From: Prevotella sp.
GTDB taxonomy: Bacteria; Bacteroidota; Bacteroidia; Bacteroidales; Bacteroidaceae
Length of the DNA: 64,000 nt
Assembly (NCBI GenBank): GCA_017478025.1
Contig: JAFVGZ010000003.1
Span: forward strand, 186,001 to 250,000
Reading direction: 5' to 3'
Shown: in pieces, positions 1 to 64,000 of the stretch
How positions within the stretch are numbered: position 1 is the first letter of the stretch
Layout: the number at the start of each line of letters is the position of its first letter
Made by a program: the position numbers and the translations under genes
The notes under the pieces: generated by a model
What the model was told of the DNA's origin: nothing
Databases searched by the model: none
Seen by the model: the letters and a program-made list of their open reading frames with translations, nothing else

Positions 1-340
1 GCAGGAGCTTGTCATCTTCAGGGCGTGGGGCCTGCTTGAATTCATGATTCACTGTCACCGTGAAACGAGCGTCAGTGTCTCCTTGGGACTCTGCAGCTTG
101 CCTGACATAGTAACTGATAGCTGCCTCGGCTGCCTTGACTGTAGATTTCCAAAAGGGATCCGTCTCGCGTGGGAAAGACAACACAACCTCTATAGCCCAT
201 TGTTCCTCCGGGGTACCCTGATTCTCACAGGTCACCTTCGGTTGGTCTGCAAGGAGTCCACTTGACACTATACCGGCCTTTGTTCCGGCATACGTGACAG
301 ACTCCAATGCATCAGTCACTATCTTCGGATACAATTGCAT
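1..340 (-). CDS. Mrp/NBP35-family iron-sulfur cluster carrier ATPase, N-terminal part (cut by window edge)
   Basis: Only the first 113 codons are present; the gene runs off the left edge. The translated start (MQLYPKIVTDALESVTY) and the stretch FPRETDPFWKSTVKAAEAAI match the MIP18/DUF59-like N-terminal domain of Bacteroidales Mrp proteins. Those proteins continue into a P-loop ATPase that carries and transfers Fe-S clusters in the cytoplasm; that ATPase part lies outside the window. The ATG at 338-340 was chosen because GAGGAGG sits just upstream. It overlaps the end of xseB by 29 bases, so the two are probably translationally coupled. Family recognised from memory of homologues; the P-loop cannot be checked here. 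Confidence 0.8.
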   Translation of the reverse strand, partial: MQLYPKIVTDALESVTYAGTKAGIVSSGLLADQPKVTCENQGTPEEQWAIEVVLSFPRETDPFWKSTVKAAEAAISYYVRQAAESQGDTDARFTVTVNHEFKQAPRPEDDKLL

Positions 341-500
341 TGATTTCCTCCTCTGTCTTTGTTAGCCTCTGACGGCAGAACTTTATGAGTTTCTTAGCCG
401 TTTCCACGTCACTTTTCATGGTTTCTATGTCATAGTCACCACGCTCCATGCGCTGAGCTATCTCCTCCAGTTCCTGCAGGGCTTCATTATAATTCTTCAT
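312..500 (-). CDS. xseB: exodeoxyribonuclease VII small subunit
   Basis: A 62-residue acidic, fully helical protein beginning MKNYNEALQELEEIAQRME, with the usual spacing of the two XseB helices (FCRQRLTKTEEEI in the second). XseB binds XseA to form exonuclease VII, which degrades single-stranded DNA from both ends into oligonucleotides. Its usual partner xseA is not adjacent: galK lies upstream and Mrp overlaps downstream. The short length is normal for the family. Confidence 0.88.
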   Translation of the reverse strand: MKNYNEALQELEEIAQRMERGDYDIETMKSDVETAKKLIKFCRQRLTKTEEEINAIVSEDSD

Positions 501-510
501 TTTAAATATA

Positions 511-535
511 GGTGGGGGTTATTCATCCCCCCACC
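511..535 (-). terminator. Intergenic GGTGGGG hairpin between galK and xseB
   Basis: GGTGGGGG at 511-518 pairs with CCCCCCACC at 527-535 around an AT-rich 8-base loop. On the minus strand it follows galK and ends about 11 bases before the xseB start codon. There is a T-rich stretch but no clean U-run, so it could be an attenuator, an mRNA processing or stability hairpin, or a weak terminator. A near copy sits at 6921-6946. Confidence 0.5.
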
Positions 536-550
536 ATGATTGATAGTGTA

Positions 551-1711
551 TTAACAAATCTTTTTTGAACCGTCTCCTATCTTCACATCATACACCTTAG
601 GTGCATGGCCGTATTTCTCGGCAAAGTCTTTCTTTGCCGTAGCAATGAAGTCATCATACAGTTCGTTCTTCACCAGGTTGATTGTGCAGCCACCGAAGCC
701 GCCTCCCATGATACGGGAACCGGTAACGCCGCATTTCTTTGCTATCTCCACAAGGAAATCCAGTTCTTCGCAGCTCACCTCATATTCCTCAGACAGACCA
801 CGGTGTGTCTTATACATCAGTTCACCTACCTTCTCGTAGTCTCCTGCCTGCAGAGCATCACAGACACCAAGGACACGGTCTTTCTCGCCCAATACAAACG
901 TGGCTCTTTGCTTATCCTCGGCAGAGACAGTATCGGCAACCTCTTCAAGGTTCTCCCAGGTACAGTCTCGCAGGGTTTCAAACTTCCCCTCTGGGTGCTT
1001 CTCCTGAACAGCCTTTACCACACGCTCGCATGAGTTACGACGGTCATTATATGGGCTGCCTGCCAACTCATGCTTTACACAGGAGTTGAGGAGGACAAGC
1101 CTATAGCCTTCGGGATTGAAGGGGAAGTATTCAAACTCACGGCTGTTGCAGTCAAGACGCATCAACGAGCCCTCCTTGCCGAACACAGAAGCGAACTGAT
1201 CCATGATACCGCAATTCGTTCCGATATATTTATGCTCAGTTGCCTGACCAGCGAGTACTATGTCCCACTTGGATATTTTATTATCTGCAAAGAGGTCGTT
1301 CAGAGCACATCCGAAACAACTCTCCATAGCAGCACTTGATGACATGCCTGCACCCAGAGGAACGTCTCCGGCAAAAGCGATATTGAAACCCTTCACATCG
1401 ACTCCGAGAATCTGAAATTCCTTCACCATGCCGAAAATGAAGCGCGCCCATGTAGCACGTGGACCTTGCTCATCATTGATATCAAAATCCACACGATCCT
1501 TCAGGTCTATAGAATAAGCCCTGACCATATTGGAACCATTGGGGCGGACCTCAGCCATTACGCCGCAATCCACAGCACCTGGGAATACATAGCCGCCGTT
1601 ATAGTCTGTGTGCTCACCAATCAGGTTTATACGTCCAGGAGAGAAGTATATGTTTCCTGTTTCGCCATCAAAATGCTTAATAAATCTGCTTCTTACAAAT
1701 TCAATGTCCAT
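551..1711 (-). CDS. galK: galactokinase
   Basis: A 386-residue GHMP kinase that phosphorylates galactose to galactose 1-phosphate at the entry of the Leloir pathway in the cytoplasm. Visible motifs are the galactokinase signature GRINLIGEHTDYNGG near residue 27, the phosphate-binding loop PLGAGMSSSAAMES near residue 115, and the C-terminal GHMP motif GSRIMGGGFGGC near residue 330. Length is normal. No other gal genes are next to it; recR lies 29 bases upstream and xseB follows after a hairpin, so it sits in a housekeeping run rather than a gal operon. Confidence 0.95.
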   Translation of the reverse strand: MDIEFVRSRFIKHFDGETGNIYFSPGRINLIGEHTDYNGGYVFPGAVDCGVMAEVRPNGSNMVRAYSIDLKDRVDFDINDEQGPRATWARFIFGMVKEFQILGVDVKGFNIAFAGDVPLGAGMSSSAAMESCFGCALNDLFADNKISKWDIVLAGQATEHKYIGTNCGIMDQFASVFGKEGSLMRLDCNSREFEYFPFNPEGYRLVLLNSCVKHELAGSPYNDRRNSCERVVKAVQEKHPEGKFETLRDCTWENLEEVADTVSAEDKQRATFVLGEKDRVLGVCDALQAGDYEKVGELMYKTHRGLSEEYEVSCEELDFLVEIAKKCGVTGSRIMGGGFGGCTINLVKNELYDDFIATAKKDFAEKYGHAPKVYDVKIGDGSKKIC

Positions 1712-1740
1712 AGTCGTAGAATGTTTAGTTTTGTTATTAT

Positions 1741-2361
1741 TTAGTTGTTTATTTTTGTTCTGTTGAGTATGCTTCGTCCTAATGTCACTTCATCGGTGTA
1801 TTGTAATTCATCTCCCACACTGATACCACGTGCTATCACCGAGAGGGTCAGATTTTGAATGCCCTGTAGCTGGCGCGTGATATAGAAGTTTGTCGTGTCC
1901 CCCTCCATTGTAGAAGCCAATGCGAAGATGACCTCACGTATAGGTGCGGAATCCTCTTTTTCATGACTCTCTTTCACCCGTTCCACCAGCGACGTTATCT
2001 CAAGGTCTTTGGGGCCTATACCATCCATTGGAGAAATGATACCGCCAAGTACGTGATACAGTCCATTGTACTGCTGCGTGTGTTCTATAGCCAACACATC
2101 TTGTATATTCTCAACAACACACACTAACCCCTCGTCACGAGACTTGTCACCGCATATCGAACACACCTCCGTATCACTGATATTGTGACACACGTGGCAG
2201 TATTTCACTTCGCGCTTGAGGGTTGTCAGAGCATCGGCAAAGGCAATGACATCCTCATCGTCCTGCCTGAGCATGTGAAGCACCAACCTCAGGGCGGTCT
2301 TTTTGCCTATCCCTGGCAGACGAGCAAATTGTGATACGGCGTTGTCAAGTAGTATAGCCAT
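1741..2361 (-). CDS. recR: recombination mediator protein RecR
   Basis: A 206-residue RecR, which works with RecO and RecF to load RecA on gapped single-stranded DNA. It has the helix-hairpin-helix [12 protein letters not shown] at residues 15-26, a four-cysteine zinc finger (CHVCHN and CSIC, about residues 55-70), a Toprim region starting at [14 protein letters not shown], and the C-terminal [20 protein letters not shown]. Start ATG at 2361; the frame stays open a little upstream but has no better start. It is slightly shorter at the N-terminus than some homologues. Confidence 0.93.
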
Positions 2362-2382
2362 ATGGCGAAGTGACGAATTAAA

Positions 2383-2471
2383 GCCCCACCCCTGCCCTCC
2401 ACTTTGGGAGGGAGAAGGGGATAGAGGGACGAATTAACAAATTAACAAATTAACGAATTATGCATTATGCA
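2383..2471. repeat. Composite intergenic repeat between recR and the glycosidase gene
   Basis: The 110-base gap holds a C-rich then G-rich stretch (2383-2429, CCTCCACTTTGGGAGG core), then tandem GAATTAACAAATTAAC units (2430-2460), then ATGCATTATGCATT (2460-2473), which runs into the stop codon of the glycosidase gene. The same components recur elsewhere in the window (11814-11870, 25391-25520, 31755-31790). Confidence 0.7.
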
Positions 2472-4727
2472 TTACTGCATTTTATTAAGTCCTTCCCACT
2501 TCACGTTCCATTTGCCATTCTGTGGGAATCCAGGATTTTTGATATTGGGGCATCCATCCCATCCTGCACACATCATTGCTACAGCGTCAAGGAGGGCACT
2601 GTTACCGGGCAGGTAGAGGCGCAGACGCTTGGGTTCCTGATAATTGTGACCAGATACGAGATACGTATTCTTTCCCTTGTCAATCAGCAATGCCCTTATA
2701 GCATTCTCTCCATCTCCAAGTCGGGCAGCACACATGGCGGTCATTCCGTAGTCCCAGCCCCATGTGGTATCCCAATTCCAATTCTCCATCACCCATGACA
2801 ATGTGCGTTGCATCTCTGCACGATCATATAGGCCATAGTCAGGCAGCAAGCCACAGGCACCGAGTACGGCAGGATGGTCAGAGCGGCACTTCAGGTAGAA
2901 CTCCTCCTCGGTCAGTTGTTTCTTTCCTGTATCACCGCCATAGTTGAAGGGGTCAAACGCTGTTGTAGTGCCGTCACTCTTGTCTGCAAATGGTTGTGTA
3001 GGTATTCCTGCGGTATAAATCCCGTCATGTTCGGGCAGTCCTGCCATTCTTCCAATGATGGTTTGCCATTCCTCTACTGCCGGCAGTCCTCTCCTCTCAC
3101 GCCATTTCAGCGCTGTCTTAAGTCCATAGACAAAGTATGCCTGCTCAAAGGGATGACCGTACGAGAAATCTTTTGACATCGACTCCTGCATAGCTGTCTG
3201 ACCGTACAGGCGAATATCCTTCCCCTGTGTCTGTGAGTTCTCCTGCGGTCCGCATGACAACGCAAAGGCTGCCAAGAACTCTGCGGTCTCATCTACATAC
3301 TGTCCGTATTTTTCCAATACCGCCTTCTGCTTCGCTTTGTCATCCCCGGCACGGCGATACATCTCCTCTGCCATATATATATAATGTGGCTGCTGCCAAG
3401 TCAGGAACGAACCAACATTAGAGGGTGACTCTCCCACCCACGGGTCTGTCATCTTCATCCAACGTATGCCAGGGAAATGCTGACGTGAGGCAATCTGCTT
3501 TGCCAGAGGATAAGCCTTGTCATTGTACCACCCCAAGATGCGCTCCATATACTCCGGATGTCCCCATAGCGAGAAATCTACGGTATGCCACCATGTCATC
3601 TCAAGGTGTGGACGTCCGAACCATGAGTTGTATGTCAATCCCGTCTCCTGAGGTGGGGTATCGTTAGCACAGTTGATAAAAGTGAGATACTGTGACTGTA
3701 CCACGCGGCGCTCCAGCTCCTTAGCACGACTATCTGTACACTCCGAGAAATCTACAATTCCACCTTTCTGCCACCACTCATTCCAAAAGCGACGCACACT
3801 GACAATCTCTTTCTTAAAGTCAAACGATGTCTGTAGCTCACTCTTCTCGGCTGCATATTCAACCTTAAGCTTTATATTCTCACCCTTAGGCTGCAACACG
3901 TAGCGATGAGCTGCGGGATTGCTGAACGTAGCATTGCCGCTCCATGTCAGGCGTACATAGTATTTCGTTGCATCTATCGTATGTTCTATTATTGCATACG
4001 TTCCCTTCTGTTCTATCACCGCAGAGCGATGTGCATCCTCATTTCCCCAGTCAGTAGCTGCATCAGCATGCTTTCCTGTAACGTATGGCAGAGAGAAGCA
4101 AATGGCTGCTTCTTGGCGTTTGAAAAGTTTCGTGTTAACATCCACTATCAGTGCCGAGCTTTCCGGCAACGCTGCAGTAGTTACCGTGAAAGCCTCGCCA
4201 TTCACGCTGAAGCATGACACGATGTTACCGTCATACATATTCAGTGTCTGGTCAATGTCTCTCACATCGCTCAAGGTTATGCCCTCGTTCTTTGGGAAGC
4301 AGAAACCGACATTACCCAAATTCAAACGATGTGGATTGACTCTGAAGTATTCCGTAGCCTCCTTGTTTCTCCCTTCTGTCTTATACTCCACGGCATATAC
4401 CTCCTGTCTGCCTCCGTGGCCCAGGTTCATCACCTTCATTGTCTCCTCTTCCTTGAGATTCTTCACGTTTGGGAAACTGTGCCATCCCCACTCGGACATA
4501 GCACACAACGGAACACCGGCTTCATATTCCTTAGGAAAAGTCTGCAGTCCTGTGACATCTACAGTAGTAGCAAAATGTCCGTTACCCACAGTCAAAGAAC
4601 TGAGGGCATCTGCCTTTTTCACCACGGGGTTGTTCCTCATCACGACTTTATGTCTGTCAATCCCCTCGGCTCCAGCCACGCAGACACCGCAAAACAGGAT
4701 TGTTATGGTTAGCAGTAGATTTTTCAT
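2472..4727 (-). CDS. secreted (alpha/alpha)6-barrel glycoside hydrolase, family not certain
   Basis: A 751-residue exported protein with signal peptide MKNLLLTITILFCGVCVAGA. The N-terminal half (about 25-300) looks like an all-beta domain. The C-terminal half is rich in aromatic/acidic helical motifs of six-hairpin glycosidases (WFGRPHLEMTWWHTVDFSLW, about 370-390; QPHYIYMAEEMYRR; WVMENWNWDTTWGWDYG, about 665). HLEM..W and the late WDTTWGWD are likely active-site walls. The layout fits GH65/GH95-like clans, but I cannot fix the family or substrate. No SusC/SusD or regulator is adjacent, so it is not in a recognisable polysaccharide utilisation locus. Confidence 0.6.
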   Translation of the reverse strand: MKNLLLTITILFCGVCVAGAEGIDRHKVVMRNNPVVKKADALSSLTVGNGHFATTVDVTGLQTFPKEYEAGVPLCAMSEWGWHSFPNVKNLKEEETMKVMNLGHGGRQEVYAVEYKTEGRNKEATEYFRVNPHRLNLGNVGFCFPKNEGITLSDVRDIDQTLNMYDGNIVSCFSVNGEAFTVTTAALPESSALIVDVNTKLFKRQEAAICFSLPYVTGKHADAATDWGNEDAHRSAVIEQKGTYAIIEHTIDATKYYVRLTWSGNATFSNPAAHRYVLQPKGENIKLKVEYAAEKSELQTSFDFKKEIVSVRRFWNEWWQKGGIVDFSECTDSRAKELERRVVQSQYLTFINCANDTPPQETGLTYNSWFGRPHLEMTWWHTVDFSLWGHPEYMERILGWYNDKAYPLAKQIASRQHFPGIRWMKMTDPWVGESPSNVGSFLTWQQPHYIYMAEEMYRRAGDDKAKQKAVLEKYGQYVDETAEFLAAFALSCGPQENSQTQGKDIRLYGQTAMQESMSKDFSYGHPFEQAYFVYGLKTALKWRERRGLPAVEEWQTIIGRMAGLPEHDGIYTAGIPTQPFADKSDGTTTAFDPFNYGGDTGKKQLTEEEFYLKCRSDHPAVLGACGLLPDYGLYDRAEMQRTLSWVMENWNWDTTWGWDYGMTAMCAARLGDGENAIRALLIDKGKNTYLVSGHNYQEPKRLRLYLPGNSALLDAVAMMCAGWDGCPNIKNPGFPQNGKWNVKWEGLNKMQ

Positions 4728-4763
4728 TTTTTTGTTCGGTTGTTTTTTAGGTGTTTGTACTTG

Positions 4764-5651
4764 TTACATATTGGGTTTAGGTATCGCATCGTGCACGCTA
4801 TCCGTCTTTACGCTGTCTTTTTTCACGATGTCTGCCTTGAGTTCATTGAGGCCATTATCGGTCTTTTGTGACTCTGAGGCGTTCTTCGTGTGTTGATGCA
4901 ACAGTTTTATACTGCTTATAGCGGCAAATCTCAATGGGGGCATAGCTGTCTGTGTAGTTTCCTGTGCCAGGTTCTGCTGTAACAAGAGGAAACCTTTTAT
5001 GGACTTCACGTGCAGACGGTCCTGCTCATTATTGATTGTTATCACGCAGTGCTGGTCCGAATTAACGTGTCTTACTCCCGATGCAACACTGTCATTATCG
5101 TAATACACTGCCAGACACGCTGTCAGGTCTCGATATCCGTCTTGATACATCATCTGGGCGTCAAACTGTAGTGTTATCTTATCGCCATCCACAAATGTAG
5201 AGTCAGGAGTCACCTCGAAAGTCAGTTTGTTGAATGGAGGCTGCTGCATCAGCACAAAAGCCGACTCCATGCCCCATACATTACAAGTGTCGGCATCATC
5301 GCCTTGCATACCCTCCACCTTGCCGCCAAGCATCATCACATTGTGCTCCAGTCTTTCATCTATGCGCTTATATATACCATATAGCTCATACGTATTACGA
5401 CAGTAGTAGTTGAACGAAGAGTCCCACTCCTCCACCGAAACTCCGTGTTTCTTAAGCACCTCGTTTCTCAGCATTATAATATCGGCATCGCTATTCTTCA
5501 CATCACCGTCATCATACATCGTCTGAGCTAAATGCATGTCATATAACACGTCTGTCATATCCTCTGGGGACAGTACCATGTTCGGACGCGATGGAGCACA
5601 GCCGAATAGCAACAATCCCAAGGGGAATAAAAGAATAAAAGAAAGAAACAT
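4764..5651 (-). CDS. DUF4296 domain lipoprotein
   Basis: The frame is open from 5735, but the ATG at 5651 gives a proper lipoprotein signal (MFLSFILLFPLGLLLFGC, lipobox LFGC) and is preferred; the longer start would bury it behind 28 extra residues. The domain starts with MVLSPEDMTDVLYDMHLAQTMY and NEVLKKHGVSVEEWDSSFNYY, typical of DUF4296, whose function is unknown. The C-terminal half is less conserved, with a Lys/Asp-rich tail. It lies downstream of lspA, the peptidase that would cut its own signal; this order is common in Bacteroidales. Confidence 0.82.
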   Translation of the reverse strand: MFLSFILLFPLGLLLFGCAPSRPNMVLSPEDMTDVLYDMHLAQTMYDDGDVKNSDADIIMLRNEVLKKHGVSVEEWDSSFNYYCRNTYELYGIYKRIDERLEHNVMMLGGKVEGMQGDDADTCNVWGMESAFVLMQQPPFNKLTFEVTPDSTFVDGDKITLQFDAQMMYQDGYRDLTACLAVYYDNDSVASGVRHVNSDQHCVITINNEQDRLHVKSIKGFLLLQQNLAQETTQTAMPPLRFAAISSIKLLHQHTKNASESQKTDNGLNELKADIVKKDSVKTDSVHDAIPKPNM

Positions 5652-5747
5652 ACTACGCCCATCAGAGAACCTCGTGGACACAAACTGCCCACAATGTTCT
5701 CTGACAGATGTTAATATGTCTCTTACTGTAATCATTATTTGATACTA

Positions 5748-5862
5748 CTTGGCGTCAGCTGGCTTTGCCTTCTTCCTTCGCTTCTCGGCCATGAAAGAAT
5801 TTTTCTATCATTGCACTCAACTTGGCGTCAGTTGGCTTTGCCTTCTTCCTTCGCTTCTCGGC
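5748..5862. repeat. 42-bp direct repeat at the 3' end of lspA
   Basis: 5748-5789 and 5821-5862 are identical except for one base (CAGCTGG versus CAGTTGG), 73 bases apart. The second copy encodes the last residues of LspA (SREAKEEGKAN then stop). The first copy lies after the stop in a shifted frame, where it could encode a 15-residue Lys-rich peptide (MAEKRRKKAKPADAK) starting at 5788. It reads as a recent local duplication of the gene end. Confidence 0.85.
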
Positions 5863-6490
5863 TTGGCATCGGTTCATTAATCTTCGTCAGTTCTTCGTGA
5901 CAGAAGAGGAGTATTGCCACTACTCCGACCGAGATACATGCATCAGCAAAATTGAATATGGGTGAGAAGAAGATAAACTGCTCACCGCCCCAAAAGGGGA
6001 ACCACTCCGGGTATGTTGTCACTATCAGGGGGAAGTAGAACATATCCACTACCCTGCCCTGAAGGAAACCGGCATATCCTGTGCCGAAAGGCACAAAGAA
6101 TGATGTATAGTACGACGATGCGCCATTGAATATCAGACCATAGAACATACAGTCTATGAGGTTTCCTGCCGCGCCAGCCAGCACCAGTGATAACAGTATC
6201 GTCCACAGTGTCCGTGCACCCCGACGCAACTCCTTACTGATATACCACACCAATGCGCAGCAAGCCACAAGGCGAAAAAGGCTCAGGGCGTACTTAGGGA
6301 TAAACGTCATGCCATAAGCCATACCGTTGTTCTCTATGTACGAAAGGTAGAACCAATCTGTGATGTGACGACTCTCATGCAAACACATGTGTGTCTTCAC
6401 CCACACCTTGATGGCCTGGTCAATGACCAACAGTATTATTATAAATAAGGTGTACCATACACCCTTCTTTACTGACAATGTTTTTATCAA
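5828..6490 (-). CDS. lspA: lipoprotein signal peptidase II
   Basis: A 220-residue inner-membrane aspartyl peptidase that removes the signal peptide from diacylated prolipoproteins. Four membrane segments are visible. The catalytic aspartates sit in AGNLIDCMFYG (about residue 115) and FNFADACISVG (about residue 185). The extended loop between them (YYTSFFVPFGTGYAGFLQGRVVDMFYF) is a Bacteroidetes feature and explains why it is longer than the about 165-residue enterobacterial enzyme. It is 10 bases downstream of the DksA-like gene, in the ileS-dksA-lspA-DUF4296 run. Confidence 0.95.
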   Translation of the reverse strand: MIKTLSVKKGVWYTLFIIILLVIDQAIKVWVKTHMCLHESRHITDWFYLSYIENNGMAYGMTFIPKYALSLFRLVACCALVWYISKELRRGARTLWTILLSLVLAGAAGNLIDCMFYGLIFNGASSYYTSFFVPFGTGYAGFLQGRVVDMFYFPLIVTTYPEWFPFWGGEQFIFFSPIFNFADACISVGVVAILLFCHEELTKINEPMPSREAKEEGKAN

Positions 6491-6500
6491 CTTCTGAGTT

Positions 6501-6884
6501 TTAATGATTTTTATTCATCTTTGACTCCACTGACAGCGTTGCATGAGGCACGATGCGAAGCCTTTCCTTTGGTATCAGCTCGCCTGTCATGCGGTCTATG
6601 CCATAGGTCTTGTTCTGTATGCGGATCAGTGCCGCCTCGAGACTCTTTATGAACTTCTGCTGACGCTGAGCCAATACTATCAACTCCTGCTTGTTCTGAG
6701 TAACAGAACCCTCTTCCAGAATTTTGTATGTGGGAGAGGTGTCAGCGACATCATTTCCCTCATCATTGCGCAGGGCTTTCATCATCTCTGTGTAGTCCTG
6801 ACGCGCACGAGCCAACTTCTGATCAATAATCTCTTTGAATTCCATAAGCTCAGCATCGCTGTAGCGTTTCTTGATTTCTGCCAT
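6501..6884 (-). CDS. DksA/TraR-family transcription regulator lacking the zinc cysteines
   Basis: A 127-residue protein with an N-terminal coiled coil (YSDAELMEFKEIIDQKLARA to about 95) and the C-terminal TYGIDRMTGELIPKERLR, which matches the TraR/DksA zinc-finger module (typically YGICxxTGxxIPxxRL). The cysteine is replaced by aspartate and the whole protein has no cysteine, so it cannot bind zinc in the usual way. DksA relatives enter the RNA polymerase secondary channel and tune stringent-response promoters. Followed 10 bases later by lspA and preceded by ileS. Confidence 0.8.
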   Translation of the reverse strand: MAEIKKRYSDAELMEFKEIIDQKLARARQDYTEMMKALRNDEGNDVADTSPTYKILEEGSVTQNKQELIVLAQRQQKFIKSLEAALIRIQNKTYGIDRMTGELIPKERLRIVPHATLSVESKMNKNH

Positions 6885-6920
6885 AGTTTATTAAGTTTGT
6901 TTGGTTAGTATTTCGTTTAT

Positions 6921-6946
6921 AGGTGGGGAGTAAATAGTCCCCACCT
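6921..6946 (-). terminator. Intergenic GGTGGGG hairpin between ileS and the dksA-like gene
   Basis: AGGTGGGGA at 6921-6929 pairs perfectly with TCCCCACCT at 6938-6946 around TGTAAATA-like AT bases. On the minus strand it sits between the ileS stop and the dksA-like start, so it could limit read-through or protect the 3' end of the upstream mRNA. Same architecture as 511-535. Confidence 0.55.
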
Positions 6947-6958
6947 GTTATTCTATTA

Positions 6959-9900
6959 TTATTTCACTATCTTTATCTTCGCCTTGAAGTCACCGAAGTC
7001 CACCTCGCTACCATCTGAGGCATCACCTATGGTTAGCTCGTTGGCCAGCACCTGTGATGAGATATGCTCGCCGAATGTCTCTGCAGCTGAGCGGAGTTCT
7101 GCTCGGTCTTCTATCGTCACACTTATACGGTCAGTGATTTCAAATCCAGACTCCTTACGCATTGCCTGTATTCTCTTGATAATCAGACGTGCCATACCCT
7201 CAGTCCTCAGTTCTGGTGTAATCTCTATATCCAGAGCCACCGTCACCTTTCCTTCCTGTGCTATGGTCCATCCTGGGATATCCTCTGAGATTACCTCCAC
7301 GTCAGCCAGTTCCACTACGGTAGGCTGTCCTGCCACATCGAGTGTTATGGTACCATCGTTCTCAAGCATGGCAATCTGCTCCTGAGACATCGCAATGACA
7401 GCGGCATTGACATCTTTCATCATTTTGCCATACTTCTTACCCATAGTGCGGAAATTACACTTCACCTTCTTAACAAGCTGCATGCCGGAGCCTTCTTCGA
7501 TAAACTGCAGCTCCTTCACGTTTGTCTCAGCAAGGATTACGGGTGCCATTCTCTCTATGTCAGCACGCAGGCTGTCATCCCCGGCAGGGATAGAAATCAT
7601 CTGCAGAGCCTGTATCACTGGTATCTTCACCTTCTTTCTCAGCGAGAGTACCATTGATGTCACCTGCATCGCCGTCTGCATTGCCGACTCCAGAGCCTTA
7701 TCAATGCACTTCTCGTCAGCTTGCGGGAATTTTGCGAGGTGTACGCTGACAGCCTCGTCCTTCTTTGTCGCATCGTTGAGGTCCTTATATAGCTGGTCTG
7801 CATAGAATGGTGATACAGGGGCAATCAGTCTGGACAGCGTGTCAAGACAGGTGTAGAGTGTCTGATAAGCAGACAGTTTGTCCTGTGTCATGCCACCTCC
7901 CCAGAAGCGTTTCTTGTTCAGACGGATATACCAGTTAGACAACTTGTCTATCACGAACGTCTGTATCAGTCGCGTTGCCGGTGTCACGTCGTAGTCGGCG
8001 AGATATGCGTCCACGCTCTTCACCAATGTATTAAGCTCAGAGAGCAGCCAACGGTCAAAGTCGGGGCGGTCCTCATACTTTACATCTGCCTCCTTATACT
8101 CAAATCCGTCCACGTTGGCATATAGGGTAAAGAACGAATATGCCTGGAATAGTTTGATAAAGAAACCGGAGATGACCTCCTTTACTCCATCAGGGTCAAA
8201 GGACAGGTTGTCCCAAGGTGATGAGTTGGACACCATATACCAGCGCACAGGGTCTGTACCAAATTTTCCTATGCACTCAAACGGATTGATGACGTTGCCC
8301 AGACGCTTAGACATCTTTATGCCGTTCTTGTCCAATACGAGTCCGTTAGAGATGACATTCTTGAATGCCACGCTGTCAAACACCATTGTGGCAATAGCGT
8401 GGAGAGTGAAGAACCATCCTCGAGTCTGGTCCACACCTTCAGCAATGAAGTCTGCTGGGTATGCCTTGCCATTGTCTATCAGTTCCTTATTCTCAAACGG
8501 GTAGTGTATCTGTGCGTATGGCATTGCGCCGCTGTCAAACCACACATCTATGAGGTCAAGCTCTCTGGTGAGCACCGAACCGTCCTCGCCTACCAGCTTT
8601 ATCTCGTCCACGTAGGGGCGGTGTATGTCGATGCGGTCATAGTTCTCCTGCGACATATCTCCTGGCACGAATCCCTTATCCTTCAGAGGATTTGATGCCA
8701 TCACGCCAGCGCTGACAGCTTTTTCTATCTCGCTATACAGTTCCTCCAGCGAACCGATACATATCTCTTGCTTCGTGTCGCGATTACGCCATATTGGAAG
8801 AGGTGTACCCCAGTAACGTGAGCGTGACAGATTCCAGTCGTTCAGGTTCTCCAGCCACTTACCAAAACGTCCCGTGCCCGTTGACTCAGGGTGCCAGTTG
8901 ATGGTCTTGTTCAACTCAAACATGCGGTCTTTCTTCGCTGTTGACCTGATGAACCATGAGTCCAGAGGGTAGTACAGCACAGGCTTGTCTGTGCGCCAGC
9001 AGTGTGGGTAGTTGTGCACATGCTTTTCAATCTTGAACGCTGTGCCCTCTTCCTTCATCTCCAGACAGAGGACTACATTCAGGTCCATATCCTTTGTGGC
9101 AGCCTTTTCGTCATACTTTCCATCCACATTGTACTTCGGGTCATAGGCATTCTTCACATAGTCTCCGGCATGCTTCCAGTATGTCTCGTTTACACACATT
9201 TCACGGAACGCCTCGTCCATGTCATCCTTTACAAAGTACTTACCCTGAAAATCGACCATTGGACGTGTGTCTCCTGCCTTGTCAATGATGAACAGTGACG
9301 GTATGCCTGCATCCTTAGCCACCTTGGCATCATCAGCACCAAAGGTTGGCGCGATGTGTACGATACCGGTACCGTCCTCAGTTGTCACGTAGTCACCGGG
9401 GATGATGCGGAATGCCTCAGCTGAACGTTCCTTGATTGTACCATCCTCCTCCAGAGAACAGGGCTTCACCCACGGCATCAGCTGCTCATAGTGCAGTCCC
9501 AGCAAATCCGTGCCCATGCCGCTCCACAGCACCTCCACGTCTTTCACCACGTTGCCTGCCTCGTCTTTCTCTGGCTGGAAGTAAGCGCTGACGCGGGCTT
9601 TAGCCATGATATACACAGCCTCTTCGCCGCTGTACGGGTTCTGACCTTTCAGCGCCACATACTCTATCTTCGGTCCCACACAGAGTGCGGTATTTGATGG
9701 CAGCGTCCACGGTGTTGTGGTCCATGCGAGGACATACGTTGGGAGGTCTGTCTTTACCGGTCCCTGGTCCTTCAGGCGGAACTGTGCCGTCACCGTCGTG
9801 TCCTTCACATCACGATAACAGCCAGGCTGGTTCAACTCATGGGATGACAGACCTGTGCCTGCAGCGGGTGAATAGGGCTGTATGGTGTAGCCCTTATACA

Positions 9901-10414
9901 GAAGGCCTTTGCTATAGAGCTGCTTCAACAGCCACCACAGTGATTCTATATATTTTATATCGTACGTGATGTATGGATGTTCCAAATCCACCCAATAGCC
10001 CATCTTGCTCGACAGTTGGGTCCACTCATCGGTGTACATCATCACGTTCTTGCGGCAAGCATCGTTATACTCATCCACGGAGATTTTCTTACCTATGTCC
10101 TCCTTCGTGATGCCTAGACTCTTCTCCACGCTCAGCTCCACAGGCAGGCCATGAGTATCCCATCCCGCCTTACGCTTCACCTGATAGCCTTTCATCGTCT
10201 TATAGCGCAGGAACGTATCCTTGATAGTACGTCCCATCACGTGGTGAATGCCGGGATGTCCATTAGCTGACGGGGGACCCTCGAAAAATACGAACTCCGG
10301 GCATCCCTCGCGTTCTGAAATACTCTTGTGGAACAAGTCATCCTTCTCCCACTCTGCAAGAACCTTCTCATTCGTCTCAACAAGATTGAGACTCTTATGT
10401 TCATTAAATTTCAT
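6959..10414 (-). CDS. ileS: isoleucyl-tRNA synthetase
   Basis: Class I synthetase charging tRNA-Ile. The ATG at 10414 (MKFNEHKSLNLVETNEKV) is preferred over the upstream in-frame ATG at 10447, because homologues start there; this gives 1151 residues. The HIGH-type motif is GHPGIHHVMGR near residue 55 and the second signature is KMSKRLGN near residue 690. The editing domain lies between (WTTTPWTLPSNTAL) and the anticodon-binding region follows (about 760 onward). Its length and long C-terminus fit the large Bacteroidetes type. No T-box-like leader was noticed upstream. Confidence 0.96.
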   Translation of the reverse strand: MKFNEHKSLNLVETNEKVLAEWEKDDLFHKSISEREGCPEFVFFEGPPSANGHPGIHHVMGRTIKDTFLRYKTMKGYQVKRKAGWDTHGLPVELSVEKSLGITKEDIGKKISVDEYNDACRKNVMMYTDEWTQLSSKMGYWVDLEHPYITYDIKYIESLWWLLKQLYSKGLLYKGYTIQPYSPAAGTGLSSHELNQPGCYRDVKDTTVTAQFRLKDQGPVKTDLPTYVLAWTTTPWTLPSNTALCVGPKIEYVALKGQNPYSGEEAVYIMAKARVSAYFQPEKDEAGNVVKDVEVLWSGMGTDLLGLHYEQLMPWVKPCSLEEDGTIKERSAEAFRIIPGDYVTTEDGTGIVHIAPTFGADDAKVAKDAGIPSLFIIDKAGDTRPMVDFQGKYFVKDDMDEAFREMCVNETYWKHAGDYVKNAYDPKYNVDGKYDEKAATKDMDLNVVLCLEMKEEGTAFKIEKHVHNYPHCWRTDKPVLYYPLDSWFIRSTAKKDRMFELNKTINWHPESTGTGRFGKWLENLNDWNLSRSRYWGTPLPIWRNRDTKQEICIGSLEELYSEIEKAVSAGVMASNPLKDKGFVPGDMSQENYDRIDIHRPYVDEIKLVGEDGSVLTRELDLIDVWFDSGAMPYAQIHYPFENKELIDNGKAYPADFIAEGVDQTRGWFFTLHAIATMVFDSVAFKNVISNGLVLDKNGIKMSKRLGNVINPFECIGKFGTDPVRWYMVSNSSPWDNLSFDPDGVKEVISGFFIKLFQAYSFFTLYANVDGFEYKEADVKYEDRPDFDRWLLSELNTLVKSVDAYLADYDVTPATRLIQTFVIDKLSNWYIRLNKKRFWGGGMTQDKLSAYQTLYTCLDTLSRLIAPVSPFYADQLYKDLNDATKKDEAVSVHLAKFPQADEKCIDKALESAMQTAMQVTSMVLSLRKKVKIPVIQALQMISIPAGDDSLRADIERMAPVILAETNVKELQFIEEGSGMQLVKKVKCNFRTMGKKYGKMMKDVNAAVIAMSQEQIAMLENDGTITLDVAGQPTVVELADVEVISEDIPGWTIAQEGKVTVALDIEITPELRTEGMARLIIKRIQAMRKESGFEITDRISVTIEDRAELRSAAETFGEHISSQVLANELTIGDASDGSEVDFGDFKAKIKIVK

Positions 10415-10498
10415 CAGTGAATATATTTTTTCAATTTTTATTTTCAATTATCTATTCATCCCCTCATCCCTCATCTCTCATCCATTACGCATTCCCCA

Positions 10499-11764
10499 TC
10501 ACTCCATTCTCATCGTCTTTGCTGGTTTTATCGTCGAAACGAAGAAGCTCGGCAGTACCAGCGTCAGTGTAGTGAGCAGTAGCGTTGCCACGTTTAGCAG
10601 CACCACAAGTCCCCAGTTCATCTCTATCGGAACCTCCGAGACATAGTATGTTGCGGCGTCAAGTTGTATCAATCCCGTCCATTTCTGCAGCAGGCAGATA
10701 CCGATGCCGAGGACATTGCCCCACATCAGGCCGCGCAGTACGATAAACGTAGCAAGCCAGAGGAACGTATGTCTCACCATACTGTTGCGTGCTCCGAGGG
10801 CTTTCAGCAGTCCTATCATCGATGTGCGCTCCAGGATGATAATCAACAGGCCGCTAATCATGGTAAATCCCGACACTGATACCATCAGTATGAGTATTAT
10901 CCACACATTCAGGTCCAGCAGGTCCAGCCATGAGAAAATCTGCGGGTTCTGATCCTTCACCGTACTTGATGACAGGTAATGACCGTCAGAATCCTGTGAC
11001 TTGTTAATGGTCTCTATCATCTGAGCCTCTACGCTGTCGATGCTGTCAAAATCATTCACCAGCACCTCCATTCCCGTCACCTCCATCACGTTCTTGTTCT
11101 CCACACTCCATCCGTTCAGCCTTGACATAGTATAGAGGTCTGTGAAACAGATGCTCTCATCGTAGCGTGTCAAGTTCGTCTGGTATATTCCCGCAACGGT
11201 AAACGGTCTGGCACGCACATCATCGTCTGACAGGTAATAAGCGAACACCTTGTCACCCACCTTCAGACCCAGGCGATTTGCCTGAATCCTCGACAGCAAC
11301 AGCTGCTGCGTACTCTTCCACATACTCAGCTGTGGCATACGTCCCTCTACGATATTCTTCGCCAGGAACGTCGTATCGTAATCCTCTCCTATTCCTTTGA
11401 ATACCACTCCGAGGAAGTCCCCATCGGTCTTCAGCACACCCTGTTTCTGCGAATAGCGTTCCACATGTCGCACCCCTTTGATGCTGCTCACCTTGCGATA
11501 GAGTGAATCGTTGGCATTGATACACTGTGACTGGTCTGTAGTCTGCAGCGTCATAAAGTTGGTCACCACAATATGGCTGCCAAACCCTACAACCTTATCT
11601 CTCACCGTGTGCTTAAATCCCAGCACCACAGCCACAGACACTATCATCACCGCAATGCCGATAGCGACACCAAGCATCGCTATACGCACAGCAGGCCTGC
11701 TGATCCTACGATCCGCATCGCTGTTGTAATATACACTACGGGCTATGTCAAATGATAGATTCAT
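10499..11764 (-). CDS. LolC/LolE-type ABC transporter permease (FtsX domain)
   Basis: A 421-residue inner-membrane protein with one N-terminal membrane segment (IAMLGVAIGIAVMIVSVAVV, about 28-48), a periplasmic MacB-like core (about 50-280) and three C-terminal membrane segments including ILERTSMIGLLKALGA, the FtsX-family signature. Members extract lipoproteins from the inner membrane (LolCDE) or act as related transporters. No ATPase gene is adjacent, so its LolD-like partner must be encoded elsewhere. It lies between ileS and an aminotransferase gene on the same strand. Confidence 0.85.
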   Translation of the reverse strand: MNLSFDIARSVYYNSDADRRISRPAVRIAMLGVAIGIAVMIVSVAVVLGFKHTVRDKVVGFGSHIVVTNFMTLQTTDQSQCINANDSLYRKVSSIKGVRHVERYSQKQGVLKTDGDFLGVVFKGIGEDYDTTFLAKNIVEGRMPQLSMWKSTQQLLLSRIQANRLGLKVGDKVFAYYLSDDDVRARPFTVAGIYQTNLTRYDESICFTDLYTMSRLNGWSVENKNVMEVTGMEVLVNDFDSIDSVEAQMIETINKSQDSDGHYLSSSTVKDQNPQIFSWLDLLDLNVWIILILMVSVSGFTMISGLLIIILERTSMIGLLKALGARNSMVRHTFLWLATFIVLRGLMWGNVLGIGICLLQKWTGLIQLDAATYYVSEVPIEMNWGLVVLLNVATLLLTTLTLVLPSFFVSTIKPAKTMRME

Positions 11765-11813
11765 TCGTTATTCCTATTCACTCGTCCCTTCTTAACAAAA
11801 AAGCTTTATTTCG

Positions 11814-11870
11814 ATAATTCGTTAATTTGTTAATTCGTTAATTTGTTAATTCGTTAATTCGTTAATTCGA
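11814..11870. repeat. TTAATTCG/TTAATTTG tandem tract
   Basis: About seven 8-base units alternating TTAATTCG and TTAATTTG. The tract supplies the last codon (Asn) and the TAA stop of the aminotransferase gene on the minus strand, which suggests it expanded into, or arose at, the gene end. A shorter inverse copy is at 2430-2460. Confidence 0.85.
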
Positions 11871-13067
11871 ACTCACTCTCCCCGGATACTGCTCCAGCGC
11901 TTTCTTCAGCACGACAAGAGCGCGTTCCAAATCGGGCTTCTTCAGCACGTATGCTATACGCACCTCGTTACGTCCTGCCCCGGGAGTGGTATAGAAACCT
12001 GCTCCTGGAGCCATCATCACCGTCTCGCCCTCATATTCAAACTTCTCCAGACACCAGCGGCAGAACTTCTCCGAGTCATCCACTGGCAGCTGTGCCATAG
12101 TATAGAAGGCTCCCATCGGGATTGGCGAATACACTCCGGGAATGCGGTTCAGACCGTCTATGAGCACTTTTCTGCGTTCCACATACTCGTCATAGACCTC
12201 ACGCAGATACTCCTCAGGCGCATCCAGCGATGCCTCTGCCACTATCTGTCCTATCAGCGGTGGTGACAGACGAGCCTGGCAGAATTTCATCACAGCCTGA
12301 CGTATCTCCTTGTTCTTTGTTATCAATGCTCCGATACGTATGCCGCACTCACTATAACGCTTTGACACCGAGTCAATGAGAACCACATTGTCCTCTATCC
12401 CCTGCAGGTGGCAAACGCTGATATACGGCGAACCCGTATAGATATACTCACGATACACCTCGTCAGAGAAGAGATAGAGATCATATTTCTTCACCAGGTC
12501 TCTGATACGGTCCATCTCCCTGCGAGTATATAGATAGCCTGTAGGGTTGTTTGGGTTACATATCATGATAGCCCTTGTACGGCTGTTTATCAGCTCCTCA
12601 AACTTCTCCACCTTAGGCAGAGCAAAGCCCTCGTCTATCGTTGTGGCTATGGTGCGTATCTTAGCACCGGCACTGATAGCGAAAGCCATATAGTTAGCGT
12701 AGGCAGGCTCCGGCACTATGATCTCGTCACCAGGGTTCAGGCATGCCAGGAAAGCGAAGAGGATTGCCTCCGAACCACCGCTGGTAATGATGATGTCATC
12801 GGCGGTGACATTGATGTCATACTTGCCATAATACCCCACCATCTTCTCTCTCAGAGACAGATAGCCCTGCGACGGTGAGTACTCCAGTATTTTTCTATCT
12901 ACATTCTTCAGAGCATCAAGTCCCACCTGTGGAGTAGGCAAATCGGGCTGACCGATGTTCAGGTGATACACCTTTGTGCCACGTGCCTTGGCAGCTGCAG
13001 CCAGAGGGGCTAACTTACGTATCGGAGATTCAGGCATCTCCACGCCTCGAGTCGATATTATCGGCAT
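11862..13067 (-). CDS. class I/II PLP-dependent aminotransferase
   Basis: A 401-residue fold-type I aminotransferase of the aspartate aminotransferase group. Motifs: substrate region IGQPDLPTPQ near residue 38, the NPNNPTG loop near 175, the PLP lysine in DSVSKRYSECGIRIGA near 240, and the closing arginine in RNEVRIAYVLKK near 380. It transfers amino groups between an amino acid and a 2-oxo acid in the cytoplasm; the substrate cannot be fixed from sequence. The start ATG (MPIISTRGVEMPESPIRKL) agrees with homologues. It stands alone at the head of the minus-strand block, divergent from the efflux operon. Confidence 0.9.
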   Translation of the reverse strand: MPIISTRGVEMPESPIRKLAPLAAAAKARGTKVYHLNIGQPDLPTPQVGLDALKNVDRKILEYSPSQGYLSLREKMVGYYGKYDINVTADDIIITSGGSEAILFAFLACLNPGDEIIVPEPAYANYMAFAISAGAKIRTIATTIDEGFALPKVEKFEELINSRTRAIMICNPNNPTGYLYTRREMDRIRDLVKKYDLYLFSDEVYREYIYTGSPYISVCHLQGIEDNVVLIDSVSKRYSECGIRIGALITKNKEIRQAVMKFCQARLSPPLIGQIVAEASLDAPEEYLREVYDEYVERRKVLIDGLNRIPGVYSPIPMGAFYTMAQLPVDDSEKFCRWCLEKFEYEGETVMMAPGAGFYTTPGAGRNEVRIAYVLKKPDLERALVVLKKALEQYPGRVSSN

Positions 13068-13253
13068 AATCTATATTTTGAAGCTTTTATTCTATTATTG
13101 ACAGATAGAGAGTTCATAGACTCCTCTTAAAAATTGCGTGCAAAGTTACATTATTTTTTTTTATTATACAAGCAAGGGCCGCCAAATTATACTTTTTTTT
13201 CACTTCAAGCGCACTCCTGTGCATTATACCAATCTTTTTTTGAAAAAATATTC

Positions 13254-13261
13254 TAACTTTG
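13254..13261 (+). promoter_or_regulatory. -7 promoter element of the efflux operon
   Basis: TAACTTTG matches the Bacteroidetes TAnnTTTG -7 box. It lies 24 bases before the chosen ATG of the adaptor gene. No TTTG is found at the ideal -33 spacing. Because this box overlaps the in-frame TTG at 13259, that TTG cannot be the real start codon. Confidence 0.65.
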
Positions 13262-13285
13262 CACTCGATTTATGCCCAATTTTTT

Positions 13286-14422
13286 ATGAAAATAGCTAAA
13301 ATTACAACACTTTCACACATTGCAGTCTTCAGTTGCCTGCTGATGGCATGCTCATCAAAATCAAAAGAACAAGCCAACGACCAAACCACAAAATACGAAA
13401 CCCGTATCATGAAACCGGAGTCGCGGGTCTATAACATCTATATCCCCGCCTCGCTCCACGGCATCACTGAGGTTGATGTCTATCCACAGGTTTCAGGCAT
13501 CATACGCGAAGTGAACTTTACCGACGGTATTCAGGTGAAGAAAGGACAGACTCTCTTTGTCATTGACCAGACGGAGTACAAGTTGCAGGTGCAGAACGCC
13601 AAAGCAAATCTTGCAGCTGCCAAAGCCCAGATGGAAACGGTGAAGATGAAGTACGAGTCAAACATACACCTGGCAGAGAAGCACATCGTCAGTAACTATG
13701 TGATGGAAACAAGCAGAAACGCCTATAATGCCGCACTTGCAGCCGTACAGCAAGCCAAGGCCCAGTTGTCGATAGCCGAGACTCATTTGAGCTACTGCAC
13801 CATAAAATCACCCATCACCGGTATCATCAAGGAAAACGGATTTAAGATTGGCGAAATAGCAGATTTGTCAAAAATGCTGTGTACCGTGAGTGATAACAGC
13901 CACATACAGGCATGGTTCTCATACACCGAGTCCGAACTGCTTGAGCTTTTGAACCGTTATGACCTGAAGCCCTCAGCCAAAGGTTTGATAGGCAAGGACG
14001 GTCAAGCGGTGAGCACCAAACTGCCTCCACTGAAACTGCAACTGAAGAACGGACAGACCTACAGCCACGAAGGTATCGTGACAGAAATCGGAGGTATCAT
14101 AGATCGCAAGACCGGCACCGTGATAGGAAAGGCTACTTTCCCCAATCCCGAAGATGAATTGCGCTCAGGCCTGTCTGTCACACTGATATTCCCTACAAAG
14201 ATGGACAGTGTATTCCGTGTGCCTATGACGGCAGCCATACGCCTGCAGGACCAGCTGCTGTTCTATCGTGTCAAGAAAGACGGCACGGCTGAGGGTGTCA
14301 TCTGTGATGCTATCCCCTCAAATAGCGGAAACCACTTCTATGTAAAGAACGGTCTGAGGGCTGGCGATGAGGTGGTAATCAGGGGAGCCCACAAATTGTC
14401 TAACGGAGCAAAGGTAAGGTGA
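13286..14422 (+). CDS. RND efflux periplasmic adaptor lipoprotein (AcrA/MexA type)
   Basis: A 378-residue membrane-fusion protein from ATG 13286. It starts MKIAKITTLSHIAVF and has a lipobox LMAC at Cys22, so it is a periplasmic lipoprotein. The barrel-sandwich half-motifs (VYPQVSGIIREVNFTDGIQV near 70 and IKSPITGIIKENGF near 180) flank a helical hairpin (about 95-170). The beta-barrel and membrane-proximal domains follow, ending GDEVVIRGAHKLSNGAKV. It links the inner-membrane pump to the outer-membrane channel. First gene of a three-gene operon; the pump gene starts 7 bases later. Confidence 0.93.
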   Translation: MKIAKITTLSHIAVFSCLLMACSSKSKEQANDQTTKYETRIMKPESRVYNIYIPASLHGITEVDVYPQVSGIIREVNFTDGIQVKKGQTLFVIDQTEYKLQVQNAKANLAAAKAQMETVKMKYESNIHLAEKHIVSNYVMETSRNAYNAALAAVQQAKAQLSIAETHLSYCTIKSPITGIIKENGFKIGEIADLSKMLCTVSDNSHIQAWFSYTESELLELLNRYDLKPSAKGLIGKDGQAVSTKLPPLKLQLKNGQTYSHEGIVTEIGGIIDRKTGTVIGKATFPNPEDELRSGLSVTLIFPTKMDSVFRVPMTAAIRLQDQLLFYRVKKDGTAEGVICDAIPSNSGNHFYVKNGLRAGDEVVIRGAHKLSNGAKVR

Positions 14423-14429
14423 TACGGGG

Positions 14430-17400
14430 ATGGAGACAAACGAACAAAAGCTAAACTTCTTTGTCAGGCACTGGGTTGCAGCCGTTGCCATTGCTGTGCT
14501 GACCGTTGTCATCGGATGGGTATGCCTCAATTCACTCTCCGTGGAGCAGTATCCTGACATAGCGCCGCCAATGGTAACCATTCAAGCCACCTACGATGGT
14601 GCCGATGCGGGAACCGTGATGGAGTCTGTCGTAATGCCTCTTGAGGAGGTGGTGAACGGTGTTGAGAGGATGATGTATATGGACGCCACTGCCAGCTCCA
14701 ACGGCGAGGGCGAGATAGACATATACTTTGAGCAGGGCACCGATGCCGACGAGGCTACCGTCAATGTGCAAAACCGTGTCAGCCAGGTCATGGGAGTATT
14801 GCCTGAGCAGGTCATCAAGTCCGGCGTTACCGTAACCAAGAATGTGAATGCCACACTGATGATTATGAGCCTGGAGAGCACCGACGGAAAGTTCGACCAA
14901 GAGTTCATCAGTAACTATCTGGATATAAATGTCATGCCCGTCATTAGACGCATCAATGGTGTAGGTCGTACGATGATTATGGGTGAGCAGTATGGTGTGC
15001 GCATTTGGATGAAGCCGGACCTGATGGGACTCTATGGCGTTACCCCCGATGATATCATCAGTGCCATCAACGAGCAGAACCTCGTTTCCCCCGTAGGCCG
15101 AATAGAGAGCACAGTTGAGAAGATAGACATTGAGTTCAACGGCTTGCTGGATGACATGAGCCAGTTTGAGAATATCATTATTCGTGCTTCGGATAAGGGC
15201 GAGGTACTGAGGCTGCATGACATTGCCGACGTAGAACTTGGAGCTCGCGCATACGATTTTCGCTCTAATATCAGCGGCAAGCCAGGTGTGATGTTCTATA
15301 TCAAGATGGCACCCGGGGCCAATGCCACACAGGTGAACGCGCAAATCCGCAAGGTATTGGCTGAGGTGGAAGGGCGTCTGCCTGCAGGATTGGAGTTCAA
15401 ACTGTTAGAGACCTCTGACGATTTCCTTTTTGCCGCCATGCACAATGTGGTGGAGACACTAATCATTGCTATCATTCTGGTGGTGTTGGTAGTTTATTTC
15501 TTCTTGCAGAGCATTCGAGCCACCATCATCCCCACCATCTCCATCCTCGTTTCCCTCATCGGCACGTTTACGTTTGTCAAACTTGCCGGTTTCTCTCTCA
15601 ACTTGCTGACACTCTTTGCTCTCGTGCTGGCAATCGGAACGGTTGTTGACGATGCTATCGTCGTAGTGGAGGCTGTGATGACAAAGATGGAGAAGGGTGT
15701 CAAAAACATGAACCGCGCTGTCAGCGAAGCTATGAGCGACGTGACTGCTGCCTGTATCTCCACCACGTTGGTGTTTATGGCTGTATTCCTGCCCGTCACA
15801 TTCATGTCGGGAACGGCAGGAACATTCTTCAAGCAGTTCGGCATCACGATGGCATCGGCAGTAGGACTGTCTGCCGTATCTGCCCTGACCCTCTGCCCTG
15901 CACTCTGCGCCTTTATGCTCAGCCCTAAAAGTGACGAGGAAAAGAAACGTAAGAACCTGAATTATTACATGAGGGTGGCATACAGCGCATCCTATGATGC
16001 CTTGCTGAAGAAATATATGAATGCCGTCAACCGATTCATCCACCGACAGCGCGGGGCATGGATAGCGCTGGCAATAGCCGTGCTTTCCTTAGGGTGGCTG
16101 ATGACACATTCGCAGAATGACCTCGTGCCACAGGAAGACCAGGGCTTCCTGTTGGTGAACGTAGCACTCAAGCCCGGCACATACCTCAATCGCACCGAGG
16201 CCACCACCGTGCAGCTGGAGACGTATATACAGACGCTTGACGAAGTGGAGACCGTTGGAGCTCTGACGGGCTACTCCATGATGGACGATGTCACCAGTAC
16301 CAACTATGCCACGCTGATGGTGAGACTCAAGAACTGGAAGGAGCGCTCGTTCTTCAGCATCGCTGACATACAGACACAGATTACCGAGTGGGCAAACATC
16401 AACCTGCCCCAGGCCGACATCACAGCCTTCCAGATGCCCCAAATTCCGGGCTATGGTAACGGTTCAAACATCAATCTGAACCTGCAGGACCGCGCACGCG
16501 GAGCTAACAAGGATGAGTTTATCGCCATGAGTCGCGAATTCATACAGAAGCTGAACGAGCGTCCTGAGATTGATGACGCGGCGTCAACATACTCCAGGAC
16601 TTATCCCAAGTTCAAACTTGATGTTGACGAGATAGCCTGCAAACGCATGGATATCTCTCCTGCTACGGTCCTCCAAACCATCGGAGCATTCATGGCAGGC
16701 TCATACGTCGGCTCTTACGTGCAGTACAGCAACGTCTATCGCGTCATGATACAGGCAGGCCGCGAGTACCGCATGTCACCCAAGACCCTCAACAGCATCT
16801 TCGTACCTGTGCAGGGCAGAATGGTTCCGGTAACACAGTTCGTCACGCTGACACCCGATATGGGCTCTAATATGGAGCACCATTCCAATATGTTCCCCTC
16901 CATACCTGTCAGTTGCCAGACTGCTGCGGGGTACACCAGCGAACACGTACGCAGGGCGATTGACGAGGTGATGAACGAGGTGTTCCCCGATACCTACGGC
17001 TATGAATACACGGGAATGGCACGAGAAGAGGCAGAGAATGCCGATTCCAACGACACTTTGTTCATCTATGGCATCTGCCTGCTGCTGGTCTATCTCATCA
17101 TGGCGTGTCTATATGACTCGCTGCTCATCCCGCTGGCGGTGATGCTCAGCATACCGTTCGGACTGCTGGGAGCCTATCTCATCGTGAAACCAATGGAGTC
17201 AATGGGCGTCGGCATCAATATCTATGTGCAGACGGGTATCATCATGATTATCGGACTGGTGGCCAAGACAGCCATCCTGATTACTGAGTTTGCCGTAGAG
17301 AAGCGACGCGAAGGTATGTCTATCCCCATGGCTGCCGTCAGTGCCTGCCAGGATCGTCTGCGCCCAATCATCATGACCGTGTTCGCCATGATTATGGGTA

Positions 17401-17579
17401 TGGTACCGCTGGTATTAGGCAGCGGAGCCGGAGCAGTAGGCAATAAATCGCTGGCACTCACCGTAATAGGAGGCATGACAACGGGAACGATAGCGCTGCT
17501 TTTCGTAACCCCAGCATTCTATATCGTCTTCCAAAAACTGCACGAAAAACTTACACCCGTCAAACAAGAAGAAAAATGA
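14430..17579 (+). CDS. RND multidrug efflux pump permease (AcrB/HAE1 type)
   Basis: A 1049-residue proton-driven inner-membrane transporter with 12 membrane segments and two large periplasmic loops. Proton-relay residues are in place: the TM4 Asp pair in IGTVVDDAIVVVE (about residue 405) and the TM10 Lys in GLVAKTAILITEFAVE (about residue 945). The N-terminal SVEQYPDIAPPMV and the pore-domain region are typical. It probably expels hydrophobic drugs or bile-like compounds; the substrate is unknown. Its stop overlaps the start of the outer-membrane gene (ATGA). Confidence 0.95.
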   Translation: METNEQKLNFFVRHWVAAVAIAVLTVVIGWVCLNSLSVEQYPDIAPPMVTIQATYDGADAGTVMESVVMPLEEVVNGVERMMYMDATASSNGEGEIDIYFEQGTDADEATVNVQNRVSQVMGVLPEQVIKSGVTVTKNVNATLMIMSLESTDGKFDQEFISNYLDINVMPVIRRINGVGRTMIMGEQYGVRIWMKPDLMGLYGVTPDDIISAINEQNLVSPVGRIESTVEKIDIEFNGLLDDMSQFENIIIRASDKGEVLRLHDIADVELGARAYDFRSNISGKPGVMFYIKMAPGANATQVNAQIRKVLAEVEGRLPAGLEFKLLETSDDFLFAAMHNVVETLIIAIILVVLVVYFFLQSIRATIIPTISILVSLIGTFTFVKLAGFSLNLLTLFALVLAIGTVVDDAIVVVEAVMTKMEKGVKNMNRAVSEAMSDVTAACISTTLVFMAVFLPVTFMSGTAGTFFKQFGITMASAVGLSAVSALTLCPALCAFMLSPKSDEEKKRKNLNYYMRVAYSASYDALLKKYMNAVNRFIHRQRGAWIALAIAVLSLGWLMTHSQNDLVPQEDQGFLLVNVALKPGTYLNRTEATTVQLETYIQTLDEVETVGALTGYSMMDDVTSTNYATLMVRLKNWKERSFFSIADIQTQITEWANINLPQADITAFQMPQIPGYGNGSNINLNLQDRARGANKDEFIAMSREFIQKLNERPEIDDAASTYSRTYPKFKLDVDEIACKRMDISPATVLQTIGAFMAGSYVGSYVQYSNVYRVMIQAGREYRMSPKTLNSIFVPVQGRMVPVTQFVTLTPDMGSNMEHHSNMFPSIPVSCQTAAGYTSEHVRRAIDEVMNEVFPDTYGYEYTGMAREEAENADSNDTLFIYGICLLLVYLIMACLYDSLLIPLAVMLSIPFGLLGAYLIVKPMESMGVGINIYVQTGIIMIIGLVAKTAILITEFAVEKRREGMSIPMAAVSACQDRLRPIIMTVFAMIMGMVPLVLGSGAGAVGNKSLALTVIGGMTTGTIALLFVTPAFYIVFQKLHEKLTPVKQEEK

Positions 17580-18985
17580 TAAAGCGCCTCATACATCATA
17601 AATTATGCATTCTTGCTCTGCTTCGCTACGCAAGCGTCCCTTTGGGCCGAGCGATGAATTTTGCATTATGCATTACCCTCTGTGGCTGCTCTCTCAGCAG
17701 ACCGTATGTCAGCACGTCTGATGTGCCAGACAACATCATGGGCGATGTTACCGTAGCAGGAGATACCGTAAGCCTCGGAGCCATCGGCTGGAGAGAGATG
17801 TTCACCGACACGCTGCTACAGCACCTCATAATCCGCGCTCTGGAGAACAATACCGACCTGCGCAGCGCCCAGCATACCATTGAGCAAGCCCAGAACGACC
17901 TCTCCGTAGCACAGAAAGGCTGGTACCCCACCCTTTCCTTTGAACCCACAGGTGCACTCCGGCATTTCAACCATGCCACAACCTACCCTTACCTCATCCC
18001 CCTCACTGCATCGTGGCAAGTGGGTATCTTCGGACAGGTGACCACAAAAAAACGGCTGGCAAAGGCTCAACGAGAGTACTACGTGGATTATAAAAAAGCC
18101 GTGCAGACAGATCTGTCAGCCCAGGTTGCATGTACATACTACATGCTTGTGATGCTGGACCGTAAATTGCAGATACTTCAGGAGACACAGGTTGTATGGG
18201 AGAAGTCACTTGAATCCATGCGTACCCTCTATGAGGCAGGTCTATACCAAAGTCCTGCAGTACATCAGATGGAGGCCTCGCTGGAAAGTGTCAGAATCGG
18301 AATTCTGGAACTTCAAGAGGATATCCTCACCACCGAAAGCGCTCTTTGCCTGCTTCTCTCAGAGCCGCCCCATCACATCAAGCGCTCACCATACGGCACC
18401 TTCCATGTCCCCGAGCAGCTCCATGTGGGTATTCCTCTGCGCTTGCTCTCGGCACGTCCTGACGTGAGACAGGCAGAGCGGGCAATGGAGATAGCCTTCT
18501 ACAACACCCAGCAGGCACGCCAGAATTTCTATCCCGACATCACCATCACAGGAACCTTAGGATGGGGCAACGACGACGGACTGGTCAACCCCAGCAAACT
18601 GCTTGCCGGAGCCGTTGCCTCTATTGTTCAGCCGCTCTTCATGCAGGGCAAGCTGCGCGCACAATACAAGAACCGGCAGATAGACCAGGAAAAGGCTTCA
18701 CTTCAGTTTACGCAAACGCTATTAAATGCTGGTAATGAGATATATACCCACCTGCATACATGCATAAAATCTGAAGAGCAGATAAAGCACTATGCCATCA
18801 TGATAAATGCGCTACAACAAGCGTATGATGCAACGCTTGAGCTCATGAACAACGGCACCAACACATACCTGGAAGTGCTCAAAGCGCAGGAAGATCTCCT
18901 CAGCGGTCAGCTGAGCGAAGTGGAAAACACCAACGACGAGATACAAGCATTCATAAACCTCTACACCGCCCTGGGAGGTTTCTAA
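17576..18985 (+). CDS. efflux outer-membrane factor lipoprotein (TolC/OprM/NodT type)
   Basis: A 469-residue trimeric outer-membrane channel subunit. Two OEP repeats are visible (DLRSAQHTIEQAQNDLSVAQ near 100, RPDVRQAERAMEIAFYNTQQ near 300). The operon start is ATG 17576, overlapping the pump stop by 4 bases. The signal region is odd: basic MIKRLIHHKLCIL, then a stretch encoded by a dispersed repeat (17598-17675), then a lipobox LCGC. The alternative ATG at 17654 gives a short leader without basic residues. The repeat seems to have inserted in frame and lengthened the signal peptide. Confidence 0.9.
   Translation: MIKRLIHHKLCILALLRYASVPLGRAMNFALCITLCGCSLSRPYVSTSDVPDNIMGDVTVAGDTVSLGAIGWREMFTDTLLQHLIIRALENNTDLRSAQHTIEQAQNDLSVAQKGWYPTLSFEPTGALRHFNHATTYPYLIPLTASWQVGIFGQVTTKKRLAKAQREYYVDYKKAVQTDLSAQVACTYYMLVMLDRKLQILQETQVVWEKSLESMRTLYEAGLYQSPAVHQMEASLESVRIGILELQEDILTTESALCLLLSEPPHHIKRSPYGTFHVPEQLHVGIPLRLLSARPDVRQAERAMEIAFYNTQQARQNFYPDITITGTLGWGNDDGLVNPSKLLAGAVASIVQPLFMQGKLRAQYKNRQIDQEKASLQFTQTLLNAGNEIYTHLHTCIKSEEQIKHYAIMINALQQAYDATLELMNNGTNTYLEVLKAQEDLLSGQLSEVENTNDEIQAFINLYTALGGF
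17598..17675 (+). repeat. REP-like repeat copy inside the signal-peptide region of the efflux channel gene
   Basis: The parts in order are ATAAATTATGCATT, a hairpin GCTTcGC-TAC-GCAAGC (17620-17635), then GTCCCTTTGGGCCGAGCGATG and TTTGCATTATGCATT. The same parts occur in intergenic DNA at 44698-44752 (inverted), 44771-44810 (inverted), 26338-26368 and 35959-36011. Here the copy is translated as about residues 9-33 of the channel protein. Confidence 0.7.
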
Positions 18986-19014
18986 TCCTCCCTACCCTTC
19001 AGAGGCCTTATGAG

Positions 19015-19034
19015 GCGACGTGTACCCACGTCGC
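19015..19034 (+). terminator. Perfect hairpin after the efflux operon
   Basis: GCGACGTG (19015-19022) and CACGTCGC (19027-19034) pair perfectly around TACC, 29 bases after the channel gene stop. There is no U-run, so it is a possible 3'-end hairpin rather than a clear intrinsic terminator. Confidence 0.45.
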
Positions 19035-19144
19035 AATCATCAGCCATCAAGATCATCATCCATTGAAATCATCAGCCATCGCAATCATCATCCATCGAAA
19101 TCATCAGCCATCGAAATCATCAGCCATCGCAATCATCATCCATC
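19033..19144. repeat. 16-bp minisatellite, seven units
   Basis: Seven uninterrupted 16-base units of the type G(A/C)AATCATCA(G/T)CCATC, with only small differences (second unit AAGATCATCATCCATT). The unit length is not a multiple of three and no start-bearing gene reads through it convincingly. Confidence 0.92.
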
Positions 19145-19300
19145 GCGCTCTGTATTATGGGGCGCTACACTTGACGTCTTTCAAAATCAAGTTCAAAATT
19201 TATCAAGAATTAGAGAATTGGAGTGTAATATGCGCAGTTCGTGGTACTTGACAGTATAGATTCAAGATTCAGGATTCAAGATTCAAGTATCCTTATTCGG

Positions 19301-19860
19301 GCAATTTGTGGGCATTTTATACCTTTTATTTAGTGTTGTTCACGCAATTTGTGGTCTCATTTCACCATTTCTTTAGCGTAATTCTGGCAATTTGTGATAC
19401 GTTTTCAGTCTTTCATTCGTTAAATTCGGGCAATTCGTGTTCGTTTTTTAGGCTTTCCTTTGCGTCATTCACGCAATTTGTGGTCACATTTGACCATTTC
19501 ATTCGTTAAATTCGGGCAATTCGTGTTCGTTTTTTAGGCTTTCCTTTGCGTCATTCACACAATTTGTGGTGCTTTTTAAGTCTTTTATTCGTTAAATTTG
19601 GGCAATTCTTCGCTCATTTCTTATTTTTTTCATTAGGTGCTCAGGCGAACAGAGCTCGAAACGTGTTCATTTCCCTTCGTCTGCATGGCAAATTATATTA
19701 AATTTTCAGTCTTTTTTTGTGTAATTCGGGGCAGTTTTCTTCATTTTTTGATGTGTTTTGAGTAGTTTTTGGGGTATTTCCTTCATTTTTTTGCGTAATT
19801 CGGGTGATTTTTGGGCCTGTTTTTTGGGCTTTTTTGCGTGTTTCGCATAATTTGTGTACT
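19301..19860. repeat. Long direct-repeat array with 43-bp period
   Basis: Units begin at 19301, 19344, 19387, 19430, 19473, 19516, 19559 and 19602, exactly 43 bases apart, each starting with a form of GCAATTTGTG or GCAATTCGTG. The same phase continues through diverged units at 19645, 19688 and 19731, then loses register by 19860. Units 4 and 6 are identical, while others share only the core and the TTCGTTAAATTCGG end. Units abut with no unique spacers, so this is not a CRISPR array. Confidence 0.92.
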
Positions 19861-20193
19861 TTTTTGTCCGCTTTTCACTATGCAAGAAAGCTGGGTGAGA
19901 GGCTTTCCTTTAGCGCCAGTTTACATAAAAATTTAACAATTCATCAGCTACTTATATGCCACATCACAAATCAATGCAACCAAAGTCTTTTTCTCTTTAA
20001 TTAAATGCAGTATTACATCTCAATAATATATTAATTTATAATATCTTATGACTTGTATATTGTAGTATTTGTATAATTAAAGAATATACTGCTACATCAA
20101 CATCTGAAACAGAATTTCACCAGCATTTTCTGTAACAACAAAACAATCAGTGTTAACACATAAAAAGATATTTTAACTATACGGAATACATAC

Positions 20194-20553
20194 GAAAAGT
20201 TGAAAAGTTGAAAAGTGTACAAACAGACATTAAGGTATTTGACTGGTCTATTTGACTGGACATTCTGAAGTAGTTATTTTGTTTTTCAAGCATAGAGAAT
20301 TAGAGAAATAAACTGTTCAGTATGATGTGATCACTTTGTGCGGATGCTCGTTATATGCGTAAAAGTAGGTGCAACATATTGAACAACCAACTTGAGAAAA
20401 TTGAAGAATTTGATATAGAGGATATAGAGAAAGAGAAAGTATTCAATTATTATATACATCTTCTCGCGCGTACCTTATATAAAGAAATTCTCTTCTTTAC
20501 ACTCAAAAACCCTTAATGTCTGTTTGTGTACTTTTATACTTTTATACTTTTTG
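20194..20553. repeat. Imperfect long inverted repeat enclosing about 265 bp
   Basis: Left arm 20194-20241 (GAAAAGTTGAAAAG then GTACAAACAGACATTAAGG) is matched by the reverse complement of 20505-20553 (CCCTTAATGTCTGTTTGTGT then ACTTTTATACTTTTATAC). The ACAAACAGACATTAAGG part is almost exact and the flanking A/T part is looser. A third half-copy in the right-arm orientation lies at 20570-20591. The enclosed DNA has no gene. Confidence 0.75.
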
Positions 20554-20706
20554 GTTTTTTCTGCACATTAAAACCCTTAATGTCTGTTTGGACGTTTGGA
20601 CGTTTGTCCGCTTTTTATTCATGTATCATAAGTCATTAGAAAACCGTAAACGAACCACAAAAGTTAACAAACCTTTCATCTGTTAACAACATGCTTACTT
20701 CACTAA

Positions 20707-20928
20707 CTGTCTGGGAGCGTAGTCCGTTTAGGGGTTACTGTTCTAACTATCACATTATCAGCAGATTTCAAAGTATGTGTTTTGCAGCCCAAAAGCATTG
20801 AAATCAGGGTGTTCCGGCAAAGGAATTGCAAGGTAATTCATGTGCTTTCAGGGCCTTTTTTACCTGCCATTGCGATATGGCGCCTCAAGGATGGCGAAAT
20901 GTTAAAATCCCGCGTAAACAGATGTTAA
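20707..20928 (+). pseudogene. Start-less reading frame of 73 codons, possibly a gene remnant
   Basis: Between TAA at 20704-20706 and TAA at 20926-20928 the frame is open with protein-like composition (for example VCVLQPKSIEIRVFRQRNCK and AIAIWRLKDGEMLKSRVNRC). There is no ATG, GTG or TTG near the beginning; an ATG appears only ten codons from the end. I do not recognise the product. It may be the tail of a decayed gene or a chance opening in conserved non-coding DNA upstream of the DUF3987 gene. Confidence 0.3.
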
Positions 20929-20977
20929 AGTGGGGCAGTTTTTTCGCAATTTTCGGAATATTATTTGATATTATTTG

Positions 20978-20985
20978 TAACTTTG
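20978..20985 (+). promoter_or_regulatory. -7 promoter element upstream of the DUF3987 gene
   Basis: TAACTTTG fits the Bacteroidetes -7 box and lies 73 bases before the gene start. A good -33 TTTG at the usual spacing is not evident. Confidence 0.55.
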
Positions 20986-21057
20986 CCGCATGAACCAACA
21001 GAAATTCACAAATGCCCCACTTGGGGCTAAAACACTTACCTTTTAAGCAATGCTCAC

Positions 21058-22851
21058 ATGAGCAACACGACAAAAAAAATGAAAAATGAACTACAGGAGA
21101 AGAAAGGCCTTCAACCTAATAACGATCCAGTCCGCACTTCTCATTCATCATCCCGCACTCCAAATCTTTCTGATTATCAAGGTATTCCGTACAGTGACAT
21201 CATCCGTGAGTGGCTGAAGGAGTATCTGAGCAAAAAGCCTGGCTATACAAATTTTGATGCTCCCTGTCAGGGTGACTTTAACAATACCCTCTATGACCTG
21301 TGCAGGGATCTGAGGAACATCACCGACTACAATTTCTCAAAACTCTCTGCCCTTGTGCCCCGATGGATACTCACGGAGAGTGAGGCAGAAGGCGTCATTG
21401 CAAGTGCTATCAAGGCTGACAGAAAGACACCTCATATCCTCCACAAGGTGCTTCGCAAGCTGAAAGCCGACCAGGAGCGTGGCGAACAGGGCTTCAGGTC
21501 AGGCATGTTTTTGTTTAATGAGATGTATCTGAAACGCATGCCCAGGCTTCCTAAGCCGCTGAAGGCTTGTCTGGCAGGTGTGGAGAGCAGATACCACATG
21601 CCGATCATCGTAGGCACGCTGACGATTCTCTGTTCTTATGCCGACAAGGTGATATACCGCTACAGCGATGGCAGGCTGCGCAGACCCAACCTGCTTTCGT
21701 TTGTCCTGGGAAAGTTTGCTTCTGGCAAGAGCAGCGTGACGAGCAAGCTGAATATCCTCATGCAACCCATGATGGCGGTTGACGAAATGTCACGTGAAAG
21801 GGATGAAGAGGCACGTGAGCAGAACAAGAACCGAAAGACTACGGAGCGAGGCAAGGTAATGAGAGACTTCATAAAGAAGCTGAACATAGACACCACCGAC
21901 GCTGCGCTGCTGAGGATGCAGAAGATAGCAGAAAAGCAAGGCAACTGCGTGGAGGGTCACATGTTGCCGCTGAAGAACTTTATGTTTACGGAAGAGGCCA
22001 GCTGCGTGAAGCAGGCCATGAAGAACGGCAAGCTGATGGAGGCCTGGCGACTGGCCTTTGACAACGGCGAGTGGGGCAAGGACACTGCCAGCGACGCGGC
22101 TCAGGCCGGACTGGTGAACATCTCTCTCGACCTTGTGGCAGAATGTACGCTGGAAGTGTTCTCCAAAATCATCAGCGGCGAGCACTTTGAGAACGGTACG
22201 GCATCGCGCCTGCTGCTGAGCTTTACGCCAGACGAGCAATACTCTCACATGCCAAAATTCAAGGAAGAAAACGAGCAGACACGCAAGCAGATGCTGGAGG
22301 CCGTGGAACTGTGTAAGAAGGAGATGGGCATTATAGATGACAAGCGCCTGTACGAAGCTTTCAGGGACTGGTGTAATGGCGTGGCTGACGAGTGCAGGGC
22401 AACTCAAGACGATGTGAGGGACGACTTCAGAAAACGCTCCTCGGTGATTGGTGCCACCTGTGCGGTGATATGCGCCATACTGTGGAATAAACACAAAAAG
22501 AGCGGAAAGCTGATAATAAGTAAGGATGCGATAGACTTCGGGCTGCTGATGGCAGAATACTGCATGGAGAGCCAGGTGGCGGTGTTCCAGCACTACTATG
22601 AGGAGAGACCCACGCAGATAAGCTTTGAGGGCACGAGGAAGCTGACAAAGAACAAGATTCTCTTTGACGAACTGCCTGATGTCTTTACAAGGGAGATGGT
22701 GAAGGAGCGGAAATGCGATATCAACAGCGAGGGCATATACAAGATTATCAGACGGTTCGAAAACGACGGTTTAATCGAAGAAATTGCAAAGAACACGTAC
22801 AGAAAGAGAACGCTGAAGGAAAGGGAGGAAAGTGAGGAAATGTGGATATAA
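21058..22851 (+). CDS. DUF3987 P-loop protein, primase/helicase-like
   Basis: A 597-residue protein of the DUF3987 type found with VirE-like proteins in Bacteroidales. Walker A is GKFASGKSS near residue 220. A possible Walker B is NFMFTEEAS near 308. The C-terminus (about 525-585, KNKILFDELPDVFTREMV to FENDGLIEEIAKNTYRK) looks like a winged helix. Relatives resemble D5-type helicases of plasmids and phages, and a role in DNA replication or defence is inferred. The N-terminal primase/VirE_N domain often fused or adjacent is missing. It lies alone next to 2 kb of repeat-rich DNA, which suggests a leftover of a mobile module. Confidence 0.7.
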   Translation: MSNTTKKMKNELQEKKGLQPNNDPVRTSHSSSRTPNLSDYQGIPYSDIIREWLKEYLSKKPGYTNFDAPCQGDFNNTLYDLCRDLRNITDYNFSKLSALVPRWILTESEAEGVIASAIKADRKTPHILHKVLRKLKADQERGEQGFRSGMFLFNEMYLKRMPRLPKPLKACLAGVESRYHMPIIVGTLTILCSYADKVIYRYSDGRLRRPNLLSFVLGKFASGKSSVTSKLNILMQPMMAVDEMSRERDEEAREQNKNRKTTERGKVMRDFIKKLNIDTTDAALLRMQKIAEKQGNCVEGHMLPLKNFMFTEEASCVKQAMKNGKLMEAWRLAFDNGEWGKDTASDAAQAGLVNISLDLVAECTLEVFSKIISGEHFENGTASRLLLSFTPDEQYSHMPKFKEENEQTRKQMLEAVELCKKEMGIIDDKRLYEAFRDWCNGVADECRATQDDVRDDFRKRSSVIGATCAVICAILWNKHKKSGKLIISKDAIDFGLLMAEYCMESQVAVFQHYYEERPTQISFEGTRKLTKNKILFDELPDVFTREMVKERKCDINSEGIYKIIRRFENDGLIEEIAKNTYRKRTLKEREESEEMWI

Positions 22852-22883
22852 GCTATGCTTGTGCAGTTTTTTATTCTGATATT

Positions 22884-22915
22884 CTTGCACATCTGATTTT
22901 TTTTGTGTACCTTTG
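22884..22915 (+). promoter_or_regulatory. Promoter upstream of the GNAT gene
   Basis: TACCTTTG at 22908-22915 is a good -7 box and CTTG at 22884-22887 stands 20 bases upstream in the -33 position. The ATG follows 23 bases later. This is the likely head promoter of the lipid/polyene gene run. Confidence 0.6.
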
Positions 22916-22938
22916 CAGCGATTTTATGATTACAAGTG

Positions 22939-24072
22939 ATGAGTGTTGATATACGACAAGCCAATGACCGCAAGACAATGAATGATTTCATTGCCTTTCC
23001 CCGTGCGCTCTACAAGGGTTCTAAGGAGTATATCCCGGACCTGGACAGCGACGTGAGGAACTTCTTTGACCCAAAGAAGAATGACAGTTTGCGATATGCA
23101 CGCATTCAGCCGTTTGTGGCTTACCGCGACGGTGTCTGCGTGGGACGCGTGGCAGCGCTCATCAGCAATCGAGCAAATACGAAGTGGAACCGCAAGTCGG
23201 TACGCTTTACCTACTTGGACTTCATCGATGACTACGAGGTGTCATCAGAACTGCTGGAGGCGGTAGAGCGCTGGGGAAAGAAACAGGGCATGAAGGTCTG
23301 CGAGGGTCCGCTGGGCATCACCGACTTTGACAAGGAGGGAATGCTGATAGAGGATTTCCACCTGGGCGGCGGCACGATGGAGTTCTGGAACTATCCGTAC
23401 TACGTGGAGCACATGCGCAGAGCCGGCTATGACAAGGCTGTCGATTGGCTGCAGGTACGCGTGAAGGTGCCTCAGGAGGTGCCGGCAAAGTATGCACGTG
23501 TGGCAGCACTGTCGAAGGAGATGTTCGGGCTGCGCGTGGTGAAGGCCACAAAGAAGATGATATTGAAGGAAGGATGGGGACAGAGGCTCTTCAAACTCTT
23601 CAATGAGGCATTCGCACCGCTCTATGGCACGTCAGTATTCAGCAATGACCAGGTTGACAATTACATGAAGCAATATGTTCCGCTGCTGGACCTGGAGCTC
23701 GTGCCGTTCATTCTGAATGATAAGGATGAGATAGTAGGCGCCGCAGTAACGGTACGCGATCTGTCACCGGCACTCAATAAGACGCACGGACAGCTGCTGC
23801 CACTGGGATGGTATCACCTGGCGAAGGCGCTGATTATGAAGAAGGCCGAGAAGGCACAGCTGATGCTCATCGCCGTAAGACCCGATATGCAGGGATTAGG
23901 ACTGAACGCACTGATTTTCGATGACCTGATACCGATATACAACAGAATCGGCATAAAATGGTGCGAGACGAACCCGCAGCTGGAGTCAAACGTAAAGGAG
24001 CTGTCACAGTGGAAGCCGCTGAACCCCGAAATGGTGAAGAGACGCAGATGCTGGCAGAAGGAGATGAAGTGA
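22939..24072 (+). CDS. long GNAT-fold acyltransferase
   Basis: A 377-residue protein from ATG 22939 (a GTG stands directly before it). The C-terminal GNAT part contains LMLIAVRPDMQGLGLNALIFD (about residues 307-327), the acyl-CoA-binding motif (Q/R-x-x-G-x-G type). The N-terminal half (FPRALYKGSKEYIPDLD) is typical of a Bacteroidetes subgroup without a fixed function. Position before a ketosynthase, an acyl carrier protein and hotdog dehydratases suggests that it acylates a lipid or amino group using a carrier-bound chain; this is inference. GNAT-type ceramide synthases are one analogy. Confidence 0.75.
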   Translation: MSVDIRQANDRKTMNDFIAFPRALYKGSKEYIPDLDSDVRNFFDPKKNDSLRYARIQPFVAYRDGVCVGRVAALISNRANTKWNRKSVRFTYLDFIDDYEVSSELLEAVERWGKKQGMKVCEGPLGITDFDKEGMLIEDFHLGGGTMEFWNYPYYVEHMRRAGYDKAVDWLQVRVKVPQEVPAKYARVAALSKEMFGLRVVKATKKMILKEGWGQRLFKLFNEAFAPLYGTSVFSNDQVDNYMKQYVPLLDLELVPFILNDKDEIVGAAVTVRDLSPALNKTHGQLLPLGWYHLAKALIMKKAEKAQLMLIAVRPDMQGLGLNALIFDDLIPIYNRIGIKWCETNPQLESNVKELSQWKPLNPEMVKRRRCWQKEMK

Positions 24073-24080
24073 GGACGGGA

Positions 24081-24160
24081 CCACGAATTTCACGAATTTC
24101 ACGAAAATTGTACATGACAAAATAAAAATTGTACATTGTACATGGTAAATTGTACATGTC
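24081..24160. repeat. CACGAATTT and TTGTACATT repeat tract
   Basis: Three CACGAATTT-like units (24082-24105) are followed by ATTGTACATG/ATTGTACATTGTACATGG units (24107-24160). The tract fills most of the gap to the ketosynthase gene and ends 17 bases before its ATG. Confidence 0.75.
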
Positions 24161-24176
24161 ATAACGTTATAGAATA

Positions 24177-25394
24177 ATGAACAGAGTAGTAATTACGGGC
24201 ATGGGTATATGGTCATGCCTGGGACAGACACTTGACGAAGTATGTAAGTCGCTCTTCGATGGACGTAGCGGCATTGTTTTCTCACAGGAGCGTAAGGACT
24301 TAGGCTTCCGCTCGGCATTGTGTGCCAACGTGCCAAAGCCAGACCTGAAGCCGTTCGTGCCACGCAATATGCGACAGTTTATGCCGGAGGAGGCACAGTA
24401 TGCCTACATGGCTACTAAGGACGCACTCGCAGCAGCAAAGATAGACCAGGATTTTCTGGACACCCACGAGGTGGGCATCATCTATGGCAATGACTCCGTT
24501 GCCGAGGCTACGATGCGCGCACTCGATAAGTTCCGTGAGTTTAAGGACACCGCAGCATGCGGTTCAGGAGCCATCTTCCAGTCCATGAACTCTACCATCA
24601 CGATGAACCTCGCATGCCTCTTCAAGCTGCGCGGCATCAACCTGACATCGTCGGCAGCCTGCGCCTCCAGTTCGCTGGCAATAGGCAATGCCTACCTGCT
24701 GATAAAGAACGGTCTGCAGGACTGCATCATCGCCGGCGGCGGTCAGGAGGCCAATATGTATAGCATAGCATCCTTTGACGGCATCCAGGCATTCTCAACG
24801 CGTGAGGATGAGCCAACGAAGGCAAGCCGTCCGTTCGACAAGAACCGTGACGGTCTGGTGCCTGGCGGCGGTGCTGCAACGGTAATTCTGGAGAGCTATG
24901 AGCACGCCGTGAAGCGCGGTGCACCGATACTGGCAGAGGTGATAGGATGGGGCTTCTCTGGCAACGGAGACCATATCTCTACACCAAACGTGGCAGGTCC
25001 TGCACGCTCGCTGGAGCTGGCCATCAAGAATGCCGGAGTGGATGTTAGGGAGATAGGATATATCAACGCTCACGCCACCTCTACACACGCCGGAGACGGA
25101 CGCGAGGCAATGGCAATAGCACAGATATTCGGTGACTATAAGGTGCCAGTGACATCTACAAAGTCACAGACAGGCCATGAGATGTGGGCTGCTGGAGCAG
25201 CAGAGTGTATCTACTCTATGCTGATGATGAAAAACGGCTTCATCGCCGGCAACATCAACTTTGAGGAGCCAGACGAGGAGACGTCCTGCATCAATATCAT
25301 ACCGGAGACAAAACAGGCACATTTCGATATGTTCCTGTCTAACTCATTCGGTTTCGGCGGCACGAACTCTACGCTGATAATCAAGAACCTGTAA
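24177..25394 (+). CDS. beta-ketoacyl-ACP synthase (FabF-like ketosynthase)
   Basis: A 405-residue condensing enzyme. It starts MNRVVITGMGIWSCLG. The Cys-His-His catalytic set is complete: Cys162 in SSAACASSS, His299 in YINAHATSTHAGD and His334 in KSQTGHEMWAAG. It would extend an ACP-bound acyl chain with malonyl-ACP by Claisen condensation. It is not obviously the housekeeping FabF, because it heads a run with its own ACP, two hotdog proteins and an exporter, as in type II polyketide, aryl polyene and flexirubin loci. No chain-length factor partner is present in the window. Confidence 0.9.
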   Translation: MNRVVITGMGIWSCLGQTLDEVCKSLFDGRSGIVFSQERKDLGFRSALCANVPKPDLKPFVPRNMRQFMPEEAQYAYMATKDALAAAKIDQDFLDTHEVGIIYGNDSVAEATMRALDKFREFKDTAACGSGAIFQSMNSTITMNLACLFKLRGINLTSSAACASSSLAIGNAYLLIKNGLQDCIIAGGGQEANMYSIASFDGIQAFSTREDEPTKASRPFDKNRDGLVPGGGAATVILESYEHAVKRGAPILAEVIGWGFSGNGDHISTPNVAGPARSLELAIKNAGVDVREIGYINAHATSTHAGDGREAMAIAQIFGDYKVPVTSTKSQTGHEMWAAGAAECIYSMLMMKNGFIAGNINFEEPDEETSCINIIPETKQAHFDMFLSNSFGFGGTNSTLIIKNL

Positions 25395-25520
25395 AAGCCC
25401 AAGCCCAAGCCCAAGCCCCACCCCGGCCCTCCCCTAGGGGAGGGGGTGAAATTACAATAAACTTAAGGTGGGGAGTTAAGGTAAAGGTAAAGGTAAAAGT
25501 TAAGGTTAAACAAAAGTAAA
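25391..25520. repeat. AAGCCC tandem, CCTCCCCTAGGGGAGG palindrome and GGTAAA tandem
   Basis: Directly after the ketosynthase stop come four AAGCCC units, a perfect 16-base palindrome CCTCCCCTAGGGGAGG (25428-25443), a GGTGGGGA motif and GGTAAA/GGTTAA units. The palindrome could act as a terminator or RNA-processing site within the run. Confidence 0.8.
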
Positions 25521-25557
25521 TTTACGATAAATATTCATCAAAAAAAGAAAAAGTATT

Positions 25558-25800
25558 ATGACAAGAGAAGACATTATCGCAAAGGTAAATTCAGTATTGG
25601 CAGAGGAGTTTGAGGTTGAGGAGAGCTCAATCACTCCAGATGCGAACATCAAGAACACTTTGGCTCTGGACTCACTGTCACTGGTTGACCTGGTGGCCCT
25701 CATCCAGTACACCTACAAGGTGAAGATTCCTGCAGAGGATCTGCCAAAGATTCAGACGTTCAACGACCTCTACGATTACATCGAGTCTCACGCTGCATAA
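25558..25800 (+). CDS. acyl carrier protein
   Basis: An 80-residue acidic four-helix carrier. The phosphopantetheine attachment serine is Ser39 in LALDSLSLVDLV. It carries the growing acyl chain between the neighbouring ketosynthase and hotdog enzymes. It differs from a typical housekeeping AcpP (DSLD motif) in the residues around the serine, and it lies 4 bases before the next gene, so it is likely dedicated to this pathway. Confidence 0.93.
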   Translation: MTREDIIAKVNSVLAEEFEVEESSITPDANIKNTLALDSLSLVDLVALIQYTYKVKIPAEDLPKIQTFNDLYDYIESHAA

Positions 25801-25804
25801 GGTG

Positions 25805-26218
25805 ATGACAATATATGAATTGATACCCCAGCGTCCACCCATCGTAATGGTGGATGAGCTGACGCATGCTGACGGCGACGAGGCAACATGTGTGCTGACG
25901 GTAAGCCCCGACAACTTCTTCATCGGCGATGATGATCGCATGGAGGAGGTGGGACTTATTGAGCACATTGCCCAGTCGGCGTCAGCCTTTGCAGGATACA
26001 AGGCCATAGCAGAGGGTGCTACCGAACCTCCTGTGGGATATATCGGAGAGGTGAAGAATTTCCACCTTTTACATCGTCCACACGTAGGAGAACAACTGGT
26101 GACGACAATCACTATGGGTGCAACCGTCAGCGGCGTGACAATCATACAGGGCGAGACAAAGACCAGCGATGGGACACCCTGCGCCGACACGACGATGAAG
26201 ATATTCATCAGAGAGTAA
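25805..26218 (+). CDS. ApeP-like hotdog protein (3-hydroxyacyl-ACP dehydratase family)
   Basis: A 137-residue single hotdog domain from ATG 25805 (GTG at 25802 is possible). It aligns with FabZ from LIPQRPPIVMVDEL. The GHFPG block that carries the catalytic His is replaced by IGDDDRMEEV, while the catalytic acid is kept as Glu53 in GLIEHIAQSASAF. This pattern is that of ApeP-type dehydratase subunits in aryl polyene clusters. On its own it would lack the His. It starts 4 bases after the ACP stop and is followed, after a repeat, by a second hotdog protein with the opposite loss. Confidence 0.78.
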   Translation: MTIYELIPQRPPIVMVDELTHADGDEATCVLTVSPDNFFIGDDDRMEEVGLIEHIAQSASAFAGYKAIAEGATEPPVGYIGEVKNFHLLHRPHVGEQLVTTITMGATVSGVTIIQGETKTSDGTPCADTTMKIFIRE

Positions 26219-26220
26219 AA

Positions 26221-26427
26221 GCCCCCCACCGGCTCCCCCCAAGGGGGGAGGGACGGAAACGGTGTGAAATTGACGAATCCTATTTCTATCCCTGCATTAT
26301 AACGCACCTTTTCAAGGAGCTATGAATACTCCACGGGGTTACGTCAGCGTAACAGAGGGCCGAACGACACATTAAATTGTACATTGTAAATGGTAAATTG
26401 TACATAACAATGGTAAATTGTACATAA
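26221..26427. repeat. Composite intergenic repeat: GC palindrome, REP-like hairpin and TTGTACATT tract
   Basis: A perfect hairpin CTCCCCCC-AA-GGGGGGAG (26233-26250) follows the hotdog gene. Further on lie a REP-like copy with GTTACG-TCAG-CGTAAC (26338-26353) plus GGGCCGAACGAC, and then AAATTGTACATTGTAAATGG units (26374-26427), which end 4 bases before the next start codon. Confidence 0.8.
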
Positions 26428-26431
26428 ACTG

Positions 26432-26797
26432 ATGTTTTTAGAGAACAGATTTTATAAGATTACAAAAGAGGAACGCGCGGAGAATGAGGCACTTTTCACA
26501 GTGAGCATTCTCCCGGATTGCAATGTGTATGATGGGCATTTCCCTGGCAACCCTGTATGCCCGGGAGTGTGTAACATACAAACCATAAAGGAGTGCGCTG
26601 AGAGACTTGTGGGCCAACCACTTACGATAACGACCATAAAGCAATGCCGACTGACCGCCGTAGCGACACCACAGGTGTGTCCGGAGGTGACAGTAACGGT
26701 AAACGCAACAGAGAACGAGGGAGGATACCTCATCACTGCTATTATCAGCGATGAGAAACAAGGATACATGAGCCTTAAGGCCATAATGAAGAATTAA
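26432..26797 (+). CDS. FabA/FabZ-like hotdog protein with catalytic His but no Glu
   Basis: A 121-residue single hotdog domain. The FabZ catalytic block is present as DGHFPGNPVCPGV with His36. At the position of the FabZ glutamate, 14 residues later, there is Gln50 (NIQTIKECAERL). It would therefore be incomplete as a homodimer but could pair with the ApeP-like protein encoded upstream, which keeps the acid and lacks the His. ApeI-like proteins occupy this place in aryl polyene loci. Reaction inferred: dehydration of 3-hydroxyacyl-ACP. The exporter gene starts 5 bases later. Confidence 0.78.
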   Translation: MFLENRFYKITKEERAENEALFTVSILPDCNVYDGHFPGNPVCPGVCNIQTIKECAERLVGQPLTITTIKQCRLTAVATPQVCPEVTVTVNATENEGGYLITAIISDEKQGYMSLKAIMKN

Positions 26798-26802
26798 GAA
26801 AG

Positions 26803-29346
26803 TTGACTCAGTTATTCATTAACATATACCACTATTTCAGACACCATCGTGCAGCAATGTGGCTCTCGATGGTTGTTCTCTTTATTGTATCGGGATACTT
26901 CGCTTCGCAGATTCACCTGGAGGAGGATCTGAATAAGCTTATGCCATCGTCAAAGAATCCTGACGGTACGACAAAACTGGCCTTCGCCGACCTGCGTATC
27001 AAGGATAAGACCTACCTGCTCTTTGAGAGCAAGTCAACGAAGGCGACTCCCGAAGTACTGGCAAAAGTATGCGACGAGTTTGTAGATTCGCTGATGGCAC
27101 GCGATGGTGCCCGCGACTCTTCGGCTCGCGTGGTGGGCGACGTGTTCTACAGCCTGCCCGAGGAGCTGGCCTTAGACGGCATCTCGTTCCTCACGGAGCA
27201 TATCCCGTCATATATCGACACCACAGCATACGCCGCATTTGACACCCTCCTGGTGCCTGAGAGGATAAAGAAGCAGATGGAACAGAATGCTGCCGACTAT
27301 GCCTCTGCCACAGAGGGCGGCGACGAGGAGACGGCAGGGATGATGACATCGCTGCTTGCCCTCGACCCCATAGGAATGAGAGGAGTGCTGACAAAGCAGT
27401 TTGCCCCCCTCGTAAACGCTACGGGAGGAAGCTACAAAACCATTGACGGACATTTCTTCGTGCCCGACAGCACGGTGTGCGTGGCATTCATTTCACCCAG
27501 CTTCTCAGCGACGAACACAGGTCAGGGCTCAAAGCTCTTTGAGGATCTCAACGAACTGACAGAGACATTCCTCAAGGCACACCCCGAGGTGAAGGTGAGC
27601 TATTACGGTACGCCGGCAAGCGGATACTACAACTCATCGACCATCAAGGGCGACCTCACCACAACCATCGCCGGTTCGCTCATTATTGTGCTGCTCGTCA
27701 TCTGTCTGTGCATGCGCAACTGGTCCACCATCCCACTGCTCATAATTCCCGTAGCCTTCGGCACGCTCTTCGGACTGGCTCTGATGTATTTCATCAAGGG
27801 ACAGTTCTCACTCCTCGCATTGGGTATAGGAGCCATCGTCTTAGGTGTCGCCATGAGCTATGTGCTGCACATCATAACACACTACAAATACACCGCTGAC
27901 GGAGAAAAGGTGCTGAGGGATGAGACCGTGCCCGTATTGTTAGGATGCATCACCACCGTCGGCTCGTTCATGGGACTGATATTCATCAAGACCGACCTGC
28001 TACAGGACTTCGGACTCTTCGCCGCCTTCGCTATCGTGGGCACTACGGTATTTGCGCTGATATACCTGCCGCACCTGCTGCCTATGGAAGAGAACAAGGT
28101 CAACAAGAAGGCCTTCGCGCTGATAGACAAGGTGAACAACTACCCCTTTGAGAACAAACGCCCATTGCTGCTCGGCATCACCGCTATGGTAGTGGTGGCA
28201 ATAGGATTCTATGTTGTGAAGGGTACGGACTTTGATGCCGACATGAGCAACCTGGGATACCTGGCAGACAATACGGAGTATGCCGAGAAACTCCTTCGCG
28301 ACAAAACCTATACTGAGGACAAATCGAAATACTTTGCTTCTGAAGGCAAGAGCATGGAGGAAGCGCTGGAGAACTTCTCGCTATTGGAGAAGAAGCTGGA
28401 CTCGCTGCAGCAACTTGGGCTGGTGAAGGACTACACTCACACAAACGCCATCTTCGTACCATTGAAGGAGCAGCAGAAGCGCATCGATGCGTGGAAGGCC
28501 TTCTGGACTCCAGAGAGAATAGCACAGGCACGACGCCTTGTGGCAGCATACGCCCCCCAAGCGTTCAGCAATGTGGAGACAGAAGAGGGAAAGCTGAACG
28601 CCATGGAGTTCTATGAGCCATTCTTTGAGATGATAGAGGCAGACTACTCTCCCACCCCACTCTATGAGGAGGGGCTGATACCACCGGGTTATCAATCTAC
28701 GCTGATGGAACAGACAATGGCAGGCAACTGGCTCTGCTTCACCTCCGTGAGATGTGCCAACGACTCCATCAGAGGCGAGGACACTGACTATAACCGCATC
28801 TGCGATGCTATAGCCAACGAGCCAAACATGCTGGTGCTCGACACATATTACTACACCTCTGACGGACTGAAGGAACTGAACAGCGACTTCAACATACTGC
28901 AGTGGGTCAGCATGCTCTTCGTATTCATAGTGCTGCTGCTGTCGTTCCATTTCAACCTGCGCTACACGCTGCTGGGCTTTGCGCCCATACTGCTGTCGTG
29001 GCTCGTGGTACTCGGGGCAATGGCGATATTCAACGTGAGGTTTAACCTCATCAACATCATCATCTCCACATTCATCTTCGGTATCGGTGTAGATTACTCC
29101 ATCTTTGTGATGAACGGCCTCATAAACGGCAAGAAAGAGGATAGTGACGGGGCGTCACTGCTGGCGTACCATAAGACAGCAATCTTCTTCTCGGCCTTCA
29201 TACTGATAGTTACCGTAGCCTCAATGCTGGCAGCACGCCACCCGGCGATACAGTCCGTAGGCTTCGCCACCCTTGTGGGCATGATTTCAACAGTGGTACT
29301 GTCATATGTCATGCAGCCGGCAATCTTCAAGCGCTTAAAGAAATGA
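26803..29346 (+). CDS. MMPL/RND-family lipid exporter
   Basis: A large inner-membrane transporter (847 residues from TTG 26803). It has two repeated halves, each with one membrane segment, a periplasmic loop (about 45-260 and 460-690) and a bundle of membrane segments. The second half contains FIFGIGVDYSIFVMNG, the MMPL relay motif. Such proteins export lipids or polyenes. The TTG start, 5 bases after the hotdog stop, gives the basic leader MTQLFINIYHYFRHHRAAMW, as expected for this family; the next in-frame ATG (26857) would begin inside the first membrane segment. It overlaps the MscS gene by 4 bases. Confidence 0.88.
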   Translation: MTQLFINIYHYFRHHRAAMWLSMVVLFIVSGYFASQIHLEEDLNKLMPSSKNPDGTTKLAFADLRIKDKTYLLFESKSTKATPEVLAKVCDEFVDSLMARDGARDSSARVVGDVFYSLPEELALDGISFLTEHIPSYIDTTAYAAFDTLLVPERIKKQMEQNAADYASATEGGDEETAGMMTSLLALDPIGMRGVLTKQFAPLVNATGGSYKTIDGHFFVPDSTVCVAFISPSFSATNTGQGSKLFEDLNELTETFLKAHPEVKVSYYGTPASGYYNSSTIKGDLTTTIAGSLIIVLLVICLCMRNWSTIPLLIIPVAFGTLFGLALMYFIKGQFSLLALGIGAIVLGVAMSYVLHIITHYKYTADGEKVLRDETVPVLLGCITTVGSFMGLIFIKTDLLQDFGLFAAFAIVGTTVFALIYLPHLLPMEENKVNKKAFALIDKVNNYPFENKRPLLLGITAMVVVAIGFYVVKGTDFDADMSNLGYLADNTEYAEKLLRDKTYTEDKSKYFASEGKSMEEALENFSLLEKKLDSLQQLGLVKDYTHTNAIFVPLKEQQKRIDAWKAFWTPERIAQARRLVAAYAPQAFSNVETEEGKLNAMEFYEPFFEMIEADYSPTPLYEEGLIPPGYQSTLMEQTMAGNWLCFTSVRCANDSIRGEDTDYNRICDAIANEPNMLVLDTYYYTSDGLKELNSDFNILQWVSMLFVFIVLLLSFHFNLRYTLLGFAPILLSWLVVLGAMAIFNVRFNLINIIISTFIFGIGVDYSIFVMNGLINGKKEDSDGASLLAYHKTAIFFSAFILIVTVASMLAARHPAIQSVGFATLVGMISTVVLSYVMQPAIFKRLKK

Positions 29347-31754
29347 CCCTCAGACAACACATAATACTCATGCTGTTGATGCTCATTACCATCCCCTCAC
29401 AGGCGGTGATGAAGGAAGACAGCCTTGCCAGCACTCTGGCGATACTACGCAACGAACTGACGGTGTATCACAATGACTACAGCGCCCGTCAGGTCATAAT
29501 GAAGCAGACGAGCCAACGCGTCTTCACACAGCTGATGCAGACCATGCAGCGCAGCAACCAGAACGCGCTGATGCTGTATTCGCAGAACGATGGGTATGTC
29601 TTTGACCTCACCTACGCCTGTCATGAAGCAATAGAGCAGTACCGCGAGTTCAAGGCTCATCTCATACCATTCCGTACCTTTGTGGAGAAGAGTGACAACG
29701 AGGTGGAACGTATGGACAGCCTCATCAACAGCCTCAAGTCGCTGCCCGTGATGATACTCGATGAGAAGGGTAAGACAGACAGAAACGTGTGTCTCGCTCT
29801 GGCTGTCAACACACGGCGTATGCTCGTGGAGGACAGAGACCAGCTGAACGAGTACATCACGTACTATAAGATGACGGAGAACAGGTTGCAGTACCTCAAT
29901 GACTACGCCAACAAGAAGTACTCTGACATACAGAGCAGCATCTTCACCAACGGCAGCAACAACTATCTCGTCATCCTCTCACGGTTGCGCTCATACCTGA
30001 CAGAGACTAAGGAGACAATAGGCAGGAAATACACCTTCTATAACAATGTGCGCTCTCAGTGGGACAGCAGGTGGATAGTAGGTGTCTTCATGGTCATCCT
30101 CTTCTATGGATTCATCTCCATCCTCCTCAACCAGCTGCTGGTAAGATGGCTTGCCACAAGACTCATTAAGCGAGGTGCCTTCTCTTCGTTCGCAGAGTCG
30201 TTCATGGCAAAGCGCACCATGATAATACTGGCATCAACGGCAGTCACCTTTGCCATACTGCTCGGAATAGTTCAGGCATTATCTACGCAGAACTTCCTCA
30301 TCATGGCATCGTCGCTGCTTGTGCAGTTTGCATGGCTGCTCAGCGTGATAATACTATCCATCATGCTCAGGGCCAAGCCGGAGCAGTCCATCAAGACCCT
30401 CTCACTCTACATGCCGCTGCTGGTGAACGGATTTATCGTCATCAGTTTCCGCGTGGTGCTGATACCCAACGCACTCGTGAACCTCATCTTTCCACCCATA
30501 CTGCTGATATGCTGCATCTGGCAATGGCACGTGACAAGGAAAATAGGAGAGAACGTGGCACGCAGCGACAAGGGATATGCGGCGTTCTCACAGATTATCT
30601 TCATCGTATCACTCGTTTGCTCGGCAATAGGCTACACCCTGTTGTCGGTACAGATACTCATCTGGTGGATAATGCAGCTCACATGCATCCTCACCATCAC
30701 ATGCCTGAGGGACTGGTACAAGGAGTATGCTAAGAAAAAGAAGCTCGACGAACTGCCCATCACGCAGACATGGTTGCAAAATGCTATATACCTGATAGTA
30801 CTGCCCGTTGCTGCCATAGCGTCTGTAGTATTCAGCATCTATTGGGCAGCGGATGTGTTCAACCTCAGCGACATCACGCTGGACCTCTTCAAGTACAACT
30901 TCCTGAACCATCCGAACTTCAAGGCCAGCATCTTTGCCATAGCTCAGGTGACGGCACTCTACTGTGTCTTCAACTATCTGAACAAGATTGCCAAAGCTTT
31001 TGCCAAGCATTTCCTGGAGCAGCAGGACCCATCGAACGCTGCACAGCGGTTTATGATGGTCAAGAACGTGCTGCAGATACTCATCTGGGGCATCTGGTTC
31101 CTCATCTCACTCGCCATCTTCGATATCTCAAGCACATGGCTCGTTGTTATCTCGGGAGGACTATCCACAGGTATCGGTTTCGCATCAAAGGACATACTGG
31201 AGAATATCTACTACGGTATCTCGCTCATGACGGGACGCATAAAGATTGGTGACCTCATCGTGTGTGACGGCATCAGGGGAACTGTCTCAAGTATCTCTTA
31301 CACCTCAACGATGATTGACACCGTGGATGGATCGGTCATAGCGTTCACCAACTCACAGCTCTTCACCAAGAACTATAAGAACATGACGCGCAACCACGGA
31401 TATGAGTGTCATATCTTGGATGTCGGCGTGGCGTATGGCACAGATATCAAGCAGGCACGCCAGGTTATAGTCGATGCAGTAGGAGCTCTGCCGAACATCA
31501 ACAAGAGCAGAGGAGTGAAAGTAGTGCTGAAGGAGTTTGCAGACTCGGCACTGACGCTGAAGGTTGTAGTGTGGGTCAATGTGTTCACACAGTATTCTGA
31601 CGATGGCGTAATATTGGAGGCTATCTATGAGGCACTGAACGAGAACAACATTGAGATTGCATTCCCACAGCTTGACCTGCACATCAAAAGGGATAATCCC
31701 TCTACAACTCCCAACAGGGAAGATGATTTAGGGAAGATATTGGAAGAGAAATAA
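29343..31754 (+). CDS. MscS-family mechanosensitive channel, large form
   Basis: An 803-residue protein: signal peptide (MTLRQHIILMLLMLITIPSQA), periplasmic helical domain to about 230, about ten membrane segments, then the MscS pore and beta domains (GLSTGIGFASKDILENIYYG near 600, IGDLIVCDGIRGTVSSISYTS near 635, RGVKVVLKEFADSALTLKV near 720). It releases solutes on osmotic down-shock. The extended periplasmic part recalls MscK/YbdG-like large channels. The ATGA overlap with the exporter suggests shared translation; the link with lipid export is unclear. Confidence 0.9.
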   Translation: MTLRQHIILMLLMLITIPSQAVMKEDSLASTLAILRNELTVYHNDYSARQVIMKQTSQRVFTQLMQTMQRSNQNALMLYSQNDGYVFDLTYACHEAIEQYREFKAHLIPFRTFVEKSDNEVERMDSLINSLKSLPVMILDEKGKTDRNVCLALAVNTRRMLVEDRDQLNEYITYYKMTENRLQYLNDYANKKYSDIQSSIFTNGSNNYLVILSRLRSYLTETKETIGRKYTFYNNVRSQWDSRWIVGVFMVILFYGFISILLNQLLVRWLATRLIKRGAFSSFAESFMAKRTMIILASTAVTFAILLGIVQALSTQNFLIMASSLLVQFAWLLSVIILSIMLRAKPEQSIKTLSLYMPLLVNGFIVISFRVVLIPNALVNLIFPPILLICCIWQWHVTRKIGENVARSDKGYAAFSQIIFIVSLVCSAIGYTLLSVQILIWWIMQLTCILTITCLRDWYKEYAKKKKLDELPITQTWLQNAIYLIVLPVAAIASVVFSIYWAADVFNLSDITLDLFKYNFLNHPNFKASIFAIAQVTALYCVFNYLNKIAKAFAKHFLEQQDPSNAAQRFMMVKNVLQILIWGIWFLISLAIFDISSTWLVVISGGLSTGIGFASKDILENIYYGISLMTGRIKIGDLIVCDGIRGTVSSISYTSTMIDTVDGSVIAFTNSQLFTKNYKNMTRNHGYECHILDVGVAYGTDIKQARQVIVDAVGALPNINKSRGVKVVLKEFADSALTLKVVVWVNVFTQYSDDGVILEAIYEALNENNIEIAFPQLDLHIKRDNPSTTPNREDDLGKILEEK

Positions 31755-31790
31755 ATTATGCATTAAAAATTGTGCATTATGCATTATGAC
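31755..31790. repeat. ATTATGCATT dispersed repeat tract
   Basis: ATTATGCATT, TGTGCATTATGCATT and similar units fill the gap between the MscS stop and the phospholipase-D gene start; a further unit (ATGCATTA) forms the start codon region itself. Confidence 0.7.
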
Positions 31791-31792
31791 CT

Positions 31793-33064
31793 ATGCATTA
31801 TAAAAGATTTATCATAATCTCACTATTACTCTCTGCGCTGTCTGTGGGAGCATGGAGCGAGAGTTCTGACACACTGATAGCACGCACTCTGAGACAGCAG
31901 AACATCACGTTCTCAAATAACAACAGCGTGACCCTGCTGACATGCGGACAGGAGAAATTTGATGATATGTTTGCCGCGCTGAGACAGGCCACGAGCAGCA
32001 TACACATGGAGTACTTCAACTTCCGCAACGACTCCATAGGCAACGCACTCTTTGACCTGCTGGCAGTGAAAGCGAAAGAGGGCGTAGAGGTGCGTGTCAT
32101 CTTTGATGCCTTTGGCAATATGTCAAACAACAGGCCGCTGAAGAAAGAACATCTCACCGCTATCAGAAACAGCGGAGTGGAGATACACATCTATGACCGC
32201 ACCACATTCCCCTGGATAAACCACGTGTTTCACCGTAACCACCGCAAGATAGTGGTCATTGACGGACAGATAGCCTACACAGGAGGAATGAATGTAGCAG
32301 ACTACTACATACACGGTACGGAGCAAGTGGGCTCATGGCACGACATGCATTGCAGGATAGAGGGTGACGAGGTCAGCACACTGCAGCGCATCTTCCTGCG
32401 CATGTGGAACAAGACTGCTAAGCAGAACGTGAGCGGCATAAAGTATTACCCCTCCTTTCCACCACGAACAGACTTCAAGGGGCTGAAGAAAGACACTACA
32501 GCCACAGCGGGGAGCAAGATGGTGGGAATCATAAACCGTGAGCCGAATGTGACAAACAAAATCATGAGGCAGTTCTACATAGCATGTTTTGACAATGCCC
32601 AGGACAGCATAAAACTCATAAACCCATACATGTCGCTGACACACTCCGTAAAGGTCGCTATGAAGAGAGCACTGAAAAGAGGCGTGAAGGTGGAGTTTAT
32701 GATATCAGAGAAGAGCGATATACCCATGATGCCCGATGCATCGTTCTATGAGATGCACAAAATGATGAAACGCGGCGCTAAGGTGTATATCTATCAGGGA
32801 GGATTTCACCACACGAAGATTATCATGGTGGATGGAAAGACATGTACTGTAGGCAGCTGCAACCTTGATGCACGCTCGCTGAACTGGGACTACGAAGAGA
32901 ATGCCGTCATACTGGACAGAAACACCACGATGGAACTTACACGACTCTTTGAAGCCGACAAGAAGAAATCATTCCTTCTGACGCCGGAGAAATGGGATGA
33001 GTGGCGCACATGCGGACAGAAAACCATTGGCTGGCTGTCACAGATACTCAGCACGTGGCTGTAA
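31793..33064 (+). CDS. phospholipase D-family protein, cardiolipin synthase-like
   Basis: A 423-residue protein with N-terminal signal or anchor (MHYKRFIIISLLLSALSVGAWS) and two HKD motifs: HRNHRKIVVIDGQIAYTGGMN near residue 145 and HHTKIIMVDGKTCTVGSCNLD near residue 340. Two such motifs form one phosphatidyl-transfer site, as in cardiolipin synthases, which join two phosphatidylglycerols. The likely secretion signal also leaves a periplasmic phospholipase possible. It ends the lipid-related gene run. Confidence 0.87.
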   Translation: MHYKRFIIISLLLSALSVGAWSESSDTLIARTLRQQNITFSNNNSVTLLTCGQEKFDDMFAALRQATSSIHMEYFNFRNDSIGNALFDLLAVKAKEGVEVRVIFDAFGNMSNNRPLKKEHLTAIRNSGVEIHIYDRTTFPWINHVFHRNHRKIVVIDGQIAYTGGMNVADYYIHGTEQVGSWHDMHCRIEGDEVSTLQRIFLRMWNKTAKQNVSGIKYYPSFPPRTDFKGLKKDTTATAGSKMVGIINREPNVTNKIMRQFYIACFDNAQDSIKLINPYMSLTHSVKVAMKRALKRGVKVEFMISEKSDIPMMPDASFYEMHKMMKRGAKVYIYQGGFHHTKIIMVDGKTCTVGSCNLDARSLNWDYEENAVILDRNTTMELTRLFEADKKKSFLLTPEKWDEWRTCGQKTIGWLSQILSTWL

Positions 33065-33193
33065 AGCCCCCAAAGCCCCCCACCAACTCCCCCCCCCCCT
33101 AAAGGAGGGAGGGACGTAAATAACAATATAACAATATAACAAAATAAAAATTGTACATTGTACATTGTAAATGGTAAATGGTAAATAGTACAT
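33065..33193. repeat. Composite repeat: poly-C palindrome, AACAATATAAC units and TTGTACATT tract
   Basis: The order is AAGCCCCC units, an 11-base C run with CTAAAGGAGGGAGGG (33081-33115), AACAATATAAC repeats (33121-33140), then ATTGTACATTGTACATTG and GTAAATGGTAAATGG (33148-33193). The last part encodes the first six residues of the sigma factor. The same composite precedes the PqqD gene (35486-35580) and, inverted, recQ's 3' side (45371-45514). Confidence 0.85.
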
Positions 33194-33702
33194 CATATAA
33201 TCAGCTTGTCTTAGACAATATGGGCTTCGTCGTAAGCCTTGCCGAGGAATATCATAATAAGCACCGCCAGGTGGATTTGGATGACCTGGTGAGCGAAGGT
33301 TCTCTTGCAATGCTGCGCGCAGCACGTAAATGGGATCCGGAACGCGGGGTGCGTTTCGTCAACTATGCCGTGCGTGACATACGAAAGGCAATGGAACGAC
33401 TGCTGCCCGAAGAGGTGATAACGACAGAGGCGCTGCCAGAAAAACTGAAGGCAGGCAAGCCACACACCGATGATGCTGCAGAACAGGGCGACATGGAGGC
33501 ATCCATCTTTCCTGCTTTGGGATTTCTCAATGAGAGGGAACAGTTTGTCATTGAGTCATATTACGGACTGAACGTGGATGACCGAATGACAATGGCAGAG
33601 ATAGCACAAGAGATGCAAGTGACACGCTCAAGAGTAAGACAGATACTCAAAACGGCGCAGAGGAAGATGAGACGCATACTGAACCATAACGTATTCATAT
33701 AA
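33178..33702 (+). CDS. small sigma-70-family RNA polymerase sigma factor
   Basis: A 174-residue sigma factor with region 2 (LVLDNMGFVVSLAEEYHNKH, DLVSEGSLAMLRAARKWDPERGVRFVNYAV) and region 4 (LNEREQFVIESYYGL to EMQVTRSRVRQILKTAQRKMRR). Region 3 is nearly absent, as in short alternative sigma factors. The first residues (MVNSTS) are encoded by a dispersed repeat, so the start is uncertain; Met15 is an alternative. No anti-sigma gene is adjacent. It precedes the exported-protein/kinase/peptidase/PqqD run and might control it, which is inference. Confidence 0.85.
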   Translation: MVNSTSYNQLVLDNMGFVVSLAEEYHNKHRQVDLDDLVSEGSLAMLRAARKWDPERGVRFVNYAVRDIRKAMERLLPEEVITTEALPEKLKAGKPHTDDAAEQGDMEASIFPALGFLNEREQFVIESYYGLNVDDRMTMAEIAQEMQVTRSRVRQILKTAQRKMRRILNHNVFI

Positions 33703-33732
33703 GTAAATATACATACATAATATATTAGGGAA

Positions 33733-34122
33733 ATGACACACATGCGATCAATAATGACAATCATAATGATGACGCTGCTCTCTGTAGCCGCAAAGGCAGA
33801 GAATGCGTACATCTATGGCATAGCATTCTCGCCTACTGACTCCGTAATCTACATGACAGACATACGAATGCTGGAGAATGTGACAGTCAATAAGAAAACA
33901 AAATTCCTCTCGTCGCGCAATGAGTATGCTTCGCAAATGAAACGATACATGGAGGGCGAAGGAATAAACGATTATGTCTGCGCCACAGTCTTCAAGCTCA
34001 CATACAACGCGATACACAAGGACTACGCGAAACTGAAGAAGCAATATGAGAAGAAAGGGATGCTGATCAAAACCATAGATCAGCTGAAGTTCCAGTTTCA
34101 ACCCATCATTGAGTCAAAATGA
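33733..34122 (+). CDS. small exported protein of unknown function
   Basis: 129 residues with a signal peptide (MTHMRSIMTIIMMTLLSVAAKA, cut after AKA). The mature part is basic and helical towards the end (KDYAKLKKQYEKKGMLIKTIDQLKFQF). No family recognised. The start could be Met4 or Met8. Its last 4 bases overlap the start of the kinase-like gene (ATGA), so it belongs to the same transcription unit. Confidence 0.6.
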   Translation: MTHMRSIMTIIMMTLLSVAAKAENAYIYGIAFSPTDSVIYMTDIRMLENVTVNKKTKFLSSRNEYASQMKRYMEGEGINDYVCATVFKLTYNAIHKDYAKLKKQYEKKGMLIKTIDQLKFQFQPIIESK

Positions 34123-35051
34123 CATATCGTATAGGCGGACATATCATCGTACTACACGCTCCGGAGACTCTGCTCAGACAGTTGCTGCCCTCGTTCACAC
34201 CGTTCATAGTGGATAGCAATGACAACAGCCACGAGGCAGAGGCCACTATGCAGATGTATATACACACAGCACACGTGACAAACGGGGAGGCTGATAATGG
34301 CAATACCCCAACCACTGAGAGCGCTACAGAAGTGGTTACGAGGCAATTTGTTCGCGATGTCGATACGGGCAATGGCATCACACGAGTGGAGAGATACAGC
34401 GACGGGGGGTATCGGTTCCTTATACATTCTGCTGATGGGCAGGAATGTGCCCTGCTTACCAGCTCTGCTGACTTCACCCAGTGTCACTGCACCCTTCTTG
34501 CCCGCACGGAGATTTGGCAGTCCTTCGCGCTTAACAATGTCATGATGCTCGCATACGCTTTCAGCACTGCGGAACAAGAAACGCTGCTGCTACACGCCTC
34601 GGTAGTGAGATATCAGGGAAAGGCCTATGCCTTCACCGCACCATCGGGGACAGGGAAAAGCACACAGGTGGCAAACTGGCTGAGAGCCATCGACGGGTGT
34701 GACCTGATAAATGATGACAACCCGATAATACGCATGATGCCAGATGGGAAACCCATGCTCTACGGCTCACCCTGGAGCGGAAAGACCCCATGCTACCGTA
34801 ACGTGGAGGCACCACTGGGAGCAGTCATAAAGATAGAACGTGCCGACAGTGACTACACCACCCCACTCTCGCCTCTCCAGGCATTCTCAACACTCATCAC
34901 CGCATGCTCGTCTATGAAATGGGATGAAGATATACACGACAAGACCTGCCAGACCATCTCAGCCATAGTGGGTAGCACAAAGATGATGACACTACATTGT
35001 ACACCACACACATCGTCAGCAATAGTATGCAAAAACGCTCTCTACACATAA
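34119..35051 (+). CDS. HPr kinase-like P-loop protein
   Basis: A 310-residue protein whose C-terminal half carries FTAPSGTGKSTQVANWL (about residues 172-188) and INDDNPIIRMMPDGKPMLYGSPWSGKTP, the P-loop and following strand of HPrK/PEPCK-type serine kinases. The N-terminal half is divergent. HPrK-like kinases next to PqqD proteins are known from some RiPP loci, for example where a lasso peptide is phosphorylated. Here the substrate is unknown. It overlaps the exported-protein gene upstream and the peptidase gene downstream. Confidence 0.75.
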   Translation: MTYRIGGHIIVLHAPETLLRQLLPSFTPFIVDSNDNSHEAEATMQMYIHTAHVTNGEADNGNTPTTESATEVVTRQFVRDVDTGNGITRVERYSDGGYRFLIHSADGQECALLTSSADFTQCHCTLLARTEIWQSFALNNVMMLAYAFSTAEQETLLLHASVVRYQGKAYAFTAPSGTGKSTQVANWLRAIDGCDLINDDNPIIRMMPDGKPMLYGSPWSGKTPCYRNVEAPLGAVIKIERADSDYTTPLSPLQAFSTLITACSSMKWDEDIHDKTCQTISAIVGSTKMMTLHCTPHTSSAIVCKNALYT

Positions 35052-35485
35052 GCAACGACATCTTGATACCTGAGATTGCAAAACTCATCAGTCAAGGACA
35101 CACCGTTACGCTACCGCTGAGAGGATATAGCATGAGACCGTGGCTGGAGGACGGGAGAGACAAAGCGCTGCTCGAACCGGTTCCGGAGACGCTGAACATC
35201 GGAGATGTGGTGCTGGCAGAAATCAGCACATCGAGGTATGCACTACACCGCATCGTAGAAATCTCTGAGCAAGGCATAACACTCTGCGGTGACGGCAATA
35301 TAACCCCGGAATACATACAGCGCGCTGATGTCATAGCCATAGCAACAGGGTTCTATAGAAAAGGCAGCGACACCCTGAGTCCGGTAAAAGGCAATAGGGC
35401 ATATACGCTATACTGGAAGACATGGATAGCACTGAAACCCCTGAGGAGATACCTGCTGTTCATATATAGGAAGCTTTTCAAATAA
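35027..35485 (+). CDS. S26-like signal peptidase family protein with Ser/His dyad
   Basis: 152 residues from ATG 35027 (MQKRSLHISNDILIPEIA); a start at 34997 is possible. The nucleophile is in LRGYSMRPWL, and the second catalytic region reads YALHRIVEI, with His where bacterial type I peptidases have Lys. This is the ER/SipW-type pattern. A beta-rich core follows (GDGNITPEYIQRADVIAIATG) and then a basic, hydrophobic C-terminal helix (LKPLRRYLLFIYRKLFK) that could lie on a membrane. It overlaps the kinase gene by 25 bases. Predicted to cleave a secreted or modified peptide; the target is unknown. Confidence 0.72.
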   Translation: MQKRSLHISNDILIPEIAKLISQGHTVTLPLRGYSMRPWLEDGRDKALLEPVPETLNIGDVVLAEISTSRYALHRIVEISEQGITLCGDGNITPEYIQRADVIAIATGFYRKGSDTLSPVKGNRAYTLYWKTWIALKPLRRYLLFIYRKLFK

Positions 35486-35580
35486 GCCCACTACTGCCCC
35501 CTTGGGAGAGAGACATAAATGACAAGATAACAATATAACAAAATATAAATCGTACATTGTACATTGTAAATAGTACATAA
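35486..35580. repeat. Composite repeat upstream of the PqqD gene
   Basis: CCCCCTTGGGAGAGAG, then GATAACAATATAACAAAAT, then CGTACATTGTACATTGTAAA up to one base before the first ATG. It is a near copy of 33090-33193. Confidence 0.85.
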
Positions 35581-35581
35581 C

Positions 35582-35854
35582 ATGATGCAAATAAAACAAG
35601 GCTTCAAACTCAAGGAAGTGTGCGGTGAACGCATACTTGTACCAATGGGAGAAAACAATGTGGATTTCTCTAAACTCATAGCCCTCAATGACTCTTCATA
35701 CCTACTGTGGAGACGCATGGAGAAAGGTCCGTTCACCACTGAGGAACTCGTCAATATACTATGCGAAGAATATGACGTGACCCCCGACGTGGCAGTGAAG
35801 GACGTGGAAAACCTCATCAAGCAATACCGCTCAGAGGGCGTCATCACAGACTGA
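35582..35854 (+). CDS. PqqD-family peptide chaperone (RRE-like)
   Basis: A 90-residue winged-helix protein of the PqqD fold: FKLKEVCGERILVPMG, then DFSKLIALNDSSYLLWRRM, and the C-terminal helix DVAVKDVENLIKQYRSEGVI. PqqD-like domains bind leader peptides and deliver them to modification enzymes. With the kinase-like and peptidase-like genes just upstream it suggests a small peptide-maturation set, but no radical SAM, cyclase or clear precursor gene is in the window. Met2 is an equally good start. Confidence 0.85.
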   Translation: MMQIKQGFKLKEVCGERILVPMGENNVDFSKLIALNDSSYLLWRRMEKGPFTTEELVNILCEEYDVTPDVAVKDVENLIKQYRSEGVITD

Positions 35855-35903
35855 TAAGCGCCACACACCGTGCCCTGCAAGTGTCTCGCGGTTTCGTTAT
35901 AAC

Positions 35904-36011
35904 AATAAATAGCCGCATTTGCCCCGCGGTTTCCTCGCAAGAATAAATAGCCACCGTGCCCTGCGGTTCTTTGCTGCGCAAAGCGTCACAAGTGCCGAGC
36001 ACTCCGCAGGG
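35904..36011 (+). repeat. REP-like element folding into a three-way junction upstream of aspS
   Basis: Two AATAAATAGCC units (35904-35914, 35942-35952) precede a compact structure. CCCTGCGG (35959-35966) pairs with CCGCAGGG (36004-36011) and encloses CTTTGC-TGC-GCAAAG (35969-35983) and AGTGC-CGA-GCACT (35991-36003). All three stems are perfect. The aspS ATG is 37 bases downstream. Shared motifs (hairpin, CGTC, GCCGAGCA) tie it to the REP-like copies at 17598, 26338 and 44698. Confidence 0.65.
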
Positions 36012-36047
36012 TCCTCATAAACTTTCAACTATCAACCAACAACCAAT

Positions 36048-37799
36048 ATGTACAGAACAAACACCTGCGGAGAACTCCGCATTGAAAATGTCGGCCAGAC
36101 CGTCACTCTGGCAGGCTGGGTTCAGGGCATACACAATCTCGGAGCCCTCACCTTCATAGACCTGCGTGACCGATATGGCATCACACAGCTCGCATTCAAC
36201 GAAGAAGCTCCCGAAGAGCTGAAGCAGCAGGCTGCATCACTCGGAAGAGAATACGTTGTTCAGGCAACAGGAACAGTAGCAGAACGCTACTCAAAGAACA
36301 AGAAGCTGCCTACAGGAGACATTGAGATTATTGTCAGCAGCCTTAGCATTCTGAGTCCAAGCGATACGCCTCCCTTCACCATCGAGGACAACACCGACGG
36401 AGGTGATGAGATACGTATGAAGTACAGATACCTGGACCTCAGACGCTCATGCGTGAGAAAGAATCTGGAGCTGAGACACAAGATGACCATCCTCATACGC
36501 AACTTCCTTGACTCACGCGACTTCATAGAGGTTGAGACACCTATCCTCATCGGCTCAACACCAGAGGGAGCACGTGACTTCGTGGTACCATCGCGCATGA
36601 ACCCAGGACAGTTCTATGCTCTGCCGCAGTCACCGCAGACACTTAAGCAACTGCTCATGGTGGCAGGATTTGACCGTTACTTCCAAATAGCAAAATGTTT
36701 CCGCGATGAGGACTTGAGAGCTGACAGACAGCCAGAGTTCACTCAGATAGACTGCGAGATGTCTTTCGTGGATCAGGATGATGTCATTGATATCTTTGAA
36801 GAGATGGTACGCCACATATTCCGTGAAGTGCGCGGTGTGGAACTACCTGCAAAACTGAGACAGATGACATGGCAAGAGGCTATGAGCAAATACGGCTCTG
36901 ACAAGCCTGACCTGAGATTCGGAATGGAGTTCGTAGAACTTGATGATGTGCTGAAGCTCGGAACCTTCGCAGTGTTTGACAACGCGGCATACATCGGAGG
37001 TATCTGCGCCCCTGGCTGCGCTTCATACACACGCAAACAACTGGATCAGCTCACAGACTTCGTGAAGAGCCAGCAGGTAGGAGCAAAGGGATTGGTGTAT
37101 ATCAAGATTAACGAAGACGGAAGCATCAAATCCTCTGTGGATAAGTTCTATACCCCTGAGCAGCTGCAGGCCGTAGCACAGAAGATGAATGCCAAGCCAG
37201 GTGACCTCATCCTCATCCTCTCCGGCGACAATGCCAACAAGACACGTGTGCAACTCTGCTCACTCAGACTGGAGATGGGACGCAGATTGGGACTCATGGA
37301 CAAGGATAAGTTTGAGTGTCTGTGGATTATAGACTTCCCGCTCTTCGAATGGAGCGATGAGGAACAGCGCCTCATGTCAACCCACCATCCATTCACTATG
37401 CCTAACCCAGATGATATTCCCCTACTCGATTCTGACCCTGCACGCGTCAGAGCAAAGGCATACGATTTCGTCTGCAACGGTATAGAAGTGGGAGGCGGTT
37501 CGCTGAGAATACATGACAGCAAGCTGCAGGCCAAGATGTTTGAGGTGCTTGGATTTACCCCTGAGAGAGCTGAGGCACAGTTCGGCTTCCTCACAGGAGC
37601 ATTCAAGTATGGAGCCCCACCTCATGCAGGACTTGCATTTGGTCTTGATCGCTTTGTCAGCATCATGGCTGGTCTGGATAGTATCCGTGACTGCATAGCA
37701 TTCCCAAAGAACAACAGCGGCAGAGACGTGATGCTCGACGCACCGTCAGCAATCGATGACAGCCAGCTCAAAGAACTGAAAATCTCGCTGAAAGCGTAA
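36048..37799 (+). CDS. aspS: aspartyl-tRNA synthetase
   Basis: A 583-residue class II synthetase of the bacterial type: N-terminal OB fold ([26 protein letters not shown], about 18-43), class II motif 2 ([20 protein letters not shown], about 217), the GAD insertion (about 275-420) and motif 3 ([13 protein letters not shown], about 530). It charges tRNA-Asp (possibly also tRNA-Asn if nondiscriminating). Length is standard. Preceded by a structured repeat and followed by a long hairpin terminator. Confidence 0.96.
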
Positions 37800-37815
37800 A
37801 ATTAGCAAAATATAT

Positions 37816-37880
37816 AATGGGTTCTATTTATTCACACCGAGATGCATGCGTCTTACGAGGTGGAATAAATAGAACCCATT
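37816..37880. terminator. Long bidirectional hairpin between aspS and the convergent HAD gene
   Basis: AATGGGTTCTATTTATTC (37816-37833) pairs with GAATAAATAGAACCCATT (37863-37880), an 18-base perfect stem with a loop of about 29 bases. It is followed by TTTCT on the plus strand. It lies between convergent genes, so it probably ends both transcripts. Confidence 0.85.
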
Positions 37881-37902
37881 TTCTATTCGCATAACAATTG
37901 TG

Positions 37903-38592
37903 TTATGCAGACAATAAGGCAGCGGTGAGGCTCTTCATGTCAGGCAGCACCATCGCTGCCCCTTCTTTTCTCAGTGCCTCATCGGGCAAAGGACCTGTGT
38001 TCACCGCTATAGTGAAGCACCCTGCGGCAACGGCAGAGCGCACCCCAAGCGGAGCATTCTCTATCACAATTGTCTGCTCAGGCAATATCTCCTTGCCCAG
38101 CAGTTGCCCAGCCTTCCTGATGCCTTGCAGATAAGGATCAGGTGCGGGCTTGCCGTGACTGACATCACGGGCACTGACAATGAGTCCCGGAGTGAGTGTG
38201 TCACCGAAATCACTTGCCAGTCGTGACAGCAGGGTCTTCTGTCCGCTTCCTGTCACTACCCCGATGTGAATGCCAAGACTGCGCAATGCAGCATGAACAT
38301 CCAGAATACCGGGTACGAAAGTAGGAGCACCTATAGCAGCATAGGCTGCAGACTTGGCGCGATACATCTCCTCGGCCTCTGACTCGGTAATCTCCCTACC
38401 CCATTGCCGCCGGGCAAGTTCCATGATTACCTCCACACCACGCATACCCTCACAGGCATAAGCCTCCTGTTCGGTCATGTTGATTCCATAGGATGACATT
38501 GACTCATGCCACGCTCGCGCATGGTTGGGCATAGAGTCGTAAAGGACGCCATCCATGTCAAAAAGTGCAAGTCGCACTTGGCTCTTTATCAA
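37903..38592 (-). CDS. HAD-superfamily phosphatase, beta-phosphoglucomutase-like
   Basis: A HAD hydrolase with motif I LALFDMDGVLYDSMPNH, motif II GVVTGSGQ, the motif III lysine in VSHGKPAPDPYL and motif IV VIENAPLGVRSAVAAG. The alpha-helical cap follows motif I, as in beta-phosphoglucomutase and small sugar-phosphate phosphatases; the substrate is open. The frame extends to 38676, but the extra residues (basic, low-complexity) are unlikely. A TTG at 38592 giving MIKSQVRLALFDMDG fits homologues best; the start is uncertain. Confidence 0.82.
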   Translation of the reverse strand: MIKSQVRLALFDMDGVLYDSMPNHARAWHESMSSYGINMTEQEAYACEGMRGVEVIMELARRQWGREITESEAEEMYRAKSAAYAAIGAPTFVPGILDVHAALRSLGIHIGVVTGSGQKTLLSRLASDFGDTLTPGLIVSARDVSHGKPAPDPYLQGIRKAGQLLGKEILPEQTIVIENAPLGVRSAVAAGCFTIAVNTGPLPDEALRKEGAAMVLPDMKSLTAALLSA

Positions 38593-38685
38593 TTGGCACA
38601 GCTTTTGCAAAATGTATAATAATTTTTTTAATTTACTAAAGCAACGCATTATTGCAGAAATTATTACATTAAACAAACAATAAAA

Positions 38686-40548
38686 ATGTCAAAAGGTAAC
38701 ATCGGGGTTACGACAGAGAACATTTTCCCCGTCATCAAAAAGTTTCTCTACAGCGATCATGAGATCTTTGTCCGCGAGATGGTCAGCAATGCCGTTGATG
38801 CAACTCAGAAGTTGAAGGCCCTTGCCGCTACGGGCGAGTACAGCGGCAGCCTGGACAACCTGAAAGTCAGTGTAAGCATAGACAAAGAGGCAGGCACACT
38901 GACATTCTCTGACAACGGTGTCGGAATGACAGAGGAGGAAGTAGATCGCTATATCAACCAGATAGCCTTCTCAGGCGTAACGGATTTCCTTGAGAAGTAC
39001 AAAGATACTGCTACGAGCATCATCGGTCACTTCGGCCTGGGATTCTACTCTTCATTCATGGTGTCAGACAAGGTAGAGATCATCACAAAATCCTACAAGG
39101 ACGGTGCGCAGGCCGTGAAATGGTCATGTGACGGCTCACCGGAATATGAGATAGAGCCATGCGAAAAGGCAGAGCACGGCACTGACATCATCCTCCACAT
39201 GGGCGAAGAGGGTAAGGAATTTCTTGACAACGGTAAGCTCTCCATGCTGCTCAACAAGTATTGCAAGTTCATGGCAATTCCTGTAGTGTTTGGCAAGAAG
39301 CAGGAGTGGGACAAGGATGAGAAGAAGATGAAGGACACTGACGAGGACAACGTCATCAACACCACTGCCCCATTATGGACGCAGCAGCCGTCTTCGCTGA
39401 AGGATGAGGACTACAAGAACTTCTATCGTGCCCTCTATCCTATGGGTGACGAACCTCTGTTCTGGATACACCTGAACGTGGATTTCCCGTTCCACCTCAC
39501 CGGCATTCTCTACTTCCCACGCGTGCAGTCAAACATAGACCTGCAGCCGGGAAAGATACAGCTCTACTGCAATCAGGTATTTGTGACAGACCAGGTTGAG
39601 GGCATCGTGCCACAGTTCCTCACACTGCTGCACGGAGTGATTGACTCACCTGATATTCCGCTCAACGTCAGCCGTTCATACCTGCAGAGCGATGCCAATG
39701 TGAAGAAGATTTCTACCTACATCACAAAGAAGGTGGCTGACCGTCTCTCCGGCATATTCAAGAGTGACCGTGCCGACTATGAGAAGAAATGGGATGACCT
39801 GAAGATATTCATCAATTTCGGTATGCTGACCGACGAGTCTTTCTATGACCGTGCAAAGGACTTTGCCCTCGTGAAAGATGTTGACGGCAAGTACTTCACC
39901 CTCGATGAGTACAAGACCCTCATACAGAGCCAGCAGACAGACAAAGACGGCAACCTCGTTTATCTCTATGCTAACAATGCTGACGAGCAGTATGCCTACA
40001 TAGAGAACGCAAAGTCAAAGGGCTACAGCGTGCTGATACTTGATGGAGGTCTCGACACATCTGTCGTATCCATGCTGGAGCAGAAGGTGGAGAAGTCTCG
40101 CTTCACACGCGTAGATGCAGACATCATAGACCGCCTCATAGTGAAAGAGGAGTCAAAGGAATCCACCCTCTCAGAAGATGAACGCAAGGGATTGACTGAG
40201 ACATTCAACGCTAAGCTGCCAAGCCTCGACAAGACCACCATCACCGTTGAGGTAACACCAATGGGCGAGACAGGTGCTCCGGCTGTGCTGACACAAAACG
40301 AATACATGCGACGCATGAAGGACATCTCGCGCTATCAGAGCGGCATGGGATTCTATCAGCAAATGCCAGACACATACACCCTCGTGCTTAATAGCGACAA
40401 TGAAACCATCAAAGCAATCCTTGCTGATGCCAACGGCAAAGAGGACACCATAGAGCAAATCATAGACCTGGCACTGCTGCAGACAGGCCTGCTAAAGGGT
40501 GCAGCCCTTGACAAATTCATCAAGCGTTCATATAAACTGACAAAATAA
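38686..40548 (+). CDS. htpG: Hsp90-family chaperone HtpG
   Basis: A 620-residue ATP-dependent chaperone. The GHKL ATPase domain shows EIFVREMVSNAVDATQKL (about 26-43), DNGVGMTEEEVDRYI (about 84) and GHFGLGFYSSFMV (about 119). The middle domain carries the catalytic-loop arginine in SPDIPLNVSRSYLQSD (about 328). The C-terminal dimer domain follows. It lacks the extra C-terminal stretch of some Bacteroidetes versions. Divergent from the HAD gene, with an AT-rich gap of about 93 bases. Confidence 0.95.
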   Translation: MSKGNIGVTTENIFPVIKKFLYSDHEIFVREMVSNAVDATQKLKALAATGEYSGSLDNLKVSVSIDKEAGTLTFSDNGVGMTEEEVDRYINQIAFSGVTDFLEKYKDTATSIIGHFGLGFYSSFMVSDKVEIITKSYKDGAQAVKWSCDGSPEYEIEPCEKAEHGTDIILHMGEEGKEFLDNGKLSMLLNKYCKFMAIPVVFGKKQEWDKDEKKMKDTDEDNVINTTAPLWTQQPSSLKDEDYKNFYRALYPMGDEPLFWIHLNVDFPFHLTGILYFPRVQSNIDLQPGKIQLYCNQVFVTDQVEGIVPQFLTLLHGVIDSPDIPLNVSRSYLQSDANVKKISTYITKKVADRLSGIFKSDRADYEKKWDDLKIFINFGMLTDESFYDRAKDFALVKDVDGKYFTLDEYKTLIQSQQTDKDGNLVYLYANNADEQYAYIENAKSKGYSVLILDGGLDTSVVSMLEQKVEKSRFTRVDADIIDRLIVKEESKESTLSEDERKGLTETFNAKLPSLDKTTITVEVTPMGETGAPAVLTQNEYMRRMKDISRYQSGMGFYQQMPDTYTLVLNSDNETIKAILADANGKEDTIEQIIDLALLQTGLLKGAALDKFIKRSYKLTK

Positions 40549-40614
40549 AAGGGGGCAGCAGCAACCCCTCCACACACACAAAGATACTCATCAGTATCTG
40601 CTAACATAAAAAAC

Positions 40615-40650
40615 AAAAGGTCGGTAACCCTATATGGATTCCGACCTTTT
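40615..40650 (+). terminator. Intrinsic terminator after htpG
   Basis: AAAAGGTCGG (40615-40624) pairs with CCGACCTTTT (40641-40650) around a 16-base loop and is followed by ATTTATT. It lies 66 bases after the htpG stop and also faces the convergent peptidase gene. Confidence 0.85.
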
Positions 40651-40768
40651 ATTTATTATATGCCATAACGACCTATATTCGAGGCCAAAGTTTGCCTGCT
40701 ATTTCCCCTCCCTATCGTCACGGAGGCCTCTTCCCCACTTTGAAGGGTAGGAATTCTGGCAAGCAACT

Positions 40769-42769
40769 TTACTGGATAAGCCGTATGCAGGGAAGGGAGT
40801 ATTCGCTACTGTAGCGCAGCATCTGTTCTGCAAGGGTCTCAGAGAAATCCAATAAGACATCCTCCACCATTCCGTCTTTGTCCGTTACGGCAGTCATGCG
40901 AGGATTGAGGAATCCTTTATAAGGTGCGATGTTAAGCGTCTCATAACGTTTCAGCACCTCTGCGTGCAGCTCTCTGTCAAGCTTCACTCCGTAGCGTTCC
41001 ACAAGGTCACGTGCTGCGGCATAGTCACCCTCACTCTTGATACGCTGCACCTCAAAGAGCAGGCGGGCGAAGAGCTGACGCAGTTGTGCGTAGTCATGGA
41101 TTTGCAGGTATGTCTTTCCGTCCCGCTTAACGAGCTCCACCGTACCGGCAGGTGCATTCTCGTAACACCAGTTAGCAATGAGTGCGCGGTTACGCATGTG
41201 GGCCTCCTGCAGGTCATTGCCCAACTTTATCCTGACACCCTGGGTCATCATGCCGTTGAGCATGTATGAATAGTAGTTTGACTTGTATGCCTCGCCATCG
41301 GGCAGCAGTCCCAGTTCCACCAGTTTGGAGTCTGCTATGTAGTACAGGCCAAAAAGGTCGGCACGGGCTTCCTCTATCACATTGCCATACTCCTTCAGGG
41401 CATCTGAGCTGACTCCGGGCAGCAATTGTCCGCTACCGTGACCCAAACACTCATGCAAGTCGGTATGCAACTCGTCGCAGAGGCTGCCGTATTGTCTGAT
41501 CATCTGCCGCGTTGCATCATCACACACAAACTCGTCCAGGAATCCGCTCTTCTTTGCCGCTTCGTCATAGGCATGCGTGAAATTGGTTATTGTGATGCTC
41601 TTTGAACCGTAGCGCGCCCTTATCCAGTCGGCGTTTGGCAGGTTAATGCCAATGGCGGTAGAGGGATACTCGTCTCCCCCTATCATAGCTGCACAGATAG
41701 CATTGGCCACAACACCCGTGACGCGAGGTTTGCGGAAACGCGGGTCAATGGGCGAATGATCCTCAAACCACTGGGCATTGCTGCTGATGGTCTGCGTTCG
41801 GCGGGTTGCTACGGGGTCTTTATATTCCACGATGCCTTCCCACGATGCCTTATAGCCCAGCGGATCGCCATAGACCTCTATGAAGCCGTTGATGAAATCT
41901 ATACGCCCTTCCGTCTCTTTCAGCCACTCTATGCTGTAAGTGTCAAAGACATGCAAATCACCCGTAGTGTAATACTCTATAAGCAAGTCTATTACGCGCT
42001 TTTGCTGTTCATTTTCTGCATACTGTTTCGCCTTCTCCAAATTGCCTATAATCTTCTGTATATAGGGCCCGTATTTACCGTTCAGAAACCACACATCCTC
42101 GCTGAGCGTACCGTCCTCATTCTTGCAAAGCGTGCTGTTGAGTCCCCACGACGGAGCACCATCATCAGCAGAGGTGGCTGACTGTGGCTGAGACTGCTGT
42201 TGCTGCTTGTAAAACGCCTCCACCTCAGCCTGTGTCACGCCGCCCTGATAGTAGTTGCATGCAGAGGTCAGCACCAGGTCATCACCCGGCGTTCTGTTGA
42301 CGCGCTGAGGCAGCACATCGGGGTCAAAGATTACAGGCGCAATGATGTGGAGAAGTTCGTCAGCAGGCATAGGAAGCAGCTCTGACGGCACCTGACGCAC
42401 GGCATTCTCAAAGAAATCGCGTGAGAATGCGGGCTGAAATTTCTCTGAACCATAGTGGTGGTATATTCCGTTGGAAAACCATACGCGCTTCAGATACTCC
42501 TCAAGGGCGAGGCTGTCGGCAGAATTCTTTACATCCTCGCTACATTCACTCTGCTGAAACGTCTGATAGACAGCCTCCAGTGTGCGACGGATGAGAAGAT
42601 TGTATCGTCCGAACTGATCGAACGTGATGTCACGCCCCCAGAGAGTAGCCTCTGAGAGGTAGTAGATGTATGCTTTCTGGCGGGTGGTGAGTTCCTGGAA
42701 TCCCGGGAGGGAATAGCGCAGCATTTGAATGTCAGCAAAACGTTCTGACATATTTTCAACCTGAGTCAT
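40769..42769 (-). CDS. dipeptidyl-peptidase III-type M49 zinc metallopeptidase
   Basis: A 666-residue peptidase. The family-49 zinc motif HECLGHGSG (HExxGH, about residue 440) and the downstream zinc-binding glutamate in EEARADLFGLYYI (about residue 470) are both present. Members remove dipeptides from peptide N-termini. No signal peptide is seen (starts MTQVENMSERFADIQML), so it is predicted cytoplasmic. One base separates it from the DUF4738 lipoprotein gene, indicating one transcript. Confidence 0.9.
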   Translation of the reverse strand: MTQVENMSERFADIQMLRYSLPGFQELTTRQKAYIYYLSEATLWGRDITFDQFGRYNLLIRRTLEAVYQTFQQSECSEDVKNSADSLALEEYLKRVWFSNGIYHHYGSEKFQPAFSRDFFENAVRQVPSELLPMPADELLHIIAPVIFDPDVLPQRVNRTPGDDLVLTSACNYYQGGVTQAEVEAFYKQQQQSQPQSATSADDGAPSWGLNSTLCKNEDGTLSEDVWFLNGKYGPYIQKIIGNLEKAKQYAENEQQKRVIDLLIEYYTTGDLHVFDTYSIEWLKETEGRIDFINGFIEVYGDPLGYKASWEGIVEYKDPVATRRTQTISSNAQWFEDHSPIDPRFRKPRVTGVVANAICAAMIGGDEYPSTAIGINLPNADWIRARYGSKSITITNFTHAYDEAAKKSGFLDEFVCDDATRQMIRQYGSLCDELHTDLHECLGHGSGQLLPGVSSDALKEYGNVIEEARADLFGLYYIADSKLVELGLLPDGEAYKSNYYSYMLNGMMTQGVRIKLGNDLQEAHMRNRALIANWCYENAPAGTVELVKRDGKTYLQIHDYAQLRQLFARLLFEVQRIKSEGDYAAARDLVERYGVKLDRELHAEVLKRYETLNIAPYKGFLNPRMTAVTDKDGMVEDVLLDFSETLAEQMLRYSSEYSLPCIRLIQ

Positions 42770-43585
42770 TTATTTTAGTGTTAGAGATTTCTTGCCTTCT
42801 GGAGAAATGAGGATATTGACGCGATAGCTCGTCTCGCTGTCGGGAATGGCGAGAACAGCAGTAAAGGAGACGCCCTCTGAGGTAGCACGCCCGAAGAGAA
42901 TGTCTGAGAGTATCGCCTGCGAGAGGAAACTCTCCGGCACAAGTGCGGAGAAGTCCTGTTTCTTTATATCCTGACCGAATATCTTTCCTTTTTCGCCGTA
43001 AACGCCGATATACACGAAGTTGTCATAGTATATCGTCTCTACTTCTAACCCGTCAAGGTTTGTCCCTTGTAAATATACCTTGTAAGTGGTAGGATTGACT
43101 TGCGAATAGACGTGATAACGCTTGCCAGATGCTATCATCACGGTATCGCGCTTGATCTTTCTGCCCTGATTTACAGCAACCTTGGAGACGTCATTCCTTA
43201 TTGGAAGTACCGTTTCTTCACTCTTCACGAAAGACAGCTCTTCGCCACTGGATGATGTCATAACCAAAGAAGAATTAGTGAGTTTCTGGATGAAATAAGA
43301 AATGTCACCCTCGTTACCCACTACAAGAGTATCTCCCTTGACTGAGAAAGGTGCCGGTGCGGTGAGTGAATCATTATAGAATATGGTATCACCCAAAAAG
43401 GTAAAAACCACATTACCCATGTACTCATCTTCCCACGAACCTTGCAATTGTGCCCTTGCAATACTGTCAGATGACAGATTCTGCTCAGGGGCCGCCCCTC
43501 GCTTATCACAGGATACGGAAATGAGCATAACCGTCACAATTACAAGCGGTAAGGTGAGAAAAGATATAATTCTTCTTGAATTCAT
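42770..43585 (-). CDS. DUF4738 domain lipoprotein
   Basis: 271 residues with a lipoprotein signal (MNSRRIISFLTLPLVIVTVM, lipobox SVSC at about residue 26). The first half of the mature protein looks like a beta-barrel/lipocalin-like repeat (QLQGSWEDEYMGNVVFTFLG). The second half (RYHVYSQVNPTTYKVYLQG, NFVYIGVYGEKGKIFGQDI) matches DUF4738, of unknown function. It heads the pair with the M49 peptidase and has its own promoter. Confidence 0.8.
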   Translation of the reverse strand: MNSRRIISFLTLPLVIVTVMLISVSCDKRGAAPEQNLSSDSIARAQLQGSWEDEYMGNVVFTFLGDTIFYNDSLTAPAPFSVKGDTLVVGNEGDISYFIQKLTNSSLVMTSSSGEELSFVKSEETVLPIRNDVSKVAVNQGRKIKRDTVMIASGKRYHVYSQVNPTTYKVYLQGTNLDGLEVETIYYDNFVYIGVYGEKGKIFGQDIKKQDFSALVPESFLSQAILSDILFGRATSEGVSFTAVLAIPDSETSYRVNILISPEGKKSLTLK

Positions 43586-43611
43586 TACTATGCTTTCATA
43601 TAATAATGTAG

Positions 43612-43619
43612 CAAAATTA
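43612..43619 (-). promoter_or_regulatory. -7 promoter element of the DUF4738 gene
   Basis: On the minus strand this reads TAATTTTG, a TAnnTTTG match, 26 bases upstream of the ATG. Confidence 0.55.
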
Positions 43620-43703
43620 CAACTTTTTTTTCAAAAAAATGAAAGAAATAAAGATTTTTTCTCTTTTTACATACATTTTATAGTTCTATTTACGAAAAAT
43701 TTG

Positions 43704-43711
43704 TACCTTTG
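43704..43711 (+). promoter_or_regulatory. -7 promoter element of the HU/SPOR gene
   Basis: TACCTTTG matches the Bacteroidetes -7 box, 66 bases before the ATG; the -33 region is AT-rich without an exact TTTG at the best spacing. Confidence 0.6.
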
Positions 43712-43777
43712 TGCTTGGTTGTGAAAGAGCCACGTTTTAGTATTATACTTTAAGTATATAGACCTAAACTCCACTAA

Positions 43778-44698
43778 ATGAATGAATTATCAAGACATAT
43801 TGAGATTTTGCTGGTCAATAATGACTGCGTAACCGTACCAGGTTTGGGCGGTTTCGTGGCTCATTATGAACAGTCTCATTGCTCAGAAAATATCTTCTAT
43901 CCTCCCTTGCGTACGCTCGGATTCAATGCGCAACTTCAGCACAATGACTACCTTCTGGCCCAGTCATATCAGGATGCCTACGATATCTCCTACCCTGAAG
44001 CGTTCCGACGCATAGAGAAGGAGGTGGAGGAAATACGCCAGACAATGGTGGTGGAAGGCAGCTACCAGTTTCACGGAATAGGTACGCTGACCCTCGACAC
44101 CGATGAACACCTCACGTTTACTCCTGCCTCTGCAGGGTTACAGACTCCTTCGCTATTCGGACTTGGCACATTCAGTCTTGACGAGTTGGAGGAATTGCCA
44201 TCGAGCAACACGAAGATTGTTCCTCTGATGCCGGCTATGAGAAAAGTGGCTGCTGCCATACTTGTGATGATCATCTTCACTCTGTCAATACTGCCTGCAG
44301 GCAGAGGCAGCGACAGTAACATCGTAGAGGGAATGGTGCAGAGCTCAATAGTGAATATGTCGGCCTTGACCAACATAATAAATAATGACACGAGCGCGCA
44401 CGCGACGGAGCAGACCTCTGTCATTCAGACACAGCAGCAGGAAGAGGCAGTAGAAGAGACAAGAAAGGACTATACCATAGTCCTGGCAAGCAAAGTGTGT
44501 CGTGGCGGAGCTAACGACATGATAGCTGCGATGGAGCTGGAAGGCCTGAACGAGGCTCAGATACTGGAGAGCAATCCGCACAACCGGAAGGTTATCTACG
44601 GAAGCTATGCTACGGAAGCTGAGGCAGCGCAAGCACTACGCACCCTGAGAGAAGAAAGCGAACGCTTCAGCCAGGCGTGGGTAATGGATTTGAGATAA
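43778..44698 (+). CDS. HU-CCDC81/SPOR-domain membrane protein
   Basis: 306 residues. Residues 1-110 form the bacterial HU-CCDC81 pair of HU-like domains (IEILLVNNDCVTVPGLGGFVA, SYQFHGIGTLTLD). A single membrane segment follows at about 148-170 (KVAAAILVMIIFTLSIL). The C-terminus (about 228-306, DYTIVLASKVCRGGANDMI to SYATEAEAAQALRTLRE) is a SPOR domain, which binds glycan strands stripped of stem peptides at the division site. The topology puts the HU part in the cytoplasm and the SPOR part in the periplasm, possibly tying DNA or filaments to septal wall. Confidence 0.85.
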   Translation: MNELSRHIEILLVNNDCVTVPGLGGFVAHYEQSHCSENIFYPPLRTLGFNAQLQHNDYLLAQSYQDAYDISYPEAFRRIEKEVEEIRQTMVVEGSYQFHGIGTLTLDTDEHLTFTPASAGLQTPSLFGLGTFSLDELEELPSSNTKIVPLMPAMRKVAAAILVMIIFTLSILPAGRGSDSNIVEGMVQSSIVNMSALTNIINNDTSAHATEQTSVIQTQQQEEAVEETRKDYTIVLASKVCRGGANDMIAAMELEGLNEAQILESNPHNRKVIYGSYATEAEAAQALRTLREESERFSQAWVMDLR

Positions 44699-44810
44699 TG
44701 CATAATTCATAGTGCATAATGCATCGCTCGGCCCAGTGGGATGCTTGCGTAACAAATGATGAACAAGAACTTCTTCGCTCAGCCCTATGTAACGCTTGCC
44801 TAAGCAAGAA
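44698..44810. repeat. Two inverted REP-like copies
   Basis: 44698-44752 reads, on the minus strand, TTACGCAAGCATCCC then GGGCCGAGCGATGCATTATGC. 44771-44810 is a second, more diverged inverted copy with GGGCTGAGCGAAG on the minus strand. They begin directly after the stop codon of the HU/SPOR gene and fill most of the gap to the FHA gene. Confidence 0.75.
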
Positions 44811-44853
44811 CTCTTTAACTTCTTCGGAAACTTGAAATCTTTAATTATTCTGC

Positions 44854-45372
44854 ATGAAACGAGTAAGATGTCCGAAATGTGATAATTTCATCACGTTTGA
44901 TGAAACGAGATATGAGGCTGGACAGACATTGGTTTTCTCCTGCCCACAATGTAACAAGGACTTTTCCATACGCATGGGCGTATCGAAACTACGCAAGCAA
45001 CAGAAGGATGAAAATCCCACGGTAGAGTCGGAAGATGCCGGCGTAGGGGCTATTGTGGTGATAGAGAACATGTTTCACTACAAGCAGGTCTATCCCCTGC
45101 GTATGGGTGACAACGTGATAGGTCGCTATATGAAAGGCTCAAAATGTAACACTCCGATAGAGACCAATGACCCATCGATGGACATGAACCATTGCGTCAT
45201 CAACGTTTCACGCGACAAACGGGGAAACCTGAAGTACGTGCTGCGTGACGGGCCGAGCTATACAGGCACCTTTGTGGATAATCAGATATTGGGGGACAAT
45301 GAACGTCGCGTAATAGAAGACGGTACACTTTTCACCATTGGCGCCACAAGCATCATTCTTAAGGTAAAATAA
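44854..45372 (+). CDS. FHA-domain protein with N-terminal zinc ribbon
   Basis: 172 residues. An N-terminal zinc ribbon (CPKCDN and CPQCNKD, residues 6-31) of MJ0042 type is followed by a linker and an FHA domain (about 72-172: MGDNVIGRYMKGSKC, PSMDMNHCVINV, SYTGTFVDNQILG). FHA domains bind phosphothreonine peptides. The conserved SxxH region is varied (SMDMNH), so phosphopeptide binding is not assured. No Ser/Thr kinase gene is nearby. Confidence 0.85.
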   Translation: MKRVRCPKCDNFITFDETRYEAGQTLVFSCPQCNKDFSIRMGVSKLRKQQKDENPTVESEDAGVGAIVVIENMFHYKQVYPLRMGDNVIGRYMKGSKCNTPIETNDPSMDMNHCVINVSRDKRGNLKYVLRDGPSYTGTFVDNQILGDNERRVIEDGTLFTIGATSIILKVK

Positions 45373-45514
45373 TGTACAATTTACCATGTACAATGTACAA
45401 ATTTTATTTTGCCATTTCACTATTTTGCTTTTCCCCGTTTTCCCATTATCGACTCTCCCTCCTATAGGGGGGGAGTTGGAGGGAGGCCTCCTATAGAGGG
45501 GAGGTGGAGGGGGG
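45371..45514. repeat. Inverted composite repeat between the FHA gene and recQ
   Basis: ATGTACAATTTACC/ATGTACAATGTACAAA (45371-45400), an A/T stretch, then CTCCCTCCTATAGGGGGGGAG (45453-45473) and CCTCCTATAGAGGGGAGG (45487-45504). It is the mirror image of the composites at 33065 and 35486, oriented towards the minus-strand gene. Confidence 0.8.
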
Positions 45515-47467
45515 CTAAATAAGGGTTATCTCGCTGCCATCCATTGAGAGACGTTCATCATCGCGCAGTTCTTGCAAAGTTGCTGCAAGCTGTTCTGAAG
45601 AATAACCTAATAGTTTTAACTCGCTAACATGATGAGGCTTACCATCTGACAGGAGCGTCAATACAGCTTGACGCACTTTCTCGCTTTTCGTTTCTTTGGA
45701 GTCACGTGCAGCTATCCTGCGTGCCCTGCAGACATCACATGTGCCACAATCCTCCTGAAGCTGCTCTCCGAAGTAATCAAGTATGAGCCGCTGACGGCAT
45801 ATACCATCCACTCCCTGCGACATATATTCTAACATCTTGTCTGCCCGCTCCCTGTAGCGCTGCTGCATGTCTTCATATACGGCACGGGGGATATTGAGAT
45901 GGTCGGAATCTACTCTGTCGCGCGTGAAGGTAATTGTAGGAACACGCCTGCGAGGTACGTAATTGACAATACGTTTCTGAGATAACGACTTGAGTGTGAA
46001 GTGGAATGTGTCTTCCGTCATAGAACACTTATTGCACAGAAACGAGGTCTCTATGTATGTCATATCAGAGAAAAGCGTACCGTAGTACCGCAACAAGGTC
46101 TCTAAGAGCATGCTCTCGTTGTGCGTGAGATGAAGTATGGGATCATCCAATTGATATGGTGCCACAATAATCTTCACACGCGCGGCTTCGTCGTTTTCCG
46201 GCTGATAGACAAGGTATTCTGCATTTTGCAGCAATTTAAGCGCACTTTCCACCGAGGTGGGAAAGTGGTGGTACTTGATGCAAAAGGTGTCCATATCAAA
46301 CTCTAATGTAGCGCCGTTACCGCTGTCTATTCCTATATAGAAATAGAAACAGAGATGGTCATAGACACGGCGTACGTAGTCTTTGGGCGGGAAGGCATTG
46401 GCTATACGCCTGCTGAAACTCGTGCGGTCAGAGTTATCACATAGCAATACCGCATAGCTCAGCTCTCCGTCACGCCCTGCACGCCCTGCTTCCTGATAGT
46501 ACTCCTCCAGAGAATCGGGGCAATCCATGTGGACGACTAACCGCACATCAGCCTTATCAATACCCATACCAAAGGCATTTGTGGCTACCATAACATCTAT
46601 CTCGCCGTCCTGCCATTGATGCTGCCGCTGCGTCTTTATGGCAGAGTCAAGCCCCGCGTGATAATAGGTGGAATTGAGTCCCTGCTGGTTAAGTTCACGC
46701 GACAACTCTTTGGTTTTCTTACGGTTGCGCGTATATACGATAGCTGTCCCTTTGACCGAACGTAGGATGCGTGCTAATTCTACGTATTTATCTTCCACGT
46801 ATCGAACCACGTATGTGATGTTCCGACGCAGGAAACTCATGGAATAGACATGAGGACGGTATTCCGTTGTAGCTATGTCAGCAGGGCTATGCTTTCCGAA
46901 CTCCAGTTTCTCCGTTATATCCTTAACAACAGCAGGTGTTGCCGTTGCCGTGAGCGCAAGTAACGGAACGGAGGGAAGGATGCTGCGCAATTCATTGATT
47001 TTCAAATAAGAAGGGCGAAAATCATAACCCCATTGCGAGATGCAATGTGCCTCATCCACGGTGATGAAACACACGTTCATATACGCGAGTTTGGCGAGAA
47101 AGAGTTCATTGGAGAGACGCTCAGGCGATACATAGAGAAATTTCACGGCACCGAAAATGGCATTATCCAGAATACTGATAATTTTGTTCCGGCTGATGCC
47201 AGAATGTATTGCTTCTGCCTGTATGCCTATGGCTTTCAGGTGCTCCACCTGGTCTTGCATCAAAGCGATAAGGGGCGTGATGATAATACATACGCCTTTA
47301 ACTGCCAGAGCCGGAACCTGAAATGTTATGCTCTTGCCTCCACCAGTCGGCATGAGCCCCAAAGTGTCGTGTCCGGCACCGATGCTACGGATAATGTCCA
47401 GCTGAATGCTGCGAAAGGAGGTGTAGCCGTAGTATTGCTTAAGTATGTGTAGATAGTCAGGTGTCAG
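45515..47467 (-). CDS. recQ: RecQ-family DNA helicase
   Basis: A superfamily 2 helicase: Q-motif region GYTSFRSIQ, Walker A LMPTGGGKSITF, DEAH box VDEAHCISQWGYDFRP, motif VI QEAGRAGRDG, the zinc-binding Cys set (CRQRLILDYFGEQLQEDCGTC region, about 555) and a C-terminal winged helix. An ATG-like start cutting at 47362 would lose the Q motif. In frame between a TAA and the Q motif the best candidate is CTG at 47467, which overlaps the recJ stop as CTGA; this gives 650 residues. The start codon is inferred. It unwinds DNA in recombination repair, matching its recJ neighbour. Confidence 0.88.
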   Translation of the reverse strand: MTPDYLHILKQYYGYTSFRSIQLDIIRSIGAGHDTLGLMPTGGGKSITFQVPALAVKGVCIIITPLIALMQDQVEHLKAIGIQAEAIHSGISRNKIISILDNAIFGAVKFLYVSPERLSNELFLAKLAYMNVCFITVDEAHCISQWGYDFRPSYLKINELRSILPSVPLLALTATATPAVVKDITEKLEFGKHSPADIATTEYRPHVYSMSFLRRNITYVVRYVEDKYVELARILRSVKGTAIVYTRNRKKTKELSRELNQQGLNSTYYHAGLDSAIKTQRQHQWQDGEIDVMVATNAFGMGIDKADVRLVVHMDCPDSLEEYYQEAGRAGRDGELSYAVLLCDNSDRTSFSRRIANAFPPKDYVRRVYDHLCFYFYIGIDSGNGATLEFDMDTFCIKYHHFPTSVESALKLLQNAEYLVYQPENDEAARVKIIVAPYQLDDPILHLTHNESMLLETLLRYYGTLFSDMTYIETSFLCNKCSMTEDTFHFTLKSLSQKRIVNYVPRRRVPTITFTRDRVDSDHLNIPRAVYEDMQQRYRERADKMLEYMSQGVDGICRQRLILDYFGEQLQEDCGTCDVCRARRIAARDSKETKSEKVRQAVLTLLSDGKPHHVSELKLLGYSSEQLAATLQELRDDERLSMDGSEITLI

Positions 47468-49197
47468 AGTTCCTCCCCGGCATCCTTAATATGGATGTCT
47501 TCAATCTGTAGCTGCACATTGCCCTTCTTATAGATATTCTCTTCTATGGTGTATGCAATGTCAAATGAGCGACGCGATTTGATGTATCTGGCAGCTGAGG
47601 ATTGTCCGAAGGCTATACCATTGACAACTGTTGGTGAATTGGAATCTACTAACTCCAGCTTTATATGTTCCTGCTCACGTCCCACTACCTTTGATGTGCC
47701 GAAATCAAAGACTCGCTCAGTAACGAAAACTGGCTTAGGATTACCGGGACCGAATGGCGAGAAGCGCTTCAGGTCATGCAGCAGTCGTTTGTTGATGTCG
47801 CTGAAATTGATGATGGCATCAACGGAGAGTGACGGATGAAGCTTAATTCCCTCAATATGCTCATCCACATATTTACGGAAGGCCTCAGCGAAGCGCTCAC
47901 GGTCTTCCCACCTGATGGTGAGGCCGCAGGCGTAGGTGTGTCCGCCAAAGTTTACTAACAAGTCACGACAGCTTTTTATGGCATCGTATATGTCAAATCC
48001 ACCGACGCTACGTGCGGAGCCGGTAGCAAATTCACCGTCACGCGTGAGCACCACAGTAGGTTTGAAGTAAAGTTCCGTGAGACGTGATGCAACGATACCG
48101 ATAACGCCCTTGTTCCAATCTTCATCATATATGACGATGCACGAGGACTGTCCCTTCTCACCAAGACCTGCAACGATATTGTTGGCTTCTTCGGTCATGT
48201 GTCGGTCAATGTCGCGACGCTGGTCGTTGTATGCGTCGATATGCTTCGCTATCTCCATAGCGCTGCTATAGTCCTTCTGCAACAACAGGTCAACAGACAG
48301 TCTTCCACTTTCGATACGCCCGGAAGCATTGAGGCGCGGACCTATCTTGAAGACTATATCGTTCATAGTAATCTCATGACTATGAAGGCCGCAGATGTCA
48401 ATCAGAGCCTTTACTCCGACACTCGGATTCTGATTGAGTTGTTTCAGTCCGTGATACGCAAGGATGCGGTTCTCGTCTGTCACTTCCACAAGGTCTGCGG
48501 CGATGCTCAGCGCGCACAGGTCGAGAAGCGTGAGAAGACGTGAGAATGGTATGCCGTTATTCTTTGCAAATCCCTGCATGAACTTGAATCCCACTCCACA
48601 GCCGCAGAGATGCTTGAAGGGGAACGGATCGTCAGCGCGCTTGGGATTGAGAATGGCAAAGGCATCAGGCAATTCATCATCGGGAACGTGATGGTCGCAG
48701 ATGATGAAATCTATTCCCAATGATTTTGCGTACGCTATCTCGTCTATAGCCTTTATGCCGCAATCGAGTATGATTATGAGCGAGATACCTTGTGCGGCTG
48801 CATAGTCGATATTGCCCTTGCTGATACCATAGCCCTCGCTATAACGATCAGGGATATGATATTCGACGTTGCTATAGAACTGATTGAGGAATTTATAGAC
48901 AAGGGCTACGGCAGTACATCCGTCAACATCGTAATCGCCGAACACGAGTATGCGTTCTTTCCTACCTATAGCATCGTTGAGACGATCTACGGCCTTATCC
49001 ATATCCTTCATCAGGAATGGGTTCAGCAAATCATTCAACGCAGGATGGAAGAAACATTTTGCGGCAGATTCTGTTGTGATGTTATTACGCACAAGATGAG
49101 CTGTCAACACCGGAGAGATGTTGAGCTTCTCGCTGAGTTCCTTAGCCTGAAGGTTCTGTTTCTCAGTTGTTTGGCGTATGTTCCATTCAAATGTCAA
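47464..49197 (-). CDS. recJ: single-stranded-DNA-specific exonuclease RecJ
   Basis: 577 residues. DHH-family motifs: VFGDYDVDGCTAV (about 85), DCGIKAIDEI (about 145), ICDHHVPDDELPDA (about 165), the DHHA1 motif FGGHTYACGL (about 410) and an OB-like C-terminus. It degrades 5' ends of single-stranded DNA with RecQ in recombination repair. Adjacent recQ overlaps by 4 bases. Length matches the family. Confidence 0.95.
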   Translation of the reverse strand: MTFEWNIRQTTEKQNLQAKELSEKLNISPVLTAHLVRNNITTESAAKCFFHPALNDLLNPFLMKDMDKAVDRLNDAIGRKERILVFGDYDVDGCTAVALVYKFLNQFYSNVEYHIPDRYSEGYGISKGNIDYAAAQGISLIIILDCGIKAIDEIAYAKSLGIDFIICDHHVPDDELPDAFAILNPKRADDPFPFKHLCGCGVGFKFMQGFAKNNGIPFSRLLTLLDLCALSIAADLVEVTDENRILAYHGLKQLNQNPSVGVKALIDICGLHSHEITMNDIVFKIGPRLNASGRIESGRLSVDLLLQKDYSSAMEIAKHIDAYNDQRRDIDRHMTEEANNIVAGLGEKGQSSCIVIYDEDWNKGVIGIVASRLTELYFKPTVVLTRDGEFATGSARSVGGFDIYDAIKSCRDLLVNFGGHTYACGLTIRWEDRERFAEAFRKYVDEHIEGIKLHPSLSVDAIINFSDINKRLLHDLKRFSPFGPGNPKPVFVTERVFDFGTSKVVGREQEHIKLELVDSNSPTVVNGIAFGQSSAARYIKSRRSFDIAYTIEENIYKKGNVQLQIEDIHIKDAGEEL

Positions 49198-49211
49198 GAG
49201 TCTGTATCTGT

Positions 49212-50279
49212 CTATTCTGCCAATCGTTGCTTGCGCATGTTGAGGCGTGTTATTTTTCCTTCGCTTGTCACTTCTGCCGCAATGATGTACTTTCCATACT
49301 TCTCCTTTGAAGGGTCTGTACGTTCTATGCGTTGCTCAGCGCTGAACTGTGTCTTGAGAAGGGTCTCTCCCATATCGTCTTTTATCTTCTCAATCTTGAA
49401 ATCATCCAAGAGATACCAGTTCATATTCTGTATATCCGGAGCAGCATAGAGTTTTCTCATGTATGTCACAACGTCATCGGATGATGCGTTCGTACGTCCC
49501 AAGAACGAGGAAAGAGTTTCTGTTACTGTCTCTGTCAGCTTGCTCTCATTCCTGGCGTTTATAGCCTGGAAAAAGTGTCGGCACGCTGTTTTTACGAGTT
49601 CTTTATCGGTGTCAGACACCTCCTTATCTTGCAGTTCCTTCAACAACTCCTGCACCTCTACGGAATGACGGCTATCTGGATGCATACGCAGGTATTCTGC
49701 ATAACTCTCCTTGGTATTCAGCCTTGTGGCAGTAGCATAGTCAATGGAATCTATCTTATTCAGAGCCTCTGCCTTGTGCGGAGAGTCAGGATGCTTCTTC
49801 AGGTAGTCCTCCAAAGCTTTCTTCGTAGCACTTACTTCTGCATCATTCCAATCCAGATCATTCTGCATAAATGCCGTGAGACAGGAATCTATCTTTGCAC
49901 GATGAGCTGCCGGAGCATCCTTATACTTAGCCAGATAGATTTGCATTGTCTCCTGATTGTTACTCTCAAGGGCATTCTGGAAAGCAGCCTGCTCCTTCTG
50001 TTGCTGTGCATCCAGATAGTAGTAGTACCCTACCCCACACAACGTCAGCGCTATGATGAACGAGATGAGCAATACTATCCATTTTCCCTTGCCTCCGGAT
50101 TTCTTCTTCTCGTTATTAGTGCTCTTGTTGTTATCTGCAACAACCGACCTTATCGCACCACTTTGCTGCGATAAACCGTCAGGATGTGTTATATTTCCTG
50201 CTATCTGTATTCCGCAATTAGGACAGATGGCAGCTTTGTCGCTCACATCATGCCCACATTCTGGACAACGTATCAGCAT
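49212..50279 (-). CDS. zinc-ribbon single-pass membrane protein
   Basis: 355 residues. An N-terminal zinc ribbon (IRCPECGHDVSDKAAICPNCG, residues 3-23), a Lys-rich linker, one membrane segment (WIVLLISFIIALTLCGVGYYYY, about 67-88), then a periplasmic part with repeated helices of the type YLKKHPDSPHKAEALNKID and YLRMHPDSRHSVEVQELL (about 115-215). A separate alpha/beta domain closes it (about 220-355). The function is unknown. Similar zinc-ribbon/TM proteins are common in Bacteroidales. It lies 17 bases after the lysozyme gene. Confidence 0.75.
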   Translation of the reverse strand: MLIRCPECGHDVSDKAAICPNCGIQIAGNITHPDGLSQQSGAIRSVVADNNKSTNNEKKKSGGKGKWIVLLISFIIALTLCGVGYYYYLDAQQQKEQAAFQNALESNNQETMQIYLAKYKDAPAAHRAKIDSCLTAFMQNDLDWNDAEVSATKKALEDYLKKHPDSPHKAEALNKIDSIDYATATRLNTKESYAEYLRMHPDSRHSVEVQELLKELQDKEVSDTDKELVKTACRHFFQAINARNESKLTETVTETLSSFLGRTNASSDDVVTYMRKLYAAPDIQNMNWYLLDDFKIEKIKDDMGETLLKTQFSAEQRIERTDPSKEKYGKYIIAAEVTSEGKITRLNMRKQRLAE

Positions 50280-50296
50280 ATCTTTATATCTTTTTA

Positions 50297-50998
50297 CTAC
50301 ATTTCGCCCCTTCGATGTCGGAAGCGAAGTTCACGCAGGCGATGGTCGCCCATGAAACGGCTCTTATCCACAAAGCCCCTAATGCCAGTCAAATGACCTT
50401 TACCCGTATATTGCCACAGAGCGATATCATGATCATCGGCCAATACAGGCGGGATGTTGTTATACTGTGCTATCATCAGCATGTAACGATCCATCTTTCC
50501 TGCCAGGTGCTTATTATAGAAGTTAGTACCCGAATAGATCAATGGGCGTTGACGGTAAACGTGCTCAACCATCTCAAGGAATTTAAATAGGGAGTCACAG
50601 AACTCTTCCGTTGGAAGACCTGAGGTGGTTTCTATATCTATCATCGGAATGAGGTCCTGTTCACTCGGTCTGCATTGCAGAATGAAGTTGTCTAACTGTT
50701 TCTCCTGCGGTGTGCGTGCCCGGTAGAAGTGGTATGACCCTACCTTCAGTCCATATTCGTGAGCATACTTGATGTTTTGCTCATAGCGCGCATCTATACG
50801 GTCGCCACCTTCAGTCGCCTTTATATAGACGTACGACATCCTTGTATTCTCGCCTACCGTTTCCCAAAACACTTCGCCCTGGTAATGTGATATGTCTATA
50901 CCATGAATGTGTGTACACGTATCTTCACACTCGTATGTCTGCGCCGAAAGCGCTAACACCGACAGTGACAGGAACAGTAACATGTATAGTCTTCTCAT
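50297..50998 (-). CDS. GH25 lysozyme-type muramidase
   Basis: 233 residues from ATG 50998, a signal-peptide start (MRRLYMLLFLSLSVLALSAQ); the open frame to 51079 is discarded because a promoter -7 box lies between. The GH25 barrel is evident: HGIDISHYQGEVFWETV (Asp nucleophile region), YIKATEGGD, the catalytic DxE in LIPMIDIETTSG, and IALWQYTGKGHLTGIRGFVDKSRF. It hydrolyses peptidoglycan between MurNAc and GlcNAc, here in the periplasm or outside. Confidence 0.9.
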   Translation of the reverse strand: MRRLYMLLFLSLSVLALSAQTYECEDTCTHIHGIDISHYQGEVFWETVGENTRMSYVYIKATEGGDRIDARYEQNIKYAHEYGLKVGSYHFYRARTPQEKQLDNFILQCRPSEQDLIPMIDIETTSGLPTEEFCDSLFKFLEMVEHVYRQRPLIYSGTNFYNKHLAGKMDRYMLMIAQYNNIPPVLADDHDIALWQYTGKGHLTGIRGFVDKSRFMGDHRLRELRFRHRRGEM

Positions 50999-51007
50999 AA
51001 TTGGACG

Positions 51008-51015
51008 CAAAGTTA
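51008..51015 (-). promoter_or_regulatory. -7 promoter element of the GH25 gene
   Basis: On the minus strand TAACTTTG stands 9 bases before the ATG at 50998, giving a very short leader. CTTG lies in roughly the -33 position. This sets the start of the lysozyme gene. Confidence 0.6.
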
Positions 51016-51068
51016 AGAAAAAATGGTGACCTATGCAAGAGTTGCAATTTATTTTATGGTATATTGTA

Positions 51069-52121
51069 TTAGTCAGCACTAAATTCCTTTATCCTTTGTT
51101 CCTCTGAGATTTTGCATATCAGCAACCTGCCGTCTCTCTCTGCTACAATGTATCCGTCCAATCCCTGCACAACAACCTGCTTGGCTCCGTCAACATTCAC
51201 GATACAGTTGGATGTCTCGAAAGTCTTGACATTAGGAGATATGAGGCTATTGCCATTACCGTCCTTGTGGGACAGTTGCGCGAGCGAACCCCACGTCCCG
51301 AGGTCGCTCCATCCGAAGTCACACGGATAGACATATATCTCTTCTGCCTTTTCCATGATGGCATAGTCGATAGAGATATTCTCGCAGTTAGGATAGTTTT
51401 GGTTTATCAGCTCCTGCTCCCGCTCTGTACCGTAGGCATCAGCGATAGACTCAAAGAGACGATTCATGGATGGTTGATACATGCGGAATGCATTGACTAT
51501 CGTATTGAGATTCCAAATGAAGATACCTGCGTTCCAGAAGAAGTTATTGTTCTTCACATACTTCACCGCAGTTTCCAGGTTTGGCTTTTCCTTGAAAGTC
51601 TCAACCTCATATATCTCCTTGTTTCTGACACTCTGCAGAGCGAGATTGGCCTGTATGTAACCATATCCCGTCTCAGGGCGAGTGGGCTTTATTCCAAGTG
51701 TCACAATAGCATCTGTCTCACCGGCAAACTGTAATGCTCCGTTTATAACACGCTGAAATTCCACCGTATTGAGAACAACATGGTCAGACGGAGTTACCAC
51801 GATATTTGCATCCTGGCATTCTGACTTTATGCGATGACTGACGTAAGCTATGCAGGGAGCAGTATTACGGCGACAGGGTTCGGAGAGGATGTTCTTCTCC
51901 GGTACCAGCGGTAACTGTTGATGCACCTTTTCCACGTAGTCGGCATTTGTAACTACCCAGACGTTTTCCGGTTTACAGATATTTGCAAAGCGGTCAAAGG
52001 TGAGTTGGAGCAGAGAGCGTCCCACCCCAAGCACATCAATGAACTGTTTTGGATTATCGGCAGTACTCATGGGCCAGAAACGGCTTCCTACCCCACCTGC
52101 CATTATAACTACATGTGTCAT
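51069..52121 (-). CDS. manC: mannose-1-phosphate guanylyltransferase
   Basis: 350 residues; makes GDP-mannose from mannose 1-phosphate and GTP for polysaccharide and glycan synthesis. Signature loop MAGGVGSRFWPMSTADNPKQF at residues 8-28, VVTPSDHVVLN near 110, FKEKPNLETAV near 175 and NAGIFIWNLN near 195. It ends before the phosphomannose isomerase domain found in bifunctional homologues. Confidence 0.92.
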   Translation of the reverse strand: MTHVVIMAGGVGSRFWPMSTADNPKQFIDVLGVGRSLLQLTFDRFANICKPENVWVVTNADYVEKVHQQLPLVPEKNILSEPCRRNTAPCIAYVSHRIKSECQDANIVVTPSDHVVLNTVEFQRVINGALQFAGETDAIVTLGIKPTRPETGYGYIQANLALQSVRNKEIYEVETFKEKPNLETAVKYVKNNNFFWNAGIFIWNLNTIVNAFRMYQPSMNRLFESIADAYGTEREQELINQNYPNCENISIDYAIMEKAEEIYVYPCDFGWSDLGTWGSLAQLSHKDGNGNSLISPNVKTFETSNCIVNVDGAKQVVVQGLDGYIVAERDGRLLICKISEEQRIKEFSAD

Positions 52122-52127
52122 TTTTCT

Positions 52128-52226
52128 TTAGAATTTTAGGTAGGTTCTATTGAGTCCCACCGTTATATTTATTTTTTTGTCTTTGACGTGATGCATGTTT
52201 TCTGGAGGACTGTGACGTTTTGCCAT
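52128..52226 (-). CDS. possible 32-residue basic small protein
   Basis: Between rpoD and manC on the same strand, ATG 52226 follows AAGGGAG at good spacing and encodes a basic peptide starting MAKRHSPPENMHHVKDKK and ending TYLKF. It occupies most of the 129-base gap. No family recognised; it may be chance. Confidence 0.3.
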   Translation of the reverse strand: MAKRHSPPENMHHVKDKKINITVGLNRTYLKF

Positions 52227-52250
52227 GGTCTCCCTTAAAACACCTATTCG

Positions 52251-53123
52251 TTAACCTAAGTACTTCATCAGTATCTTAGCGTTTCCCGAATCACGCAATT
52301 TGGCAATAGACTTCTCACGTATCTGACGTACACGCTCACGGGTCAATCCAAGTTCGTCACCGATTTCCTCAAGTCCCTTTTCATGACATCCTATGCCGAA
52401 GCACTCGCAGATAATCGTTATCTCGCGCTCCTTCAGCACACGATTGAGTACTGCACGCAGCTCCTGTGACATAGATTCGTGGTCCACCTGCTTGTCCGTA
52501 CGTGTTTCCTCGCCGCTCGCCATCACGTCAAGCATACAGTTCTCTTCTCCGTCCTGGAACGGAGCATCGATAGATACGTGATGACCGTCAGCCATAAGGC
52601 TCTGTCCTATCTTCTCCTCGTCGATGTTTGTCACCTCTGACAGCTCACCAACGCTTGGGTGACGCTGGTTCTCTTGCTCAAACTTGTTAATCTCATGGTT
52701 AATCTTGTTGAGCGAGCCAACCTGATTAAGAGGCAGACGCACGATACGGCTCTGCTCGGCTATTGCCTGAAGTATGCTCTGTCTGATCCACCATACTGCG
52801 TATGAAATGAATTTGAAGCCACGCGTTTCGTCAAACTTCTGGGCTGCCTTTATCAGGCCAATGTTACCTTCATCAATAAGGTCTGTAAGCGACAGTCCCT
52901 GATGTTGATACTGTTTTGCCACAGAAACGACAAATCGCAAGTTTGCTGTCACGAGTTTGTCCTTAGCACGTTCTCCCTCTGGGCCTCCTTTACGAATAGC
53001 CTGAGCCAACTCAATCTCTTCATCAATCGTTATCAGCGGGGCGCGACCTATCTCTACGAGATACTTATCAAGTGCCTCACTCGAACGGTTGGTAATACTC
53101 TTTTGAATTTTTAACTGTCTCAT
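52251..53123 (-). CDS. rpoD: primary sigma-70 factor RpoD
   Basis: A 290-residue group-1 sigma in the short Bacteroidetes form without the long region 1.1 and non-conserved insert. Visible: region 1.2 (LDKYLVEIGRAPLITIDEEIELAQ), regions 2.1-2.4 (NLRFVVSVAKQYQHQGLSLTDLIDEGNIGLIKAAQKFDETRG, AVWWIRQSILQAIAEQSRIVRLP), region 3 and region 4 (DELGLTRERVRQIREKSIAKLR). Its targets would be the TTTG / TAnnTTTG promoters seen in this window. It sits in the folD operon, 22 bases after a small exported protein. Confidence 0.95.
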   Translation of the reverse strand: MRQLKIQKSITNRSSEALDKYLVEIGRAPLITIDEEIELAQAIRKGGPEGERAKDKLVTANLRFVVSVAKQYQHQGLSLTDLIDEGNIGLIKAAQKFDETRGFKFISYAVWWIRQSILQAIAEQSRIVRLPLNQVGSLNKINHEINKFEQENQRHPSVGELSEVTNIDEEKIGQSLMADGHHVSIDAPFQDGEENCMLDVMASGEETRTDKQVDHESMSQELRAVLNRVLKEREITIICECFGIGCHEKGLEEIGDELGLTRERVRQIREKSIAKLRDSGNAKILMKYLG

Positions 53124-53145
53124 TTATCCTCTTGTTTATCTTTGC

Positions 53146-53580
53146 TTACTTTTTGAATTTCATTATCTTTGGCAGCTTTATCCATTTGCCTTTACCTGCT
53201 ACCTTTAGTGTACTTCCTTCCTCTTGCCTCAGCGTATATGTACTGTCTGACTCATATGTCAGCGTTGCGGTAAGGTCTTCTGAGCCATAGTCGTTTATCA
53301 TCTCCAGCTTGGCTGTCTTGCCGCTCTTTTCTATCTCAACGCCGGTTATTATCCATACGCGCTGGTCCGTGCTCTTCTTCAGATATCCATAGGTAGCTCC
53401 GAGTATATCCTGTCCGGGTATTGTTTCGGTCTCTTCATACAGATTTATCTTCAGGAACACGTCGTACTCCTTATTATATATACGCGCGCGGAAGACATCA
53501 TCTTCTGCGATGCTGGTGACAGAGAGTGTCAGCAGCAACGTGCATATCCAGTATCTTATGTCTCTGATTGCTTTAATCAT
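53146..53580 (-). CDS. small exported protein of unknown function
   Basis: 144 residues with an N-terminal signal ([18 protein letters not shown]). The mature part is beta-rich ([39 protein letters not shown]) and ends in a basic tail ([15 protein letters not shown]). No family recognised. Its start overlaps the folD end by 8 bases and rpoD follows after 22, so it belongs to that operon. Confidence 0.7.
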
Positions 53581-54451
53581 AATACTCCTTCTTACCTGCA
53601 GCCAACGTATTTTTCATCAGCGAGCAGATGGTCATTGGTCCTACACCGCCCGGGACAGGTGTGATATATGAACATTTCTCGGCAACATGCTCAAAATCCA
53701 CATCTCCTGAGAGGCGGAAGCCGCTCTTGCGTGTTGCATCCGGAACGCGTGTAGTACCTACATCTACAATAACCGCGCCATCTTTCACCATGTCAGCCGT
53801 AACGAATCCGGGACGTCCTATTGCTGCGATTATTATGTCAGCCTCCCTGCACTCTTCCTTCAGCGTAGCTGAGCGTGAGTGGCAAACGGTTACGGTAGCA
53901 TCACCATACTCTTTCTGCATCATCAGCTGTGCCATCGGTTTGCCCACGATGTTTGAGCGACCCAGTATAACGCACTTCTTTCCTGACGTCTCAATACCAT
54001 AGCGCTTCAGGAGGGTTATGATACCCAGCGGAGTGGCAGAGATAAAGCAAGGAAGTCCTATGGCCATACGGCCCACATTGATGGGATGAAAACCATCCAC
54101 ATCCTTGCGATAATCTATTGCCTCTATTATCTTTTGCTCGTTAATATGCTTTGGCAGAGGCAGTTGTACGATAAAGCCATCCACATCATCATCCTTATTG
54201 AGCTTGTCAACACAGTCCAGGAGTTCCTGTTCTGTGATGTTATCCTCATAGCGTATCAGCGTGCTTTTGAAACCACAGGCTTCACACGCCAGAACCTTGT
54301 TCTTCACATACGTTTCAGAACCGCCATCATGTCCCACGAGCACCGCAGCCAGGTGTGGCTGCTTGCCGCCGTTAGAGACTATCTGTCTTACCTCTTCAGC
54401 TATCTCAGCCTTTATAGCTGTTGCTGTTGCCTTACCATCAATGAGAGTCAT
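53573..54451 (-). CDS. folD: bifunctional methylenetetrahydrofolate dehydrogenase/cyclohydrolase
   Basis: 292 residues. It interconverts methylene-, methenyl- and formyl-tetrahydrofolate for one-carbon supply. Signatures: [14 protein letters not shown] near 49 (catalytic lysine), the QLPLPKHI region near 95, NAD(P) loop [17 protein letters not shown] near 165 and the C-terminal [12 protein letters not shown]. Length standard. Confidence 0.95.
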
Positions 54452-54498
54452 CAGGGTTTTGAATTAAATTTTTATTTTTATGACTATTACCTATTCTG

Positions 54499-55857
54499 TT
54501 ACATTTTTGGCATACCGTTCATGCCTTTCATTCCTTTCATCATGCCTGCCATCTTTGCCATACCGCCACCAGAGAACATTCTCATCATCTTTCTCATCTG
54601 GTCGAACTGCTTTATGAGACGGTTTACCTCGTCTTCCGAATTGCCGGAGCCTTTGGCTATGCGCTGTCGGCGTGAGCGTCCCTTGCTGAGCAGGTCTGGG
54701 TTGGCGCGCTCCTTGGGGGTCATAGAGTGGATGATAGCCTCGATGTGCTTGAAGGCATCTTCGTCTATATCCACATCCTTGATGGCCTTGCCTACTCCAG
54801 GAATCATTCCTGCCAGGTCCTTGATGTTACCCATCTTCTTGATTTGCTGTATCTGTCCGAGGAAGTCATCAAAGTCAAACTTGTTCTTGGCAATCTTCTT
54901 TTGCAGGCGCTTAGCCTCCTCCAGGTCAAACTGCTGCTGAGCCCTCTCCACGAGTGACACCACATCACCCATACCGAGTATTCTGTCAGCCATTCTCTCA
55001 GGGTGGAACACATCAAGAGCCTCCATCTTCTCGCCCGTACCGATAAACTTTATAGGCTTGTCAACAACGCTGCGAATGGAGAGCGCAGCACCGCCACGTG
55101 TGTCGCCGTCCAGCTTTGACAGTATGACACCGTTTATCTCAAGGCGCTCATTGAATGTCTTGGCGGTGTTTACCGCATCCTGACCTGTCATCGCGTCAAC
55201 GACGAGGAGCGTCTCATGCGGCTCTATGGCGTTACGTATATCCTCGGCCTGCTGCATCAGTTCCTCATCAATAGACTGACGGCCGGCTGTATCGACAATC
55301 ACTACGTCGTAGCTCTTCTGCTTTGCCTCCTTGATAGCATTCAGCGCTACTGCGACAGGATCTTTTGCGCCTTCCTCCATGTAGATAGGCACATCAATCT
55401 GTTCTGCCAGCACTCGCAGCTGCTCCATAGCAGCGGGACGGAAGGTGTCACAGGCTGCCAGGAGAGGTCTCTTGTGCTTCTGCTTCTTCAGATACAGAGC
55501 CAGCTTGCCTGCCATCGTGGTCTTACCGGCACCATTGAGGCCGGCCATCATGATTATCGCAGGTCTTCCGCTGAGGTCTATGTCCGTAGCACTGCCGCCC
55601 ATCAGCTGGGCCAGCTCATCATGAACGAGCTTCACCATCAGCTGTCCAGGCTTGATGGCTGTGAGCACATTCATTCCGAGAGCCTTCTGCTTTACCGTGT
55701 CGGTGAAGCTCTTCGCTACCTTATAGTTTACGTCGGCATCCAGCAGGGCACGTCTGACATCTTTCAGAGTCTCTGCAACATTAATCTCTGTAATCTTTCC
55801 TTCACCCTTGAGGATTTTGAAGGAGCGTTCTAATCTATCTGATAAATTCTCAAACAT
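54499..55857 (-). CDS. ffh: signal recognition particle protein Ffh
   Basis: 452-residue SRP54 GTPase that binds signal sequences at the ribosome with 4.5S RNA and hands them to FtsY. G1 is GLNGAGKTTMAGKLALYL (about 105), G3 DTAGR (about 187), TKLDGDTRGGAAL-type motif (SKLDGDTRGG, about 246). The M domain from about 300 is Met-rich and ends MMKGMKGMNGMPKM. Seven bases after the rfbB start-side gene end. Confidence 0.96.
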   Translation of the reverse strand: MFENLSDRLERSFKILKGEGKITEINVAETLKDVRRALLDADVNYKVAKSFTDTVKQKALGMNVLTAIKPGQLMVKLVHDELAQLMGGSATDIDLSGRPAIIMMAGLNGAGKTTMAGKLALYLKKQKHKRPLLAACDTFRPAAMEQLRVLAEQIDVPIYMEEGAKDPVAVALNAIKEAKQKSYDVVIVDTAGRQSIDEELMQQAEDIRNAIEPHETLLVVDAMTGQDAVNTAKTFNERLEINGVILSKLDGDTRGGAALSIRSVVDKPIKFIGTGEKMEALDVFHPERMADRILGMGDVVSLVERAQQQFDLEEAKRLQKKIAKNKFDFDDFLGQIQQIKKMGNIKDLAGMIPGVGKAIKDVDIDEDAFKHIEAIIHSMTPKERANPDLLSKGRSRRQRIAKGSGNSEDEVNRLIKQFDQMRKMMRMFSGGGMAKMAGMMKGMKGMNGMPKM

Positions 55858-55863
55858 TTCCTA

Positions 55864-56997
55864 TTATCTATTCTTATACATATTTTCGTAATACTTCTCA
55901 TAGTCACCCGAAGTGACGTTCTCCAACCACTCTTCGTTGTCAAGATACCACTTGACCGTCTTCTCTATACCTTCCTCAAACTGCAGGGACGGTTCCCATC
56001 CCAGTTCCTTCTGCAATTTGGTGGAGTCGATGGCATAACGGGCATCATGTCCCAGTCGGTCTGTCACGTAGGTGATGAGATTCATGTCCTCACCCTCCGT
56101 TCTGCCTAACAGACGGTCAACAGTATTTATCACCACCTTGATGATGTCTATATTCTTCCACTCGTTGAAGCCTCCGATGTTGTAAGTCTCGGCTATCGTT
56201 CCCTTGTGGAATATCAAATCTATTGCCCTTGCATGATCCTCTACAAAGAGCCAGTCGCGTACGTTCTCTCCTTTACCATATACAGGTAACGGCTTCCTGT
56301 TCCTTATATTATTTATAAAGAGAGGTATCAACTTCTCCGGAAACTGATAAGGACCATAGTTGTTTGAGCAGTTGGTCACGATTGTCGGCATTCCATACGT
56401 GTCGTGGAATGCGCGCACGAAATGGTCGCTGCTTGCCTTGCTTGCCGAATATGGAGAGTGCGGCTGATACTTGGTGTCCTCATAGAAGAAATCCTCTCCG
56501 TATGCCAGGTGATGCTCCTGACTTGATGCCGTAGTGGTGAACGGTGGCTCTATGCCCTCTGGATGTGTCATCTTCAGGGCACCATAGACCTCATCCGTAG
56601 AGATGTGGTAGAATCGCTTGCCTTCAAATTTCTCTGGCAGAGATTCCCAATACAGTTTTGCTGCCTGCAACAGGGACAACGTACCCATTACGTTGGTCTT
56701 AGCAAAAGTGAAAGGATCCTTGATGCTGCGATCCACGTGGCTCTCTGCGGCAAGGTGAATGATACCATCTATCTGCTCATCCTGCATCAGCTGATAAAAG
56801 CTGTCAAAGTCACAGATGTCCATCCTCACGAACTTGTAGTTCGGCTTGTCTTCTATATCCTTCAGGTTAGCCAGGTTTCCTGCGTATGTCAACTTGTCCA
56901 GATTGATTATCTTATAATCCGGATATTTGTTCACAAACAGCCTCACTACGTGAGAGCCTATGAAGCCTGCGCCTCCTGTTATTACTATATTCTTCAT
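55864..56997 (-). CDS. rfbB: dTDP-glucose 4,6-dehydratase
   Basis: 377-residue extended short-chain dehydrogenase, second step of dTDP-L-rhamnose synthesis. Rossmann motif GGAGFIGSHVVRL at 7-19, ISTDEVYGAL (about 130), catalytic YSASKASSDHFVRAF (about 180) and TNCSNNYGPYQFPEKL. Slightly longer than average owing to an insertion around TTASSQEHHLAYGEDFFYEDT. It ends the rfbD-rfbA-rfbB run. Confidence 0.95.
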   Translation of the reverse strand: MKNIVITGGAGFIGSHVVRLFVNKYPDYKIINLDKLTYAGNLANLKDIEDKPNYKFVRMDICDFDSFYQLMQDEQIDGIIHLAAESHVDRSIKDPFTFAKTNVMGTLSLLQAAKLYWESLPEKFEGKRFYHISTDEVYGALKMTHPEGIEPPFTTTASSQEHHLAYGEDFFYEDTKYQPHSPYSASKASSDHFVRAFHDTYGMPTIVTNCSNNYGPYQFPEKLIPLFINNIRNRKPLPVYGKGENVRDWLFVEDHARAIDLIFHKGTIAETYNIGGFNEWKNIDIIKVVINTVDRLLGRTEGEDMNLITYVTDRLGHDARYAIDSTKLQKELGWEPSLQFEEGIEKTVKWYLDNEEWLENVTSGDYEKYYENMYKNR

Positions 56998-57022
56998 CTT
57001 TTGTTATGTATGATTTCCGGGG

Positions 57023-57925
57023 TTATTCTATTCCTGGGCCAAAGTTCTTTACTTCGTCAATGACCTTCAGCAGATATTGTCCATACTGGTTTTTCAGCAT
57101 CGGCTCTGCCAGCTCTCTCATTTTCTTCTCGTCTATCCAGCCCTTACGGTATGCTATACCCTCCAGGCATGCCACCTTCAGTCCCTGACGTTTCTCGAGT
57201 ACCTCAATGTATGTAGAAGCCTCAGACAGGGAATCATGCGTACCCGTATCGAGCCAAGCGAAGCCGCGTCCTAAGGTCTGCACCTTCAGCTCACCATCCT
57301 CAAGGAAACGCTGATTGACTGTGGTTATCTCGTATTCCCCACGTGCCGAAGGCTTAATGCTCTCAGCCACAGACACAACCTTGTTGGGATAGAAGTAAAG
57401 TCCCACTACAGCGTAATTGCTCTTTGGCTTAGCAGGTTTCTCCTCTATTGAGAGGCAGTTGCCGCTCTTGTCAAACTCTGCCACTCCATAGCGCTCCGGG
57501 TCATTCACCCAATAGCCAAAGACCGTAGCCTTCTTCTCTTCCTCGGCAGTTCTTACCGCCTCTCTGAGCATCCTGCTGAAGCCGTTGCCCTGAAAGATGT
57601 TGTCACCCAGAACGAGGCAAACGCTATCATCTCCGATGAAATCCTTTCCTATGGTGAAAGCCTGAGCCAGACCGTCAGGTGATGGCTGTTCAGCATATTC
57701 GAAGTGTACGCCGTAATCGGAACCGTCTCCGAGCAGACGCTTGAAGCCGGGCAGGTCATAAGGAGTGGATATCACCAATATCTCCCTGATGCCTGAGAGC
57801 ATCAGCACAGAGATGGGATAGTATATCATCGGTTTGTCATAAATAGGCATGAGTTGCTTGGATATCCCCTTGGTGATGGGATATAGACGTGTGCCAGAGC
57901 CGCCTGCTAATACGATTCCTTTCAT
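57023..57925 (-). CDS. rfbA: glucose-1-phosphate thymidylyltransferase
   Basis: 300 residues, first step of dTDP-rhamnose synthesis (glucose 1-phosphate plus dTTP). Signature [18 protein letters not shown] (8-25), [28 protein letters not shown], and the sugar-binding [12 protein letters not shown] (about 223). Usual length. rfbC, normally next to it, is not present. Confidence 0.95.
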
Positions 57926-57948
57926 TATTTTCTTTTTGATTTGGGATT

Positions 57949-58839
57949 CTAACTTTTAATATTGCTGATACACTTCTTCAGCGAATCAGTCCAGTAAGGT
58001 ATTTCTATTCCGAACGTTTCCTTGACTTTTGTCTTGTCAAGGACGCTGTATGAGGGTCTCTTGACCGGTGAGGGGAACTCGTCAGAGTGGCACGGACGTA
58101 TGTCACATGCGTTGTGCCCTGAGTATTCAGCTATCATCTTTGTGAAATCATACCATGAGCACACTCCCTCGTTGGAGTAATGGTAGATGCCCGTGTTGCC
58201 TTCATACATCTCGCCGTCCACGATACGGCATATCGCTTTGGCAAGGTCCAGGGCGTATGTCGGGGTGCCGCATTGGTCGAACACTACGTTGAGACGCTCC
58301 TTTGTTGCCGTAAGGTTGAGCATCGTCTTGCAGAAGTTCTTGCCAAACTCCGAGTAGAGCCACGAGGTGCGCAGTATGATGTACTTGCAACCAGCGGCAA
58401 TGATACTTTGCTCACCTTCTTTCTTCGTGCGGCCATAGACTCCTATGGGTGTGCCCTGCTGGTCCTCTCTGCAAGGGGTGTTGTATGGTTCCTTGCCAAA
58501 CACGTAGTCGGTGCTGACATGGACCAGAAGTCCATCTCTTTCCGCCATCACCTGTGCCAGCAGTCCTGGGGCAACAGCATTTATCTTGCTGCATATAGCT
58601 TCATCGTCAGTTTCGGCTTTATCTACATTGGTATATGCAGCACAGTTGATGATGCACTTCACATCATTGGCATTTGCTATCGCGCGTATTGCGTCAATAT
58701 CAGTAATGTCAAGATGTGTGGTCTCACATCCTTCCTGACTGGTGACATCCGTGAAGATATAGCGGTTCTTGCTGCCCGCTGTCACCAGTCGCATCTCATT
58801 GCCCAACTGTCCGTTGGCTCCCGTTACGAGTATTGTCAT
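57949..58839 (-). CDS. rfbD: dTDP-4-dehydrorhamnose reductase
   Basis: 296-residue NADPH-dependent reductase making dTDP-L-rhamnose. [10 protein letters not shown] (7-16), [11 protein letters not shown] (about 65), [12 protein letters not shown] (about 110) and catalytic YGRTKKEGE (about 134). Its start overlaps nadC by 4 bases (ATGA). Confidence 0.93.
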
Positions 58840-59687
58840 ACAGCCTTGAAACTCATGTCCAATCCCTTCACGCTATGTGTCAGCGCACCGAAGGAGATGA
58901 AATCCACACCTGCCTTTGCGTAAGGAATCATGTTGTCAAACGTAATACCGCCACTTGACTCTGTCTCACATTGATGGTTGACTATCTGCACGGCCTTCAC
59001 GGTATCCTCTGGTGTGAAGTTGTCAAACATTATGCGGTCAGGCTGCTCCTGAAGTGCTTCCTCCAGTTCCTTGAAGTTGCGCACCTCTATCTCAATCTTC
59101 AGATTCTTGCCTTTCTCCTTGCAATACTGCTTCGCACGCGATATGGCATTGTGTATTCCTCCTGCGAAATCCACGTGGTTGTCCTTCAGCAGGATCATGT
59201 CAAAGAGTCCAATGCGATGGTTCATGCCTCCACCAATCTTCACAGCCTCCTTCTCCAGCATACGCATTCCGGGGGTTGTCTTTCTGGTGTCGAGCACGCG
59301 TGTCTTGGTTCCTGCGTCTATGAGGGCCTGCTGGTAGCGGTGGGTCATGGTGGCGATACCGCTCATGCGCTGCATGATGTTTAGCATCAGGCGCTCTGTC
59401 TGGAGCAGGCTCTGCACCTTGCCCGTCACTATCATTGCCACATCACCTTTCTTCACCTGGGCTCCGTCGCCTATCAGCACCTCTACCTGCAGGGTGTCAT
59501 CAAAACGGCGGAACACCTCTTTTGCCACTTCCACTCCGGCGAGGATGCCGTCTTCCTTTATGATAAGACGACTCTTGCCCATAGCATCTGCGGGGATGCA
59601 ACAGAGGGTGGTGTGATCACCGTCACCTATATCCTCTGCAAAACTCAGGTCTATCAAACGGTCTGTAAGTTCTTCTACGCTCAGCAT
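58836..59687 (-). CDS. nadC: nicotinate-nucleotide diphosphorylase (carboxylating)
   Basis: 283 residues. It turns quinolinate and PRPP into nicotinate mononucleotide in de novo NAD synthesis. Visible: EDIGDGDHTT (19-28), LNIMQRMSGIAT with TRVLDTRKTTPGMR (about 120-140), GGGMNHRIGLFDMILLKDNH (about 150-170) and the final GALTHSVKGLDMSFK. Standard length. nadA and nadB are not nearby. Confidence 0.94.
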   Translation of the reverse strand: MLSVEELTDRLIDLSFAEDIGDGDHTTLCCIPADAMGKSRLIIKEDGILAGVEVAKEVFRRFDDTLQVEVLIGDGAQVKKGDVAMIVTGKVQSLLQTERLMLNIMQRMSGIATMTHRYQQALIDAGTKTRVLDTRKTTPGMRMLEKEAVKIGGGMNHRIGLFDMILLKDNHVDFAGGIHNAISRAKQYCKEKGKNLKIEIEVRNFKELEEALQEQPDRIMFDNFTPEDTVKAVQIVNHQCETESSGGITFDNMIPYAKAGVDFISFGALTHSVKGLDMSFKAV

Positions 59688-59710
59688 ATTTATAAATTAA
59701 TTTATTTCTA

Positions 59711-60187
59711 TCAGAAGTACAAGCCGGCACCAATCTTTAGACCTACAGTAGAGTAATTCTTATGATCTGACAGACTCTGGTCATAATATACAGCCGGCTC
59801 AATGGCAACCTTGTCATTTACGAAGAATGTGTAACCTATCTCTACGCCTGGCATGAAATCGTTATGACCTTTCTCAAACACGCCTTTCACATTCACGCCG
59901 CCATACAAGCCATTCTCTATGATATAGTAGCGACCACCTGCACCAATGGTGAATATATTGCGGCTCTCAGCATAGTGAGCATAGCCTATCAGCGCATTAA
60001 GCTGCCATTGGTTCTGGACGAAGTAACCGGCTTTCGCCTGAACGCCGAAGTTAAACTTACTTCCTCCGTTGTAGGACAATCCGAGACCTGTCAAAGCGGC
60101 CTCAACAGTCTTTGTACCTTTTTCAAATTGTGCATTTGCTCCTATCGCCATAGTCAGCATGGCAAGCATTACGATAAATTTTCTCAT
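59711..60187 (-). CDS. small outer-membrane beta-barrel protein
   Basis: 158 residues: signal peptide MRKFIVMLAMLTMAIGANA followed by alternating beta strands (LGLSYNGGSKFNFGVQAKAGY, IFTIGAGGRYYI) and a closing strand ending in aromatic Tyr-Phe (KIGAGLYF), the usual signal for outer-membrane insertion. Function unknown; about eight strands. Upstream of nadC by 23 bases. Confidence 0.78.
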   Translation of the reverse strand: MRKFIVMLAMLTMAIGANAQFEKGTKTVEAALTGLGLSYNGGSKFNFGVQAKAGYFVQNQWQLNALIGYAHYAESRNIFTIGAGGRYYIIENGLYGGVNVKGVFEKGHNDFMPGVEIGYTFFVNDKVAIEPAVYYDQSLSDHKNYSTVGLKIGAGLYF

Positions 60188-60204
60188 GATTTTATTGTTG
60201 ACTT

Positions 60205-60245
60205 AATGATTTACAAATTACGCTTTATGACTTATGAATTACGAA
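60205..60245. repeat. TTACGAATTAC/TTATGAATTAC repeat tract
   Basis: Degenerate units (TTTACAAATTACGC, TTTATGACTTATGAATTACG) fill the gap between the cstA stop and the barrel-protein gene. They are of the same kind as the TTAATTCG tracts elsewhere. Confidence 0.55.
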
Positions 60246-61790
60246 TTACTTATGAACCAGATTCTCGCCATACTTGTTCGTTCTGAAAGTCTCCTGGAAC
60301 TTCTTCCCATGCCATCTGAAGAAGAGGAACAGGCAAGTAGCTGACACAAGTATTCCGATGAGATAGCCTACAGACGTTGACATACCTAATGTTATTTTGC
60401 TGATGCACAGGAAACTGGTGCACACACTTGTCATAAATATTGCAGGCACGAGCGTAATGACATAGAAGCGTTTCTTTAGGGCCAGATATACCGTTATAGC
60501 CCACAGAGTAAACACAGAAAGCGTCTGATTAGCCCAACCGAAGTAACTCCATATCACATTAAAACTGTCAGGGTTATCCATCTGCCACACCAGCATTGCT
60601 ATGGATGCCGCAAACAGCACACAGCTCACCATCAGACGATTCTTGACCGGTTTCTGATCTATTTTAATGGCATCTGCTACTATCAAACGTGCAGAACGCA
60701 GAGCTGTATCGCCACTCGTAATAGGTGCCGCAACCACTCCGAGAATTGCAAGAACACCACCGAATGCTCCAAGCCAACCCTCGCATACCGTCATCACCAC
60801 CTTCGGAGCGGTAAAGAACTGAGTAACAGTATTCTCTGACTGTCCGGTAAACTGTGCTATCATCTCAGGAGAACATACTTCGCGCCAACCCTCTGCAAAG
60901 AAGAACCAGCTGCTCACCGTTGCCCATATCAGCGCAACGATACCTTCTGTTATCATTGAGCCATAGAACACGGGCCTTCCCAGTTTCTCTGACTTCAGAC
61001 AGCGACCCATCAGAGGGCTCTGCGTAGCATGGAAGCCTGATATGGCACCACAGGCAATAGTGATGAACAGAGCCGGGAAAACAGGCTCGGTATTGGTTAT
61101 GCCCAGCTGAGACTGCATATTGTCAAGGCCATCCCACACCTCAGGCAGCGTGGGCCATTTGACAAGCAGCACTACCATCAGCGCTGCAGCCATAAAAAGC
61201 AGCGAAAAAGCAAAGATAGGATATATCTTGCCTATTATTTTGTCTATCGGCATCATGGTTGCCACGAAGTAGTAGGCAAAGATGATGAGAATCCACATCA
61301 GCAGGTTGTCATAGCCGCTTGATTGTATCACCAGATTGTTAATCAGCTGAGCTGGGGCGCTCACAAATACACATCCCACAAGTACCAGCAGCAATACAGC
61401 GAAGCAAAGCATCAGCTTGCGCATATTCTTACCGAGATACTGTCCCACGATATCCGGCAGCCCGATACCGCCCTTGCGCATACTTATCATACCGGACATG
61501 TAATCATGTGTGGCACCGGCAAAGATACAGCCGAGAACTATCCACAGATATGCGGAAGGACCGAACCACATACCCATGATAGCACCAAAAATTGGTCCCG
61601 TCCCGGCAATGTTCAGAAACTGTATCATGAACACCTTCCATGTAGGCAGAACAATGAAATCCACTCCGTCGGCCTTACGGATAGCAGGAGCGACACGCTT
61701 CTCGTCAACACCAAAAACACTTTCTACGAACTTGCCGTAGATGATATAGCCGAGTACGAGCGCAATCAAACTAAGTAAAAACGTTAACAT
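60246..61790 (-). CDS. cstA: CstA-family peptide/pyruvate transporter
   Basis: 514 residues from ATG 61790 (MLTFLLSLIALVLGYIIYGK); the longer frame to 61895 crosses the promoter and is rejected. Many membrane segments. Family-typical FGVDEKRVAPAIRKADGVDF near 22-42, GTGPIFGAIMGMWFGPSAYL near 58-78, and the SGFHATQSPLMGRCLKSEKLGRP motif about 265. CstA proteins import peptides or pyruvate during carbon starvation. The promoter is divergent from that of the DigH-like gene. Confidence 0.93.
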   Translation of the reverse strand: MLTFLLSLIALVLGYIIYGKFVESVFGVDEKRVAPAIRKADGVDFIVLPTWKVFMIQFLNIAGTGPIFGAIMGMWFGPSAYLWIVLGCIFAGATHDYMSGMISMRKGGIGLPDIVGQYLGKNMRKLMLCFAVLLLVLVGCVFVSAPAQLINNLVIQSSGYDNLLMWILIIFAYYFVATMMPIDKIIGKIYPIFAFSLLFMAAALMVVLLVKWPTLPEVWDGLDNMQSQLGITNTEPVFPALFITIACGAISGFHATQSPLMGRCLKSEKLGRPVFYGSMITEGIVALIWATVSSWFFFAEGWREVCSPEMIAQFTGQSENTVTQFFTAPKVVMTVCEGWLGAFGGVLAILGVVAAPITSGDTALRSARLIVADAIKIDQKPVKNRLMVSCVLFAASIAMLVWQMDNPDSFNVIWSYFGWANQTLSVFTLWAITVYLALKKRFYVITLVPAIFMTSVCTSFLCISKITLGMSTSVGYLIGILVSATCLFLFFRWHGKKFQETFRTNKYGENLVHK

Positions 61791-61820
61791 AATTCCTATT
61801 TTTCGGTATAAAATCGCGCG

Positions 61821-61869
61821 CAAAATTACTAAAATTATTTGGAATAACCAAAAAAAAGAACTAACTTTG
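61821..61869. promoter_or_regulatory. Two interlocked divergent promoters (cstA and DigH-like gene)
   Basis: Plus strand: TTTG at 61838-61841, 20-base spacer, TAACTTTG at 61862-61869; the ATG follows 8 bases later. Minus strand: TAATTTTG at 61821-61828 with TTTG at 61849-61852, again 20 bases apart. Each -33 box lies inside the other promoter, so polymerases probably compete. Confidence 0.75.
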
Positions 61870-61877
61870 CACCCTAA

Positions 61878-63620
61878 ATGAAGAAAATTACACATTTTTA
61901 TATTACAATCGCAGTATTTCTTGCCTCATTGCTACCCATTTCCGGCAATGCGACACCATTCTCCCCCACCCCTCTCCGCGAGACGCGCGCCGTTTGGATT
62001 ACCACCATCGGAGGCATCGACTGGCCACGTACATACGCCCATTCACGAGCTACTATGCTCGGACAGCAGGAAGAGCTCTGCAACATTTTGGACCAATTGC
62101 AGAAGGCAAACATAAACACCATTCTCTTGCAGACACGTATTCGCGCCACCACCATCTTTCCTTCACAGACGGAACCCTGGGACGCATGCCTCACCGGACA
62201 CGCCGGAGCGACTCCCGGATACGACCCTTTGGCCTTCGCCATTGAGGAGTGTCACAAGCGCGGAATGCAGCTCCACGCATGGATTGTCACAATACCCATA
62301 GGCAAGTGGAACGGAGCAGGATGCCAGGCTTTAAGGAAAGCTTATCCGAAAATGGTGAAAAAGATTGGAGATGAGGGATTTATCAACCCTGAGGTTAGTG
62401 AGTCCTCCAACTATCTCGCGGCCTATTGCCGTGACCTTGCCTTGCGTTATGATATTGACGGCATACACCTCGACTACATACGCTATCCTGACCAATGGAA
62501 GAGCACACGCAATCGCCACCAAGCCAGGGAGAATATCACACGCATTGTGAGGGCCATAAACAGCGAGGTAAGAAGGGTGAAGCCCTGGGTTGTACTCTCC
62601 TGCTCGCCTGTAGGTAAATATGCCGACACTCGCCGCGCAAGCAGTCATGGATGGAACGCACGCGACATTGTCTGCCAGGATGCCGCACAATGGATGCGCG
62701 AAGGGCTGATGGACGCTATCTTCCCCATGATGTATTTCCGTGACAACAACTTCTATCCCTTTGCCATTGACTGGCAGGAACGCTCGGCTGGCTCTGTCGT
62801 AGCACCAGGACTGGGCATCTATTTCATGCATCCGCGTGAGGGCAACTGGAAACTCTCGGACATTACACAGGAGCTGCAGGTCCTGCGTGCTTACGGCATG
62901 GGCAACTGTCTGTTCCGCTCTAAGTTCTTCACAGACAACACCAAGGGTATCTATTCTTACTATAAGAACTTCTATGCTCCCCTTCCGTCGCTGCCGCAGG
63001 TTGCTCGGTCACAACAGAGACAACAGCCTCCTGCGCCATCATCTCTCAGCATCGATCAAAAGAATGATGGGAGCATAGCACTTTCATGGGGTAATGCAAA
63101 CATGAGCTATAGCCTCAACAGTAATCCCGTTACATCTTATAATATATATGGTTCTTCCACATATCCCGTAGATACAAGAAAGGCAGACAATCTTCTTGCT
63201 GCCAATTATCGTGGCAACACACTCAATATCCCCAATCACGGCAGCATCATATACTATGCCGTAACGGCAGTAGATCGTTATGGCAACGAATCTTCTGCCA
63301 GCCAGACGCACAACGAAAACATTGGCTCTGGCAGAAGTTGGAACTCCAATTCCCGCCGTGTGCCGCTGCCTATCGTAAACGGTAGCACCATATACCTCAA
63401 TAGTAATGACGCTCCCGCAGGCGCGCTAATACATATCTCATCCGTTATGGGTAACGATGTCGCATCCTGCATAGCCAGAAAAGCCCCGCAAGGCAATACT
63501 GCACAGGGAAAAACATGCGTAGAGATAAGCAAACTACCTGCCGGACACTACGCCCTTTACATCATTAACAAGAAAGGATATCGCCATCATCTCGGATATT
63601 TCTCTATACCGATTAAATAA
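61878..63620 (+). CDS. DigH-like glycosyl hydrolase (GHL10/DUF187)
   Basis: 580 residues. Signal peptide MKKITHFYITIAVFLASLLPISGNA. The GHL10 TIM barrel (about 30-370) shows ETRAVWITTIGGIDWPRT, NINTILLQTRIRATT, DGIHLDYIRYPDQW (acidic active-site region, about 195) and DAIFPMMYFRDN. A fibronectin-like or C-terminal beta domain follows (about 385-580). In E. coli DigH cuts denuded peptidoglycan glycans at the septum. The same kind of substrate is bound by SPOR domains such as that at 43778. Confidence 0.88.
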   Translation: MKKITHFYITIAVFLASLLPISGNATPFSPTPLRETRAVWITTIGGIDWPRTYAHSRATMLGQQEELCNILDQLQKANINTILLQTRIRATTIFPSQTEPWDACLTGHAGATPGYDPLAFAIEECHKRGMQLHAWIVTIPIGKWNGAGCQALRKAYPKMVKKIGDEGFINPEVSESSNYLAAYCRDLALRYDIDGIHLDYIRYPDQWKSTRNRHQARENITRIVRAINSEVRRVKPWVVLSCSPVGKYADTRRASSHGWNARDIVCQDAAQWMREGLMDAIFPMMYFRDNNFYPFAIDWQERSAGSVVAPGLGIYFMHPREGNWKLSDITQELQVLRAYGMGNCLFRSKFFTDNTKGIYSYYKNFYAPLPSLPQVARSQQRQQPPAPSSLSIDQKNDGSIALSWGNANMSYSLNSNPVTSYNIYGSSTYPVDTRKADNLLAANYRGNTLNIPNHGSIIYYAVTAVDRYGNESSASQTHNENIGSGRSWNSNSRRVPLPIVNGSTIYLNSNDAPAGALIHISSVMGNDVASCIARKAPQGNTAQGKTCVEISKLPAGHYALYIINKKGYRHHLGYFSIPIK

Positions 63621-63690
63621 GGTAAGGACACAAAAATACATGACTTTTGTCTATACTTACGGGGCAACGAAGCAAAAAAAAAGAAAAAAA

Positions 63691-63722
63691 TTTGGCTAAT
63701 TCACAAATTATTACTACCTTTG
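63691..63722 (+). promoter_or_regulatory. Consensus promoter of rpmE2
   Basis: TTTG at 63691-63694 and TACCTTTG at 63715-63722 with an exact 20-base spacer, preceded by an A-tract (63675-63690). This is the best match to the Bacteroidetes consensus in the window. The 5' leader is about 65 bases. Confidence 0.8.
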
Positions 63723-63793
63723 CGCCCGCAAACTTATAATATCCAAACCAAGCATGACCTATTTGCGGCATGCGCTAAAAAGAAAACAAAGAA

Positions 63794-64000
63794 ATGAAAA
63801 AGAATCTGCATCCGGAAAATTATCGTCCAGTAGTGTTCAAAGACATGTCTAACGGCGATATGTTCCTGACAAAGTCCACTTGTAAGACTAACGACACAGT
63901 TGAATTTGAGGGTGAAACTTACCCTGTAGTAAAGGTCGAGATTTCAAACACCTCTCACCCATTCTATACCGGTAAGAGCAAGCTCGTTGATACCGCAGGT
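63794..64000 (+). CDS. rpmE2: ribosomal protein L31 type B, 5' part (cut by window edge)
   Basis: The first 69 codons are present, out of about 80 for the family. [20 protein letters not shown], then [12 protein letters not shown] and [17 protein letters not shown] match type B L31, the zinc-free form without the CxxC pair. It sits in the large ribosomal subunit near the central protuberance. Start ATG 63794 is preceded by AAAGAA and fits homologues. Confidence 0.95.

Follow-up and report, generated by a model that had tools for sequence, protein, structure and literature searches.

The dehydratase FabZ is a homodimer with two active sites. For a second dehydratase, ApeI:ApeP, we take PDB entry 6qsr, by its title, to be the structure, and a JACS paper of 2019 is said to deal with the Xenorhabdus enzymes. 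In PMC10054515, EcFabZ is described as pairing His54 of one chain with Glu68 of the other chain (the acid is written once as Glu63). The HadAB enzyme of mycobacteria is likewise a hotdog dehydratase made of two different chains; according to PMC4491049, HadB supplies the two catalytic residues, while substrate binding falls to HadA. The closest described system is that of ApeI and ApeP, which belong to the synthesis of aryl polyene pigments in bacteria; the proteobacterial pair is presented in PMC8041823 as a heterodimer that has only one active site, and the two are listed in PMC8253772 as seemingly duplicated functions.

The window analyzed here is a stretch of 64,000 nucleotides of Prevotella sp. 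DNA (genome G000, contig C1, 186001-250000), within which an earlier note had singled out two adjacent genes for hotdog proteins, here denoted P1 and P2, and had proposed that they keep complementary halves of a FabZ active site. The order of genes on the + strand is GNAT, ketosynthase, acyl carrier protein (ACP), P1, P2 and MMPL exporter, and the exporter is followed by a mechanosensitive channel gene and a phospholipase D-like gene. The features that matter for the argument are the following:

22936..24072, + strand: GNAT-type acyltransferase (Pfam Acetyltransf_1, 22.2 bits, cut-off 20.7)
24177..25394, + strand: ketosynthase of the FabB/FabF type (motifs SAACASSS, AHATSTHAGDG and TKSQTGHEMWAAGA)
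25558..25800, + strand: acyl carrier protein (PF00550, 43.4 bits; LDSLS motif)
25802..26218 (from GTG) or 25805..26218 (from ATG), + strand: P1, ApeP-like hotdog protein (PF22817, 16.5 bits, cut-off 27)
25961..25963, + strand: codon GAG of P1 Glu53, proposed acid of the composite site
26219..26431, + strand: gap of 213 nt between P1 and P2, filled in part by interspersed repeats
26432..26797, + strand: P2, ApeI-like hotdog protein (PF22818, 26.1 bits, cut-off 28.5; best PDB match 6qsr_A)
26537..26539, + strand: codon CAT of P2 His36, proposed general base
26579..26581, + strand: codon CAA of P2 Gln50, at the position of the FabZ Glu, variable among relatives
26591..26593, + strand: codon of P2 Glu54 (+18), a near-invariant acid
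26803..29346, + strand: MMPL/RND-type exporter (PF03176; found in 45 of the best 80 of 384 named loci)

The Cys motif and the two His motifs of the ketosynthase, to which catalytic roles are presumably to be assigned, are intact, and the Ser of the LDSLS motif in the ACP would be the residue of phosphopantetheine attachment. P1 can start at the ATG at 25805, as the earlier note had it, or at the in-frame GTG at 25802. An AT-rich interspersed repeat resembling AAATTGTACATTGTA is found at positions 24104-24161, 26373-26429, 33140-33204, 35532-35596 and 45372-45426 of the window and occupies several intergenic gaps, one being that between P1 and P2, while a short repeat, C-rich and then G-rich, lies at 26218-26259 and again at 33072-33120.

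What had been read in the two proteins proved exact to the residue: P1 lacks the GHFPG His and carries Glu53 in GLIEHIAQ (numbered from the ATG; codon starting at 25961), and P2 presents His36 in GHFPGNP, followed at a distance of exactly 14 residues by Gln50 (codons starting at 26537 and 26579). The statement that FabZ has Glu at this +14 position is borne out by the LpxC-FabZ of the same genome, in which His and Glu stand 14 apart in one chain (GHFPEEPVMPGVLMIEAMSQ), and the description of the FabZ site as shared between chains agrees with the His54/Glu68 dyad of EcFabZ, to which each chain contributes one residue (PMC10054515). Neither window protein has the two catalytic residues, His and Glu, together as FabZ does. 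As each of the neighboring genes encodes a half-site, the functional enzyme is probably a pair of the two different chains. We infer that P1 and P2 would pair as a hotdog heterodimer with a FabZ-like geometry, which would dehydrate 3-hydroxyacyl-ACP for the adjoining ketosynthase and ACP. Following the logic of FabZ, where each site draws its His from one chain and its acid from the other, P2 His36 and P1 Glu53 would form the single working site, and the second site, made of P1 without His and of P2 Gln50, would be dead. Such a heterodimeric dehydratase, with one composite working site and one dead site, is, judging from the comparisons of sequences described below, very likely to be what the two genes encode.

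Three partly overlapping sets of loci were compared. The family set comprised 88 loci (40 + L112 + 47) plus the window and yielded 78 P2 rows and 81 P1 rows, one of the latter being too short to judge, so that 80 were scored. The second set drew 20 loci, selected for a short distance between the P1 and P2 genes, from 12 other families of the order, and two Pseudoalteromonas rows were excluded from its counts. The third was made of the best 80 of 384 named loci, covered with up to 6 kb per side, some of them clipped by contig ends. The Glu of P1 was invariant in all three (80/80 in the family set, 20/20 in the 12 other families and 80/80 among the best 80 of 384 named loci), and none of the 180 P1 rows of these overlapping sets showed a His 14 residues before it. 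Ahead of this Glu, the loop falls short of that of FabZ by 3 to 5 residues, the number varying with the alignment used; the profile alignment of P1 with FabZ skips exactly five FabZ residues, GHFPK. Some His was present within 18 residues upstream of the Glu in 17/80 rows of the family set, and inside the aligned loop in 11/80, nine of which read DGH or NGH, with the His 8 residues before the Glu; the P1 of genome G203 reads GHF at this loop His, and 6qsr_B carries the same DGH at the same distance. This loop His was considered as a general substitute in P1 and rejected, because it is neither conserved nor at the spacing of FabZ.

The two genes also travel together. P1 relatives were found in 72 of 251 genomes of the family, and a profile search detected P2 (at least 66 bits) in 69 of these 72 and in none of the 8 tested among the 179 genomes lacking P1, where the only matches were FabZ-like, of 27.6-32.4 bits, in frames of 463-513 aa. 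Across 393 Bacteroidales genomes, 108 had both genes, 6 only P1, 2 only P2 and 277 neither; the 108 compare with 31.9 expected by chance (Fisher p 1.5e-86, a value to be read knowing that related genomes are not independent). Partner co-occurrence is therefore what would be expected of ApeP and ApeI members. Among the best 80 of 384 named loci, P2 was the next labeled gene after P1 in 78, and in the remaining two the contig ends right after P1; the distance between the matched ends was -11 to 120 nt in 77 of these 78 and 361 nt in one, the P1 and P2 ORFs of the window being separated by 213 nt. Three of the 72 genomes (G084, G222 and G106, the last 72% complete) have P1 and not P2, and their P1 likewise has no His. 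In two of them P2 is missing from the operon itself, as P1 overlaps the MMPL gene in G084 and directly adjoins the FAD oxidoreductase gene in G222. No stop-to-stop piece matching both profiles, as a natural P1-P2 fusion would, was found in the three locus sets. The two clusters in which P1 is kept without P2 and meets the next gene directly are L061 (9863-12702) and L059 (7936-9770). At 1229-2515 (- strand) of L075 the P1 domain is the C-terminal end of a 428-aa protein whose N-terminal part resembles, by eye, a lysophospholipid acyltransferase, with a ketoreductase-like gene adjoining.

In P2 the His was invariant as well (78/78 in the family set, 20/20 in the 12 other families, 78/78 among the best 80 of 384 named loci), which is the GHF His expected of ApeI. 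The +14 position was found to drift: Q56 E12 G3 A3 K2 T1 Y1 in the family set (n = 78), Q12 E7 L1 in the 20 loci of 12 other families, and E51 Q23 G3 V1 in the best 80 of 384 named loci (n = 78). Its state changed at least 24 times on a FastTree tree of 177 P2 rows (166 of them different) built with the +14 column omitted, many forks of which are unresolved. Hence, the window P2 shares Gln50 with many of its relatives, but the residue is not universal among them. The invariance of the P1 Glu and of the P2 His, next to a P2 +14 that flips, shows that the constraint on each chain covers just one half of the site.

These counts bear on the earlier claim of complementary halves, which has to be given an asymmetric form. 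Its P1 part stands, as the GHFPG His is absent in every row, whereas P2-type chains often keep an acid: Glu at +14 in 51/78 rows (best 80 of 384 named loci), Asp in ApeI, and Glu54. Strict complementarity was thus rejected, because +14 is Glu in many relatives, and a P2 with such a Glu could be complete alone. As to another His in P1 and another acid in P2, for which the earlier note had asked alignments to be inspected, no P1 His stands at -14 in the 180 rows, and P2 does have a nearly fixed acid, Glu54, four residues beyond Gln50. At this +18 position the counts were E71 D3 S2 R1 Q1 in the family set (n = 78), E75 D2 Q1 in the best 80 of 384 named loci (n = 78) and E19 K1 in the 20 loci of 12 other families.

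The near-fixed acid opens another way of building a site, in which P2 would form a homodimer with His36 and the partner's Glu54 (or Glu50 where present) as the dyad, and P1 would be separate or accessory. The 71 Glu and 3 Asp of 78, and the 75 and 2 of 78 in the best 80 of 384, speak for it, as does the comparison of E(+14)..Q(+18) in FabZ with Q(+14)..E(+18) in the window P2, which looks like a swap across one helical turn. However, a P2 homodimer leaves both the invariant Glu of P1 and the tight co-occurrence of the genes unexplained, and the +18 residue is His in 6qsr_A (by count) and Lys in the ApeI of Pseudoalteromonas, whose two rows otherwise show the P1-type Glu, the P2-type His and Asp at +14. 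This arrangement is therefore considered improbable, and the P1:P2 heterodimer is preferred.

The relation of the two families to known structures points in the same direction. PDB 6qsr contains one chain per family, 6qsr_A resembling P2 and 6qsr_B resembling P1; 6qsr_A has the motif GHFPVQPLLPGVAQID and 6qsr_B has AIEMMAQ and no GHFPG, so that the known pair shows the same division of labor, with an Asp left in ApeI. In the comparison with ApeI, ApeP and FabZ suggested in the earlier note, 6qsr_B has the Glu without GHFPG, as P1 does, and 6qsr_A matches P2. P1 shares with 6qsr_B the Glu in an ExxAQ helix without the GHFPG His that is proper to ApeP, and the top PDB match of the P2 profile is 6qsr_A (E 4.8e-10), although the Asp that 6qsr_A has at +14 is replaced in the window P2 by Gln50. 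The matches of P1 lean towards FabZ: the window protein by itself matched FabZ-like chains only (6/6), and for the P1 profile the best PDB matches were FabZ structures (8.5e-11), with 6qsr_B 15th of 22 (2.2e-7). For the ApeP of an annotated Pseudoalteromonas cluster (PF22817, 68.1 bits), 6qsr_B was the sole PDB match (5.5e-16).

A scan of the window P1 and P2 against Pfam and NCBIfam found no family above its cut-off, both proteins scoring below the ApeP, ApeI and FabA thresholds of Pfam. P1 gave 16.5 bits against ApeP PF22817 (E 0.0064; 15.6 bits in the search of its own genome), P2 gave 26.1 bits against ApeI PF22818 (E 1.1e-5), and the best FabZ scores were 25.8 bits for P1 and 21.2 for P2, with cut-offs of 113 and 155. 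In the four Bacteroidota relatives scanned, P1 was under every cut-off; the PF22818 cut-off was reached by one P2 (L062, 28.6), and the FabA-like cut-off of 23 bits was passed by those of L064 (32), L062 (25.7) and L037 (24.2) and missed by that of L070 (15.9). Judged by score, the pair formally falls outside both Pfam families. Because of these scores, a Pfam-based annotation would leave the window P1 and P2 without a name.

The same comparisons help to weigh a HadAB-like reading, in which catalysis would reside in P2 and P1 would only bind the acyl chain. It has a precedent in HadAB itself, with a catalytic HadB and a substrate-binding HadA (PMC4491049), but it sits badly with a P1 Glu that is invariant at the catalytic position and with two families that match FabZ, ApeI and ApeP structures; moreover, the hydratase-2 motif (Asp and His in one chain, as quoted for HadAB) is absent from both P1 and P2. 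We regard this reading as quite improbable, somewhat more so than the P2 homodimer.

In the surroundings of the best 80 of 384 named loci, where neighbor families were identified by Pfam on one representative each (the LolA-like family by eye, having no Pfam hit), ketosynthase and ACP were seen in 79/80, the GNAT gene, which opens the compact cluster in relatives, in 72, a FAD oxidoreductase in 64, a thioesterase in 49, a ketoreductase in 45, a DUF5686 protein in 35 and the LolA-like protein in 24. A compact cluster of ketosynthase, ACP, P1 and P2, often with FAD oxidoreductase, thioesterase, ketoreductase and MMPL exporter, thus recurs in the 80 named loci. The closest named P1 relative among these best 80 of 384 is that of the Prevotellaceae MAG UBA2718 (93% identity), and two loci (L181 and L183) have the same layout as the window. 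In the genome of the window (G000), it is contig C13 that carries the FAD oxidoreductase and LolA-like genes (L079, 9768-11914), which relatives have within the compact cluster. That neither protein dehydrates, both being non-catalytic hotdog remnants or thioester-binding proteins, as might be supposed from their scores under the Pfam cut-offs and from this split of the cluster over two contigs, is very unlikely when exactly the two catalytic residues are invariant and the genes are kept with ketosynthase and ACP in 79/80 of the best 80 of 384 named loci.

With regard to the product, none of the best 80 of 384 named loci contained an aromatic lyase in the roughly 6 kb covered, and an aromatic ammonia-lyase search of the window's genome, 84.68% complete, gave no match (PF00221, E 0.01); the aromatic amino acid lyase by which an aryl polyene pathway is recognized was thus seen neither in the cluster nor in the genome. 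The aromatic-lyase gene cluster c22 occurred in 5 of 40 stretches from genomes of the family, Pfam having been applied to one of them (L062), and compact and larger clusters coexist in G182, G118 and G038. Given the surveyed surroundings and the absent lyase, the compact cluster probably makes an unsaturated acyl chain that starts from something other than a lyase-derived aromatic acid. As an aside, in the E. coli CFT073 locus (L077, 1095000-1130000) agp and efeU are flagged as frameshifted by RefSeq.

Taken together, the heterodimer gains from what is directly observed, since the residues are invariant, the genes are paired and co-occur, and both families match the chains of 6qsr. Counted against it are the P1-only and P2-only genomes, the Glu at +14, Glu54 and the loop His of P1, as well as the FabZ-leaning PDB matches of P1, the Pfam scores below cut-off and the description of ApeI and ApeP as seemingly duplicated (PMC8253772). 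On balance, a heterodimer with one complete site, as the earlier note had it, is the best explanation and enjoys strong comparative support; only the symmetric wording was too strong. Likewise, the precedent it had seen in ApeI/ApeP exists in print as a one-site heterodimer (PMC8041823), and is tempered by the wording of PMC8253772. The comparative evidence further indicates that a FabZ site split across two genes is stable and widespread in Bacteroidales and not the quirk of one locus, and it provides small natural pairs for tests of obligate heterodimers, including that of a named isolate, Segatella baroniae B14 (L201). A bolder idea, rather unlikely in our judgment, is that the Bacteroidales dehydratases with a split site form a branch of their own, in which the "dead" half has taken on a second function, its site being modified through Glu54. 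If this were true, the second site might act as an isomerase or a substrate gate, or Glu54 might provide the acid for a homodimer of P2, and the modified site would serve compact, one-ketosynthase pathways making a non-aryl unsaturated lipid.

Set beside the known systems, the pair shares with FabZ and LpxC-FabZ the profile match, the His-acid spacing of 14 and, as proposed, a site built from two chains, but each FabZ chain has both residues whereas P1 and P2 have one each. With the mycobacterial HadAB it would share the nature of a one-site heterodimeric hotdog dehydratase; the difference is that HadB has both residues and the hydratase-2 motif, and P1 and P2 would give one residue each. Larger clusters of the flexirubin/aryl polyene type in genomes of this family contain P1 and P2 relatives too, with three ketosynthase-like hits, ACPs and often MMPL, in contrast with the compact cluster, which has one ketosynthase (as in the window) and, in the best 80 of 384 named loci, no lyase hit within roughly 6 kb. 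Among the papers listed by our literature searches, none dealt with a pair of the P1/P2 type in Bacteroidota. The nearest likeness is to ApeI:ApeP (6qsr; Acinetobacter ApeH-I/ApeP), which also has two hotdog-type chains, with the His in ApeI and the Glu in ApeP. However, ApeI keeps an Asp at +14 where the window P2 has Gln, neither window protein reaches its Pfam cut-off (ApeP or ApeI), and the two genes are adjacent here, whereas some 9 kb separates them in the cluster of Pseudoalteromonas. As far as sequences can tell, P1 and P2 are therefore best described as a divergent version, present in many Bacteroidales, of the known ApeI:ApeP-like pair: the split site itself was already known, and what is new is the compact cluster, the drifting acid and the fixed Glu54 of P2.
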